Below are positions 1 to 64,000 of a stretch of DNA of 64,000 nt, piece after piece. Source of the DNA: Rhodospirillales bacterium (GTDB lineage: Bacteria > Pseudomonadota > Alphaproteobacteria > Rhodospirillales > UBA2165); NCBI GenBank assembly GCA_016777585.1, contig JADHRD010000001.1, positions 1-64,000 of the forward strand, in the 5' to 3' direction. The notes beneath the pieces are model-generated. The model had not been told where the DNA came from. It saw nothing but the letters and a program-made list of their open reading frames with translations, and did no database searches. A program made the translations under genes and the position numbers. Every line of letters starts with the position of its first letter. Within the stretch, counting starts at the first letter, position 1.

Positions 1-2
1 AG

Positions 3-776
3 GTGACCTTAGAAACCTCTTACATCAAAACAGCAATAACTTTAGCAGATCTCGCGAGGCCCATAGCTCAAAAATATTTTCGAACTAAAACTGACTTTTT
101 AAATAAGCTCGATAACAGCCCAGTTACGATTGCTGACCGTGAAATAGAAACAGCAATGCGATCTCAAATCCAGAGGGAATTCCCAGACCACGGAATACTC
201 GGCGAAGAATTCGAATCATATAATTTGGACTCAGACTACGTTTGGGTACTCGATCCTATAGACGGAACAAAATCTTTTATAACCGGCAAGCCTTTATTCG
301 GCGTATTGATCGCATTATGTTATAAAAACAGACCAATTTTAGGTATCATTGATCAACCTATACTCAAAGAGCGTTGGTTTGGTGCAAAAGGTTTAAACTC
401 GACACATAACAATAGAGCAATAGCCACTAGATCATGCACTAGTATGGCAGATGCTTGGTTATATGCTACCTCGCCTTCAATGTTTGAGAACAAAAATAAA
501 AGAGCCTTCGATAAACTATCCGAAAGAGTGAAATTTTCACTTTATGGAGCAGATTGTTATGCATATGGTTTACTGGCCTTAGGCTACACGGACATTGTAT
601 GCGAGGCATCACTTAAACCATACGATTATTGCGCGCTAGTGCCAATAATAGAGGGCGCTGGTGGAAAAATTTCTGACTGGTCCGGCAAACCAATATCCAT
701 GACGTCAGATGGGACAATATTAGCAGCTGGAAACAAAGATTTACATACAGAAGCTCTAAAACTTCTTAATGAATAA
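3..776 (+). CDS. Inositol monophosphatase family protein (histidinol-phosphatase-like); GTG start at the window edge
   Basis: ORF with IMPase motifs GEEFE and WVLDPIDGTKSF; true start could lie upstream of the window. Confidence 0.85.
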   Translation: MTLETSYIKTAITLADLARPIAQKYFRTKTDFLNKLDNSPVTIADREIETAMRSQIQREFPDHGILGEEFESYNLDSDYVWVLDPIDGTKSFITGKPLFGVLIALCYKNRPILGIIDQPILKERWFGAKGLNSTHNNRAIATRSCTSMADAWLYATSPSMFENKNKRAFDKLSERVKFSLYGADCYAYGLLALGYTDIVCEASLKPYDYCALVPIIEGAGGKISDWSGKPISMTSDGTILAAGNKDLHTEALKLLNE

Positions 777-778
777 TA

Positions 779-1630
779 TTAATATGCCTCTAAATAACTC
801 CAAAAATTAAATTCAGGGGCTTTATAGGCTATGAATATTAAAATACCGCCGAGAACTATCCTATAAATAACAAAAGGCGTGAAATTTGCTCTTCGCAGCC
901 ATGCCATCAAAAGAGTTATAGCAAATAAAGCAAAAATAAATGATAAACTTACAAGTATTCCCGCTTCAATAACCATAAAATCTTTTCCTGATACATATAT
1001 CTCATAGCTCTTTAAAGATGCCGCTCCCAATATTGCTGGGATTGCTAAGAGCATTGAGAAACGCGCAGCATCTTGTCTCTCAACCCCTAAAAATCGAGCA
1101 GCTGTCATAGTGATGCCAGACCGGCTTGTTCCAGGAATCAGAGCCAATACTTGCATGAGACCTATAAAAATAGCTCCCGAAAATGAAATATGGTTAATTT
1201 TTAAAATGGTCATGCTGAGTTTATCTGCAAAAAAGAGCAAAACCCCAAATATCAAAGTTGTCCAGCCAATAATCTCTAGGGTACGGAGATTAATTACTAA
1301 ATACTTAGAGAGTAACAAACCGATAAATATCACGGGTAAGCTGGATATAATTAACTTTGTCAGAAGCAAAAAGTCAGAATTGACCTTGCTTTGGCTCTTT
1401 GTATTTAAAAATATCTTAACCACCGAGAATAGAAGTCGGTATATGTCGCGCCAAAAATAAATTATTACAGCCAAAAGGGTTCCAAGATGCACTGCTACGT
1501 CCATAACTAAACCTTGATCCTCAAGCCCGATTAACTTTGGTACAATAATTAGATGGCCAGATGATGAGATTGGTAAAAATTCTGTAATACCTTGAATAAA
1601 TGAAAGTAGAATTAATTGTAAAGTTGGCAT
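779..1630 (-). CDS. uppP: Undecaprenyl-diphosphatase UppP/BacA
   Basis: QGITEFLPISSSGHL and PGTSRSGITMTAARFLG motifs of the BacA family. Confidence 0.95.
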   Translation of the reverse strand: MPTLQLILLSFIQGITEFLPISSSGHLIIVPKLIGLEDQGLVMDVAVHLGTLLAVIIYFWRDIYRLLFSVVKIFLNTKSQSKVNSDFLLLTKLIISSLPVIFIGLLLSKYLVINLRTLEIIGWTTLIFGVLLFFADKLSMTILKINHISFSGAIFIGLMQVLALIPGTSRSGITMTAARFLGVERQDAARFSMLLAIPAILGAASLKSYEIYVSGKDFMVIEAGILVSLSFIFALFAITLLMAWLRRANFTPFVIYRIVLGGILIFIAYKAPEFNFWSYLEAY

Positions 1631-1776
1631 AAAATATGAACTCTTGATTAATTAATCATTATTATATTAAACATAGACATGACTGTAGAATTAAAAGGCT
1701 GGTACATGTGTTTCCAAAGTAACGTGCATCTACAAATTTTAGTTGTGATATGCTCACAGTAAGATATTAAGAGAAT

Positions 1777-2448
1777 ATGACCAGAACCCTGTATCATTTA
1801 TGGCTATCGCCACACTCCCGCAAAGTGAGATTAACGCTAGCAGAGAAAAACCTACCTTTCAACATGGTAGCTGAACAAACTTGGGAACGTAGACGAGATT
1901 TCTTAGCCCTAAACCCAACAGGAGAAGTCCCGGTACTTATTGAAGAAGATAATACGGTTCTATCAGAATCCATGGCAATTTGTGAATATCTAGAAGAGAA
2001 ACACCCTGAACCCAACCTAATAGGTGAAAACCCTTACGACCGAGCAGAAGTGAGAAGATTGGTAGCATGGTTTGATAAAAAATTTGACGAAGAGGTAACC
2101 TGTAAACTAGTAAATGAAAAAGTTATGAAACGTTTTTTGGGTCTTGGAGAACCAGACTCGAGGGAAATAAGAGCTGCAAAGACTAACATACACACGCATC
2201 TCAATTACATCACTTTTTTAACCGATCGAAGATTTTGGCTGGCTGGTGATAAAATTTCGCTAGCTGATTTTGCAGCTGCAGCACATTTATCCTGCATAGA
2301 TTACTTGGGAGATGTGCCTTGGATTGATCACGTATCAGCAAAAAATTGGTACGCTCGAATAAAATCACGTCCAAGCTTCAGGCAGATTTTATCCGACGCA
2401 ATTCCGGGTCTTCCTGCTCCAAAATACTACTCAGATCCCGATTTCTAA
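1777..2448 (+). CDS. Glutathione S-transferase family protein
   Basis: GST N-terminal thioredoxin fold (LSPHSRKVRLTLAEKNLPF, GEVPVL, LSESMAICEYLEE) and C-terminal helical domain. Confidence 0.9.
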   Translation: MTRTLYHLWLSPHSRKVRLTLAEKNLPFNMVAEQTWERRRDFLALNPTGEVPVLIEEDNTVLSESMAICEYLEEKHPEPNLIGENPYDRAEVRRLVAWFDKKFDEEVTCKLVNEKVMKRFLGLGEPDSREIRAAKTNIHTHLNYITFLTDRRFWLAGDKISLADFAAAAHLSCIDYLGDVPWIDHVSAKNWYARIKSRPSFRQILSDAIPGLPAPKYYSDPDF

Positions 2449-2472
2449 TCACTTAAGTAAGATTTGATAATC

Positions 2473-3348
2473 ATGACAGATACGTTACGCAAATTATTCT
2501 TTTTTGGCCCTGGTTACACAGCGCAAACCATAAAACTCGTCTTAAATAAAAATATTAATGATTATGGAAAGTGGACCTTCTATGGATCTATAAGGGAAGA
2601 AAACCAATCAGAGTACTTAAGAAAAATTAATATTCAACCGGTACCATTCAATCAGGCGGAAGAAGCTCTAATGAATGCTGATGCCATCTTGTCATCAATT
2701 CCACCAAAAGAAAATGGAGATCCAGTTATCAACCATTACAGAAATCTTTTAGCGACACATTGCGATACTAAATGGGTAGGTTATTTATCAACTACTGGAG
2801 TTTACGGTAACACGGACGGAGCAATGGTTGCAGAAACAGCCAAACTTAATCCAACGCATCAGAGAAGTTACAGGCGAGTTAGAGCAGAGAAAGAATGGTT
2901 AGACCTAAATGCACATATTTTTAGATTACCAGGGATTTATGGCATTGGCAGATCAGCTATCGAACGCATTAAGAATGGAAATAATAAAAGCGTATTAAAA
3001 AGAGGACATCAGTTTTCACGTATTCATGTTGAAGACATTGCTCAGACAGTAATTTCTTCACTCCAAAAACCTAACCCCGGAAGCATATACAATGTATGCG
3101 ATGATGAATCTGCAGAACCCATAGACGTTGATAGTTTCGCAGCTAAACTTCTGGGCCTCGATCCCCCTGAGGCTATCCCCTTCGATGTCGCAATTCTAGG
3201 GATGTCTAAAATGGCAAAGTCCTTTTGGAGTGATAATCGACGCGTTAGCAATAGAAAAATAAAAAAAGAGCTTGGAATTAAGTTATTGCACCCAACGTTC
3301 AGAGAAGGACTAGAGACAATCCATAAGGCCATCCAAGACAAATCTTAA
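2473..3348 (+). CDS. NAD(P)-binding SDR/epimerase-like protein (YeeZ-type)
   Basis: Rossmann start FFGPGYTAQ, STTGVYG and RLPGIYGIGRSA motifs; start moved from the track's TTG at 2464 to ATG at 2473. Confidence 0.8.
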   Translation: MTDTLRKLFFFGPGYTAQTIKLVLNKNINDYGKWTFYGSIREENQSEYLRKINIQPVPFNQAEEALMNADAILSSIPPKENGDPVINHYRNLLATHCDTKWVGYLSTTGVYGNTDGAMVAETAKLNPTHQRSYRRVRAEKEWLDLNAHIFRLPGIYGIGRSAIERIKNGNNKSVLKRGHQFSRIHVEDIAQTVISSLQKPNPGSIYNVCDDESAEPIDVDSFAAKLLGLDPPEAIPFDVAILGMSKMAKSFWSDNRRVSNRKIKKELGIKLLHPTFREGLETIHKAIQDKS

Positions 3349-4095
3349 TTTCACTAAATTATTTGGCTTGCTCAGCCTATGGTCGCTATTTTTTAATAAT
3401 ATAACCTCTACATCAGTTGAAATTAATTGTTCTTGTATTCTTGTCGCAAATTCCCACGGTACAGAAACATCATCAATTCCATGTATCAGCCGAACTGGGC
3501 AATTAATCTCTATTCTATCATTTAATATTAAATATTTGCGGCCCTCGTCGATTAATTTTTTTGTAAATATATAATCATCATCATAATCACTTGAAACGGT
3601 TACTTGCCCATTTACCCTAATTTCTGCTAACTGGTCTTCAGTTAGTTCCTTTAACAGGAGTTCCTCCGTAAAATCGGGGGCAGCAGCCAGACCAACTAAA
3701 CCAGCAACACGATCGGGACGCGCAAGGGAAGTCAAAAACATAAGCCAACCACCCATTGAAGAACCTATCAAAATCTGGGGGCCTTCACTGAGTTGATCCA
3801 AAACGCTTATTGCATTTTCTAACCAGATTCCAATATGACCATCACTAAAATTGCCGCTTGATTGACCATGCCCAAAGTAGTCAAATCTAACAAAACGTTG
3901 GCCGCGTTCTCGAGCAAACCCTTCAATAGCTAGAGCTTTACTTCCATCCATGTTAGACATAAAACCTGGCATAAAAATAATACCAGGTAAATTATTTGAT
4001 TCTAGGTTGTCAGCTGAATGATACGCAATAAAATTTCCATTAGAAGTTTTTAAATTTTTAGGTAATGAGTTTTTGTCAGAAAAGGCATTTGTCAT
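3310..4095 (-). CDS. Alpha/beta hydrolase
   Basis: GFMSNMDGSKA, GSSMGGW nucleophile elbow, DHRLS catalytic His region. Confidence 0.85.
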   Translation of the reverse strand: MTNAFSDKNSLPKNLKTSNGNFIAYHSADNLESNNLPGIIFMPGFMSNMDGSKALAIEGFARERGQRFVRFDYFGHGQSSGNFSDGHIGIWLENAISVLDQLSEGPQILIGSSMGGWLMFLTSLARPDRVAGLVGLAAAPDFTEELLLKELTEDQLAEIRVNGQVTVSSDYDDDYIFTKKLIDEGRKYLILNDRIEINCPVRLIHGIDDVSVPWEFATRIQEQLISTDVEVILLKNSDHRLSKPNNLVKLRFVLDGLMDCL

Positions 4096-4199
4096 TAATT
4101 GTCCACTAGCAAGAAATAAGTTAACTTAAAAATTTATAAAGTTTGAGAAAAAATTAGTTAAAGTCAACGCCTTTTGGATTATTACAGGTCAATAAAAAT

Positions 4200-5369
4200 A
4201 TGAGCAAAAATATAAGTTTAAGTTCAGCAACAATAATGCAAGTTTTGCCGAGTTTAGTTACCGGTGGTGTTGAACGTGGGACCGTTGACGTTGCGAAAGC
4301 AATTACTAATGATGGAGGTCGCTCCATTGTTGTTTCGTCAGGAGGCCCTATGACTCATGAACTCGTTCGATCAGGCGTTGAACATTTCCAGATGAATGTG
4401 GAAAGTAAAAATCCCATAAATATCTGGAAAAATATCGGTAGACTTGTCAAAATTATTCAACAAAATAAAGTTGATATTATTCATCTCAGATCACGTGCAC
4501 CAGCATGGAGTGGCTGGTTTGCAGCAAAAAAAACCAACACACCTTTTGTGACAACCTTCCACGGCACCTACAGTGGGTATAATAATCCTATAAAAAGGCG
4601 GTACAATAAAATTATGGCAAACGGAGTTCGTGTTATTGCTATTTCGGATTTTATAGCTGGTCATATCAGACAATCATATGGTGTGAAAAATTCCTCAATA
4701 AGAATAATACCTCGGGGCTTTGACCCTAAAAATTTCAACGCCCAGAATATAAGCCATGAGAGAAAAATAAAATTAGCTAAACAATGGAGACTACCTGACG
4801 ACAAACTTGTTATTATGCTACCAGGTAGGCTTACTCGTTGGAAAGGCCAAATTAATTTCATCAGGGCCATAAATAAACTGGATAAAAATCAAATTCATGT
4901 TTTAATCGTGGGTTCAGATCAAGGGCGTATTAAATATAAAAACGAATTAGAAATGGAAATAAAAAAACTTAAACTAGAAAACACAATTAACATAATTGGG
5001 CATTGTGATGATATGCCAGCGGCTTACATGCTAACCGATGTAGTGGTTTCAGCATCAACCGAACCAGAGGCATTCGGCAGAGTCGCGGTAGAGGGTCAAG
5101 CCATGGGTCGCATGGTAGTGGCAACGGATCATGGCGGATCAAAGGAAACAATAGTAAATGGTCGCACTGGTTGGCTCGTTCAACCAAATGATACAAATAG
5201 TCTTGCTGATGCAATAAGAGTTGCCCTTACTATATCGCCTCAAGAGCGTTCAGTTATTGCACATAACGCAATAGAACATGTGCATTTAAGATATACTAAT
5301 GAATTAATGTGTTTGCGAACTTTAGAAACTTATAAGGAATTATTAACAAAGAATGTAACGTCATCGTGA
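4200..5369 (+). CDS. Glycosyltransferase family 4 protein
   Basis: GGVERGTVDVAKA, PGRLTRWKGQ, EPEAFGRVAVEGQAMGR motifs typical of GT4. Confidence 0.9.
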   Translation: MSKNISLSSATIMQVLPSLVTGGVERGTVDVAKAITNDGGRSIVVSSGGPMTHELVRSGVEHFQMNVESKNPINIWKNIGRLVKIIQQNKVDIIHLRSRAPAWSGWFAAKKTNTPFVTTFHGTYSGYNNPIKRRYNKIMANGVRVIAISDFIAGHIRQSYGVKNSSIRIIPRGFDPKNFNAQNISHERKIKLAKQWRLPDDKLVIMLPGRLTRWKGQINFIRAINKLDKNQIHVLIVGSDQGRIKYKNELEMEIKKLKLENTINIIGHCDDMPAAYMLTDVVVSASTEPEAFGRVAVEGQAMGRMVVATDHGGSKETIVNGRTGWLVQPNDTNSLADAIRVALTISPQERSVIAHNAIEHVHLRYTNELMCLRTLETYKELLTKNVTSS

Positions 5370-6304
5370 GCGTGACTGATAAAATATTAGTCATCAAACT
5401 TGGTGCTCTTGGTGATTTTATGCAAGCTGCAGGTCCCTTTGGTGCAATCAGACAACACCATAGTGCATCGGAAATAACGCTTCTAACTACAGAACCATAT
5501 AGAGATTTTGCACTTGATTCTCCCTGGTTTAATAAAATAAAAATAGACTCTAAACCAAGTATGCTTGAAATTAAAGGTTGGCTACGAGTCAAGAAATGGT
5601 TAGCAGACAACAATTTTTCCCGCATCTACGATTTGCAAACCTCGGACCGTACTGGTTTTTATTTTAATTTAATGCGATTTTCAAAAAGAGGACTGAATAA
5701 GCCTGAATGGTCTGGAATTGCTAGAGGATGCAGCCACCGCCACAAAAATATAAACCGAGATCTAATGCACACTATTGAGCGTCAGAGGGAGCAATTATTT
5801 TTCGCGGGCATTAAAAAACCTTATAAAGAGGATTTTTCTTGGATTAAAAATAGTACCAGCAAATTCAAATTAGAAAAAAAATATATTGTAATAGCACCAG
5901 GCGGTTCAAAACATCGAAAAGAAAAACGCTGGCCGCGCGAGAATTTTCAAAAAATCATAAATTATATTGGACAGAACAAAATACAAACTGTTTTAATTGG
6001 TGATACAGAAGAAAAAAGGATGTTGAATGAGTTGGCTATGAATAACTCGAATTGTATATCATTGGCTGGTCAAACTAGCTTATTGGATTTATACAGCCTG
6101 TATAGCAAATCTCTATTAGCTATTGGCAATGACACTGGGCCCATGCATATGGCTGCTTTAAGTGGGTGTAAAACAATTGTCATCTTTTCTAAAGCATCTG
6201 AACCCGCACTATGTGCACAACGTGGAAGAGATGTTACGATCGTAAGAAAAAATAATTTATTAGAGATAACATCCGATGAGATTATTGAGTTATTCGAATT
6301 TTAA
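5366..6304 (+). CDS. Glycosyltransferase family 9 (heptosyltransferase-like)
   Basis: IKLGALGDF N-terminus and GNDTGPMHMAALSGC motif of ADP-heptose:LPS heptosyltransferases; 4-bp ATGA-type overlap with the upstream GT4. Confidence 0.9.
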   Translation: MSVTDKILVIKLGALGDFMQAAGPFGAIRQHHSASEITLLTTEPYRDFALDSPWFNKIKIDSKPSMLEIKGWLRVKKWLADNNFSRIYDLQTSDRTGFYFNLMRFSKRGLNKPEWSGIARGCSHRHKNINRDLMHTIERQREQLFFAGIKKPYKEDFSWIKNSTSKFKLEKKYIVIAPGGSKHRKEKRWPRENFQKIINYIGQNKIQTVLIGDTEEKRMLNELAMNNSNCISLAGQTSLLDLYSLYSKSLLAIGNDTGPMHMAALSGCKTIVIFSKASEPALCAQRGRDVTIVRKNNLLEITSDEIIELFEF

Positions 6305-6404
6305 TATCAAAGTAACTAACTTGACACGATGTTAAAACAAACTACATTTTGCGACTAATTATTGGCTATAATTTTTAGAGAAATAGATTTTTAAAAAAAA
6401 GTGA

Positions 6405-8312
6405 ATGATAAATTTAACACTTCCAGATGGACAGATAAAGCAATACAATAAACCCGTTACGGGTGAGTTTGTAGCTGAAGATATTGGCTCAGGCCTTGCG
6501 AAAGCCGCATTGGCTATCAAGGTTGATGGTTTGATGAAAGACCTATCTTTTATTATTGAAAAAGACTGTAATCTGTCAATTGTAACAGCAAAAGACGATG
6601 ATGCACTGGACCTATTGCGCCATGATGCAGCGCACGTGATGGCTCAAGCGGTTCAGGAACTTTTTCCCGAAACACAGGTTACAATAGGTCCATCAATTGA
6701 AAATGGTTACTACTATGATTTTGCTCGAGAGAAACCATTCTCGACCGATGATTTTGACGCTATTGAAGAAAAAATGATGAGTATCGTAGATCGTGACCTT
6801 AAGTTTATTCGTGAAGTCTGGAGCCGAGATAGGGCTATTAAATTTTTTAACGATAAAGGTGAAGTGTATAAAGCTGAACTCATCGAAGCTATTCCAATGA
6901 ACGAGGACGTTACAATTTACAAGCAGGGTGAATGGACAGATCTTTGTAGAGGCCCTCATTTACCATCAACTGGCAAACTTGGTAAAAATTTCAAACTTAT
7001 GAAACTCGCTGGAGCATATTGGCGTGGAGACTCTAACAATGAAATGCTCCAAAGAATATACGGCACAGCATGGGCCGATAAAAAACAGCTTAAAAATTAT
7101 CTTACTATGCTGGAGGAAGCCGAAAAAAGGGATCATCGACGTTTAGGTCGAGAAATGGACCTATTTCATATCCAAGAAGAAGCGCCAGGGGCTGCGTTTT
7201 GGCATCCCAAAGGGTGGAAGCTTTACCGAACAGTGCAAGATTACATCCGAAAAAAATTGGAGATAGCGGGATATCATGAAGTAAACACGCCTCAGTTAGT
7301 CAACAAATCTCTTTGGGAAGACTCAGGACATTGGGATAAGTTTAGAGAAGCGATGTTTGTTACCGAAACAGAAGACAAATCATTGGCCATAAAACCAATG
7401 AATTGTCCCTGCCACGTTCAGATTTTCCGACAAGGCACCAAAAGTTATAGAGATCTTCCTTTAAGAATGGCAGAGTTTGGTTCATGTCATCGAAATGAGC
7501 CATCTGGCTCTCTTCATGGTTTAATGCGCGTGAGAGCCTTTACTCAAGACGATGCCCATATCTTTTGTACAGAAGACCAAATAACGGAAGAGACAAAAAA
7601 TTTTTGTGACTTGCTAATGAGTGTTTATAAAGATTTTGGCTTTGAGGAAATTATTATTAAATTTTCAGATAGGCCAGAAATGCGTGCTGGTAGTAATGAC
7701 ACTTGGGACAAAGCCGAACAAGCGCTTACTGATGCAGTGGATGCCGCTGGATACAAATATGATTTAAATCCTGGAGAAGGAGCATTCTATGGGCCCAAAC
7801 TTGAATTTGTTCTCCGAGATGCTATCGGAAGAGACTGGCAATGTGGAACACTTCAGGTTGATTTTGTACTTCCAGAACGATTAGATGCGGTATATATTGG
7901 AGAAGATGGTAAAAAACACAGGCCAGTAATGTTACACAGGGCTATATTAGGCTCGTTTGAGCGTTTTATCGGGATATTAATTGAAAATTATTCAGGTCGC
8001 TTCCCATTCTGGTTAGCTCCGCTACAAATCATTGTAGCGACAATTACAGATGAAGTAATTCCATATGCAGAAAAAGTCTTATCGCAGTTAAAATTTCAGG
8101 GACTAGCTGCTTCAGCCGATTTTAGGAATGAAAAAATAAATTATAAAATCCGAGAACATTCGGCTGCAAAAGTTCCGATTATTATGGTACTTGGTCTGCG
8201 CGAAGCTGAAGAAGAAACTGTAGCTATGCGAAGACTTGGTGGAAAAAATCAAGAAATTCTTGCGCTAACATCAGCAATTGCTAAACTAAAATCGGAATCA
8301 GAATTTCCATGA
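6405..8312 (+). CDS. thrS: Threonyl-tRNA synthetase
   Basis: TGS domain, [16 protein letters not shown], class II motifs, [10 protein letters not shown]. Confidence 0.98.
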
Positions 8313-8456
8313 TCAGAGATTTAAGTTGTTAATAAAGTAAATCTTTGTGATAAAGAACTTGATTATTGGTGCCATAACTTCGGAGATTTATTATTGACAA
8401 AATTTGTGTATATAAATTCCTGATTATTTGGCAAAATTTAGAAGGAGAAAAAAAGA

Positions 8457-8993
8457 ATCGCACGCCCACCATTTAACGCCACCCCTTCCAAGGAGGGACC
8501 GGCTATTAACGAAGGTATAGACTCAGAAAATGTCAGGTTAGTTTTGGCTGATGGAGAAATGGCAGGAGTTGTATCCAAGGAAGAAGCAATAGAACGTGCC
8601 CTTGAGGCTGGTTTAGATTTAGTGGCAATTTCACCAAATGCTGAGCCACCCGTGTGTAAAATACTGGACTATGGTAAATTCAAGTATGAAGCACAAAAGA
8701 AAAAAAATGAAGCCAAGAAAAAACAAAATGTTATTGTTGTAAAAGAAATTAAAATACGTCCTGGAATAGAAGACCATGATTATCATGTTAAGTTAAGAGC
8801 CATGAATAAATTTATAGCGGAAGGCGACAAGGTTAAAGTTACGCTACGTTTTAGAGGTAGGGAAATGGCACACCAAGAATTAGGTGGGAAAGTATTGGAT
8901 AGAGTGCGTGAAGACATGGAGACAGTGGCAAAGGTGGAACAATTTCCAAAGATGGAAGGCCGACAAATGACAATGGTTTTCTCCCCTAAATAG
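8457..8993 (+). CDS. infC: Translation initiation factor IF-3, apparent AUC start
   Basis: Supplied ORF starts at TTG 8544, but the in-frame open region extends upstream and encodes [29 protein letters not shown], the conserved IF-3 N-terminus. In-frame stop TAG at 8439; no ATG/GTG/TTG between; GAAGGAGA Shine-Dalgarno at 8441-8448 precedes ATC at 8457. Confidence 0.85.
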
Positions 8994-9042
8994 TCTTAAC
9001 AAAGAAAATTAGCGGGTTTTGTTGAATATTTATATATTGTTT

Positions 9043-10233
9043 TTATGTTTTACTATGTAGAGCCAAGGTGATGGCATATGATAAGGCTAGAAATATTAAA
9101 CTACCAATCATACAATATGTCATGCCCCCAAGTTGAAACAAAAGTCCTGAGAATAACGTCCCAAAAAAACGTCCTCCAGCGTTAGACATGTAGTAAAAAC
9201 CCACATTCATCGCTATTTTATCTCTATCGGAGTAATCAAGAATAAGATAGGAATGGATAGATGAATTAACTGCAAAGGCAATACCAAAAAATATCAACCC
9301 AACTAAAACAAAATTAACTGAGTAAAAATCCCAATAGAGACTTAGAGTAATTAGCAAGGTTATAATCATTAAAATAATTAGCCACATACGAGATGTTTCA
9401 GCATTACCCTCAACAAATTTTGGGGCTAATGATTGGATCAAACCATATCCAATAATCCAGCAAGCCATATAAAACCCAATTTCTGAGTGTGCCCAATCTA
9501 ATTTAATAGACAAGAATAGAGGTAAACCAACGACAAACCAAATATCTCTAGCCCCAAAAAGAAAAAATCGAGCCCCTGACAGAATATTTATTTTTTCTTC
9601 TTTTGAAAAAACATTGGAAAATTTGATCTTTTTAGCTGTTTTTCCCATATTCTCAGTAATTAAAACAAAAATAAGAGAAACGGCGATTGAACCAGCCATA
9701 AGATAAAGAGCCGAGGTATAACCAACCCAAGATAATAGCCCGCCACCAAGAAAAAAACCCAAACCCTTTAGGGCGTTTTTTGAGCCGGTTAAAATAGCAA
9801 CCCATTTAAATAATTTTGACTGCTGCCCATCCACAACTACCAACTTAACTAAACTTTTTGAACTCATTTTTGTCAGGTCTTTTGCAACACCAGACAACGC
9901 TTGCATTGCCATCACGAAAGTCACAGCCTGCCAAACTGGCCAACTGGGATCAAAACCAGCAAGAGCAGACAAGGCAAAAACCTGCAGACATAAACCAACT
10001 ATTAAGGTTGATTTAAGGCCAAATCTCGAGCCTATCCAGCCACCCACTAGGTTCGTGATAATCCCAGCTAACTCATAGAATAAAAATAATAGGGCAATCT
10101 GAAGAGCATTATATCCTAGTGTATAAAAATGCAATAATACCAGCATTCTCAGAGCACCATCACTCAAGGTGAATACCCAATAAGCTCCGGTAACCAAAAT
10201 ATAATTTTTAAGTGGGCTAGAACTCGTATGCAA
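9043..10233 (-). CDS. arsJ: Organoarsenical efflux MFS transporter ArsJ-like
   Basis: N-terminus [67 protein letters not shown] resembles ArsJ as I recall it; 17-bp overlap with an upstream gapdh is the hallmark context. Confidence 0.85.
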
Positions 10234-11227
10234 CTTTCTGAGCCAATTCTATTAATCTGTTCATATAACCCCATTCATTATCATACCAAGCCAAAACTTT
10301 AGCCTGTGTTCCATCAACAACCATTGTAGATGGACCATCAATAATTGATGATCTAGGATCATTTACGAAATCACTAGAAACAAGCGGCCGATCCTCATAT
10401 CCAAGTATATTTTTCAAATCACCTTGAGAAGCGCCTTCAAAGTAACCATTGAGTTCCCCTGAAGTTGTGGACCGGCCTAATTCAAAAACACAATCTAGAA
10501 GAGAGGCATTCAGCAATGGAACCCTAACCGCAATTCCACTTAACTTTCCCTTTAATGTAGGGTAAATTTGTGTAATTGCTTCGGCAGAACCGGTGGTAGT
10601 TGGGATAAGAGAATTAATACCAGAACGCGCCCGTCTTAAATCTCTATGAAATCCATCTACCATCACTTGAGTATTAGTTACATCATGGATTGTGGTAATC
10701 ACCCCATGCCTTAATTCATAATTTTCAATTATTACTTTCACTATCGGTGCAAGACAATTAGTTGTGCATGAGGCTGCTGTAATGATGTTGTGAATAGATG
10801 CATTATATAAATGATCATTTACTCCCATCACTATGTTTAACGCTTGTGAGCATTTTACTGGAGCAGAGACTATAACTTTCTTAGCACCATTATCAATGTG
10901 GGCTTGAAGATCGTCCAAAGTTTTATATTTTCCAGAGCACTCAAGAACGATATCTACGCCTAAAGCTTCCCAATCAAGAGTCGAGATATTTTTCTCCATA
11001 GAATAGGTAATAGCATGGCCCTGAACTCTTATACATCCATCGCGACCTGAAATTTCACGTCTCCACGTCCCGTGCACAGTATCAAATTCTAACAGATGAG
11101 CGGCTTGAATGGCATTACCTTCAGGATCATTAATATGACTAAAGTGTAGTCCTTTTAACCCCCAGCCTGCTCTCAAACCGAGCCGACCCATTCTCCCAAA
11201 ACCATTTATACCTATTTTTACGGTCAT
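10217..11227 (-). CDS. Glyceraldehyde-3-phosphate dehydrogenase, ArsJ-associated type
   Basis: [20 protein letters not shown] active site, [12 protein letters not shown]; 5' partner overlapping arsJ. Confidence 0.88.
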
Positions 11228-11472
11228 AATTTAAATTATATATCACGCGCCTGTTAGAAAATATATGAATTTTATATGACAAATTATGTCTGTTATTAAG
11301 AAAGCCAAATTGGATCAGAACCTCTTGCTTTTTTTGTTTTAGGCCGTTATAAACCGGAGCTTATAAATGGTCTGGTGGAATAGTTAATTCTCGGCATACC
11401 TAGCCATTAAAATTTTAAATCTCTATGACCCTCTGTTCTCTACAAGGACATAAAAAAAATAAGGAAGATAAA

Positions 11473-11679
11473 ATGCCAAAATTGAAAACAAAATCAAGTG
11501 CAAAAAAGCGCTTTCGTACTACGGCATCTGGAAAAGTTCGTGGCAATCCTGCATGTAAGCAACATTTTCTTAGAAGGCGGTCCCAGAAAATGAAAAGAAG
11601 CACACGTGGAACAATGATTATGGCTGATGCTGATGCAAAAAAAATATTATCGTTCATGCCTTACCATAGGGGTAAATAA
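11473..11679 (+). CDS. rpmI: 50S ribosomal protein L35
   Basis: [40 protein letters not shown] at 11473; the track's longer start at 11425 is not needed. Confidence 0.97.
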
Positions 11680-11681
11680 GA

Positions 11682-12047
11682 ATGTCAAGAGCGCAAGGAA
11701 AAGTAGCAAGTCGGACTCGACGCAAAAAAATACTCGCAATGGCCAAAGGCTACAGGGGTAGAGGGAAGAATAATTTTCGGATAGCTAAGCAACGTGTTGA
11801 GAAAGGTTTACAATACGCTTATCGTGACCGCCGGACAAAAAAAAGAAGTTTTCGCTCATTATGGATTCAACGTATAAACGCAGGAGCGCGCCTTCACGGG
11901 CTTAATTATTCTCAGTTCATGAATGGCTTAAAAGAAGCAGGCATTGATCTCGACCGTAAAATATTATCAGATATAGCTATCAAGGAGCCTGATTCATTTA
12001 AGAGCTTAGTAGAGCAGGCTCAGACAGCACTCAAAAAAGCTGCCTAA
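11682..12047 (+). CDS. rplT: 50S ribosomal protein L20
   Basis: [37 protein letters not shown]. Confidence 0.98.
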
Positions 12048-12063
12048 TTGATTAATATATTTT

Positions 12064-12099
12064 AAAGTTGGAGGCTTGTTAGCTAACCCAACTTTTTCT
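12064..12099 (+). terminator. Rho-independent terminator or attenuator between rplT and pheS
   Basis: AAAGTTGG (12064-12071) pairs with CCAACTTT (12088-12095), followed by TTCT; a smaller GCT/AGC stem lies inside the loop. Confidence 0.5.
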
Positions 12100-12135
12100 G
12101 TATTATTGGCTAATATAAATTTCTTAGGTTGATTA

Positions 12136-13215
12136 ATGATGGATAGCATAATTGTCATAAAATCAGAATTTTCTAACTTAATTAATGATGCGGAAAATAT
12201 AGAAATTCTAGAGGAAGTTCGTATCGCGGCTCTCGGCAAAAAAGGTCGAATTACGTCGCTTATGAAAAATCTTGGGCAAATAGAGCCTGAAGAACGAAAG
12301 TTAATGGGTCAGAACCTTAATATTTTAAAACAAGATATTACAAGCCTACTAGAAACGAAAAAAGTTGAACTTGAAACAGCCAGTCTAAATGCACGTTTAC
12401 TTCAAGAAAGAGTAGATACAACTCTACCCTCCAGACCCGAAGAACTTGGGACAATCCATCCAATTAGTCAGACTACTGACGAATTAATTTCGATTTTTGG
12501 GGAAATGGGTTTTTCTGTAGCAGAAGGACCAAATATTGAGGAAGACTGGTATAACTTTACTGCACTTAATATTCCTGTAGATCACCCGGCTCGCCAAGAA
12601 CACGATACTTTTTATATCAATGCCGAAAAAGACGGCCAACGTATGGTTCTCCGAACTCATACATCTCCTGTACAGATCCGAACAATGCAAAAACATGAGC
12701 CTCCTATTCGCATCATAGTTCCAGGTCGTACCTATCGCTGTGATCATGATGCAACTCATTCACCAATGTTCCATCAAATCGAGGGTCTGGTAATAGACGA
12801 AGCTACTCATATGGGACACCTTAAAGGTTGTCTGATAGAAATGTGCAGAACTTTCTTTGGTATAGAGAATCTACCTGTGCGTTTCCGACCATCTTATTTT
12901 CCTTTTACCGAACCCTCGGCAGAAGTTGATATTGGCTGCTCATTTGGTGATGGTATACTGAAAATCGGGGAGGGCGATGATTGGTTAGAAATTTTGGGCT
13001 CAGGTATGGTTAATCCTCGAGTACTTGAGAATTGCGGCGTTGACTCACAAAAATTTCAAGGCTTTGCATTTGGGATGGGAGTTGAAAGAATGGCCATGCT
13101 AAAATATGGTATTCCTGATTTAAGAACTTTTTATGACTCAGATATGCGATGGCTCAAGCATTATGGCTTCCAACCTCTAGACATACCCTCATTGGTTGGG
13201 AGAGCCAGTCTATGA
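12136..13215 (+). CDS. pheS: Phenylalanyl-tRNA synthetase alpha subunit
   Basis: HPISQTTDELISIFGEMGFSVAEGPNIE, GMGVERMAMLKYGIPDLR. Confidence 0.98.
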   Translation: MMDSIIVIKSEFSNLINDAENIEILEEVRIAALGKKGRITSLMKNLGQIEPEERKLMGQNLNILKQDITSLLETKKVELETASLNARLLQERVDTTLPSRPEELGTIHPISQTTDELISIFGEMGFSVAEGPNIEEDWYNFTALNIPVDHPARQEHDTFYINAEKDGQRMVLRTHTSPVQIRTMQKHEPPIRIIVPGRTYRCDHDATHSPMFHQIEGLVIDEATHMGHLKGCLIEMCRTFFGIENLPVRFRPSYFPFTEPSAEVDIGCSFGDGILKIGEGDDWLEILGSGMVNPRVLENCGVDSQKFQGFAFGMGVERMAMLKYGIPDLRTFYDSDMRWLKHYGFQPLDIPSLVGRASL

Positions 13216-15614
13216 AATTCAGTTTAAGCTGGCTCAAAGAATACCTTGAGACTGATAATAATTTAGATGAAATTTTGCATTGGCTAACAATGGTAGGCCT
13301 AGAGGTTGAGACAGTTGAAGACCAAGCTCAATTAGTAAAAGATTTTGTTATTGGCCATATTGTGGATGCAAAACCACACCCAGACGCAGATCGTTTGAAG
13401 GTACTAAAAGTACAAACCGGAACAGAAACCCTAGAAGTAGTTTGCGGGGCACCAAACGCTCGAGCAGATATGAAAGGAATTTTTGCTTGTAATGGGAGTT
13501 ATATTCCAGGTCTCGACGTAACACTTAAAACCACCAAAATTCGCGGAATAACCTCTAATGGTATGATGCTCTCCGAGCACGAAATTAATTTATCTGATGA
13601 TCACGAAGGCATAATAGAAGTGCCCAGTAAACTTGAGACAGGATCTTCTGCGGCAGAAGCGCTTGGTCTAACAGATATAATTATCGATATTGCGATCACT
13701 CCCAACCGTGGCGATTGCCTTGGTATTTATGGTATAGCTCGCGACCTTGCGGCCGCCGGTATTGGTTTTTTAAAACCACTAGAAATTCCAGAAATTATAG
13801 GTGCTTTTGAGTCCCCAATTAAAGTTAATCTTGATTTCAACGATTCTGATAAAGATGCTTGTCCTATATTCACCGGTAGATACATTAAGAATGTCAAGAA
13901 TAGGCAAAGCCCCCAGTGGCTTAAGGATAAAATATTGGCTGTAGGCCTCCGTCCAATTTCAGCGTTGGTAGATATTACTAACTATATGACTATCGCTCAT
14001 TGCCGCCCTCTCCATGTCTTTGATGCAGACAAAATAAATGGTGGTATAAATATTCGAATGGCTCGAGCTGAGGAAAAATTACTCGCACTCGATGGAAAAG
14101 AATATAGTTTAGATGAAACAATGACAGTAATAGCAGATAATCACAATGCCGAGGCTTTAGCTGGAGTAATGGGTGGAGAGAAATCTGGCGTGTCTGAAAA
14201 AACAATTAATGTCATGCTGGAAACAGCTTATTTTGACCCCGTAAGAACAGCCACGACTGGACGTAAATTAAATTTACAGTCAGATGCGCGTTATCGTTTC
14301 GAACGAGGGGTAGATCCAGCATTCCTTAGAGATGCAACTGAGATTGCAACACAAATGATACTAGATATTTGTGGAGGGGAGCCTAGTGAAGTAATTACTG
14401 TTGGCCAAGAACCAGATTGGCGACGGAGCTATTTTTTAAATAGCTCTCGCATCAAAAAGCTTGGTGGTGTCGAGGTTGCACCAGATCGCACCCAAGAAAT
14501 ACTTGAAAAACTAGGTTTTGAGGTATCTAAGAAGGATGATGGCTGGGAGACTATTACTCCCTCTTGGCGTTACGATATTGCTGGAGAAGCCGATCTTGTG
14601 GAGGAGGTTCTTCGCATTAATGGCTACGATAATATTCCAATAGTACCTTTAGAGCGAGTAAGTTCATTACCACAAGGAGCTATAAACCTTACGCAGGACC
14701 GTCGATCAAGAACTCGCAGAACACTGGCACATCGAGGTTTAACGGAAGCGGTAACCTTCTCGTTTTTAAGTACCGATCATGCAAATTTATTTGGTGGCTC
14801 CCCAAAAAATATTGAACTGGTAAATCCAATCAGTACAGATCTTAATATTATGCGACCATCAATCCTTCCAAACTTAATTAATGCAATTAGTCGTAATTCA
14901 GATAAGGGTTATAATAATACATCACTATTTGAAATTGGCCCCCAGTTCTCTGGCGAGAATCCAGATGACGAAAATATAGTTGCTGCTGGAATTAGAAGCC
15001 AACAAGCAAAGTCACGGACTTGGAACGAAATATCACGTCAGGTTGATGTATTCGATGTTAAGGCTGATGTTTTGGCTGTTCTTGATCAATTAGGTGGCCC
15101 AGTGGCTAATCCTCAGATTATGCAGGGTGCGGCTTCTTGGTACCATCCAGGAAAATCCGGTACTTTCCAGTTAGGGCCTCAAAAAATTATTGCGTATTTT
15201 GGGGACATCCACCCAGCTATCTTAAAGGCCATGAATATAAATATTCCAATGGTCGCATTCGAGATATACCTAGATAATGCGCCCATACCTAAAAATACCG
15301 TTAGGACCAAGCCACCAATTAATTTATCAACCCTCCAAGCTGTGGAGCGTGACTTCGCATTTGTAATAGAGAAAACCATTGCTGCAGACCAAGTCGTAAG
15401 GGCTGCATTTATTGCTGATAAACAGCTTATCGCTGATGTTACTGTGTTTGATATTTTTAAAGGAGAGTCTGTCGAGGCTGGAAAAATATCAATTGGTATA
15501 ACAGTTAAGTTTCAGCCTAAAGAGGCAACCTTAACAGAAGAGGAGATCGAAAGTATCTGTAAAAAAATAATTTCGAATGTTTCGAAGCAAACCGGCGGTA
15601 TTCTGAGGGGATAA
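13212..15614 (+). CDS. pheT: Phenylalanyl-tRNA synthetase beta subunit
   Basis: MKFSLSWLKEYLETDNNLDEIL start with ATGA overlap to pheS; B3/B4, B5 and FDX-ACB domains; the track's start at 13149 is over-extended. Confidence 0.98.
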   Translation: MKFSLSWLKEYLETDNNLDEILHWLTMVGLEVETVEDQAQLVKDFVIGHIVDAKPHPDADRLKVLKVQTGTETLEVVCGAPNARADMKGIFACNGSYIPGLDVTLKTTKIRGITSNGMMLSEHEINLSDDHEGIIEVPSKLETGSSAAEALGLTDIIIDIAITPNRGDCLGIYGIARDLAAAGIGFLKPLEIPEIIGAFESPIKVNLDFNDSDKDACPIFTGRYIKNVKNRQSPQWLKDKILAVGLRPISALVDITNYMTIAHCRPLHVFDADKINGGINIRMARAEEKLLALDGKEYSLDETMTVIADNHNAEALAGVMGGEKSGVSEKTINVMLETAYFDPVRTATTGRKLNLQSDARYRFERGVDPAFLRDATEIATQMILDICGGEPSEVITVGQEPDWRRSYFLNSSRIKKLGGVEVAPDRTQEILEKLGFEVSKKDDGWETITPSWRYDIAGEADLVEEVLRINGYDNIPIVPLERVSSLPQGAINLTQDRRSRTRRTLAHRGLTEAVTFSFLSTDHANLFGGSPKNIELVNPISTDLNIMRPSILPNLINAISRNSDKGYNNTSLFEIGPQFSGENPDDENIVAAGIRSQQAKSRTWNEISRQVDVFDVKADVLAVLDQLGGPVANPQIMQGAASWYHPGKSGTFQLGPQKIIAYFGDIHPAILKAMNINIPMVAFEIYLDNAPIPKNTVRTKPPINLSTLQAVERDFAFVIEKTIAADQVVRAAFIADKQLIADVTVFDIFKGESVEAGKISIGITVKFQPKEATLTEEEIESICKKIISNVSKQTGGILRG

Positions 15615-15618
15615 ATTT

Positions 15619-16677
15619 ATGGGCTCAACAAACAGCCTTGCGCATTTGGTTGGCAGCGTACCTCTAAACTCTGCGGAGGAGGTTTTCTGTTCGATCTGCG
15701 ATTCATTAGACGGACATTTAAAACGCATACCAGACGGTGAAACAGGAGAGCGAACAAATTGGATTTTCTTTCAGCGTCAAATGCTATCTCAACACCCAGC
15801 TATGGAACACGATAAAACTGTTGAAAAATTTAAATTCAAACAATGGGACGGTAAAATAATTAGAGAAGTGGCGCTTCTTAAACTTAAAGATAACTATGAC
15901 ACTAATAATTTGATATTTCCAATTGGTTATTCAGAGCATGCAATTAAATCATTTAAACAATTCGATCAATTACAAAATGAAGGAAAAATACCTAATAATA
16001 TTAAATTTCAAGTCAGCCTACCAACGCCTTTTGCTACAGCCTTTAATTACGTTAGTCCAAATGGTAGGGATAATTTTATAGAAATTTATGAAAAATCGAT
16101 GGCTATTGATGTTCAAAAAATCATTAATGCAATCCCAAATAATAAATTAGCAATACAATGGGATGTCTGCCAAGAAGTTCTAATTTTTAATAATTATTTT
16201 CCAAATAGATCACAAAATTATAAGCAAGAAGTATTCGATCAATTAGCTCGCATAGGTAACCTTGTTCCGAGTGAAGTAGATTTGGGTTATCATATATGCT
16301 ATGGAAGTCCCGGAGATGATCACATAATTAAGCCAGAAAACTTTTCAATGTCAGTGGAGTTTGCAAATGGTATTTTTGACAACATAAAGCGGACTGTAGA
16401 ATTTATTCATCTTCCTGGTACCTATGGGTCACCTGATAATAGTTTTTATTCGCCTTTGGCAGACCTTAAGATGCCAAGTGAATGTGAACTTTACCTAGGG
16501 TTATTATTTTATGATGACCCAAAGGGCGATGCAGAAAGAATATCCGCTGCACGTAAAGTTATTCCAGACTTTGGCATATCAACTGTTTGCGGCTGGGGAC
16601 GAACAAACCCAGAGCGAATACCTAGTTTATTAAAGAGCCATAAACTATCATTTCATAAAAACAAATCAGAGTATTAA
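15619..16677 (+). CDS. Uncharacterised MetE/UROD-barrel-like protein
   Basis: HLVGSVPL, RIPDGETGER, YHICYGSPGDDH, STVCGWGR motifs; HxC and a distal Cys recall the zinc ligands of cobalamin-independent methionine synthase. Confidence 0.6.
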   Translation: MGSTNSLAHLVGSVPLNSAEEVFCSICDSLDGHLKRIPDGETGERTNWIFFQRQMLSQHPAMEHDKTVEKFKFKQWDGKIIREVALLKLKDNYDTNNLIFPIGYSEHAIKSFKQFDQLQNEGKIPNNIKFQVSLPTPFATAFNYVSPNGRDNFIEIYEKSMAIDVQKIINAIPNNKLAIQWDVCQEVLIFNNYFPNRSQNYKQEVFDQLARIGNLVPSEVDLGYHICYGSPGDDHIIKPENFSMSVEFANGIFDNIKRTVEFIHLPGTYGSPDNSFYSPLADLKMPSECELYLGLLFYDDPKGDAERISAARKVIPDFGISTVCGWGRTNPERIPSLLKSHKLSFHKNKSEY

Positions 16678-17759
16678 TTTTGTACGGGAACGTCTATACC
16701 TAATAGATAGGCAGCATTTTTACCCATTACTAAAGCTTTATCGTCTTCAGAGAGACCTTTGACAGAGTTTACGTGTCCAACAGGGTCTGGTTCAGCCATG
16801 TCGTAGGGGTAGTCTGTACCCATTACAATATGTTCTGGTCCCCAAGTCTCAATTAAATACCTGAGCTGATGTTCAGTAAAAACAACACTATCAAAGTATA
16901 GTTTCTTAAGATACTCAGAAGGCGGTTTTGAGATAACTTGACGACAGTCATCTCGCAGATGAAATGGATGATCAAAACGACCTGAATAACCTGGGATATA
17001 CCCACCACCGTGAGCAATACAAATTTTAAGTCCGGGAAATTTTTCCAAATAACCATCAAAAACTAAATGACCAACAGCTAATGCGGACTCTAAGGGGTGT
17101 CCAATTGTATTTCGGAAATAATGGTCATCCATACGTTCTACAAAACTAGTCCCGATGGGATGGATAAATATCATCACATCTTTTTCTTCGCAACGAGCAA
17201 AAAACTTCTCAAGGCCAGCTCGAGTAAGGTCTTTACCATTCACATTAGTAGAGATTTCAACCCCTTTAAATCCAAGTTCATCAATACAACGATCTAATTC
17301 TTTAACCGCCATTTCAGGATTCTGGAGGGGCGCAGTACCCAACCCGACGAACCTATCTGGATTTTGAGCCACTATTTCAGCAATCCTATTATTAACTACA
17401 TGAGATGTATCCCTCGCAAACTCAGCATCATAACCATAATTATAATGAAAAGGAGACGTTGAAATTGCCTGCATATCTATGCCCTGCGCGTCCATATCCC
17501 TGAGACGCACTTCTGGATCAGTCAACTGGGGAAGAATTTTATCCTGAAGTTCAGAATTAATCGTTGCTGTAATTGGATTAGTATCAACCATTCTCCGACC
17601 AGTATCGTCCGGCGATAATTGCTGCAACATTTTATCAGCCTCTGGTACTTGTATATGGCAGTGAATATCTACGGTGAAATGTTTATTATCTTTCGCAACT
17701 GTTTGAGGGTGACCATGCGAATGATCTGAAGGTGAATGATTTGCGCACTTAAATAACAT
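16674..17759 (-). CDS. Amidohydrolase family protein (ACMSD-like)
   Basis: VDIHCH metal motif, FIHPIG, IAHGGGYIPGY, GTDYPYDM. Confidence 0.85.
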   Translation of the reverse strand: MLFKCANHSPSDHSHGHPQTVAKDNKHFTVDIHCHIQVPEADKMLQQLSPDDTGRRMVDTNPITATINSELQDKILPQLTDPEVRLRDMDAQGIDMQAISTSPFHYNYGYDAEFARDTSHVVNNRIAEIVAQNPDRFVGLGTAPLQNPEMAVKELDRCIDELGFKGVEISTNVNGKDLTRAGLEKFFARCEEKDVMIFIHPIGTSFVERMDDHYFRNTIGHPLESALAVGHLVFDGYLEKFPGLKICIAHGGGYIPGYSGRFDHPFHLRDDCRQVISKPPSEYLKKLYFDSVVFTEHQLRYLIETWGPEHIVMGTDYPYDMAEPDPVGHVNSVKGLSEDDKALVMGKNAAYLLGIDVPVQN

Positions 17760-17956
17760 AATATAATCCAGTCACATAAATTTGGTAAATTAGTAAGAGT
17801 TGATTGTAAAATTTAATAGATTTACTAGGTGTATACCAAAAATTTATTTTAATAAATCAGAAACCTTACTTAAACTGTTTTTATTTTTAGGTACGTTCAA
17901 TCGTTTTTTAAAAAGGCTATAATTTAACATTATACATTTACAGAAAACAACAATGT

Positions 17957-18313
17957 CTAGCAGTTTAGCCAGTCTAGTGCCTCTTTTTTTCTGAAACTAT
18001 CGAAAAAGCGTACTTCCGCCGGAATAAGTTTATGACTGACTGTAACCGAGAGTTTTATCCAACGCTTATCTCCGAGTATTGAAATTTTTTTTAAGTTTTT
18101 CCAATACTTAATTCCGAATGCGAAGTCATCCCATGCAGCCCGCCATTCCCAGCCCTCAAGTTCTATTAAATCCACAAAGATATTTAGTTCATTAAAACTA
18201 TCTAATTTCTGTTCAAACGCTGGTATAATTTCTTTAAAATCAGTGTCTGTTAATTTACCAATAATTTTAAGGTAAATTAAATTACTATCATTTTCAGAGG
18301 ATATCAGGATCAT
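17957..18313 (-). CDS. SpoIIAA-like STAS-fold protein
   Basis: 118 aa, pattern IIGKLTDTDFKEIIPAFEQ, DLIELEGWEWRAAWDDFAFGIKYWKNLKKISILGDKRW. Confidence 0.7.
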   Translation of the reverse strand: MILISSENDSNLIYLKIIGKLTDTDFKEIIPAFEQKLDSFNELNIFVDLIELEGWEWRAAWDDFAFGIKYWKNLKKISILGDKRWIKLSVTVSHKLIPAEVRFFDSFRKKEALDWLNC

Positions 18314-18322
18314 TGATAACAG

Positions 18323-19732
18323 CTAACTATGAAGAGCTCGGCCATCAACATCAAGCGCTGCTTCTTTGACTACTTCGCTTAGTCCAGGATGACCATGGCA
18401 CGTTCTTGCTATATCTTCAGCTGCACCACCAAACTCCATAGCAACTATGCATTCTTGTATCAAATCACCAGCAGCGGGGCCAACAATATGGACCCCTAAA
18501 ACTTCATCGGTTTCCGCATCAGCCAGTATTTTTACAAACCCATCCGTTGTCCCCATCGCACGCGCACGCGCGTTAGCACTAAAATTAAACTTACCTTTAT
18601 TATACGCTATATTAGCTTCATTAAGTTGCTCTTCGGTTTTACCCAGACTAGCGACTTCCGGCCATGTATATACTATTCCAGGTATAGTATCATAATTTAT
18701 ATGACCTGTTTGACCAGCTAAGATCTCTGCCAATATAGCCCCTTCATCTTCAGCCTTATGCGCCAACATCATCCCACCGATTACATCGCCGATAGCATAA
18801 ATACCTTTAATATCTGTTTCAAAGCGTTCATTAACTTCTATAAACCCTTTTTGATCTATTTTAATACCTATATTTTCTAAGCCCAGATCTTTTGTATAGG
18901 GACTCCTGCCTACGGCAACCAATACACAGTCAGCTTTTATCTCTTCTTTTTTACCGGTATTTACTGATTCGACTGTGAGTGTTACTGATGACTTGCTCGT
19001 TTTTGAACTAACCACCTTAGTTCCCATTTTAAACTTCATACCCTGTTTTGTAAGCGTTCTTTTAACAACTTTTGAGACTTCTAGATCAGATCCTGTTAAG
19101 CAAACATCAAAATACTCAATAACCTCAACCTCAGCTCCCAAACGCCTCCAAATTGAACCAAGTTCTAATCCAATAACGCCAGCCCCAATCACAATCATCT
19201 TTTTCGGAACTTTATTCAGAGTCAAAGCACCTGTAGAATTAATGATTAGTTTATTATCAATTTCAACACCGGATAAAGTTGCAACCTCAGAGCCCGTTGC
19301 AATAACAATATTTTTTGTCTTAAGTTCTTTAGTTTGTTTTGCATCATCTCTAACTATTATTATTCCTTTTGACTTCACTGACCCACTTCCCGAAAACCTA
19401 TCGATTTTATTCTTTTCCATGAGGTAATCGACACCTTTAATGGTATCTGAAACAACTGTATCTTTCTTAGCCATCATCTTTGATAAATCTAATTTCACAT
19501 TTTCTGCAATGACCCCATGTGACTGCATGCTAGTTCTTGCTTCATCAAAAAGGTGGGAAGAGTGCAGTAATGCCTTAGAGGGAATACACCCAACGTTTAA
19601 ACATGTACCACCAAGAGAACTACGCTTTTCTACTATGGCTACCTTTAAGCCTAATTGAGATGCACGAATAGCTGAAACGTAACCACCCGGTCCGCCGCCG
19701 ATAAATATTACATCATAAGAATTTTGAGTCAT
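18323..19732 (-). CDS. lpdA: Dihydrolipoyl dehydrogenase
   Basis: GGPGGYVSAIRASQLGLK, GGTCLNVGCIPSKALLHSS redox motif, HGHPGLSE C-terminus. Confidence 0.96.
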   Translation of the reverse strand: MTQNSYDVIFIGGGPGGYVSAIRASQLGLKVAIVEKRSSLGGTCLNVGCIPSKALLHSSHLFDEARTSMQSHGVIAENVKLDLSKMMAKKDTVVSDTIKGVDYLMEKNKIDRFSGSGSVKSKGIIIVRDDAKQTKELKTKNIVIATGSEVATLSGVEIDNKLIINSTGALTLNKVPKKMIVIGAGVIGLELGSIWRRLGAEVEVIEYFDVCLTGSDLEVSKVVKRTLTKQGMKFKMGTKVVSSKTSKSSVTLTVESVNTGKKEEIKADCVLVAVGRSPYTKDLGLENIGIKIDQKGFIEVNERFETDIKGIYAIGDVIGGMMLAHKAEDEGAILAEILAGQTGHINYDTIPGIVYTWPEVASLGKTEEQLNEANIAYNKGKFNFSANARARAMGTTDGFVKILADAETDEVLGVHIVGPAAGDLIQECIVAMEFGGAAEDIARTCHGHPGLSEVVKEAALDVDGRALHS

Positions 19733-19777
19733 TATAAGCTATCCTAAAAGGTTTTATATCGTATCATTTTTTTTTTT

Positions 19778-21295
19778 TTACATGTCGAGCATTATACGCT
19801 GCGGATCCTCTATGCACTCCTTAATTCTAACAAGCATCGAGACGGCTTCACGGCCATCAACGATCCGGTGGTCATAACTATGAGCAAGGTACATTATTGG
19901 CCTTACTTTAATCTCACCATCTACCACCCAAGGTCTCTCAACAATATTATGCATCCCTAAAATTCCTGACTGAGGGGCATTAATAATTGGTGTAGATAAC
20001 ATAGAACCATAAATACCCCCATTGGTAATTGTGAAACTACCATCGGACATCTCATCAATGGTTAACTTCCCGTCGCGCGCCCTTGATCCAAAGTCTTTAA
20101 TTCGTTTTTCAATTTCTGCAAAAGTGAGTTTATCGGCATCTTTTAGCACGGGTACAACCAAACCGTTCGGGGTTCCAACAGCTACCCCAATATTATAATA
20201 ATTTTTATAAACAATCTCATCACCCTGTATTTCTGCATTGACAGCAGGAAACTCTTTTAAAGCGACTATAACGGCCTTAACAAAATAACTCATAAAACCC
20301 AGTCTTACGTCATGACGTTTCTCAAACTTCTCTTGAAAATATTTTCGCGCTGACATTACTGCAGACATATCAATCTCATTAAAAGTCGTTAATATTGCAG
20401 CAGTGTTCTGAGCTTCCTTTAATCGACTTGCTATTACTTTCCGAAGGTGAGTAATTTTAACACGTTCTTCTCTGGGCGCACTGAGAATAGTTGGTATTTG
20501 GACTCTTTCTTGCTTTCTTGAAGGATTTAATTCCGTAAGCTCCTCAAGCGATGGCTTACTTTGTTTCATAAGATTCTCCCGCAATTTTTGAAAGGCTAAA
20601 ACATCACCTTTCGTAAGGCGACCATCCTTACCCGTAGCAGTAATCTCCGTGACATTTAAATCATTATCTTCAACCATTTTCCTTACAGCTGGTGACATTT
20701 GCTGGCCATCATTAGATTCCTTGGGTTCCAGGTTTTTGATATCTATCGAATTTGGTTTAGATTCAATAATATCCAATGCTGAAATTCGACCAATAACCGC
20801 TCCTACCTCAACATCATTACCAGCCGTAACAATAATTTCGCTCAATTGTCCCGCTCCAGGCGCGTTAATCTCCATAGTAACTTTATCTGTCTCTAACTCT
20901 AATAAGGGCTCATCTAGAATAACGTTATCGCCGAGTGATTTCAGCCACTGCGATATATTAGCTTCAGTTAAACTCTCACCTAGATCAGGAACAATTATAT
21001 CAACCAAAGCGACTTTTTCAGTTTTTATTTGAGTTGAACTATCATAATTGTTGATTATTGCCTCAGAGATTATCCCTAAGATCTGCCCAACTTCAACCTC
21101 AGTCCCAACTGATACATTAATTTCAGTCAAAATACCTGAACTCAGTGCATTAACCTCAATAGTAACTTTATCAGTTTCTAGCTCAAGTATAGGTTCATCT
21201 TCTTGTATCTCATCTCCGAGATTCTTAAGCCAGTTCGCTATTGTACCGTGCGTTAACGACTCACCTAATGGGGGCACCTTAATTTCCGTAGCCAT
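19778..21295 (-). CDS. sucB: 2-oxoglutarate dehydrogenase E2 (dihydrolipoyl succinyltransferase) with two lipoyl domains
   Basis: Two ELETDKVT lipoylation motifs (K43, K138), E3-binding domain, catalytic SYDHRIVDGREAV; adjacent to sucA and lpdA. Confidence 0.95.
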   Translation of the reverse strand: MATEIKVPPLGESLTHGTIANWLKNLGDEIQEDEPILELETDKVTIEVNALSSGILTEINVSVGTEVEVGQILGIISEAIINNYDSSTQIKTEKVALVDIIVPDLGESLTEANISQWLKSLGDNVILDEPLLELETDKVTMEINAPGAGQLSEIIVTAGNDVEVGAVIGRISALDIIESKPNSIDIKNLEPKESNDGQQMSPAVRKMVEDNDLNVTEITATGKDGRLTKGDVLAFQKLRENLMKQSKPSLEELTELNPSRKQERVQIPTILSAPREERVKITHLRKVIASRLKEAQNTAAILTTFNEIDMSAVMSARKYFQEKFEKRHDVRLGFMSYFVKAVIVALKEFPAVNAEIQGDEIVYKNYYNIGVAVGTPNGLVVPVLKDADKLTFAEIEKRIKDFGSRARDGKLTIDEMSDGSFTITNGGIYGSMLSTPIINAPQSGILGMHNIVERPWVVDGEIKVRPIMYLAHSYDHRIVDGREAVSMLVRIKECIEDPQRIMLDM

Positions 21296-24249
21296 TACTT
21301 CCTCTTCTTATTATTTTTTATTTTCTCTGGTTTATGGGCGGGAGGCATATATGGCTGAATCATATTATTCGTTTCACCATTTAACGCCTGATTAATTATC
21401 ATATCCTGTTCTTTCTTATGAATACTTAGCGCCCCTGTAGCAGGGGAGGCCGAAGCCTTACGCCCCACATATAATACTTGAGATATATCCCGTAAACTAG
21501 AGTTTATGTCACGTAATATGTAATTGAGGCGGTCATTAACAAAATGCCAAGCACCCTGGTTAGAAGACTCTTCTTGGACCCATAATATTTCAGCATTTGC
21601 ATATCTGCGAATTTGTTTTGTAATACCACCTCTTGGCCAAGGATAAAGCTGCTCTATTCTAATGATTGCAACATCATGTATCTTTAAATCATCTCTCCTT
21701 TCAACCAAATCATAGTAAATTTTACCTGAACACAAAATAACTCGGCTAACTTTCTTGTCGGCAGTAATATTATCACTGCCCTCGGGTATAATTCTCAGGA
21801 AACCAGTTCCCGTCGCCATATCGGATAAACTAGACACATTAAGTTTGTGTCGTAGTAACGATTTAGGGGACATAACAATTAATGGTTTTCTATAATTACG
21901 CTTCACCTGCCGCCTCAACACATGGAAGAAATTCGCTGGTGAGGTAATATTAACAACCTGCATATTATCCTCCGCGCAGAGTTGCAGACAACGCTCAAGT
22001 CGTGCAGATGAGTGTTCAGGTCCTTGCCCTTCCATTCCGTGAGGAAGTAACATCACTAGACCAGACATTCTCAACCACTTAGACTCTCCGGACGATATAA
22101 ATTGATCAAAAATTACCTGTGCCGTATTTGCAAAATCACCAAATTGCGCTTCCCAAATTGTAAGTGTTTTAGGCTCAGCAAGTGAATAGCCATACTCATA
22201 ACCCAAAACAGCAAATTCTGAAAGAGGGCTATCCATAATTTCAAATGCTGCCTGATTATCTCTATCAATTTCACTCAATGGAAAATAACGTTCCTCGGTT
22301 TTTTGGTCAATAATGGCAGCATGACGGTGCGAAAATGTTCCTCGTCCAGAGTCTTGACCCGACAATCGAATCGGGTGACCCTCTAACAATAAACTCCCAT
22401 ACGCAAGGGCTTCTGCCATTGCCCAGTCAATATTCGCACCACTACTCATCATTTCAGACTTAGACTTTAATTGTCTAATAAGTTTACTATTAACATTAAT
22501 ACTCTCAGGAATGTTTGATAATGAATTACCAATTCTCTTTAATATATTAATACCAACTGAAGTTTCTTCATCCCGCTTTTCCTCCTCATCCTTCAAAGCG
22601 GTCAAACCCTCCCATTTACCCTCAAGCCAGTCAGCCTTATTTGACTTATATCCTGAAGCTGCCGCAAATTCAGAATCCAAATGGTTTCTAAAATCTACCT
22701 CAATTTTCTCGATGTCAGACAATTCAAGAATGCCTTCACCTAAAAGTTTTTCCCTATAAATTTCTCGGGTAGTTGGGTGATTAGCTATCGCGGTATACAT
22801 CTTTGGTTGTGTAAACATGGGCTCATCACCCTCGTTATGTCCATGACGTCGGTAACAGAAAAGATCAATAACCACATCACGTTTAAACCTTTGGCGGAAG
22901 CGAACTGCTAACTCAGCGACACGAACAACAGCTTCAGGGTCATCACCATTAACATGGAATATGGGTGCCTGCATACCCTTTGCTATATCTGTTGGATATG
23001 GTGTTGACCTGGAACTAGTCGGATTAGTGGTAAAGCCAATTTGATTGTTAACCACAACATGTACTGTACCCCCCGTTCTATATCCCTTAATTTGCGATAA
23101 ATCCAATGTTTCTGGCACTATGCCCTGACCGGCAAACGCCGCATCACCATGCATTAGTATCCCCATTACTTTTTCTCTAGTTTCATCTAATCTTTGCGCT
23201 TGCTTGGCTCTAACCTTTCCAAGCACGACTGGATTAACACATTCCAGATGTGATGGATTTGCTGTTAAAGATAAATGCATCTTAAAATCACCAAATTCAC
23301 GGTCTGCTGAAGCTCCAAGATGATACTTAACGTCTCCGGACCCTTGTACATCCTCCGGATAGGCAAGGTTACCCTGAAACTCCGAAAATATGGCGGCGTA
23401 TGGCTTACCCATAGTGCGAGCTAGAACGTTCAACCTACCCCGATGAGGCATGCCAATCACTATTTCCTCTATACCTTCAGATGCACTCGTTGTTAATAAA
23501 CCTTCCATAAAAGGTATGAGGCTTTCACCACCGTCTAAACCAAAACGTTTAGTTCCAGTATGCTTCATTTGAAGATAAGTTTCAAAGCCCTCAGCTCTTA
23601 CCAAATCTTTATAAATATTTGCCCTTAAATCTGATTTATAATCTGATTTATAATCGATGCCTTCAATATTATTTTGTATCCATGCCCGCTCTTCAATCTC
23701 TTGGATATGCATGTATTCAACGCCTATCGATCCACAATACGAGTCTTGCATTATTTTAAGGATTTCTTTTAATGATGCTTTTTCTCTTCCTGCCATTGCG
23801 GACATACTATCTAAATAAATATCTTTATCTAAATCGTTATCAGTAAAATCATAGGTTCGGTAGTCTAACTCTTTATGATATCCCGCGCCTGATAAACCCA
23901 ATGGATCAAATTGAGCGTGAAGATGACCTCTTACTCTATAAGAACGAATTAAAATCCGGGCTCTAATCGACCTTCTAGCAATTTCCTCAATATCACCACC
24001 CAAGCTCTGTTGTGACTGAATATCGCTTTCATTAGTCGGAGCACCGTTACTAATTATTGAAGTCCTTGTTGGAGACCAACTCGCTCCGACATAATCTTTT
24101 GTTATGGATTCCACATCATCAGAAAATTCAGAAAAAAAATCTATCCAACTTTGATCAATCGAGTAGGGATTTTCTTTATATTTGGCATATAATTCAGCGA
24201 TATAAGCTGCATTTGCGCCTGTTAAAAATGTTTTGGCTGAACCCGCCAT
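21295..24249 (-). CDS. sucA: 2-oxoglutarate dehydrogenase E1
   Basis: 984 aa; GMPHRGRLNVLA, HGDAAFAGQGIV, YRRHGHNEGDEP, PHGMEGQGPEHSSAR. Confidence 0.98.
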   Translation of the reverse strand: MAGSAKTFLTGANAAYIAELYAKYKENPYSIDQSWIDFFSEFSDDVESITKDYVGASWSPTRTSIISNGAPTNESDIQSQQSLGGDIEEIARRSIRARILIRSYRVRGHLHAQFDPLGLSGAGYHKELDYRTYDFTDNDLDKDIYLDSMSAMAGREKASLKEILKIMQDSYCGSIGVEYMHIQEIEERAWIQNNIEGIDYKSDYKSDLRANIYKDLVRAEGFETYLQMKHTGTKRFGLDGGESLIPFMEGLLTTSASEGIEEIVIGMPHRGRLNVLARTMGKPYAAIFSEFQGNLAYPEDVQGSGDVKYHLGASADREFGDFKMHLSLTANPSHLECVNPVVLGKVRAKQAQRLDETREKVMGILMHGDAAFAGQGIVPETLDLSQIKGYRTGGTVHVVVNNQIGFTTNPTSSRSTPYPTDIAKGMQAPIFHVNGDDPEAVVRVAELAVRFRQRFKRDVVIDLFCYRRHGHNEGDEPMFTQPKMYTAIANHPTTREIYREKLLGEGILELSDIEKIEVDFRNHLDSEFAAASGYKSNKADWLEGKWEGLTALKDEEEKRDEETSVGINILKRIGNSLSNIPESINVNSKLIRQLKSKSEMMSSGANIDWAMAEALAYGSLLLEGHPIRLSGQDSGRGTFSHRHAAIIDQKTEERYFPLSEIDRDNQAAFEIMDSPLSEFAVLGYEYGYSLAEPKTLTIWEAQFGDFANTAQVIFDQFISSGESKWLRMSGLVMLLPHGMEGQGPEHSSARLERCLQLCAEDNMQVVNITSPANFFHVLRRQVKRNYRKPLIVMSPKSLLRHKLNVSSLSDMATGTGFLRIIPEGSDNITADKKVSRVILCSGKIYYDLVERRDDLKIHDVAIIRIEQLYPWPRGGITKQIRRYANAEILWVQEESSNQGAWHFVNDRLNYILRDINSSLRDISQVLYVGRKASASPATGALSIHKKEQDMIINQALNGETNNMIQPYMPPAHKPEKIKNNKKRK

Positions 24250-24290
24250 TAACTTAATCCTTAGTAATCTAATATATCGAAGACTTGAAT

Positions 24291-25166
24291 TTAACTTTTC
24301 ATCGTCTCCAACATTGTACTGCCCAAAGCAGCGGGAGAGTCAGCAACATTGATATCTGCACTGCGAAGTGCTTCAATTTTATCCATTGCTCCACCCTTAC
24401 CACCGGCAATGATTGCTCCAGCATGACCCATCCTTCTTCCGGGCGGGGCTGTTACACCAGCGATAAATCCTACCACCGGTTTTTTAGTTTTTGATGACTT
24501 GATAAACTGGGCAGCCTCCTCTTCGGCTGAACCACCTATCTCACCTATCATAATAATACCTTCCGTTTGATCATCACCAAGAAACATCTCTAAACAATCA
24601 ATAAAATTAGTCCCATTTACAGGGTCTCCACCAATTCCTATGCACGTTGTTTGACCAAGGCCTACCGCAGAGGTTTGACCAACAGCCTCATATGTTAGAG
24701 TGCCCGACCTAGAAACCACCCCTATTTTTCCTCGTGAATGAATATGACCAGGCATTATACCGATCTTACACTCACCTGGGGTTATAACACCTGGACAATT
24801 AGGGCCAATAAGTCGGGTATTTGAGCCTTTCAGTGCTCTTTTTACCTCAACCATATCTAATACTGGGATACCCTCAGTGATGCATATCACGAGAGGAATT
24901 TCGCAATCAATGGCTTCTAAAATTGCCTCAGCAGCGAATGGGGGTGGCACATAGATAACACTGGCGTTTGCATTCGCGTTTTCCTTTGCCTCAATTACGG
25001 TATCAAAAACGGGTAAACCAAGATGAATTGAACCACCTTTTCCAGGCGTAACACCTCCTACCATTTTTGTTCCATAAGCAATCGCTTGTTCAGAATGGAA
25101 AGTTCCCTGCGATCCTGTAAACCCTTGGCAAATAACGCGAGTATCTTTATTTACTAAAACAGCCAT
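24291..25166 (-). CDS. sucD: Succinyl-CoA synthetase alpha subunit
   Basis: [48 protein letters not shown] at 25166 rather than the track's 25211. Confidence 0.97.
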
Positions 25167-25167
25167 A

Positions 25168-26367
25168 TCATGCAGCCTCCTGAACCGCTTTGACAACCTT
25201 TTCGGCAGCATCCGCTAAATCATTTCCGGAGATAATGGGTAATCCGGACTTCAATAATATTTCCTTACCTAACTCCACATTAGTTCCTTCAAGGCGAACT
25301 ACTAATGGCACATTTAGAGCAACTTCCTTTGCCGCTGAGACAATTCCTTCAGCGATCACATCACAGCGCATAATACCGCCAAAAATGTTTACAAGAATAC
25401 CTTCAACATTCTTATCGGACAAAATTATTTTAAAGGCTGTTGTAACACGTTCCCGAGTTGCCCCACCACCAACATCAAGAAAATTGGCCGGATCACCGCC
25501 ATGTAGCTTAATGATATCCATAGTGGCCATAGCCAATCCAGCTCCGTTTACCATACACCCGATGCTGCCCTCTAATTTTATATAATTTAAATCATGACGC
25601 TCAGCTTCCAATTCTGCCGCGTCTTGCTCATCTTCATCACGCATTTCTTCGATATCTTGATGGCGATAAAGAGCATTATCATCAAAGTTCATTTTGGCAT
25701 CAAGCGCTACAACTTCTCCCGCCTTTGTAACTACCAAGGGATTTATTTCAATTTGGCTGGCATCCATATCGGTGAATGCCTCATACATTGACAAAAGAAA
25801 TTTTACGGCAGATTTAACTTGGTCACCTTTAAGCCCAAGCCCAAATGCTATTTTTCTGGCATGAAAACTCTTCATGCCCGTTGCAGAATCAATATCAGTC
25901 GTTAAAATCTTTTCAGGTGAAGATGCCGCAACTTCCTCAATATCCATCCCACCCTCCTGACAAGCAATCACCGTTACGCACGATGTTACTCTGTCAACTA
26001 ATAAGCTAAGATAAAGTTCTCTCTCTATATCGCAGCCATCTTCTATATAAACACGCTTAACTTGTTTTCCTTCAGGCCCGGTTTGATGAGTAACGAGCAC
26101 ATTACCTAACATTTTTTCCGCAACATCTTTTGCTTCGCCAATTGACTTGACCACTTTTACGCCGCCGCCCGAATAATTATCAATATTTTTAAAACTTCCC
26201 TTACCGCGCCCTCCAGCGTGGATCTGAGATTTTACCACCCAAACGGGTCCCTTAAGGCCCTTTGCCACAACCTCGGCTTCACTCGAGGTATATGCAACAC
26301 CCCCATCAAGGATAGTCACACCATATTGAGACAATACCTGTTTTGCTTGATATTCATGAATATTCAT
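25168..26367 (-). CDS. sucC: Succinyl-CoA synthetase beta subunit
   Basis: [20 protein letters not shown]-grasp; [15 protein letters not shown]. Confidence 0.98.
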
Positions 26368-26461
26368 AGGGCTACAACCTCTTCACTTATTAATATTACA
26401 GGTATAATTAAAACCAAGTAAAAACCAGATATTTCTCTACTAATCCAAATGCAGACACTTT

Positions 26462-27514
<1,053 letters not shown>

Positions 27515-27709
27515 CTAACCCAGTTCTCAGAATGATAAATTAACTATATTTCTTGATTTCAAATACCGGTATACCTGACTTTTCACTTCATGTTTAAAAC
27601 TCTTAATACCGCAGGTTTCGTAGCGCAAAATAAGTTTTAGAGCAAGCCTGTAACTTTCGAAATAAACAAAAAGAAATAATAGTTTATATAATGCGATATG
27701 ATACAAGCT

Positions 27710-28852
27710 TTAGATAAGACCATGTGGTAATGCCACATACTCTTCAGATTGCATTTCCATTAAACGGGAGACTAAGCGTTGAAATTCAAAAGCACCTTCA
27801 CCAAGAACATATAATTCCTGAGGTGGCGCATCAGCAGAACAAATCAGATTGACTTTATTTTCATAAAGCGCGTCAATAAGTGTTATAAACCTTCTCGCTT
27901 CATTCTTTAAGCTTTCGTCCATTCTTGGAATATCATCTAGTATTAGAGTATGGTATCGTCCTGCAATATCTAAATAATCTGCTGGCCCTAAAGGCTCGCC
28001 GCACAGCTTCGCAAAAGAAATTCTTGCGACGCCAGCAGCAGCAATGGGAATTATAACTACCCGACCCTTGACTTCTATCAGATCAACGGAGGGTGAATAA
28101 CCCTCAGTAAGAGCCAAAAAATAATCATCAAGACTGACTGTGGCCTTTTTACCAAGTGGATAGTGATACACCCTCATTCCTAGTATCTTTTCCAATCTAT
28201 AATCCTTGGAAGCTCCTAGGTACTCAATATTTAAGTTATTTTTTAATAATTTAATAAACGGTAGGAACCTCTCACGTTGAAGCCCGTCTTTATAAAGATC
28301 ATCTGGTGGGCGATTTGACGTCGCAATAATTATAACATTATGTGATAATAGGCCCTCAAATAATCTGCCTAAAATCATAGCATCAACAATATTTACCACC
28401 TGTAATTCGTCGAAACACAATAATTTTGATTCTTCCACTATCGATTTCACAACAGCAGGCACAGGATCGCCACCTTCTGGATTATTTTTTCGGAATAAAT
28501 TAAAACGCAAATGAATATCTTGAAGAAACGCGTGAAAGTGTACCCGTCGTTTTTTCTTAATCTGAATACTGGAGTAGAACAAGTCCATAAGCATAGATTT
28601 ACCCCGACCGACGTCTCCGTATATATAAAGCCCCTTTATCTTTATTTGGCGATTTTCTTTGAACCCCAGACGTTTTTTCCAAGTAAATGATTTTGAATTA
28701 TTTTCAAGCGTCTCAATTTTTTGCAATAAAATTTGTAATTGCTGGGCCAGCACAGCCTGAGCCCTATCTGGCATTAAATGCCCAGAAGCCAATTTCTTTT
28801 CATACTCAGCAACAGGACCTTTTTTATCATTTACCGGAATTATATTTGACAT
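27710..28852 (-). CDS. zapE: Cell division protein ZapE / AFG1-like ATPase
   Basis: GLYIYGDVGRGKSMLMDLFY Walker A, CFDELQVVNIVDAMIL Walker B, ATSNRPPDDLYKDGLQRERFLPFI. Confidence 0.92.
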   Translation of the reverse strand: MSNIIPVNDKKGPVAEYEKKLASGHLMPDRAQAVLAQQLQILLQKIETLENNSKSFTWKKRLGFKENRQIKIKGLYIYGDVGRGKSMLMDLFYSSIQIKKKRRVHFHAFLQDIHLRFNLFRKNNPEGGDPVPAVVKSIVEESKLLCFDELQVVNIVDAMILGRLFEGLLSHNVIIIATSNRPPDDLYKDGLQRERFLPFIKLLKNNLNIEYLGASKDYRLEKILGMRVYHYPLGKKATVSLDDYFLALTEGYSPSVDLIEVKGRVVIIPIAAAGVARISFAKLCGEPLGPADYLDIAGRYHTLILDDIPRMDESLKNEARRFITLIDALYENKVNLICSADAPPQELYVLGEGAFEFQRLVSRLMEMQSEEYVALPHGLI

Positions 28853-28942
28853 GAGTGGCTACTTACACTGATTTATAACAATCATATCTTGATCTTGTCT
28901 AGTTAACTACGGTGGCATAGGTTCTACTCAGCTAAAACAACC

Positions 28943-29719
28943 TTACATCCGTTCCAACATAAGTTTTTTAGTTTCAGCAATAGCCTTTGCTGGATTTAAA
29001 GACTTGGGACACGTTTTTGTGCAATTCATTATTGTATGACAACGATATAATTTAAAGGGATCTTCTAAGTTATCTAAACGCGAACCAGTATTCTCATCCC
29101 TTGAGTCAACGATCCAACGGTATGCTTGTAATAAAATAGCTGGGCCCAAATATCTGTCTCCATTCCACCAGTAACTCGGGCATGAAGTCGTGCAACAGAA
29201 ACACAATACACATTCCCACAAACCATCTAACTTAGCGCGTTCATCTGGTGACTGCAGGCGCTCCTTGCCCGAGACTGGAGTATCAGACTGAACCCACGGC
29301 TTAATCGATGTATACTGAGCGTATGGGATTGATAAATCTGGCACAAGATCTTTTATCACTGGCATATGTGGAAGTGGGTAAATCGCAGCGTCGCCTTTTA
29401 TTTCTCTTATATCCTTAATGCATGCTAAAGTATTAGTGCCATCCACATTCATTGCACACGAGCCACAAACTCCCTCTCTACAAGATCGTCGGAAAGTCAA
29501 AGTCGGATCAATTTCATTTTTAATTTTAATTAAGGCATCAAGAACCATGGGTCCGCACGTATCCATGTCTACTTCATAAGTATCAACCTGTGGATTCTCA
29601 TTTTGATCGGGATTATATCGATAAATCTTAAACCGCTTAATATTATTTACACTCGAGGAGGCCTTGAACGTTTGGCCTTCAGATACCGTTGAGTTTTTGG
29701 GAAGGGTTAATTCTACCAT
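28943..29719 (-). CDS. sdhB: Succinate dehydrogenase iron-sulfur subunit
   Basis: [42 protein letters not shown]. Confidence 0.98.
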
Positions 29720-29742
29720 TTTTATCTCCGTGCTTTAAAGCC

Positions 29743-31533
29743 CTAATAAACCCGAGCACGAGGCTCAATATAATCAACCTCATCGGTCAGTGTATACTCG
29801 TGAACTGGCCTATAGCCTAATTTGACTTTCATATTGCTATCAAGCCATGCCAATGAATGTTTCATCCACTTCTTGTCATCGCGATCAGGATAATCCTCAT
29901 GCGCATGCGCCCCTCGCGACTCTTGTCTGGCCTCTGCACTATAAATCGTAGTCTTAGAACAAGCCATCAAATTTTCTAACTCTAGTGCTTCAACTAAGTC
30001 CGAATTCCAAATCAAAGATCTATCACTGACACCAAGATCCTTTAAACCTTCAGCTGATTGATCAATTAATTTTACACCTTCTTTTAATATCTCAGAACTT
30101 CTAAAGACAGCTGCATTATTTTGCATTATTTTCTGCATATCCAACCTAACATTAGCAGTAGCTTCCTTACCTTTGGAATAACGGATTGCATCTAATCTAG
30201 CAATAGCCTCTTCACCCGTTTTTGAATTCGCAGATTTAATTTTTTTGTCTTTTTCAACGATTTTAACTGCTCGCTGTGCAGCTGCACGGCCAAAAACTAC
30301 GAGATCAAGGAGCGAGTTTGTCCCTAATCGATTAGCTCCATGAACAGACACACATGCCGCCTCACCAATTGCCATCAAACCTGGGCAAATAGCGTCTGGG
30401 TCTTTCACTGTGGGCCTTAAAACCTCCGCATGATAGTTTGTCGGTATACCACCCATATTGTAATGTACAGTTGGCAAAACGGGTATAGGATCTTTAGTAG
30501 CATCAACACCAGAAAAAATCCTTGCTGTTTCAGTAATACCAGGCAGCCTATGGTTAAGTACCTCACCACCTAAATGCTCAAGATGCAGGTAAATATGATC
30601 ATTTTCTGCCCCCACTCCCCTATTTTCTCTTATTTCGATAGTCATGGCTCGGCTAACTACGTCACGCGATGCTAAATCTTTTGCACTAGGAGCGTATCTC
30701 TCCATAAAAGCTTCGCCCTCAGAATTTGTTAAGTAACCGCCCTCACCTCGAGCCCCTTCTGTTATCAAACACCCTGCACCATAAATTCCTGTTGGATGAA
30801 ATTGTACAAATTCCATATCTTCCATGGGCAATCCCGCTCGAAGAACCATCCCATTGCCATCGCCAGTACACGTGTGAGCTGATGTAGCTGAAAAATAACT
30901 ACGCCCGTAACCACCTGTTGCTATTAATGTTTGGTGAGCTAAAAAACGATGAATAGTTCCATCTGCCAAATTCCAAGCCATTACACCACGACAAGCCCCA
31001 TCTTCACTCATTATTAAATCAATCGCAAAATATTCAATAAAGAATTCGGCGTTATGTTTTAAACATTGTTGATATAAAGTGTGCAAGATCGCGTGGCCGG
31101 TTCGATCCGCGGCAGCGCAAGCTCTTTCCACTGGCGCCTCACCAAAATTTCGCATATGCCCTCCAAAGGGACGTTGATATATTTTACCATCTTCAGTTCG
31201 TGAGAACGGCACACCAAAATGCTCAAGTTCATATACTGCAGGCGCAGCCTCTCTACACATATATTCTATGGCATCTTGGTCACCCAGCCAATCTGCCCCC
31301 TTAACAGTATCGTACATATGCCATTGCCAACTATCTTCATTCATGTTGCCTAAGGCAGCCCCGACCCCGCCTTGAGCCGCGACTGTGTGAGATCTAGTTG
31401 GAAAAACTTTGGTAATACAGGCCGTATTTAATCCTGCTGCGGTCATACCGAGAGTTGCTCTAAGGCCTGCTCCGCCTGCGCCAACAACAATCACATCATG
31501 TTCATGATCAATGATTTCATATGTATCTATCAT
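29743..31533 (-). CDS. sdhA: Succinate dehydrogenase flavoprotein subunit
   Basis: [46 protein letters not shown]. Confidence 0.98.
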
Positions 31534-31540
31534 TTATTAG

Positions 31541-31921
31541 TTAGCCTCCATAGGCAATTTGAATTATTGCTACAAGGCTTGAAATAGCGAAAAGCACCGC
31601 AGCAAATTTATTAATTAGCAATAAAAATATTTTATTTTTTTCACCATGAACGTAATCTTCAATAACCACCTGCAAACCGAGTTGCATGTGATAAAATAAA
31701 GCAATTAAAAATAGAGATAACAGCAATACACTGCCTGGCTCGTTGAGCCATGCCCTAAAGGCAAAAAGATCCATACCAATAAATTTCATTGCAGAATATA
31801 CAAACCATAAAGTCAGGGGAATAAGCGCTAATGCGGATACCCTTTGTGCCCACCAATGAGATGTACCACTTTTTGAGCTACCTAATCCTTTTACTTTACC
31901 TAAGTCAGATTGTAATGACAT
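31541..31921 (-). CDS. sdhD: Succinate dehydrogenase membrane anchor subunit
   Basis: Small 3-TM protein, HWWAQRVSALALIPL, HMQLGLQVVIEDYVH; position between sdhC and sdhA. Confidence 0.93.
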   Translation of the reverse strand: MSLQSDLGKVKGLGSSKSGTSHWWAQRVSALALIPLTLWFVYSAMKFIGMDLFAFRAWLNEPGSVLLLSLFLIALFYHMQLGLQVVIEDYVHGEKNKIFLLLINKFAAVLFAISSLVAIIQIAYGG

Positions 31922-31927
31922 TTGAAG

Positions 31928-32350
31928 CTATCCTCCAACCATTCCATATCCAAGAAACCAAGATCCAAATGTAAAAATAATCGATGAGAATACGACAATC
32001 CAGCCCGTAATATTTACATTAGTTAACCCAAATCCCATACCAGCATCCCAAAAAAGGTGCCTAATCCCATTGCACAAATGATAAAATAAGGCCCAAGTCC
32101 AACCAAACAGCAATAATCTGCCAAACCACGTTGCCATAAATTCTTGTGTGCGGGCAAATGCTTCTGGACCATATGCTGCCGAGTTTAACCAATAAACTAA
32201 AGCTAAAGCACCCACTGCCAGTCCCACTCCTGTAATTCTGTGCAAAATAGAGAGTACAGACGTAATTTGAGGCTTATAAACTTGTAAGTGAGGTGAGATC
32301 GGACGCGTTTGGGAATTCATAAATCTGGCCCTTTTTAAAGACTGGCCCAA
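31928..32350 (-). CDS. sdhC: Succinate dehydrogenase cytochrome b556 subunit
   Basis: RPISPHLQVYKPQITSVLSILHRITGVGLA, HLCNGIRHLFWD; likely start at the internal ATG (MNSQTRPISPH). Confidence 0.95.
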   Translation of the reverse strand: MGQSLKRARFMNSQTRPISPHLQVYKPQITSVLSILHRITGVGLAVGALALVYWLNSAAYGPEAFARTQEFMATWFGRLLLFGWTWALFYHLCNGIRHLFWDAGMGFGLTNVNITGWIVVFSSIIFTFGSWFLGYGMVGG

Positions 32351-32494
32351 AAAAATGAGACCGTACTTTTACGTTAAAAAATATTTTATTACATTAAAAG
32401 TTTTGTAATCCCTTGATTGGGCCAAGTCAATGCAGGGAATTAGGAAAAATTCTATCCTTATTTAGTGGTAAGTTATTTACATAACCAATATTGG

Positions 32495-33514
32495 TTAAAA
32501 ATATTCAGAGACTAATAATTCAGCAATCTGAACTGTATTAAGAGCAGCGCCCTTACGTAAATTATCTGCAACAACCCACATACTTAATCCGTTTTCCACG
32601 GTAATATCATCCCGTATCCGACTAACATAGACTGGGTCCTCGCCTGCACATTCAATCTGCGAGACATACCCCTCGTCAGCCCGATGATCTACTACTACTA
32701 CTCCCTCAGCCAGCTTCAATGCTTCCCGAGCCTCATCTGCAGTAATCGGTTCATCAAATTCGATATTGACCGCTTCAGCATGCCCTATAAAAACTGGGAC
32801 CCGAACACAGGTTGCAGAGAGTTTTATGGACGGATCTAATATTTTTTTTGTCTCCACCATCATCTTCCACTCCTCCTTAGTATAACCGTCCTCCATAAAT
32901 ACATCTATTTGGGGAATAGTATTAAAGGCAATTTGCTTAGTAAAATTTTCCTGGAATTTAGATTCTGGCTCATTCATATAGATGCCTTTAGTCTGGTTGA
33001 ATAACTCGTCCATTCCAGACTTACCGGCACCAGAAACTGATTGATATGTGGAAACAACAACCCTCTTGATATGAGCTAAGTCATGTAACGGTTTAAGGGC
33101 AACTACCAATTGGATAGTTGAACAATTTGGGTTTGCAATAATATTTCTATTTCGAAATTCACCAATTGCTTCTGGGTTTACTTCTGGAACAACGAGAGGA
33201 ACATCTGGATCCATTCTAAATTGTGAAGTATTGTCTATAACAACAGCACCTGCTGCAGTTGCCCTTGGTACAAATTCAGCGGACACCTTGGCTCCTGGGC
33301 TAGATAAAACAATATCTATCCCCTCAAAATCATAAGAAGCCAAATCATGTATTTTTAAAACATCTTCTTCACCATAGGATACTTCCGCACCAACGGAATT
33401 AGATGACGCTATTGCTGAAACGTCTTTTGCGTTTGTGCCTCTCTCAGATAAAATTTGCAGAATTTCCCTACCAACGTTGCCAGTGGCTCCAACAACAGCA
33501 TATTTAAGGGCCAT
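32495..33514 (-). CDS. asd: Aspartate-semialdehyde dehydrogenase
   Basis: VVGATGNVGREIL, NPNCSTIQLVVALKPLHD; ATG at 33514 (MALKYAVVG) rather than the track's 33535. Confidence 0.97.
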   Translation of the reverse strand: MALKYAVVGATGNVGREILQILSERGTNAKDVSAIASSNSVGAEVSYGEEDVLKIHDLASYDFEGIDIVLSSPGAKVSAEFVPRATAAGAVVIDNTSQFRMDPDVPLVVPEVNPEAIGEFRNRNIIANPNCSTIQLVVALKPLHDLAHIKRVVVSTYQSVSGAGKSGMDELFNQTKGIYMNEPESKFQENFTKQIAFNTIPQIDVFMEDGYTKEEWKMMVETKKILDPSIKLSATCVRVPVFIGHAEAVNIEFDEPITADEAREALKLAEGVVVVDHRADEGYVSQIECAGEDPVYVSRIRDDITVENGLSMWVVADNLRKGAALNTVQIAELLVSEYF

Positions 33515-33572
33515 AATTCGTCTCCATTTTTTCATTAACTAACCAATCGAGGTAGTCTGGTATAGAGAGCCC

Positions 33573-34682
33573 TCAAGCAGCCAGCATATCTAATTCATTG
33601 ATGACTGCATCACCCATGCCCGAAGTTGATACCAATGTTTTACCATCACCGGTAATATCTGCAGTGCGAAAACCTTTATCAAGCGCATTCTGGACGGCTT
33701 TTTCAATTAACTCTGCATCGTCAAAAAGATCAAAAGAATACCTAAGCAACATTGAAAAACTTAAAATCTGCGCAAGCGGGTTTGCAATACCTTTTCCGGA
33801 AATATCCGGCGCGGTGCCATGCACAGGTTCATACAATGCCGCCTGTTTTCCATCTGAATCGGGGGCACCCAAAGATGCAGATGGAAGCATACCTAGCGAG
33901 CCCGTTAACATAGCCGCACAATCAGACAAAATATCACCAAACATGTTGGTGGTAACAACAACATCAAATTGTTTTGGATTTCTAACCAATTGCATTGCTG
34001 CGTTATCAACATACATGTGGCTTAACTCAATATCTGGATAAGAAGCCCCTATTTTTGTCATCTCTTCACGCCACATGACTGTTGTTTCTAAAACATTTGC
34101 TTTATCTATAGAGCATACTCGTTTATCGCGTTTTCCAGCTAAATCCATAGCCACCTTTCCAATACGATGTATCTCAGGTGTTGTATAGGTCAGTGTATTG
34201 AAACCTTTTCTTATTCCGTTTTCTAACTCTTCAATACCGCGTGGCTCACCAAAGTAGATACCGCCCGTCAACTCTCTAATAATCATAATATCGAGGCCCT
34301 TAACAATGTCTAATTTAAGGGAGGAGGCATCAGCCAGCGCATCAAATACAATAGCGGGACGCAAATTTGCGAATAGTCCAAGTCCTTTACGTATACCCAG
34401 CAGACCCCGCTCGGGCTGAACGTCAAAAGGTAGAACTTCCCATTTTGGCCCGCCGACAGCTCCCATCAAAACTGCATCAGATTTTAATGCTGCTTCTAAT
34501 GTTTCTTCGGGCAAAGGAACTCCGGTTTTATCGATCGCAGCTCCTCCTATTAATGCTTCTGTAATATTGAAACTAACCGACCGTCTTCGGTCCATCCAGT
34601 CAATTACCCTAAGCACTTGAGCTATAATTTCGGGCCCAATACCATCACCGGGAAGAACTAATAAATTTTTAGCATTTGCCAT
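33573..34682 (-). CDS. leuB: 3-isopropylmalate dehydrogenase
   Basis: [50 protein letters not shown]. Confidence 0.97.
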
Positions 34683-34712
34683 TTTTTCTCTTTCGTAATT
34701 TTATACTATTTA

Positions 34713-35312
34713 TTAGGCCACAATAATGTTCTGGCGGGCTTCAAAGGCAGCGATCTTATCTGACTTGGCCATCGTCAATCCAATATCATCGAGACCGTTC
34801 ATCAAACAGTGTTTTTTAAAAGAATCCACTTCAAACTTTATAATATCACCATCTGGACCCGTAATTTCCTGAGCTTCGAGATTTATAGTCATTGTTGCAT
34901 TTGCACCAAGTTCAGCATCTTCTGTTAATTTATCAATTTGTTCTTGCGGCAACTTTATTAACAAAATCCCGTTCTTCGAACTATTGTTATAAAAAATATC
35001 AGCAAAACTCGGAGCAATTACACATTTGATTCCAAAGTCGAGAAGAGCCCAAGGGGCGTGCTCGCGAGAGGATCCGCAGCCAAAATTCTTCCCGGCGATC
35101 AAAATCTCCGAATTTCTAAATGCTGGTTTATTCAAAACAAATTCTTCACGCTCAGTTCCATCTTGGTTAAATCGAAGCGTGCTAAAAAGATCTGCACCCA
35201 GACCTGTTCGCTTAATTGTTTTCAAAAAGCGAGCAGGAATTATCATATCTGTATCCACATTTATCAAAGGCAATGGTGCCGCGACAGATGTTAGCGTATT
35301 AAATTTCTCCAT
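34713..35312 (-). CDS. leuD: 3-isopropylmalate dehydratase small subunit
   Basis: [29 protein letters not shown]. Confidence 0.97.
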
Positions 35313-35328
35313 AAGAAATCCCCCTCAA

Positions 35329-36741
35329 TCAATCTAAATCGTTCAAGTCAACGAGATGCCCTTTAACTGCTGCGGCTGCCGCCATTGCCGGGCTTACCAA
35401 ATGCGTTCTGCCTCCGGGTCCTTGGCGACCCTCAAAATTACGATTGGATGTTGAAGCTGCTCTTTCTCCTGGGCCTAATTTGTCTGCGTTCATTGCCAAA
35501 CACATTGAACATCCAGCTTCACGCCACTCAAAGCCAGCCTCAATAAAAATCTGATCCAAACCCTCTTGCTCCGCTATTTCTTTAACCAAGCCTGAACCCG
35601 GGACAACAAGAGCCTGCACCCCATGGGCAACCTTGCGCCCTTCAATAACTGATGCCGCAGCCCGAATATCTTCAATACGACTATTTGTACATGAACCAAT
35701 AAATGCTGTATTTATTTTAATGTCCGTCATTGGCATTCCTGCAGTCAGGCCCATGTATTCCAAGGAACGTTCCATTTTATTTCTTCTATTTATATCAGTT
35801 TCTCTGTCCGGATCGGGAACGCAACCATCAATCGCCACAACATCTTCAGGGCTCGTTCCCCAAGTAACCTGTGGTTTAATCTCAGAAACATCCATAACAA
35901 TTTCTTCATCAAAAATTGCTGTTTCATCTGTTTTTAGAGTTTTCCAATATTCGACTGCAGCTTCCCAAGCCGCACCTTTTGGAGATTTAGGACGACCTTT
36001 TAAATATTCAAATGTTTTTTCATCTGGCGCAAAAAGACCCACCCTCGCACCTGCTTCAATCGTCATGTTGCAGACAGTCATCCGACCTTCCATGGTTAAT
36101 GATTTGAGGGCATCTCCCGTAAATTCAATAGCTGCCCCTGTACCGCCCGCAGTGCCAATTTTTCCTATAATTGCTAAAATCAGGTCTTTTGCCGTAATTC
36201 CATTGGGTAGTGTTCCATTAACAGTCACCCTCATATTTCTACATTTGGTTAACAATAATGTTTGCGTTGCTAAAACATGCTCAACTTCTGAAGTGCCTAT
36301 TCCAAAAGACATGGAACCAAAAGCCCCATGCGTTGCTGTATGGGAGTCGCCACAAACCAATGTTGTGCCAGGTAAAGTAAAACCTTGTTCTGGCCCAACA
36401 ACGTGGCAAATTCCTTGGCGAATGTCCTTCATCGAATAAAGTTCCACCCCAAAGTCAGTACAATTTCTTTCGAGAGCCTCAATTTGTATTCTAGACTCTT
36501 CATCATCAATTTGTTTATCGCGATCAGTGGTGGGAACATTATGGTCAGCCACAGCAAGAGTTAAGTCGGGTCGACGTACATTTCTACCCTCATTTCTCAA
36601 ACCATCAAATGCTTGCGGCGAAGTAACCTCGTGCACAAGATGTCTATCAATGTAAACCAAGCAAGTGCCATCTTCTTGTTCATCGACAACATGGGAGTTC
36701 CATAGTTTATCGTAAAGGGTAGTTGCATTATTCATATTCAA
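35329..36741 (-). CDS. leuC: 3-isopropylmalate dehydratase large subunit
   Basis: [42 protein letters not shown]. Confidence 0.98.
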
Positions 36742-36793
36742 TTACTCACTATAAAAAACAAAGTTTCTTTCACTAATAGTCTGGCAAATATAT

Positions 36794-37333
36794 TTATTCT
36801 TCGGATTTTTGTTCTACGTTTTCTTCAGTCACGACTGGCGCTACACCCTCGGAGCTCTCTTGTTTTATCTCTTTTTTTGCTAATGCCTTAGCCGCACTTG
36901 CTAATTTATTTTTTTCTTTAAGGGCAACAGCCTTTTCTCGATCAGCAGCAGAAAGCTTCGCTGCATAACCATCTGTCTGTTCTGCAATTCTAGCCCTCTT
37001 GCCCTGCCTGCCCCGAAGGTAATATAATTTGGCTCTTCTGACATCACCTCGACGCAGAACTTCAATACTGTCTACATTGGGCGAATAAAGGGGGAACACA
37101 CGCTCAACACCCTCGCCATAAGAAATCTTACGGACCGTAAAATTGGAATGAAGCCCATCATTCTTTCGCGCTATACAAATACCTTCATAGGCCTGTACAC
37201 GTTCTCGTTCACCTTCTATTACTTTAACATTAATCTTTACTAAGTCACCGGGCGCAAACTCTGGCAGATCTTTGTCAGCATTTAATTTAGCTATTTGTTC
37301 TTGTTCAATTTCTTCTAATAGATTCATAATCAT
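36794..37333 (-). CDS. rplS: 50S ribosomal protein L19 with C-terminal extension
   Basis: [57 protein letters not shown]; roughly 60 aa Ala/Lys/Glu-rich tail. Confidence 0.97.
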
Positions 37334-37359
37334 AACCTCAATTCGTGTTCAAATAAAAT

Positions 37360-38118
37360 TTAATGTTTAGTTTGAGCTTCCTTAACTCCAGAAATATATT
37401 TTGACCAAAGATCAGGGCGTCTTTTGGAAGTGACTTTCTCAGCTTCCATTTTTCTCCATTCCCTTATCTCAGAATGATGACCCGATAAGAGCACCTTAGG
37501 AACTCGTCTTCCTTCCCACACTTGGGGGCGAGTGTAATGAGAGTATTCAAGCAAACCATCAACAAAACTCTCATCTAAAGTCGTTTCCGCATTACCAACG
37601 ACGCCCGGAAGAAGACGGACGCATGCGTCAATAAGAGTTATTGCTGCTGGCTCTCCGCCAGATAAAACAAAATCACCAATACTAATCTCTTCCATTTTCC
37701 ACGCATCAATAACTCTATTATCAATGCCCTCGTAACGTCCACACAGCAATATTACCCCATCAGTGTTTGCGAGTTCTTGAGCTCTTGACTGATTTAAACA
37801 TTGCCCTCTTGGCGACAAGTAAATTATAGGACGATTAACATGCGGAACAGATTTAAGCGCTGCGTCAACAACGTCTGGCCTAATAACCATTCCAGCTCCC
37901 CCACCAAACGGAGTATCGTCGACTGTCTGAGATTTGTTATCCGCAAAGTCTCGAAGATTTATAGTTTCTATATCCCAGAATCCATCAGCTAAAGCTTTGC
38001 CGGCCAATGAAAAACCGAGGCAGCCAGGCATCATCTCTGGAAATAGTGTCAAGACACTCGCTTTCCAAGCCCCGCTTTTTTGCACACTTTGTGGTTTATT
38101 CATAACTGTGTATTCCAA
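37360..38118 (-). CDS. trmD: tRNA (guanine-N1)-methyltransferase
   Basis: SVLTLFPEMMPG, DDTPFGGGAGMVIRPD, LCGRYEGIDNRVID, EISIGDFVLSGGEPAA. Confidence 0.98.
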   Translation of the reverse strand: MEYTVMNKPQSVQKSGAWKASVLTLFPEMMPGCLGFSLAGKALADGFWDIETINLRDFADNKSQTVDDTPFGGGAGMVIRPDVVDAALKSVPHVNRPIIYLSPRGQCLNQSRAQELANTDGVILLCGRYEGIDNRVIDAWKMEEISIGDFVLSGGEPAAITLIDACVRLLPGVVGNAETTLDESFVDGLLEYSHYTRPQVWEGRRVPKVLLSGHHSEIREWRKMEAEKVTSKRRPDLWSKYISGVKEAQTKH

Positions 38119-38141
38119 ATAATATTATTTTAGGTCCGAGT

Positions 38142-38681
38142 TCATTTGTTGTCATGGACCTCATCACCAATAACTTCTAAAAGTGGATTAACAACAATTC
38201 GCCCTTTATCAAAATCAATTATGGGTATTCCTTTTGACGACATTGTAAACATTTTAGTTCCACCATCATCTAAACTCACCTCTATAATATCTCCAGCCCC
38301 ATAATTATCTACCATTATTACTTTCCCAATTCGATTATCCTCAAAATCATCAACGTCCAAGCCAATTAGATCATGGTAATAAAATTCATCTTCATCCAAC
38401 TCGGGCAAAACTGCCCTTGTTACATACAATTCCAATCCTTTGATGCCCTCGGCTGCGTTGCGATCCTCAATTCCACTTAATCGGGCAACTATTCCCTTCT
38501 TATTTTTACTAACCAATGTTATTTTATAACTATCTCTTAGAGTTCTATCGAAAACCGGTCCAAACGATAAAATATCCTCCTGGTTTTCCATAAAACTTTT
38601 AATTTTCACAGCCCCTTTTAACCCATGCACTCCTGCGACAACACCTACGCAAACTAAATCTTTTTCACTGCAAGGGCTCAT
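38142..38681 (-). CDS. rimM: Ribosome maturation factor RimM
   Basis: VGVVAGVHGLKGAVKIKSF, YYHDLIGL; canonical position between rpsP and trmD. Confidence 0.95.
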   Translation of the reverse strand: MSPCSEKDLVCVGVVAGVHGLKGAVKIKSFMENQEDILSFGPVFDRTLRDSYKITLVSKNKKGIVARLSGIEDRNAAEGIKGLELYVTRAVLPELDEDEFYYHDLIGLDVDDFEDNRIGKVIMVDNYGAGDIIEVSLDDGGTKMFTMSSKGIPIIDFDKGRIVVNPLLEVIGDEVHDNK

Positions 38682-38684
38682 CAG

Positions 38685-39296
38685 TTACTTAGCCTTCGCT
38701 TCCTTTTCTTCTTTTGCCGGAGTTTCCTCTGCTTTTGCTTCTTCTGCTGGGGCTTCCTCTGCTTTTGCTTCTTCTGCTGGGGCTTCCTCTGCTTTTGCTT
38801 CTTCTACTGGGGCTTCCTCTGCTTTTGCTTCTTCTACTGGGGCTTCCTCTGCTTTTGCTTCTTCTGCTGGGGCTTCCTCTGCTACCGTCTCAGACACTGT
38901 TGGAGTTGGAGCTGAAGCTGCAGTCTCAGCCTCAGCAGCGGCCGCCTCTTGCGCTGCCTTTTGGGCTTCTTGTTTTTCACGTATTCTCTCAAGTGTCTTT
39001 TCTTTTGGTAAATGCTGTTTCGTTTGCTCTGCATGGACAGGTTTTTCAATAATATCAGCTGCGCCGAGAAATCTCGCTACACGGTCCGTCGGCAAAGCGC
39101 CATGAGCCAGCCAATGTTTGATTCTGTCCTCTTTAAGGACGATTCGTTCTGGATGATCTTTTGCGACCATTGGGTTATATGTTCCCACGCGTTCAATAAA
39201 CCTACCATCTCGAGGACTTCTAGAGTCCGCAACTACGATACGATAGAACGGACGCTTTTTTGCTCCACCACGCGATAAACGAATTTTTGTAGCCAT
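38685..39296 (-). CDS. rpsP: 30S ribosomal protein S16 with repeat-rich C-terminal extension
   Basis: [39 protein letters not shown] followed by AEEAP[AV]EEAK decapeptide repeats. Confidence 0.97.
38723..38883 (+). repeat. Tandem 30-bp repeat inside rpsP, five full copies plus a partial
   Basis: Unit cttcctctgcttttgcttcttct[g/a]ctgggg at 38723-38752, 38753-38782, 38783-38812, 38813-38842, 38843-38872, partial to 38883. Confidence 0.95.
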
Positions 39297-39338
39297 AAAT
39301 ATTTCCTCTTTTCTAAACTAAATTTATAAATTTTAATA

Positions 39339-40715
39339 TCAGAACTTCATTCCTGATGGGGGCATCATTGCTCCCATCATGTCGCTATTCATTCCAGGCA
39401 TCATGCCTTTCATTCCACTTTTCCCCATTTTTTTCATCATTTTTGACATTTGCTGAAATTGCTTTAACAACCGGTTTACATCCTGAACGCTGGTACCAGA
39501 ACCCGCCGCAATTCGTTTTCGTCGTTTGGCATTGAGAACTTTAGGATTTCGACGCTCTTGTATAGTCATAGATAAAATTATTGCTTCTTGCCTAACTATT
39601 GCTCGATCGTCAATATTTGCTTCAGCTATTTGTTTTTTCATTTTACCAACACCCGGGAGCATACCCATTAATCCGCCAATGTCTCCCATATTTTTAATTT
39701 GGCCCAATTGCTGTTGCAAATCCTCTAGTGTAAACTGACCCTTAAGCGCTCGCTTTGCTATTTTTTCAGCATTAGCTTGGTCTAACGTTTCCTCAGCCTT
39801 TTCAACTAATCCTACAATATCTCCCATACCCAAGATCCGATTAGCAATTCGATCGGCTTGAAAGGCTTCTAACGCATTAAGTTTTTCTCCAACACCCATA
39901 AACTTAATTGGACAACCCGTAACAGCTCTCATCGAGAGTGCCGCTCCACCACGCGAGTCTCCATCGACCCTGCTAAGAACTATGCCGGTAATTCCTATTC
40001 TCTCTTTAAACTCTCTGGCTACGTTAACTGCATCTTGACCACCCATTGCATCGGCTACCAATAATGTTTCCGCGGGAACAACGATATTACGGATTTCTGC
40101 TACTTCTGCCATGAGATCTTGATCAATTGCTAGCCGACCGGCTGTATCAAGGATAACAACATCAAAACCTTCTTTCCGGCCGGTTTCCATGGCTCGTTTT
40201 GCTATCCCAACAGGTTGTTCCCCAAAAACCGATTTAAGACAAACAACGTCAGCTTGAAGAGCGAGCTGAGCAAGTTGTTCCTGAGCAGCCGGCCTTGCAA
40301 CGTCTAAACCCGCGACCATGACTTTCTTTTTTTCCCGATTTTTTAGTCTTAAAGCGAGTTTTCCAGTTGTGGTGGTCTTGCCTGAACCCTGTAATCCAAC
40401 CATCAATATTGGAACAGGTGCCACCGCAGCCAAATTAATCTCAGCATTTTCAGAACCCAACATCTCTATTAATTGATCATTAACAATTTTTATGACCATT
40501 TGTCCCGGCGTCACACTCTTTGTCACGTCTTGACCGATCGCCGCTTGATTAACCTTTTCTATAAATTCTTTCACGATAGGGAGAGCAACGTCAGCCTCTA
40601 ACAAAGCAACGCGGATTTCTCGCATAGCATCAGAAACATCAGAAGCACTCAAAGCTCCGTGTTTTCTGAGCCTATCGAATATATCACCAAATTTACTTGT
40701 TAAACTGTCAAACAA
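39339..40715 (-). CDS. ffh: Signal recognition particle protein Ffh (TTG start)
   Basis: GLQGSGKTTTTGKLA, DTAGRLAIDQDLM, Met-rich M domain ending KMGKSGMKGMMPGMNSDMMG. Confidence 0.98.
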   Translation of the reverse strand: MFDSLTSKFGDIFDRLRKHGALSASDVSDAMREIRVALLEADVALPIVKEFIEKVNQAAIGQDVTKSVTPGQMVIKIVNDQLIEMLGSENAEINLAAVAPVPILMVGLQGSGKTTTTGKLALRLKNREKKKVMVAGLDVARPAAQEQLAQLALQADVVCLKSVFGEQPVGIAKRAMETGRKEGFDVVILDTAGRLAIDQDLMAEVAEIRNIVVPAETLLVADAMGGQDAVNVAREFKERIGITGIVLSRVDGDSRGGAALSMRAVTGCPIKFMGVGEKLNALEAFQADRIANRILGMGDIVGLVEKAEETLDQANAEKIAKRALKGQFTLEDLQQQLGQIKNMGDIGGLMGMLPGVGKMKKQIAEANIDDRAIVRQEAIILSMTIQERRNPKVLNAKRRKRIAAGSGTSVQDVNRLLKQFQQMSKMMKKMGKSGMKGMMPGMNSDMMGAMMPPSGMKF

Positions 40716-40739
40716 TTTATATTCCCCAAAGTGTCACGC

Positions 40740-40774
40740 AAAAAGCGCCAGTGCGCGAAACTCGCGGACTGGCG
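40740..40774 (-). terminator. Terminator-like GC-rich hairpin plus U-tract in the ffh leader
   Basis: Minus strand CGCCAGTCCGCGAGTTTCGCGCACTGGCG followed by CTTTTT, about 25-30 nt upstream of the ffh start. Confidence 0.6.
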
Positions 40775-41002
40775 GGCAACATCATTTACTACTGCATTTA
40801 AAACTTAGCAATAGAGTTGCTACCACTGAATACGTATTAAATTTAGTTGGAAATTAATGACAGTAAACCTATAAGTCAAGGGTTTCTGTATATTATAATT
40901 CCATCAAACACTTCCTTGGTGTATCATCGGGAGCATGGGAAACACGCAAACATTTACTAAAATGAGTGGACTTAAACGCATTTCGGTTTTATATCGCAAC
41001 CT

Positions 41003-41818
41003 ATGACAAATATTCAGTTTTTAAAAATGCATGGTTTGGGTAATGATTTTGTGATTATCGATAATCGCAAACATATGTTAAATTTAAGTACATCTCAGAT
41101 TAGGGGGCTTTCAAACCGAAAGAGGGGTATTGGCTGCGACCAACTGATCACGATGGAAACCTCAAAAACTAATGCAGATATTAAAATGCGCATTTATAAT
41201 TCTGACGGAAGTGAAGTTGGCGCTTGTGGTAATGCTGCTAGATGCATTGGTCGTTTGATGATGGATGAAAAGAAAAACACCCAAGTACAAATTGAAGCGA
41301 TGGATAGAGTATTATTGGCGACCCGATCTAATGAATTAATTAGTGTAAATATGGGGCAAGCCGCTATTGATTGGCGTGAAATACCATTGTCTCAGAAAAT
41401 GGATACAATATCACTTGATATAAATGAAGGTATTCTAGAAAATCCAGTTGCCGTGAATATTGGAAATCCTCACATGGTATTTTTTGTAAAAAATATTAAT
41501 GAAATTGACCTCGGATCTATTGGTCCAAAACTGGAACACCATAGTTTCTTTCCGAAAAAGGCAAATATAGAAATTGCTCAAATAATATCATCAGAGAAAA
41601 TCCGGGTTAGGGTATGGGAGCGCGGTGCTGGCATAACAGAAGCCTGTGGCAGCGGAGCGTGTGCTGTATTGGTAGCTGCTGTGAGAAGGAACTTATCTGA
41701 TCGGCGAGCCGAAATTGAATTGGATGGCGGAACACTAGAAATTGAATGGCAAAGAGATAATTGTGTTTCAATGACTGGGCCCACAGAGATAAACTTTTCC
41801 GGAAGTTGCAGTTTATGA
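41003..41818 (+). CDS. dapF: Diaminopimelate epimerase
   Basis: FLKMHGLGNDFVIID, GACGNAARCIG, ERGAGITEACGSGACA. Confidence 0.98.
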   Translation: MTNIQFLKMHGLGNDFVIIDNRKHMLNLSTSQIRGLSNRKRGIGCDQLITMETSKTNADIKMRIYNSDGSEVGACGNAARCIGRLMMDEKKNTQVQIEAMDRVLLATRSNELISVNMGQAAIDWREIPLSQKMDTISLDINEGILENPVAVNIGNPHMVFFVKNINEIDLGSIGPKLEHHSFFPKKANIEIAQIISSEKIRVRVWERGAGITEACGSGACAVLVAAVRRNLSDRRAEIELDGGTLEIEWQRDNCVSMTGPTEINFSGSCSL

Positions 41819-43086
41819 AAAATCAGGAATCAAACCCAGAAGTGGTTACATTTGGCTGCAGGCTAAATACTGTGGAGTCAGAAATAATTAAAAACCAGGC
41901 TATCAAAGGAGGGCTCAGTAATGCCACAATCTTTAATACTTGCGGAGTTACTGAGGCTGCCGAAAAACAGGCTATCAAAGAAATTAAGAAATTAAAGAGA
42001 GAAAACCCAGAGACACAAATCATTGTGACCGGATGCGCGGTACAGATTAATCCAACAAAATACAAGAATCTTTCTGAAGTTGATATTGTCCTTGGAAATC
42101 ACGAGAAACTTCAAGTTGATAGTTATAGATCCAAAAGTCCTTCTGACAATTTCCAAATCTCCAATATTATGGAGAGGAAAGAAATGGAAGAAAATTTAAT
42201 TAGCGGATTTGGTAAACGTACTCGCGCATTTATTCAAATACAGCAAGGATGCAATCATCGCTGTACTTTTTGCATTATACCTTTCGGGAGGGGCAACAGT
42301 AGATCACTTCCGATTGAAAATATTGCGAAACAAATCAATATATTATTAGAGCAAGGATATAAAGAAGCTGTCCTAACGGGCGTTGATATATCATCTTACG
42401 GCCAAGATTTGTCAGTAAAACATTCGTTAGGTTCGATGGTGAAACAGCTATTGGTTATGCTACCTAATTTAAAACGTTTACGCCTTAGCTCGCTTGATCC
42501 TGCGGTGATTGATGATGAACTCCTTGAAATTATCAGCACAGAACCGAGATTGATGCCTCACTTGCACTTTAGTGTTCAAGCTGGAAGCGATTTGATTTTA
42601 AAACGCATGAAACGCAGGCATAGCCGAGAAGGTTTAATAAGTCTGTGTAAAAAGATTAAACAGTTACGTCCCGAAATAGTATTTGGGGCAGATATTATTG
42701 TGGGCTTTCCAACTGAGACAGAAGAAAATTTCTCGGACACATTGAGGATTGTTGATGAGGCAAACCTGACCTACTTACACGTATTTCCTTTTTCAGCCAG
42801 ACCAGAAACACCAGCTGCACGGATGCCACAAGTTGAGAAAAAAAATATTAAAAAACGTTCCGAAATACTCCGAATAAAGGGAGATAAAATCAAAACTGAA
42901 TATTTTAAAAGTCTAATAGGTAAGGAAGTTACAGCGTTAGTAGAAAAGGGAGATCAGGGCTACACAGAATCATTCGCACCTATTAAATTTACTGGACCAG
43001 TCAAACGGGGGGAAATTGTATCAGCGAAAATTTCTAATTTCTCCAATAAACGATTATCCGCAGAAATTATAAATAATATCTTATGA
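41815..43086 (+). CDS. mtaB: tRNA t6A37 methylthiotransferase (MtaB-type)
   Basis: VTFGCRLNTVESEII, QQGCNHRCTFCIIPFGRG radical SAM CxxxCxxC; ATG at 41815 overlaps the dapF stop. Confidence 0.95.
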   Translation: MKNQESNPEVVTFGCRLNTVESEIIKNQAIKGGLSNATIFNTCGVTEAAEKQAIKEIKKLKRENPETQIIVTGCAVQINPTKYKNLSEVDIVLGNHEKLQVDSYRSKSPSDNFQISNIMERKEMEENLISGFGKRTRAFIQIQQGCNHRCTFCIIPFGRGNSRSLPIENIAKQINILLEQGYKEAVLTGVDISSYGQDLSVKHSLGSMVKQLLVMLPNLKRLRLSSLDPAVIDDELLEIISTEPRLMPHLHFSVQAGSDLILKRMKRRHSREGLISLCKKIKQLRPEIVFGADIIVGFPTETEENFSDTLRIVDEANLTYLHVFPFSARPETPAARMPQVEKKNIKKRSEILRIKGDKIKTEYFKSLIGKEVTALVEKGDQGYTESFAPIKFTGPVKRGEIVSAKISNFSNKRLSAEIINNIL

Positions 43087-44036
43087 AAATAGGTAGTTCT
43101 TCATCGGATGATTCGGATTGGCTTTCGCGCTTAACAAATGGCCTCAGTCGATCATCTCAAAAATTAGGGCAGAGTATCAATGACCTATTTACCCAAAAAA
43201 AGTTAAACGATGAGACAATTACAGAACTAGAAGACATATTAATCACCTCTGATCTTGGTTTTACAACCGCATCAAACTTAACAAAAAAAATTAGATCCTT
43301 AAAGTTTAACCAAGAAATCACAGTAGATGAGGTCAAGGCTACGCTTGCAGCCGAAATATCAAAAACTATAGAACCCTTCACTCAACCTATCAAAATAAAT
43401 ATAGAATTCTCGCCACACGTTATACTTGTTTGTGGTGTTAATGGAGTTGGTAAAACGACTACCATAGGAAAATTAGCTCAAACATATTCTTTTGAGGGAA
43501 AAACCGTATGTCTGGCTGCATGTGATACTTTTCGTGCTGCAGCAATTGAACAATTAGAAATATGGGGGGATCGGGCTAATTGTCACGTTTTTTCTTCTGA
43601 AACTGGGAAAGACCCAGCAAGCCTTGCCTTTGACGCACTAAAACATTCTCAAGATATAGGCGCAGATATCCTTATTATTGATACTGCGGGAAGACTCCAC
43701 AATAAAAAAGAGCTGATGGATGAACTTGAAAAAATAATCAGAGTAATTAAAAAGATTAATAGCGATGCGCCTCATGACCGGATATTGGTTTTAGATGCAA
43801 CAACAGGTCAAAATGCTCATTCGCAAGTCGAAGCTTTTATAGACATAATTGATATTTCTGGTCTTATATTAACAAAATTAGATGGCTCTTCAAAAGGTGG
43901 CGTTTTAGTTTCTTTAACCGAAAAATTTGGTTTGCCAGTCCACGCGGTAGGTGTTGGTGAGAGTGTTGAAGACCTCAGACCTTTTGACCCTGATGATTTC
44001 TCAAATTCATTGCTGGGAATAAATACTTCTAAATAA
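43083..44036 (+). CDS. ftsY: Signal recognition particle receptor FtsY
   Basis: VCGVNGVGKTTTIGKLA, DTFRAAAIEQLEIW, DTAGRLHNKKELMDEL, TKLDGSSKGG. Confidence 0.97.
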   Translation: MKIGSSSSDDSDWLSRLTNGLSRSSQKLGQSINDLFTQKKLNDETITELEDILITSDLGFTTASNLTKKIRSLKFNQEITVDEVKATLAAEISKTIEPFTQPIKINIEFSPHVILVCGVNGVGKTTTIGKLAQTYSFEGKTVCLAACDTFRAAAIEQLEIWGDRANCHVFSSETGKDPASLAFDALKHSQDIGADILIIDTAGRLHNKKELMDELEKIIRVIKKINSDAPHDRILVLDATTGQNAHSQVEAFIDIIDISGLILTKLDGSSKGGVLVSLTEKFGLPVHAVGVGESVEDLRPFDPDDFSNSLLGINTSK

Positions 44037-44040
44037 GTAT

Positions 44041-44286
44041 CTAGACGCGCACATTTAAATAAAATCCGCGCGGAACATCATCTCGCAATGGTTTATTTAC
44101 GCTCATTCTCTCGTTTAATTTATCAACCGCACGACGGAATACTGGCTCATCCATTGGCTTAGTAATTTTAGCTTGACGATCTACATCCTTCGAAGCCTCA
44201 TAACGAGAGAGGGCTTGTTGACGCGTTTGCCCTCCATGTTTCAGGGGTTCAACGGTATTGTTCATTATTTTAATAGTATCAACCAT
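44041..44286 (-). CDS. Small hypothetical protein, 81 aa
   Basis: Intact ORF in the gap after ftsY; C-terminus LNERMSVNKPLRDDVPRGFYLNVRV looks protein-like, no family assigned. Confidence 0.55.
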   Translation of the reverse strand: MVDTIKIMNNTVEPLKHGGQTRQQALSRYEASKDVDRQAKITKPMDEPVFRRAVDKLNERMSVNKPLRDDVPRGFYLNVRV

Positions 44287-44552
44287 TTGAAATTCTATTT
44301 TTCCCTAAAAACTAAAAACTAGGCCTAACACGCATAAATGCTACCAAACATTATAATAGTCTAATAATGTTCTAAAGTAAAAAAGTTAACAAAACCTGAT
44401 AAATATTTCTAAAAGTAAGGAACAAACTTATTCAACTATTCATTTTTCTGGAATATTAATCACCATTTTAAAATAAACTTGTACTAAAATTAGCATGGGC
44501 TAAATTAAAAATTAAAACTTAAATAAAATTCGAAACTGGGCGAATCTTAATT

Positions 44553-46439
44553 ATGGGTGATAAAAACCAAATTGCATCATCGAATGACGGTCAGCCAAAT
44601 AATGAGACAAATCCACTCTCGACCGACGATGATATGAACAATTCTGAGCAAGTTAATAAGGCGCCTAAATCAAATCCAAAAAACTTAAAGTATAATTCGT
44701 ATTATTATATTTTTATATTCTCAGCACTTCTATCTCTAGGTTGTATAAGTGGAATATTGTTTTACGCTGATGGACTTCTAAGTAAAACTTTGAGACAGGT
44801 TCAAGCATCAAGTTATATCGGAAATTTAGTTTCCAAAATTGAATCTGGAATTGTTGCCCTAAACAGTGATAGCCGCAATTTTATTTTAACAAATGATGCC
44901 CGTTATTTTGAAAATTACAAAAGACGGGGTGTGGTAATCATAAGCGACATTAAATTAATTCTAAATGATCCTGAAGCCGAAAAAATTAGAGATACAGCGA
45001 TCGTTATAAATGAAAGCTTAGAAAAGCACTTTACGCAAATTAAAGGCATATCTGCGATACAGAAGTTACTGAATAGCGGATCGGACACTAGTCTAATATA
45101 CAATGTTAGAAATAATCAGAAACAATTAGAGAATGAGCTGAAAAATATAGGATCTAAAAGAAATTATAACGAGATTATACTGATTAATTCTAGATTAAAG
45201 TCAAATATTATGGCATTGAGTCAGAATCCCATTCTCGGTAGTATGTATTTTGACTCTGAAATCTTTATACTGCTTGAAAAATTAATAGAATCGTCACAAT
45301 TGACCGAAAAGAAAAAACTGTTAAGAATTAAACAAACTCTAAAAACTTCAATCATACAATTATATCAAACAAACTCTCAACTTATTAAGAAAATAAATGG
45401 CTTTGATAAATTAATCGCATTTATGGGTCCCAGTCTTGATAAACTAATAAATTACTCAAATAATAATAGTCTATCAGCCCGACAAAATAGCGAAATTGTT
45501 AGTACAAGAATTCGCAAACTATTAATTATTAGTAGTATTGTAGTTATTCTCTTATTTACTTTCGTTGGGCTCATTATGATCTGGAGCATTATAAAACCTA
45601 TCAAAAAAATATCATCAGTAGCTATTGGTTTAGCTGACGGGGATTATAGCCAGATAATTCCTGATTTGAATCAATCATCTATTGCCTCAAACTTATCGCG
45701 TACTCTTATAATATTTAAAGAAAATATGAAGAGAGCTGATCGTTTGCGCAAAGATTTAGAAATCATACAAAAGGATAGAATTCGCATTGAGGGTCCAAAG
45801 CATCTGGATAATCACATAAAAGAAAACGAAATTGCTAATAATCTAAATAGTCAAAAGTCCAATAATACCATGGCGATACAGAAATTTGAGGCAGCCTCAT
45901 CTAATCTAGAATTTGAAATCAACAAAAGTGCAATAACCAAGATGAGCGACCAACTAACATTAACAAGTAAAAATGCTACAGAAGCAGCAGAAGATGCAGA
46001 GCGCACAGAACTAATAACAGCAGGGCTTTCAGAAATCATCGTAAAAGTGGAAGAAAGCGAGAACTTAATGACATATATCAGTGATCAAATGAGTCTTTTG
46101 ACAGTACAAACAGCTCTTATTGACCCTGATAATGACAGTGAAAAAACCGAAGATACTAATACTTTAAATAATTTTGATGAAATCTTAGAGTCCAGAAATA
46201 ATAAAACAGGACAAACTATAAATGTTCGAACAGCTGCTATCCAAAATAGAATAAAAAAAGTCTCAAAAATTATACAAGGTATTGGAGTAACAGTCTCTAA
46301 CATAAGCGAAATCGCAAATGAATTTTCAACAAATGCTTCTGAAGAGGCGCTTAAGGCAGCAAATAACCTTTTAAATGACTCTGAAGAATTACGTTCAATG
46401 TTAGATGACTTACTAGAAAACGTTGAAAATAAAAAATAA
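44553..46439 (+). CDS. Membrane receptor-like protein: TM - CHASE3-like region - TM - HAMP - coiled coil
   Basis: 628 aa; TM near aa 50-70, extracytoplasmic helical region with GIVALNSDSRNFILTND, second TM, HAMP (IIKPIKKISSVAIGLADGDYSQ), coiled-coil C-terminus. Confidence 0.7.
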   Translation: MGDKNQIASSNDGQPNNETNPLSTDDDMNNSEQVNKAPKSNPKNLKYNSYYYIFIFSALLSLGCISGILFYADGLLSKTLRQVQASSYIGNLVSKIESGIVALNSDSRNFILTNDARYFENYKRRGVVIISDIKLILNDPEAEKIRDTAIVINESLEKHFTQIKGISAIQKLLNSGSDTSLIYNVRNNQKQLENELKNIGSKRNYNEIILINSRLKSNIMALSQNPILGSMYFDSEIFILLEKLIESSQLTEKKKLLRIKQTLKTSIIQLYQTNSQLIKKINGFDKLIAFMGPSLDKLINYSNNNSLSARQNSEIVSTRIRKLLIISSIVVILLFTFVGLIMIWSIIKPIKKISSVAIGLADGDYSQIIPDLNQSSIASNLSRTLIIFKENMKRADRLRKDLEIIQKDRIRIEGPKHLDNHIKENEIANNLNSQKSNNTMAIQKFEAASSNLEFEINKSAITKMSDQLTLTSKNATEAAEDAERTELITAGLSEIIVKVEESENLMTYISDQMSLLTVQTALIDPDNDSEKTEDTNTLNNFDEILESRNNKTGQTINVRTAAIQNRIKKVSKIIQGIGVTVSNISEIANEFSTNASEEALKAANNLLNDSEELRSMLDDLLENVENKK

Positions 46440-46480
46440 AGTCTTAAATAATAAATTTAATTAGTCACAATAACTCAAAC

Positions 46481-47656
46481 TTAATCGTTCAAAAGTGGAA
46501 TCACACCTGGCAATTTCTTTCCCTCTAGCCATTCTAAGAACGCGCCTCCTGCTGAGGAAATATATGAGAAAGAATCCGAAACCTGCGCATTTTTTAGTGC
46601 AGCCATTGTATCACCGCCTCCAGCGATTGTCGCAAGCTGGCGCTTTGTCGTTAGATTGGCAGCAGCCTGCGCAACACAATTGGTAGCATTATCAAATGGC
46701 TTAAATTCAAACGCACCCAATGGACCATTCCACAATAAAGTCTTACTATTGTTTAGTAACGTTATAATAGATGAAACAGTATCTGGCCCAATATCCAATA
46801 TCATCAAATCAGATGGGACGGAGTCTTTCTTAGCTAATATTGTTTTAGGATTATCTTCTAATTTTTCTGCTAATATTACATCCGACGGTAGATGAATTTC
46901 ACAGTCTAGGAGTTTTGCATTTTCAATAACATCGAGAGCAACATTAGCCATATTCTCTTCACATATTGATCGGCCTACAGGATTCCCTAATGCATATAAA
47001 AAGGTATTTGCCATTGCTCCACCCACAATTAGATGATCGACTTTTTTAAGTAGGTTCTCCAACACACCTAATTTAGTTGATATTTTATTTCCGCCCACAA
47101 CTGCCACCACTGGATGTATAGGATTACCAAGGGCTAAATCTAAAGCCTGTAGTTCAGTCTCCATAAGACGTCCTGCAGCTGAGGGCAGCAGATGGGTTAT
47201 GCCCTCTGTAGATGCATGCGCTCGATGAGAACACGAAAAAGCATCATTAATATAAACATCGGCTAATCCGCTTAAAAATTTAGAAAAATCCTGATCATTA
47301 TTTTCCTCTCCCGGGTTGAACCTAAGATTCTCAAGTAATATAATCTCTCCCGGGCCAGGTTCTTTATTCCCATCTGGTGAGAAAGTTATGTTACGGTTTG
47401 GCATAAGTATTTTTAAAAGTGGTATTAATTGCTCGAGCGAGTAATCCGGAACAACTTTCCCGCTAGGACGACCCAAATGACTAGCCAAAATCACTCCCGC
47501 ACCTTTTTCTAAAATTTCTTTAATAGTTGGAATGATCCTCTCAGCACGAGTTTGATCAGTAATTTTTCTTTTATTCATCGGCACATTCAGATCAACTCTA
47601 ACAAGTGCGCGTCTGCCATTGAGATCGAAGTCATCAAGTGTCTTAAAGTTAACCAT
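46481..47656 (-). CDS. pgk: Phosphoglycerate kinase
   Basis: RALVRVDLNVPMN, SHLGRPSG, WNGPLGAFE, TIAGGGDTMAAL. Confidence 0.98.
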   Translation of the reverse strand: MVNFKTLDDFDLNGRRALVRVDLNVPMNKRKITDQTRAERIIPTIKEILEKGAGVILASHLGRPSGKVVPDYSLEQLIPLLKILMPNRNITFSPDGNKEPGPGEIILLENLRFNPGEENNDQDFSKFLSGLADVYINDAFSCSHRAHASTEGITHLLPSAAGRLMETELQALDLALGNPIHPVVAVVGGNKISTKLGVLENLLKKVDHLIVGGAMANTFLYALGNPVGRSICEENMANVALDVIENAKLLDCEIHLPSDVILAEKLEDNPKTILAKKDSVPSDLMILDIGPDTVSSIITLLNNSKTLLWNGPLGAFEFKPFDNATNCVAQAAANLTTKRQLATIAGGGDTMAALKNAQVSDSFSYISSAGGAFLEWLEGKKLPGVIPLLND

Positions 47657-47778
47657 AAGGAGATCCTTTTTAGAGAACCAAAACCGTGATAAGAGTAAAA
47701 ATAGTTAAATCGAGGTTTGAATAAAAAACTACGTATTCAAAAAATTTAAATATTCTACACTAATAGTATTATATGCAA

Positions 47779-50460
47779 TCAAGCTGCGTTCAAATTCCTT
47801 AGAACATAATGTAGAATACCACCATGGCGATAATATTCTACCTCGTCTGCAGTATCTATCCGGCACAATAGCTGTATTGCCTCACTAGATCCGTCTTTTC
47901 GCGTGATCGTACAATTTACATCCATAAGTGGCTTAATTCCATTTTTAAGGCCAGTAATATTATATTTTTCCGTACCATCAAGTTTTAATGTAACCCGATT
48001 CTGCCCTTCTTTGAACTGAAGAGGTAAAACACCCATTCCCACAAGGTTAGACCGATGTATACGCTCAAAACTCTCGACAATTACTGCTTTTGCGCCCAAA
48101 AGAGTAGTACCTTTAGCTGCCCAGTCTCTCGATGATCCATTTCCATAGAGCTTACCTCCAATTATGACTAAAGGAACCCCTTCAGATGAATACTGCATTG
48201 CTGCATCATAAATAGACATTTCCTTTCCTGAGGGAAAATGCTTGGTTACCCCTCCCTCAGTTCCGGGAACCATCTCATTTTTAATACGAATATTTGCAAA
48301 TGTACCCCGCATCATAACTTCATGATTACCTCGTCTAGAACCATACGAATTGAAGTCTTGAGTGCGTATCTGCCGATCCGTTAAATACGAACCAGCCGGG
48401 CTATTTTCTTTTATAGCACCCGCCGGAGATATATGGTCAGTCGTAATGGAGTCTCCCAATACCGCTAATGCTCGGGCGTCAACAATATCATTAAAATCTC
48501 CAGGTTCAAGTGTCATACCCTCAAAAAAACTTGGGTATTTGACGTAAGTGGAGGCGGATTGCCAATCGTAAGTTTCACTACCCTCTGTCTGGATACCTTG
48601 CCATTGCTCTGGGCCTTTCCAAACATCATCCCCGTAACGGTTTGAAAACATTTCAGGTGTCATATGATTGAGTACTGCTTCACTGACCTCTTTATTAGAA
48701 GGCCATATGTCCTTTAGAAATACTGGCTGTCCATCCTTATCATGGCCAAGTGGATCATTGTACAAATCAGCTTTCATAGAACCTGCTAAAGCGTATGCAA
48801 CAACTAACGGAGGGGAGGCCAGATAATTTGTTTTAATTTGAGCGTGAATGCGGCCTTCAAAATTTCTATTGCCCGATAGAACTGAACAAACAGTCAAATC
48901 GCCAGACGTAATTGCCTCATCAACTGGGGTTGGCAATGGACCCGAGTTTCCAATACAGGTAGTACATCCGTATCCGACAACATTGAAACCCAGACCATCA
49001 AGCTCACTCTGCAAACCAGCATTTTCAAGATAATCTGAAACTACCTTACTTCCAGGGGCCAATGAAGTTTTAACCCAAGGCTTCGGTTTTAGGCCAGCAA
49101 CATTGGCATTGCGGGCAAGCAAACCGGCCGCCATCAATACTGAGGGATTTGAAGTATTGGTGCAGGACGTTATTGAGGCAATTACGACATCCCCATCCTT
49201 TACTTTAAAATCAGCACCCTCTGGTGATTGAGGGCCATTTCCCCTCCCAAGATCATCTAGCGTTTGTTCAAATGCTAATGAGGCGTCTTTCAGAGCAATG
49301 CGATCTTGAGGTCGCTTGGGTCCAGAAATTGATGATTCCACCGTTGAAATATCAAGTTCCAGAGTATCTGTAAAAATTGGATCTTCCGAATTAGCATCTC
49401 TCCACATTCCTTGCGCCTTTGCATATTCTTCAACCAAAGCAACCCGATCAGGGTCTCGGGAAGTAAAAGATAAGAATCTTATAGTTTCTCGATCAATTGG
49501 AAAAATCCCACAAGTAGCACCATACTCTGGCGCCATATTGGCAATCGTCGCCCTATCAGGCAAACTCAATCCATCGAGAGCGCTACCAAAAAATTCAACA
49601 AACTTACCCACAACTCCCTTCTCACGGAGCATTTGAACAACACGTAAAACTAGATCTGTCGCAGTCGCACCTTCTTTCATCGCTCCTGTCAATTTAAATC
49701 CGATAACTTCCGGAACAAGCATTGAGACAGGTTGACCAAGCATAGCAGCTTCCGCCTCAATTCCCCCTACACCCCAACCAAGGACGGCTAGACCATTCAC
49801 CATTGTCGTATGACTATCAGTTCCCACCAAAGTGTCAGGATAAGCAATCGTTTTTCCGTCAACTTCGTCTGTCCAAACCGTTTGTGATAAAAACTCAAGA
49901 TTAACTTGATGGCATATACCAGTACCCGGAGGTACTACTCGGAAATTATCGAATGCCTTTGAGCCCCAGCGCAAGAACTCGTATCGTTCTTCATTTCTCT
50001 CAAATTCTTTCTCGACGTTTGCATTAAAAGCATTACTTGAACCAAAATTATCAATCATAACAGAATGATCTATAACGAGGTCAACCGGACTTAATGGGTT
50101 AATTTTCTGGGGATCCCCACCTAAATCTTTCATTGCCTGGCGCATAGCAGCCAAATCTACAACCGCTGGAACACCAGTAAAATCTTGCATCAAAACCCTT
50201 GCAGGACGAAAGGCTATCTCACTTTTTGAACTTCGATTTTCAAGCCATGCCCCCAATGCTTTTACATCGTCGACAGTCACAGAAATGCCATCTTCAAACC
50301 GCAGTAGGTTTTCCAAAAGAACCTTTAACGAGAAAGGTAAACGTGAAATATCGCCTAAACCACCGTCAGAGGCTGCTTTTAGGCTGTAATAATCATAATT
50401 TTTGGAACCAACGTTAAGAGACCGACGAGTTTTTAAAGTATCCTGGCCAATTTTGGACAT
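47779..50460 (-). CDS. acnA: Aconitate hydratase
   Basis: 893 aa; [57 protein letters not shown]. Confidence 0.98.
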
Positions 50461-50647
50461 GTGCGACTCCTGAATTAAAGTTTAGCTTATGAAAAATATT
50501 GGGTCAGAAACTGAATTACACCAAGAGTTCCTATAATTCCAGCATTTTTAAATAAAAAATTAATTTTGGGAACTAATTATAAATTGGTGCAATTATAACT
50601 TATGAGAAAACATTGTAACACTAATTAACCTGATATAAGTATTATAC

Positions 50648-51301
50648 ATGGACGTATTTTCTGGTGAGAGTTTAACCTGTATTAGGGGTGATAGAGTTGT
50701 ATTCACCAACCTCAATTTTTCCATTGAGGAGGGAGAAGTGCTTAATTTGCAAGGCCCAAATGGCAGTGGCAAATCAACTTTACTTCGACTTATGGCCGGG
50801 TTAATCAGCCCGCTTGAGGGCAAATTGATTTGGAATGGCAGTGAAGTACAAATTCAGGAGAGAGATTTTTGTATCTATTTTCACTACGTGGGCCACCAGG
50901 ATGCCATTAAAAATGCGTTAACAGTTGAAGAGAACTTAAGGTTTTGGTCTGATTTAAGGTCACTTGGTCAAAATGAGTCTATGATTAAGAGAGCATTAGA
51001 CACTTTTTCACTTACAGATCTCTCAAGTTTGCCTGCCCGATTTCTCTCAGCTGGTCAGCGTAAGCGCCTTAATTTAACACGATTATGCACAACAACAGCC
51101 CGTCTTTGGATTTTAGATGAACCTGCTAACTCTTTGGACAAAGAGTCATCAGAAATTCTTAATGATCTTATTAAGGTTCATCAAAAAGATGGAGGCATTT
51201 TGGCCATAGCAACGCACGATATTGTGATGCCAGGAAATAAAATTTTAAATATAACCGATTTTAGTGATACCAAAAATTTCAAAGATCTTAACGATGAATG
51301 A
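50648..51301 (+). CDS. ccmA: Heme exporter ATP-binding protein CcmA
   Basis: GPNGSGKSTLLRLMAGL Walker A, LSAGQRKRLNLTRL, WILDEPANSLDKES. Confidence 0.96.
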   Translation: MDVFSGESLTCIRGDRVVFTNLNFSIEEGEVLNLQGPNGSGKSTLLRLMAGLISPLEGKLIWNGSEVQIQERDFCIYFHYVGHQDAIKNALTVEENLRFWSDLRSLGQNESMIKRALDTFSLTDLSSLPARFLSAGQRKRLNLTRLCTTTARLWILDEPANSLDKESSEILNDLIKVHQKDGGILAIATHDIVMPGNKILNITDFSDTKNFKDLNDE

Positions 51302-51971
51302 CTTATTAAAATTTTTATTTTATATAGTAAGACGAGAACTCCGCATGGCCTTTCGCAATGGCACTGACTCATGGGTTGTAGTGATGTTTTTCATGATTGT
51401 GGTGATACTTTTCCCGCTTGGTGTGGGACCAGAACCAGATATACTTAACAAAATCAGTTCAGGAGTAATATGGGTAGCAGCTTTGTTATCAGCGATGCTC
51501 TCAATGGATCGTTTATTTCATGTTGATTATGATGATGGGAGCCTAGAACTCCTCGTACTCCATCCTCAGCCCCTCGAATTTATTGTTCTCGCCAAGGTAT
51601 TAGCACACTGGTTAACCACGGGATTACCACTTATTATTGTATCCCCTTTATTGGCAATATTTTTAAATATGGACATCTCTAGTTATTTTGTTCTTATTAT
51701 CACGTTGTTTTTGGGAACTCCAACATTGAGCCTCATTGGCTCAATCGGTGCGGCGCTTATATTGGGTGCACGTCGAAGTGGAGCATTATTATCTTTGATA
51801 ATATTACCCTTATTTATACCAGTTCTAATATTTGGAGTAAGTGCTGTTGAAGCATCCATTTTGGGTGTTTCTAGCAAACCGCAATTATTGATATTAGGTG
51901 GATTATTTTTGTTGAGTTCCGCTTTATGCCCTATAGCAAGTGCTGCTTCACTGCGGCAAGCGATAGAATAA
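51294..51971 (+). CDS. ccmB: Heme exporter protein CcmB
   Basis: VRRELRMAFRNGTDSWVVVMFFMIVVILFPLGVGPEP; follows ccmA with an 8-bp overlap from ATG 51294. Confidence 0.95.
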   Translation: MNDLLKFLFYIVRRELRMAFRNGTDSWVVVMFFMIVVILFPLGVGPEPDILNKISSGVIWVAALLSAMLSMDRLFHVDYDDGSLELLVLHPQPLEFIVLAKVLAHWLTTGLPLIIVSPLLAIFLNMDISSYFVLIITLFLGTPTLSLIGSIGAALILGARRSGALLSLIILPLFIPVLIFGVSAVEASILGVSSKPQLLILGGLFLLSSALCPIASAASLRQAIE

Positions 51972-52104
51972 TCATGGATTTCATTAGCGTAAGATTAAAT
52001 AAATGATAATGATCGTCCATAAGATCCAATTTCTGCTATTTGCGTATTCATAATTTTAGGTTATATCGGTATTACTATCTTACTTTAAAGGCTGATTTAA
52101 TTAA

Positions 52105-52827
52105 ATGATCAACTATTTTGCAAACCCAACCCGTTTTTTAAAAATTGCAAAAGGCCTGCAACCTATCGTTGCTTTGATCGCGGTAGGTTCAATTTTAACT
52201 GGTTTGTATTATTCGCTTATTCAATCTCCGCCGGACTATCAACAAAGTGAAACAGTTCGCATGATGTATGTTCACGTTCCAGCTGCGTGGATGGCAATGT
52301 TCTGTTACGTAGCACTCGCTGGCTTTAGCTCAGTTTTGTTAATTTGGCGACATATTGTGGCAGATATACTGGCCAAATCAACTGCACCGATAGGAGCATG
52401 TTTTACATTTCTCGCTTTGGCAACAGGATCCTTATGGGGAAAACCAATGTGGGGAACTTGGTGGGTTTGGGACGCCCGTCTAACATCAGTTTTAATTCTA
52501 TTTTTATTATATCTTGGATACATGGTGTTATATAACGCGTTTGATGATCGTAGCAGAGGGGCCCGAGCAGCAGCAATTTTATCAATTGTGGGTGTCATAA
52601 ATGTACCAATCATCAAATTTAGTGTGGACTGGTGGAACACACTCCATCAACCGGCCAGCGTTATTAAAATGGATGGGCCTGCTATACACTCGAGTATGCT
52701 TACTCCATTGATACTAATGGCAGTCGGATACACGTCACTTTTTATCTGGATTTTGCTCATTCGCGCCCGTGCTGAGCTAAATCTTCAAAAAGTTCATGCG
52801 CTTAAAATTCGTTTAGCAAAAGTATAG
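52105..52827 (+). CDS. ccmC: Heme exporter protein CcmC
   Basis: MYVHVPAAWMAM, WGTWWVWDARLTSVLILFLLYLGY WWD motif. Confidence 0.97.
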   Translation: MINYFANPTRFLKIAKGLQPIVALIAVGSILTGLYYSLIQSPPDYQQSETVRMMYVHVPAAWMAMFCYVALAGFSSVLLIWRHIVADILAKSTAPIGACFTFLALATGSLWGKPMWGTWWVWDARLTSVLILFLLYLGYMVLYNAFDDRSRGARAAAILSIVGVINVPIIKFSVDWWNTLHQPASVIKMDGPAIHSSMLTPLILMAVGYTSLFIWILLIRARAELNLQKVHALKIRLAKV

Positions 52828-52830
52828 GTT

Positions 52831-53010
52831 ATGTTAGAGAGTATATACAATTATTTTATTATGGACGGATATGGTATTTTTATCTGGGTCGCATTTGGTT
52901 TATCGTTTGTTATTCTTGCGGGTTTATTCGTACAAAGCATACGATTATTTCGATCATCTGAAAAAGCTTTAGAGGATTTACAAATACAGGTTCGTCAAGA
53001 TGAAAAATAG
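52831..53010 (+). CDS. ccmD: Heme exporter protein CcmD (59 aa, not in the supplied ORF track)
   Basis: MLESIYNYFIMDGYGIFIWVAFGLSFVILAGLFVQSIRLFRSSEKALEDLQIQVRQDEK; single TM, between ccmC and ccmE, overlaps ccmE by 11 bp. Confidence 0.92.
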   Translation: MLESIYNYFIMDGYGIFIWVAFGLSFVILAGLFVQSIRLFRSSEKALEDLQIQVRQDEK

Positions 53011-53446
53011 ACAAAAGCGTTTTTCTTTTATTGGCTTAGGATTTCTTTTAATCGCAGGTGCCGCTGCACTTGTACTATCAGCTTTCGAAGATAATATAGT
53101 ATTTTTTCATAGCCCGACGGAGATAGTTAATAAGTTTAGAGCACAAAAACTTAAACCAGCTCAACGTCTACGAGTGGGTGGGTTGGTAGAAAAAGGTAGC
53201 GTTACAAAAGTTAGTGACGGAGCCACAAATCGATTCAAAGTAACAGACCTTAATAACTCTATAATCGTAGAATTTCGTGGCATTCTTCCAGATCTATTCA
53301 GGGAGGGGCAAGGCATTGTAGCGGAAGGTTTTTATCAAAATAATATTTTTAATGCAACAGACGTTTTAGCCAAACATGATGAAACATATATGCCCCCTGA
53401 AGTAGCAGAAGCACTTAAAAAATCAGGTCAATGGAAACCCCAATGA
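53000..53446 (+). CDS. ccmE: Cytochrome c maturation protein CcmE
   Basis: RLRVGGLVEKGSV, GILPDLFREGQGIVAEG, VLAKHDETYMPPEV (heme-binding His). Confidence 0.97.
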   Translation: MKNRQKRFSFIGLGFLLIAGAAALVLSAFEDNIVFFHSPTEIVNKFRAQKLKPAQRLRVGGLVEKGSVTKVSDGATNRFKVTDLNNSIIVEFRGILPDLFREGQGIVAEGFYQNNIFNATDVLAKHDETYMPPEVAEALKKSGQWKPQ

Positions 53447-53515
53447 AAAAAAATAACAAAACAAAAATATTAAATATTATTTTAAGCAAGACGCAATTTA
53501 GGGTGGGTTAATTAT

Positions 53516-55504
53516 ATGATCATTGAAAGCGGCCATTTCGTTCTAATTCTCTCCCTTCTGATGGCATTTCTTCAGTCAACGGTGCCGATGATAGGAGTGC
53601 ACCTACGCAATAATCAGTTAATGGCTATTGCTGCACCCGCGGCAATAATCCAATTTGTTCTAATTTTAGGTTCATTTCTCGCTTTAACGTACGCATACGT
53701 TGTATCTGATTTTTCTGTAATCAACGTTACTTCCAATTCTCATACAGCTAAACCCCTCTTATATAAAGTGAGCGGAGTTTGGGGTAATCACGAAGGGTCC
53801 ATGCTACTTTGGGCTCTTATACTCTCAGGCTATGGAGCAGCAATTGCATTATTTGGTGGCAACTTAACTCCCACTTTAAAAGTTAGAGTCCTTGGGGTGC
53901 AAGCTATGCTTGGTGTTGGTATTCTCGCTTTTATTTTGTTCACCTCCAACCCCTTTTTAAGGGTTTTTCCAGCACCAGAAAATGGTAGTGGTTTAAACCC
54001 ACTACTACAAGATCCTGGGCTAGCATTTCATCCCCCCTTACTCTATCTAGGTTATGTTGGTCTCTCTCTAACATTCTCGTTTGCAGTAGCTGCGCTCATC
54101 GAAGGAAGAGTAGATGCAGCTTGGGCACGTTGGGTAAGACCTTGGACTTTAGCCGCGTGGGGGTTTCTCACCGGAGGCATTGTTCTCGGCTCGTGGTGGG
54201 CCTACTACGAATTAGGCTGGGGAGGATGGTGGTTTTGGGACCCCGTAGAAAATGCCTCGTTCATGCCATGGCTTGCAGCAACTGCGTTATTACACTCTTC
54301 CATTGTATCAGAGAAACGGGATAGCTTAAAATCTTGGACGATATTCCTAGCCATTGTTGCCTTCGGTTTAAGTTTGTTAGGAACTTTTCTGGTGAGATCA
54401 GGGGTCATTACTTCTGTACATGCATTCGCATCTGACCCAACTCGTGGAGTGTTTATATTACTGTTACTGGTAGTAACGATTGGGGGAGCCTTTTTATTGT
54501 TCGCTTGGCGCGGGCCCAGTTTAAAAACAGATGGTATTTTTCATCCTGTCTCTCGGGAGGGGGGATTGATTCTAAATAATTTTATTCTTACCATCGCGGC
54601 CGCGTCAATTCTCCTTGGAACGTTGTATCCGTTATTTGTAGATGTTCTGGAATTAGGCAAAGTTTCTGTCGGCGCACCATATTTTGAGAGCGTTTTTGTA
54701 CCAATGATGATACCCATGATTGTCGTTATGGGCATTGCTCCTTTTTTGAGATGGAAACGTGGCGATTTTAATAAAACTACAAATAAATTAAAGGTCGTGG
54801 GGGTAATTTCGCTGATCGGTGGTTGTTTTGTTTGGCTCATAGTTGATCGCTCTAGTGCTCTATCATCTTTAGGTATAGCATTATCAATTTGGTTGTTTTC
54901 AGCGACGTTCGTTGAATTAACCTCCCGTATTAAACTTTTTCAGGTACCCTTAAAAGATAGTATGCGAAGTATTATACGCCAACCACGGGCAAGTTGGGGG
55001 ATGACCTTTGCCCATATGGGATTGGCAATAGCGGTAGCTGGTATCACTGCATCGAGCACCTGGAAAGTTGAGAGCATCCAAGTTATGAAGTTTGGTGACC
55101 AAGTTAAAGTCGCTGGTTATACGTATACCCTAAAAGAAGTCAGAAAGGTACAAGGCCCTAATTACATAGCAACACGCGGGATTTTTAGTGTTAAAAAAGG
55201 CGATAACTTTAACGTAACGCTTAAACCAGAAAAACGAGAATATCAAACTCGTACCATGGTTACGACTGAAGCCGCAATCTACTCGACATTCTTTGGCGAC
55301 TTATATGCCGTTGTTGGTGATCGAGATGAAAATTCTGGCGGGTATATCACAAGAATCTACTTTAACCCCCTTGTGCCCTGGATGTGGGCTGGCGCTATCC
55401 TCATGGTTCTTGGGGCTGCAATTAGTCTGACTGATCGTCGTCATCGCGTTGGAGCTCCAGCGCGCAATGCAAATATTGGCACTAGTCAGGTCATTGTTAA
55501 ATGA
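53516..55504 (+). CDS. ccmF: Cytochrome c maturation protein CcmF
   Basis: VWGNHEGSMLLWALIL, LLQDPGLAFHPPLLYLGYVGLS, YYELGWGGWWFWDPVENASFMPWL. Confidence 0.98.
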   Translation: MIIESGHFVLILSLLMAFLQSTVPMIGVHLRNNQLMAIAAPAAIIQFVLILGSFLALTYAYVVSDFSVINVTSNSHTAKPLLYKVSGVWGNHEGSMLLWALILSGYGAAIALFGGNLTPTLKVRVLGVQAMLGVGILAFILFTSNPFLRVFPAPENGSGLNPLLQDPGLAFHPPLLYLGYVGLSLTFSFAVAALIEGRVDAAWARWVRPWTLAAWGFLTGGIVLGSWWAYYELGWGGWWFWDPVENASFMPWLAATALLHSSIVSEKRDSLKSWTIFLAIVAFGLSLLGTFLVRSGVITSVHAFASDPTRGVFILLLLVVTIGGAFLLFAWRGPSLKTDGIFHPVSREGGLILNNFILTIAAASILLGTLYPLFVDVLELGKVSVGAPYFESVFVPMMIPMIVVMGIAPFLRWKRGDFNKTTNKLKVVGVISLIGGCFVWLIVDRSSALSSLGIALSIWLFSATFVELTSRIKLFQVPLKDSMRSIIRQPRASWGMTFAHMGLAIAVAGITASSTWKVESIQVMKFGDQVKVAGYTYTLKEVRKVQGPNYIATRGIFSVKKGDNFNVTLKPEKREYQTRTMVTTEAAIYSTFFGDLYAVVGDRDENSGGYITRIYFNPLVPWMWAGAILMVLGAAISLTDRRHRVGAPARNANIGTSQVIVK

Positions 55505-56040
55505 TGAAGCGCCTAGCTTATTTTCTCCCTCTTGTTTTATTAGCAATTCTTGCCGCATATTTTTCTGCTGGTCTGGGCAGAGATCCTCAAACACTTGACT
55601 CAGTTTTAATTAACAAAAAAGTACCAGAATTCTCCCTACCTCCAATAAGAGGTTTTAATGCGGGTCTATCAAATAACGATTTCTTGAATAAAGTGGTTCT
55701 TGTTAATATTTTTGGTTCTTGGTGTGTTTCCTGTCGGATTGAACACCCGTTTCTTATGGAATTAAAGAAGAAGGGTGTAATTCCAATTTACGGGATTAAT
55801 TGGCGAGAGCAGAACCAAGACGATGGGCCCCGATGGTTAAAAAAATTTGGTAATCCATATAGTTTAATTGGCGATGATCCAAAAAGTAGGGGGGCAATCG
55901 CATTTGGTGTCACCGGTGCTCCCGAAACATTCTTGGTTGATCAAAGAGGTATTGTGAGGCTGAAACATATGGGTCCAATAACCCAGCAAAATTGGAATGA
56001 TACACTAAAACCGGCAATAGATAAGTTGAAAAATAGATGA
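55501..56040 (+). CDS. ccmG: Thiol:disulfide interchange protein CcmG/DsbE
   Basis: VNIFGSWCVSCRIEHPFLMEL, GVTGAPETFLVDQRG. Confidence 0.95.
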   Translation: MMKRLAYFLPLVLLAILAAYFSAGLGRDPQTLDSVLINKKVPEFSLPPIRGFNAGLSNNDFLNKVVLVNIFGSWCVSCRIEHPFLMELKKKGVIPIYGINWREQNQDDGPRWLKKFGNPYSLIGDDPKSRGAIAFGVTGAPETFLVDQRGIVRLKHMGPITQQNWNDTLKPAIDKLKNR

Positions 56041-56468
56041 AATTCCTGATTTTAACAATTACCCTATTATTGAGTTCAAATTTTGTGCATGCTGTCGATC
56101 CCGGTGAAATTCTGAAAGATAGCAGTTTAGAAATTCGCGCTCGAGCAATTAGTAAAGATCTTCGTTGCGTTGTTTGTCAGAACCAATCCATTGATGACTC
56201 GGATGCTGAACTAGCCCGAGATCTTAGAATACTTGTTAGAGACCGCATTCTAGAGGGAGATAGTGATCAAGCTGTCATAGATTATGTTGTTTCAAGGTAT
56301 GGTGATTTTGTATTACTTAACCCACCGGTGAAAGGTGTAACTTTTGTTCTTTGGTTTGGTCCAATAGTGATTACATTAATCGGATTTATTTGTTTAATAT
56401 TATTTTTTCGTCGTCAAAAGCCACTTATTCAAGATTTGAAGAAGAATAATGCTGAGGTAAAAAAATGA
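56037..56468 (+). CDS. ccmH: Cytochrome c maturation protein CcmH
   Basis: LRCVVCQNQSIDDSDAELARDLR, VSRYGDFVLLNPP. Confidence 0.97.
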   Translation: MKFLILTITLLLSSNFVHAVDPGEILKDSSLEIRARAISKDLRCVVCQNQSIDDSDAELARDLRILVRDRILEGDSDQAVIDYVVSRYGDFVLLNPPVKGVTFVLWFGPIVITLIGFICLILFFRRQKPLIQDLKKNNAEVKK

Positions 56469-57586
56469 CGCTCTTAGTTACTTTTGGAAGCATACTTTTA
56501 ATTGTCCTGGCACTGCTGACTTTGTCAATATTACGGTCGAAGAAGGCCTTGCTAAGCAAGCATAACTCAGTCGTCTATCAAGACCAAATTGATGAAATTA
56601 AGAGAGATGTCGATCGTGGCCTGCTAAGTAAGGATGAGGCAACGCTGCTCGGAATTGAAATACAAAAACGTCTAGAAAAAGCGCCAGCCGAGGACCTTGA
56701 CCAAGCCCACCGTGATACGCCAATCACAAAGGCTACCATATTAACATGTATTTTGTTAATTACTATTATTCCAGTAACAACTATTGCTACATATAATTAT
56801 CTTGGATCTCCAACAAAACCTGACCTACCTTTTGCCTCAAGAAAGGTACCCACTCCTGTTAATACAGCAGATATTGAGATGAATAAGTTAGTCAACGCTC
56901 TAAAGAAACGTATGAACGCAAATCCTGAAAAAATTGATGGTTGGTTGCTGCTTGGACGAACGCTCTCAACCTTGAAACGTTTTGATGAAGCTTCTAATGC
57001 ATTTAAACGCGCCTTTTTAATTGACTCATCAAAGGCGCAAATCGCAACATCAATAGCAGAAACATTATTTATGGCGCGAAGTGGGCTTTTTAAAGACGAA
57101 AGCCGTAAATACCTCAAAATAGCACTAAAATTAAACCCACGAGAATATAAAGCTCTTTATTATATGGGTCTTGATCTTGCTCGGCAAAATAATTACCGTG
57201 AGGCAGTCCAGACTTGGGTAAATTTAATCGCAATTTCACCGAAGGAAGCACCATGGCTATCTAACGTACGACGACAATTAGCTGAAGTCGCGTCAACCGG
57301 TAATCTAACTATTTCTCAATTTATTCCACAATTAAATTCCACTGAGAGAAAAGCTACGCTGCCTCCGAGAGGGCCGACCCAAAATGATATTAAGGCGGCA
57401 CAGGAAATGTCCAATGAAGATAGACAGGCCTTTATTCGCTCAATGGTGGAGAGGCTCGCAGATCGTTTAAAAGAAAAACCAAACGATTTAAACGGTTGGA
57501 GAAGACTAGCTCGAGCATACCGGGTTCTAGGAGAGACAAAGAAGGCCGAACAGGCAGAAATACGTATAAAAAAATTAAAAAATTAA
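56465..57586 (+). CDS. ccmI: c-type cytochrome biogenesis protein CcmI (TPR)
   Basis: N-terminal TM and coiled coil, TPR region DGWLLLGRTLSTLKRFDEASNAFKRAF; operon position. Confidence 0.9.
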   Translation: MTLLVTFGSILLIVLALLTLSILRSKKALLSKHNSVVYQDQIDEIKRDVDRGLLSKDEATLLGIEIQKRLEKAPAEDLDQAHRDTPITKATILTCILLITIIPVTTIATYNYLGSPTKPDLPFASRKVPTPVNTADIEMNKLVNALKKRMNANPEKIDGWLLLGRTLSTLKRFDEASNAFKRAFLIDSSKAQIATSIAETLFMARSGLFKDESRKYLKIALKLNPREYKALYYMGLDLARQNNYREAVQTWVNLIAISPKEAPWLSNVRRQLAEVASTGNLTISQFIPQLNSTERKATLPPRGPTQNDIKAAQEMSNEDRQAFIRSMVERLADRLKEKPNDLNGWRRLARAYRVLGETKKAEQAEIRIKKLKN

Positions 57587-57606
57587 ACTCTAAAAATTAT
57601 ATGATA

Positions 57607-58911
57607 TTAATCAAACATTGTATTCGGAAGAAAAGTAGCTATTTCTGGAAAAGCGACTAAAATTATTAAACAAACTCCCATCGCGATCCAGAAAGGCCAG
57701 ATTCCTCTAAAAATCGTCCCCATCGATACATCTTGTGCAACGCTTTTTACAACAAATACATTGAGTCCAACAGGTGGGCTTATTAAACCCATCTCTAAAA
57801 CAATAACTACTACGATCCCAAACCAAATAGGGCTCATTCCTAATTGGGTGATAACCTCGAAGGCTACGGGAAGCGTTAAGACAAGCATTGCCAGTCCTTC
57901 AAGGAATGTTCCCAAAAATATATAAGTTACTAAAATTAAGATTACTATACCCGTTTTCCCCACATCAAGATTAACTAAAAATGTTACCAGATCAGCTGGT
58001 ATATGGGTTAGTGCCATGAAAGGAATAAATACATGCGCACCAATAAGGATCATAAAAACAGTAGCCGTTGTTTGAAGGGTCTGAAGAATGACAAATGTCA
58101 TTTTATCTCGATCTAGAGATTTGCGAGATAATGCAACTAGGAATGCCAAAACAGCTCCGACACCGGCAGCTTCTACAGGTGTGAAAATACCTATATAAAT
58201 TCCACCAATAGTGGCAACGACTATTGCTACCATCGCAAAAGCTTTACGCAACGATCGTATTCTTTCCTTAAAACTACTTATTGGCCCCGCTGGCCCAATT
58301 TCTGGTTTTAATCGCGTTACGATTGCAATAGCTAGTAAAAACATACAGGTTAATAAAATGCCCGGAATAATTCCAGCCATAAAAAGTCGACCTATAGATT
58401 GTTCTGTAAGTATCGCGTATATTATTAGGCCCGTTGAAGGTGGAATTAATATTCCAAGAGTACCGCCTGCGGCAACAGCACCAGTCGCCAAACCATCATC
58501 ATACTTAAAACGCTTCATCTCAGGGAGAGCAACACGACCCATTGTTATGGCCGAAGCAATTGAAGAGCCACTCAAAGCTGCAAAGCCAGCGCAACCAGCG
58601 ATCGTAGCACTGGCTAACCCGCCTCTCCAATGACCTACCCAGCAATACGCGGCATTAAAAAGATCGCGGCTCATTCCAGATACACCCGCCAAATTACCCA
58701 TTAAAACAAACAATGGAATTACCGTAAGAGTTAAGGTCACGGATATTTCAAATGTTTCTGTGCCTAGAACACTCAACGCTGCCGCGTAACCATTAATGGC
58801 CGCTGTTCCAAAAAATCCAACTGCCAACATAGCCATAGCAACGGGAACCCTAAAAATTAACATGGCAAATAAAGCAAAAAGACCAATAAAACCAATAGCC
58901 GTAACTGACAA
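57607..58911 (-). CDS. TRAP transporter large permease (DctM family)
   Basis: SGSSIASAITMGRVALPEMKR, AAGGTLGILIPPSTGLIIYAILTEQSIGRLFMAG. Confidence 0.95.
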   Translation of the reverse strand: MSVTAIGFIGLFALFAMLIFRVPVAMAMLAVGFFGTAAINGYAAALSVLGTETFEISVTLTLTVIPLFVLMGNLAGVSGMSRDLFNAAYCWVGHWRGGLASATIAGCAGFAALSGSSIASAITMGRVALPEMKRFKYDDGLATGAVAAGGTLGILIPPSTGLIIYAILTEQSIGRLFMAGIIPGILLTCMFLLAIAIVTRLKPEIGPAGPISSFKERIRSLRKAFAMVAIVVATIGGIYIGIFTPVEAAGVGAVLAFLVALSRKSLDRDKMTFVILQTLQTTATVFMILIGAHVFIPFMALTHIPADLVTFLVNLDVGKTGIVILILVTYIFLGTFLEGLAMLVLTLPVAFEVITQLGMSPIWFGIVVVIVLEMGLISPPVGLNVFVVKSVAQDVSMGTIFRGIWPFWIAMGVCLIILVAFPEIATFLPNTMFD

Positions 58912-58951
58912 TTACTTCTCCTTTTTATTGGGCATCTAACCCGTCATTCAA

Positions 58952-59464
58952 TTATTCTAAATTATATCCACGCAATAGTGCTATTAATTCAAATAGTAAA
59001 ACGATCGCGTAAAGTGCCATTCCGAAGGCTAAAATCCAAAAAAATGGTTGCAATGTTATTTCTAATGACCGTGTGGTTTCGCCGTATTCGGCTGCGTTAA
59101 TTCCACTTCCTATGAGCACCCAAATTAGAATACACATCATTAAGGTGCCGAGTAGTTTAACAAATATATCAGTCCATCGGGTGAATCTTGGTCCCGTTAC
59201 GAGACTTAATATTTCTACAATTACTTGTCCACCTTTTCGGCCGCTGTAAGCAACGCTAAAGGCTACTGTCGCCATAAGAAATATTTGATTAAAATCATCT
59301 GTACCAAATATGGGTGAATTAAATACATAGCGAAAGATCACGGCCGTAACGATAAGCACAGCAAGGCCAATAAGCGCTATCCCACCAGCGTATAAAGTAA
59401 TAGGATGAATACAACGATCTATAAAGACGAGCGTTGCATCCACCCTGTTCTTCTTATCCTTCAT
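58952..59464 (-). CDS. TRAP transporter small permease (DctQ family)
   Basis: 4-TM small permease between DctP and DctM homologues; VIFRYVFNSPIFGTDDFNQI. Confidence 0.9.
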   Translation of the reverse strand: MKDKKNRVDATLVFIDRCIHPITLYAGGIALIGLAVLIVTAVIFRYVFNSPIFGTDDFNQIFLMATVAFSVAYSGRKGGQVIVEILSLVTGPRFTRWTDIFVKLLGTLMMCILIWVLIGSGINAAEYGETTRSLEITLQPFFWILAFGMALYAIVLLFELIALLRGYNLE

Positions 59465-59479
59465 TAAATTGTCTAAACT

Positions 59480-60505
59480 TTACTGAGTAACGGCTTTATA
59501 AATTGCCCGAGCAGGTATACCTGCCTTTTCTTTTTTTGCTATAAACTGTTCAACAGACTGCGCAGTAGCATTATTAAATTCTGCTGCAGCCGACTGAGAT
59601 AATTGAATAAACTTTACGCCTTTCTGCTCATTCTTTGCTGTCGCAAGCTGTTTAGCATCAATATTGCCCCAATAATTTGCAGCGAACATACTTAAGCCCC
59701 TTCCACTATGTTTATTTATAGCTTTCTTATGCGAGGAAGAGAGGCCTTCGTAGGCTTGCTTATTCATAAAAATATATAACATTGTTGTGGGGCCATTCAT
59801 TCCAGCGGTAACGTATTCGCCAGGCTCAGCTAGACGCCAAGGTCTATACAATGCTCCCGGAGAAATATAAACACCATCTAAAACGCCTGTTTGAAGGGAG
59901 TTATAAGCTTTCGTAACAGGCATATAAACAGCCGCAGCTCCCCATGCCCTTAACTGAGGAATATTGCTTGGTGATGGAGCTCTAATTTTTAAACCTTTAA
60001 TATCTCCAATTTTTGAAACCGGATTTTTACGAGTAATGAGTATTGCTGGCCAATTTGCAAAAATACCCAATACTTTTACTTTTGCATACTCTGATTTAAG
60101 GTGTTTATCATATATACTCCAAGCTTTCTTTGTAACCTCTTGTGATGAATTGCCCACACCTGGTTGTGCGACAGTCATAGTTCGAGGGAATAGTTTTGGA
60201 GTATACCCATGCACACCAAAAGTTATTTCCGCTACATTTTCAATGACACGCTTGTACTGTGCTTTTGGCCCTTTTCCCAACTGACCGCTAGGGTATAATT
60301 TGAGTTTTAATGATCCACCAGTCTCAGATGCAATATTTTTTGCTAAATGCGGCAATATTCCCTTATTAACTGGATGTTTTGCTGACATAAAAGTCGCCAT
60401 TTTTAATTCTTTAGCTTCGGCTTGCCTCAGATCACCTTGCGTAAAGAAAAATGTTGTTAAAAAAATAACAGCTGTAAATATAAATGACTTTTTGTAAAAA
60501 AGCAT
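59480..60505 (-). CDS. TRAP transporter solute-binding protein (DctP family)
   Basis: Signal peptide MLFYKKSFIFTAVIFLTTFFF; GLKIRAPSPSN, LQTGVLDGVYISP; ATG at 60505 preferred over the track's 60586. Confidence 0.92.
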   Translation of the reverse strand: MLFYKKSFIFTAVIFLTTFFFTQGDLRQAEAKELKMATFMSAKHPVNKGILPHLAKNIASETGGSLKLKLYPSGQLGKGPKAQYKRVIENVAEITFGVHGYTPKLFPRTMTVAQPGVGNSSQEVTKKAWSIYDKHLKSEYAKVKVLGIFANWPAILITRKNPVSKIGDIKGLKIRAPSPSNIPQLRAWGAAAVYMPVTKAYNSLQTGVLDGVYISPGALYRPWRLAEPGEYVTAGMNGPTTMLYIFMNKQAYEGLSSSHKKAINKHSGRGLSMFAANYWGNIDAKQLATAKNEQKGVKFIQLSQSAAAEFNNATAQSVEQFIAKKEKAGIPARAIYKAVTQ

Positions 60506-60761
60506 AGTGTAATATCCCCCCAGAATATTTATTTTATAATATTTTTCATAATTCATATCTGATAAAATTGAATTTTTAAAATTCAAACAGAAATATAAAT
60601 TATGGACTTTTCTCCCAGTAGAGAGAGTATATCATTAGTTGCTAATACTAAAACAAATAATTTTATATTTCACACAACGAAATACTAAGTTAAAATTTTT
60701 ATATTTAATTTATGATCTATCATTAAAATTTTACCGTTTAGATTTGTTTCGATTATATGGA

Positions 60762-61097
60762 TCAATACTTTATGAGATCAATCTTAGATGCCAAAATAAA
60801 ATCATTCTCATGCAAACCATCAATTTCATGAGTATAAATATAAATTCTAGCATAACCCCATCCAAATTCGATATCAGGGTGATGTCCCTCTTCTTCTGCG
60901 ATTGCTGCAACACGGTCAATGAATTTCAGGGAATGTTTAAAATCTTCAAATTTAAATTCACGCTTTAATTTAGAGCTTTGTTCCGTCAAATCCCATTTTG
61001 GTATTTGCTTCTTATATTCATTCGCTTCATCTAATGGTAAAGGGATTATGCCACCTTGACATGAAACACACGACTTATTGTTAAGATCTCCGACCAT
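60762..61097 (-). CDS. phhB: 4a-hydroxytetrahydrobiopterin (pterin-4a-carbinolamine) dehydratase
   Basis: FKHSLKFIDRVAAIAEEEGHHPDIEFGWGYARIYIYTHEIDGLHENDFILA. Confidence 0.93.
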   Translation of the reverse strand: MVGDLNNKSCVSCQGGIIPLPLDEANEYKKQIPKWDLTEQSSKLKREFKFEDFKHSLKFIDRVAAIAEEEGHHPDIEFGWGYARIYIYTHEIDGLHENDFILASKIDLIKY

Positions 61098-61284
61098 GAA
61101 TTAACTCCATAAGATTAAACATAAGGAAATGATAATAGCTCCGAACTAAAATACCAATTATATAATATAGACAACCTTTTAGTAAATATGAGATTTGACA
61201 CCATGATTTGATCATTTAAGCTAAAGATAAATTTAATCTAAACATACAAAAAAGGGCAGGCGTACTGAGGCCTGGGGAAAATAT

Positions 61285-62490
61285 ATGACTGAAGCGTTTA
61301 TATGCGATGCAATAAGAACTCCGATTGGCCGTTATGGTGGAAGTCTATCGACAATCCGAACAGATGACTTAGCCGCCTTACCAATTTCTGCTTTGATGGA
61401 ACGAAATTCATCAGTTGATTGGGGGAAAGTCGACGACGTTATTTATGGTTGTGTTAATCAATCAGGTGAAGACAACCGAAATATTGCAAGGATGGCATTG
61501 CTACTAGCAGGACTTCCGGAGGCAGTTCCAGGCGTTTCTGTAAATAGATTGTGTGCATCTGGAATGCATGCAGTTGGCAGTGCAGCGCGTGGCATTAAAT
61601 CTGGAGATGCTGATTTATTTATAGCGGGAGGTGTTGAAGGCATGTCAAGATCACCATTTGTTATGGCAAAAGCAACTTCCGCCTTTTCTAGAAATGCCGA
61701 AATTTATGATACGACAATGGGGTGGAGGTTTGTTAACCCCAAAATGAAGCAGTTGTATGGTATTGATGAAATGGGCACGACAGCGGAGAATGTAGCAAAC
61801 GATTTTAATATATCTCGAGAAGACCAGGATCAAATGGCGCTACGAAGTCAAATAAAGGCTGAAAAGGCCCAATCCAATGGTGATCTCGCAAACGAAATCC
61901 TCCCTGTTAATATTCCTCAGCGTAAAGGGGAAGACATTATTTTTGATATGGATGAACATTTAAGGCCGGGTTCTACAATAGAAGGCTTACAAAAGCTGCG
62001 TCCAGCATTCCAGGAAGGCGGCTCAGTTACCGCAGGTAATTCATCAGGCATTAACGATGGCTCCTGCGCATTAATAATTGCGTCTGAAGACACAGCAAAA
62101 GCAAATGGACTTACACCAAAAGCGAGAATTCTTGGACTCGCTGCGGGAGGCGTTCCACCCCGGGTTATGGGCATTGGCCCAGTTCCGTCTACTCAGAAAC
62201 TAATGGCTCGACTTGGCTTAAAAATGAATGATTTAGATATTATAGAATTAAATGAAGCATTTGCAGCTCAGGGGCTTGCGGTGCTTCGGGAACTTGGTGT
62301 CGATGATGATGACCCTAGAGTAAATCCTCAAGGGGGGGCCATCGCACTTGGTCATCCTTTAGGTGCGAGCGGTGCGCGTCTTGTTACCACAGCAATGTAC
62401 CAACTTCAACGTACTAAAAAGAAAACAGCACTCTGCACAATGTGTGTCGGAGTTGGTCAAGGCTCCTCTATTATTATTGAGAGGGTATAA
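61285..62490 (+). CDS. Thiolase, 3-oxoadipyl-CoA thiolase-like
   Basis: DAIRTPIGRYGG, VNRLCASGMHAV, ELNEAFAAQ, GGAIALGHPLGASGAR, CTMCVGVGQG; the pcaF/paaJ assignment is by overall resemblance only. Confidence 0.9.
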   Translation: MTEAFICDAIRTPIGRYGGSLSTIRTDDLAALPISALMERNSSVDWGKVDDVIYGCVNQSGEDNRNIARMALLLAGLPEAVPGVSVNRLCASGMHAVGSAARGIKSGDADLFIAGGVEGMSRSPFVMAKATSAFSRNAEIYDTTMGWRFVNPKMKQLYGIDEMGTTAENVANDFNISREDQDQMALRSQIKAEKAQSNGDLANEILPVNIPQRKGEDIIFDMDEHLRPGSTIEGLQKLRPAFQEGGSVTAGNSSGINDGSCALIIASEDTAKANGLTPKARILGLAAGGVPPRVMGIGPVPSTQKLMARLGLKMNDLDIIELNEAFAAQGLAVLRELGVDDDDPRVNPQGGAIALGHPLGASGARLVTTAMYQLQRTKKKTALCTMCVGVGQGSSIIIERV

Positions 62491-62694
62491 AGTTTAGTTA
62501 TAAAAATAGGGGTCCCAGTTGATCATCACATTAGTGATAAATACCACAATAATTTAAACAATTAATGTAGGTTTATTTTTCAGTAAAATCATATCCTTGA
62601 CCTAAAAAGAATTTTATCACAAATTAATTTTAAGCTGATTCGAAAGACACTAATTATAAATATTAAAAAAATTTAAATAGGGATCAAATTTAAT

Positions 62695-63999
62695 ATGACT
62701 AAATCGTTTGCTATTGTAGGCTCGGGACCTTCAGGAATGTATGCGGCTGACGCTCTGCTAAAAAAGTTTCCATCATGCAGAATCTGTGTATTTGATAAAA
62801 TACCAATGCCCTTTGGGCTTATTCGATATGGTGTAGCCCCTGATCATTTTAAAACAAAAAATACGTCTCGTCAGTTTTTAAGAACACTAGAACTGGAACA
62901 GGTTCACTATTTAGGTAACGTAGAAGTGGGGCGTGATATATCTACGGACGAACTTAAAGAGAATTTTGATGCTGTTGTCTATGCAATTGGTGCATATAAT
63001 GATCGTCAACTAGGTATCAAAGGGGAAAATCTTAGAGGAGTTTATGGCGCTTGTGCCTTTGTTGGTTGGTATAATGCCCACCCTGATTTCTGCGATCTTA
63101 ATCCAATGTTAGATGGTGAAACCGTTGCAGTAATTGGAATCGGAAACGTCGCTTTAGACGTGTGCCGCGTTTTAACCAAAACAAGAACCGAAATGGAAGG
63201 GTCCGATATCTCCACTCCAGCATTGGATAGAATCCAGTCCATGCCAATAAGGGAAGTTCATATGTTTGGCCGTAGGGGACCAATTGAGGCTGGCTTCACA
63301 CCAAAAGAATTAGGGGAAGTTCGTGACCTCGAGAGATGCGCAGCAATTGTTGATTCTAAACAGCTTCCACAAAAAATTGAGGGTAATTTTGATACCAGGG
63401 AGAAGGGTATTAAAGAAAAGAATTTAAAAATTCTTAATGAATTGGCTGAACAGAGTAAACCTCAAAAATCCATTAAAATGAATTTTCAATTTTATGCCTC
63501 TCCCACAGAGATACTTGGTAAGGAGCGGGTTGAAGGCATTCGTTTAGAGAGAACAAAAGTAATTGATGGAAAGGCTAGATCAACAGGGGAAGTGTTTGAT
63601 GTGCCATGTTGTTCAGTAATAACAGCTATCGGTTATCAAGCAGACCCGCCTGAGGGCCTCAAATTAAATGGTGCAATATTAGAAAATACAAATGGTTGTA
63701 TTAACGATAATGTCTATGTAGTGGGTTGGGCAAAACGTGGTTCAAGTGGAACAATCCCCACTAATGGACCTGACTCTCGAGCGGTAATTGAATTATTATC
63801 TGAAACTCTTGAAAATGATAATAATAAAATTAAAGGTGGATATGACTCGATATCCAAACTGCTTGAGGCTCGTAACGTTCGAACTGTTTCGATAAACGAC
63901 ATGAAAAAAATACAAGCCGCTGAAATTGATAATGCGAGAAAGAACCATCCGTGGGAAAAATTTACAAAAATAGAGTCAATGTTAGAGGTTCTAAATTAA
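62695..63999 (+). CDS. FAD-dependent ferredoxin-NADP reductase (adrenodoxin reductase/FprA-type)
   Basis: VGSGPSGMYAADALL, MPFGLIRYGVAPDH, GIGNVALDVCRVLTK, GWAKRGSSGTIPTNGPDSR. Confidence 0.93.
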   Translation: MTKSFAIVGSGPSGMYAADALLKKFPSCRICVFDKIPMPFGLIRYGVAPDHFKTKNTSRQFLRTLELEQVHYLGNVEVGRDISTDELKENFDAVVYAIGAYNDRQLGIKGENLRGVYGACAFVGWYNAHPDFCDLNPMLDGETVAVIGIGNVALDVCRVLTKTRTEMEGSDISTPALDRIQSMPIREVHMFGRRGPIEAGFTPKELGEVRDLERCAAIVDSKQLPQKIEGNFDTREKGIKEKNLKILNELAEQSKPQKSIKMNFQFYASPTEILGKERVEGIRLERTKVIDGKARSTGEVFDVPCCSVITAIGYQADPPEGLKLNGAILENTNGCINDNVYVVGWAKRGSSGTIPTNGPDSRAVIELLSETLENDNNKIKGGYDSISKLLEARNVRTVSINDMKKIQAAEIDNARKNHPWEKFTKIESMLEVLN

Positions 64000-64000
64000 A

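Follow-up and report, generated by a model that had tools for sequence, protein, structure and literature searches.

Arsenate resistance by a dedicated GAPDH and the transporter ArsJ is described in Pseudomonas aeruginosa and Vibrio cholerae. According to the P. aeruginosa model, GAPDH makes 1As3PGA and ArsJ exports it (Chen et al. 2016, as cited in PMC5930303 and PMC6205960). A V. cholerae arsJ mutant accumulates about 20-fold As(V) and a varG mutant about 3-fold (PMC9601151). 1As3PG was detected only inside V. cholerae cells, with neither 1As3PG nor extra 3PG outside them; the glycolytic Gap (housekeeping GAPDH) also makes 1As3PG, and varG mutants still contain it (PMC9601151). The same study proposes that V. 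cholerae ArsJ exports free arsenate, and notes that ArsJ occurs in species without VarG, the consequences of which its authors left open. The cargo of ArsJ and the need for a dedicated GAPDH are thus disputed between Chen et al. 2016, as cited, and PMC9601151.

A gapdh-arsJ pair between infC and rpmI

The window (the whole 64 kb stretch of DNA that was analyzed) is contig C35 of genome G000, a 2.37 Mb assembly of 143 contigs that is 85% complete and comes from a marine alphaproteobacterium. It contains a gapdh gene and an arsJ gene that overlap, lie between infC and rpmI, and form a two-gene unit without an ArsR of its own. The features are:

8544-8993, + strand: infC (IF-3), convergent flank of the insertion site (TIGR00168, 230 bits)
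9043-10233, - strand: arsJ, MFS exporter, second gene of the pair (NF033734)
10217-10233, - strand: 17-nt overlap of the gapdh end and the arsJ start (ORF coordinates)
10217-11227, - strand: intact first gene of the pair, encoding an ArsJ-associated GAPDH of the varG/gapdh type (NF033735)
11228-11469, - strand: intergenic region from which gapdh and rpmI diverge, without an ArsR gene and without an Rfam match
11470-12047, + strand: rpmI-rplT, divergent flank of the insertion site (ORFs)

The MFS protein (396 aa, TTG start) matches the NCBIfam model NF033734 MFS_ArsJ, in full organoarsenical efflux MFS transporter ArsJ, with 526 bits against a cut-off of 400, over positions 1-392 of the 392 in the profile. 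The original prediction had read this protein as ArsJ from its N-terminus, and the profile score bears that assignment out. A placement outside ArsJ is rejected, the score being above the cut-off over the full profile. By sequence, ArsJ has no solved relative in the PDB.

The upstream protein (336 aa, ATG start) scores 512.6 bits with NF033735, the ArsJ-associated GAPDH model (cut-off 450), which outscores every other GAPDH model; the runner-up, PRK08955, reaches 476.7 bits and stays under its own cut-off of 563. Aligned with Bacillus stearothermophilus GAPDH (1gd1/3dbv), it keeps the active-site Cys (ASCTTN), His (TTIHD), and Arg (VRVP), and the NAD-binding motif and YDNEWGY also align. The ORF coordinates bear out the 17 bp overlap that had been predicted, so arsJ directly adjoins a GAPDH of the ArsJ type. 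The overlap probably couples translation of the two genes, and the same arrangement is seen in three other members of the genus (G002, G003, and G005).

The intergenic region is expected to contain whatever promoter drives the pair. This 242-nt leader is alignable across the genus; we found no RNA element or riboswitch for it in Rfam, and its promoter-like matches were not above those in shuffled sequences. On the opposite strand, the rpmI-rplT leader (11300-11470, +) carries an imperfect inverted repeat, GGCTAGGTATGCC...CCACCAGACC, that is conserved in all genus members seen. This repeat has no Rfam match and is possibly a ribosomal protein leader.

Other arsenic genes and a second GAPDH in the genome

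As originally predicted, no arsR, arsC, arsB, or acr3 was found in the window: an NCBIfam scan of nearly all window ORFs of at least 150 aa found no arsenic gene besides the pair. The genome-wide profiles covered ArsR (PF01022, PF12840), Acr3 (TIGR00832), and glutaredoxin-type ArsC (PF03960); they have matches in the genome and none on the window's contig. With no PF01022 match on the contig, the locus does not group with ArsR-regulated ars operons. Elsewhere in the genome the two ArsR profiles found no ArsR; they match just one protein, of 151 aa, which is Lrp-like and encoded on a different contig. An ArsR gene could sit in the missing part of the 85%-complete assembly.

In this genome contig C122 carries acr3 (371 bits, cut-off 282.8) and contig C137 an arsC of the glutaredoxin type (117.2 bits, cut-off 106), both unlinked to the pair, and the idea that it has no further ars genes is rejected. 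For ArsM, there are just weak general methyltransferase matches under the cut-off. Ahead of acr3 (L071, 8005-9612) lies a gene for a small protein whose CxxCH motif resembles a haem-binding one, and no arsR is nearby. The prediction of a minimal two-gene unit without a local repressor therefore stands in that no ArsR is found at the locus, but "minimal" is weakened because acr3 and arsC are carried elsewhere. From its gene content, the genome would have at least two arsenic routes, the pair being one.

A separate housekeeping GAPDH is encoded at C127:8259-9251. It is 46% identical to the window GAPDH and scores 415.7 bits with TIGR01534 (GAPDH-I) and 361.6 bits with NF033735, under the cut-off of 450. 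This second gene rejects the view of the window GAPDH as the sole glycolytic one, a view that would have counted against the original prediction. The phosphoglycerate kinase homologue pgk (46481-47656) adjoins no gapdh, also as predicted.

We sampled 80 ArsJ loci across many phyla, 64 of them with at least 3 kb of upstream sequence. GAPDH is adjacent in 58 of these 64 and absent in six. A gapdh-arsJ locus without ArsR is common, because ArsR lies within 3.5 kb in just 36 of the 58 GAPDH-adjoined loci by a home-made profile that may miss some. In Sedimenticola and Thiotrichaceae MAGs (L159 and L164), arsJ without GAPDH is found downstream of a permease that, judged from sequence, looks like the ArsP type. 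Another arsJ without GAPDH (L143, 3558-4595) is directly upstream of a gene resembling class I fructose-bisphosphate aldolase, a glycolytic enzyme.

The infC/rpmI site in the genus and ArsJ across the order

Nine members of the genus have been sequenced (G000, the window genome, to G008), and the relatives are mostly MAGs. The pair or its trace is found between infC and rpmI in eight of the nine; the ninth, G002, has the pair elsewhere. The site, flanked by infC and rpmI-rplT-pheS-pheT, holds arsJ in G000, G003, G005, G006, and G007, and in G004 up to the contig end. The flanking rpmI-rplT is 86-97% identical across the genus, and all members carry a housekeeping GAPDH.

GAPDH is intact at the site in G000 only. 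It is frameshifted in two genomes and deleted in five, twice with arsJ deleted too, so that five genomes retain ArsJ but no working GAPDH partner for it (one copy, in G004, has its 3′ end cut by the contig). The closest relative of the window genome, G005, has a 95% identical ArsJ and a +2 nt frameshift in gapdh near codon 206, and the G003 gapdh has lost length and leaves its reading frame after MRVKVGINGFSRMGRLG*. Both G004 and G006 lack gapdh, and their arsJ begins at the gapdh start site. GAPDH codons 1 to 12 of G007 run in frame into arsJ (scar MTAKIDINGFGR|RDSNPLKNYALVTGAYW). G001 retains no more than about the first 16 codons, and its scar MTVKVGINGSGRMGRL continues directly into the arsJ 3′ end. 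The N-terminal GAPDH scar is all that is left in G008 (MTAIIGLNGFGRMDRLPRLLF*, ending MDRLPRLLF*). G002 has a GAPDH C-terminus at the contig edge upstream of arsJ; the edge hides the state of this gene, and the pair may be intact. Genome searches of G001 and of G004 to G008 found no GAPDH that passes the ArsJ-type cut-off. The frameshifts in G003 and G005 could be assembly errors, the relatives being mostly MAGs; the deletion scars would not easily be explained in this way.

A small tree of pheS, rplT, and rpmI has G000/G005 and G001/G003 as sister pairs and places G007 apart from G004/G006/G008 with moderate support. The scars differ, and that of G008 holds more GAPDH codons than those of G007 or G004/G006. 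Together with the tree positions, this points to several separate GAPDH-loss events. The pair at infC/rpmI appears to be an ancestral insertion that is eroding within the genus. The order of erosion suggested by these sites is that GAPDH goes first and repeatedly, ArsJ tends to stay, and finally both can go.

Solo arsJ evolves under purifying selection. Its dN/dS is 0.073 for the solo pair G004/G006 (dN 0.082, dS 1.12), and the reference genes of the same genomes have values of 0.037 (pheS) and 0.039 (rplT). Between G000 and G005, dS is 0.137 for arsJ, 0.55-0.64 for thrS, infC, pheS, and rplT, and 0.45-0.50 for gapdh. The region at about 9055-10300 is 92-98% identical to the G005 locus (L037), mostly at least 94%, with flanks of 80-93%. 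This is read most simply as recent recombination over a tract that covers arsJ alone.

Among 317 genomes of the order, 77 encode ArsJ and 72 encode a GAPDH that passes the ArsJ-type cut-off. No genuine GAPDH-only genome was found among the 317: the three that have GAPDH and lack arsJ (G171, G180, and G186) have it at a contig end, which explains them. Away from contig ends, G006, G007, G060, and G265 have ArsJ and no ArsJ-type GAPDH at all; this tally leaves out G177 and G237 for their contig position and G234, not taken as a solid case because its genome is 81% complete. G265 belongs to another family and is 98% complete; it has no ArsJ-type GAPDH, and its locus consists of arsR, a GAPDH N-terminal scar, and an intact arsJ. 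This appears to be a parallel GAPDH loss of the same kind in an ArsR-regulated locus. The asymmetry of loss between GAPDH and ArsJ, over roughly four to six independent events, is suggestive and not strong. At the G265 locus (L172, about 8000-9066), a phosphatase domain resembling ArsC follows arsR, as a fusion or directly joined, before the scar. In the family f21 genomes G043, G077, G110, G117, and G124, ArsJ and an ArsJ-type GAPDH are both present, on different contigs and unlinked.

Possible roles of ArsJ and comparison with described systems

The locus is very probably a bona fide gapdh-arsJ arsenate-resistance pair, one that is eroding in the genus. The dedicated GAPDH would convert glyceraldehyde-3-phosphate, arsenate, and NAD to 1-arseno-3-phosphoglycerate, and ArsJ would expel the arsenic, either in the arseno-ester itself or as arsenate that the ester has given off; expression would not involve an ArsR at the locus. 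Both gene identities in the original prediction hold, whereas the export of 1-arseno-3-phosphoglycerate that it assumed is a model, free arsenate being inferred as the cargo in V. cholerae (PMC9601151).

That GAPDH was lost repeatedly is support, though no proof, for an ArsJ that can do without a dedicated GAPDH. Within the genus, ArsJ may be a stand-alone exporter of arsenate or of the glycolytic arseno-ester, for which the dedicated GAPDH is an optional extra, a reading we put slightly below even chances. Such an ArsJ would run through the housekeeping GAPDH or through direct arsenate export, and the GAPDH losses leave both possible and do not decide between them. If ArsJ exports free arsenate directly, the dedicated GAPDH would be a mere arsenate-buffering helper and hence discardable, which we regard as possible but somewhat doubtful. 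The repeated loss of GAPDH with ArsJ retained under purifying selection argues for it, as do the stronger As(V) accumulation in the V. cholerae arsJ mutant than in varG and the lack of extracellular 1As3PG there (PMC9601151); in addition G006, 94% complete, has neither Acr3 above the cut-off nor a PF03960 ArsC as back-up. Solo ArsJ is however no proof of direct export, since the housekeeping GAPDH also makes 1As3PG (PMC9601151). A conclusion of Chen et al. 2016, cited in PMC5930303, also goes against it: 1As3PGA is what ArsJ exports, together with GAPDH.

It is nearly an even bet that solo ArsJ still exports 1-arseno-3-phosphoglycerate supplied by the glycolytic GAPDH, the dedicated enzyme raising the rate and being lost at low arsenate exposure. 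The housekeeping GAPDH of every genus member and the 1As3PG that persists in varG mutants are consistent with this, but neither 1As3PG nor extra 3PG was detected outside V. cholerae cells (PMC9601151). It is quite improbable that the whole unit is decaying, with the window pair a relic near loss and solo arsJ a functionless transient stage. The loss of both genes at the site in G001 and G008 and the frameshifted gapdh of G003 and G005 would fit such a decay. Against it, arsJ reading frames are intact, the arsJ dN/dS in solo lineages (0.05-0.07) is near that of housekeeping genes, and the local arsJ recombination between G000 and G005 suggests continued use.

The genus offers close natural variants at one site: an intact pair, a broken GAPDH with an intact ArsJ, ArsJ alone, and nothing. 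The dispute over ArsJ is therefore directly testable.

The gapdh-arsJ genes of P. aeruginosa DK2, as described in PMC5930303 and PMC6205960, are like those of the window in that GAPDH and ArsJ adjoin and belong to the same curated families. They sit in an ars operon, whereas the 64 kb window has no arsR or other ars gene and acr3 and arsC are on separate contigs. The var operon of V. cholerae (arsR-varG-varH-arsJ) shares the VarG-like GAPDH, ArsJ, and a reduction-free arsenate route (PMC9601151). Unlike in that operon, the window genes overlap directly, with no arsR and with no varH phosphatase or other gene between them, which sets the locus apart from the Vibrio type. Halomonas GFAJ-1 (mfs1-mfs2-gapdh) has ArsJ (mfs2) and GAPDH beside a separate acr3 system, as does the window genome, but differs in its gene order, the extra mfs1, and its arsenic island (PMC5930303). 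Thalassospira, of the same order (L093-L103 and others), carries gapdh and arsJ in this arrangement too, with ArsJ 54-57% identical; most of its loci differ in having ArsR about 2-2.6 kb upstream, and they are at another genomic site. Compared with these systems, the pair itself is a known and ordinary arsenate-resistance module, and the novelty is the series of GAPDH decay within one genus.
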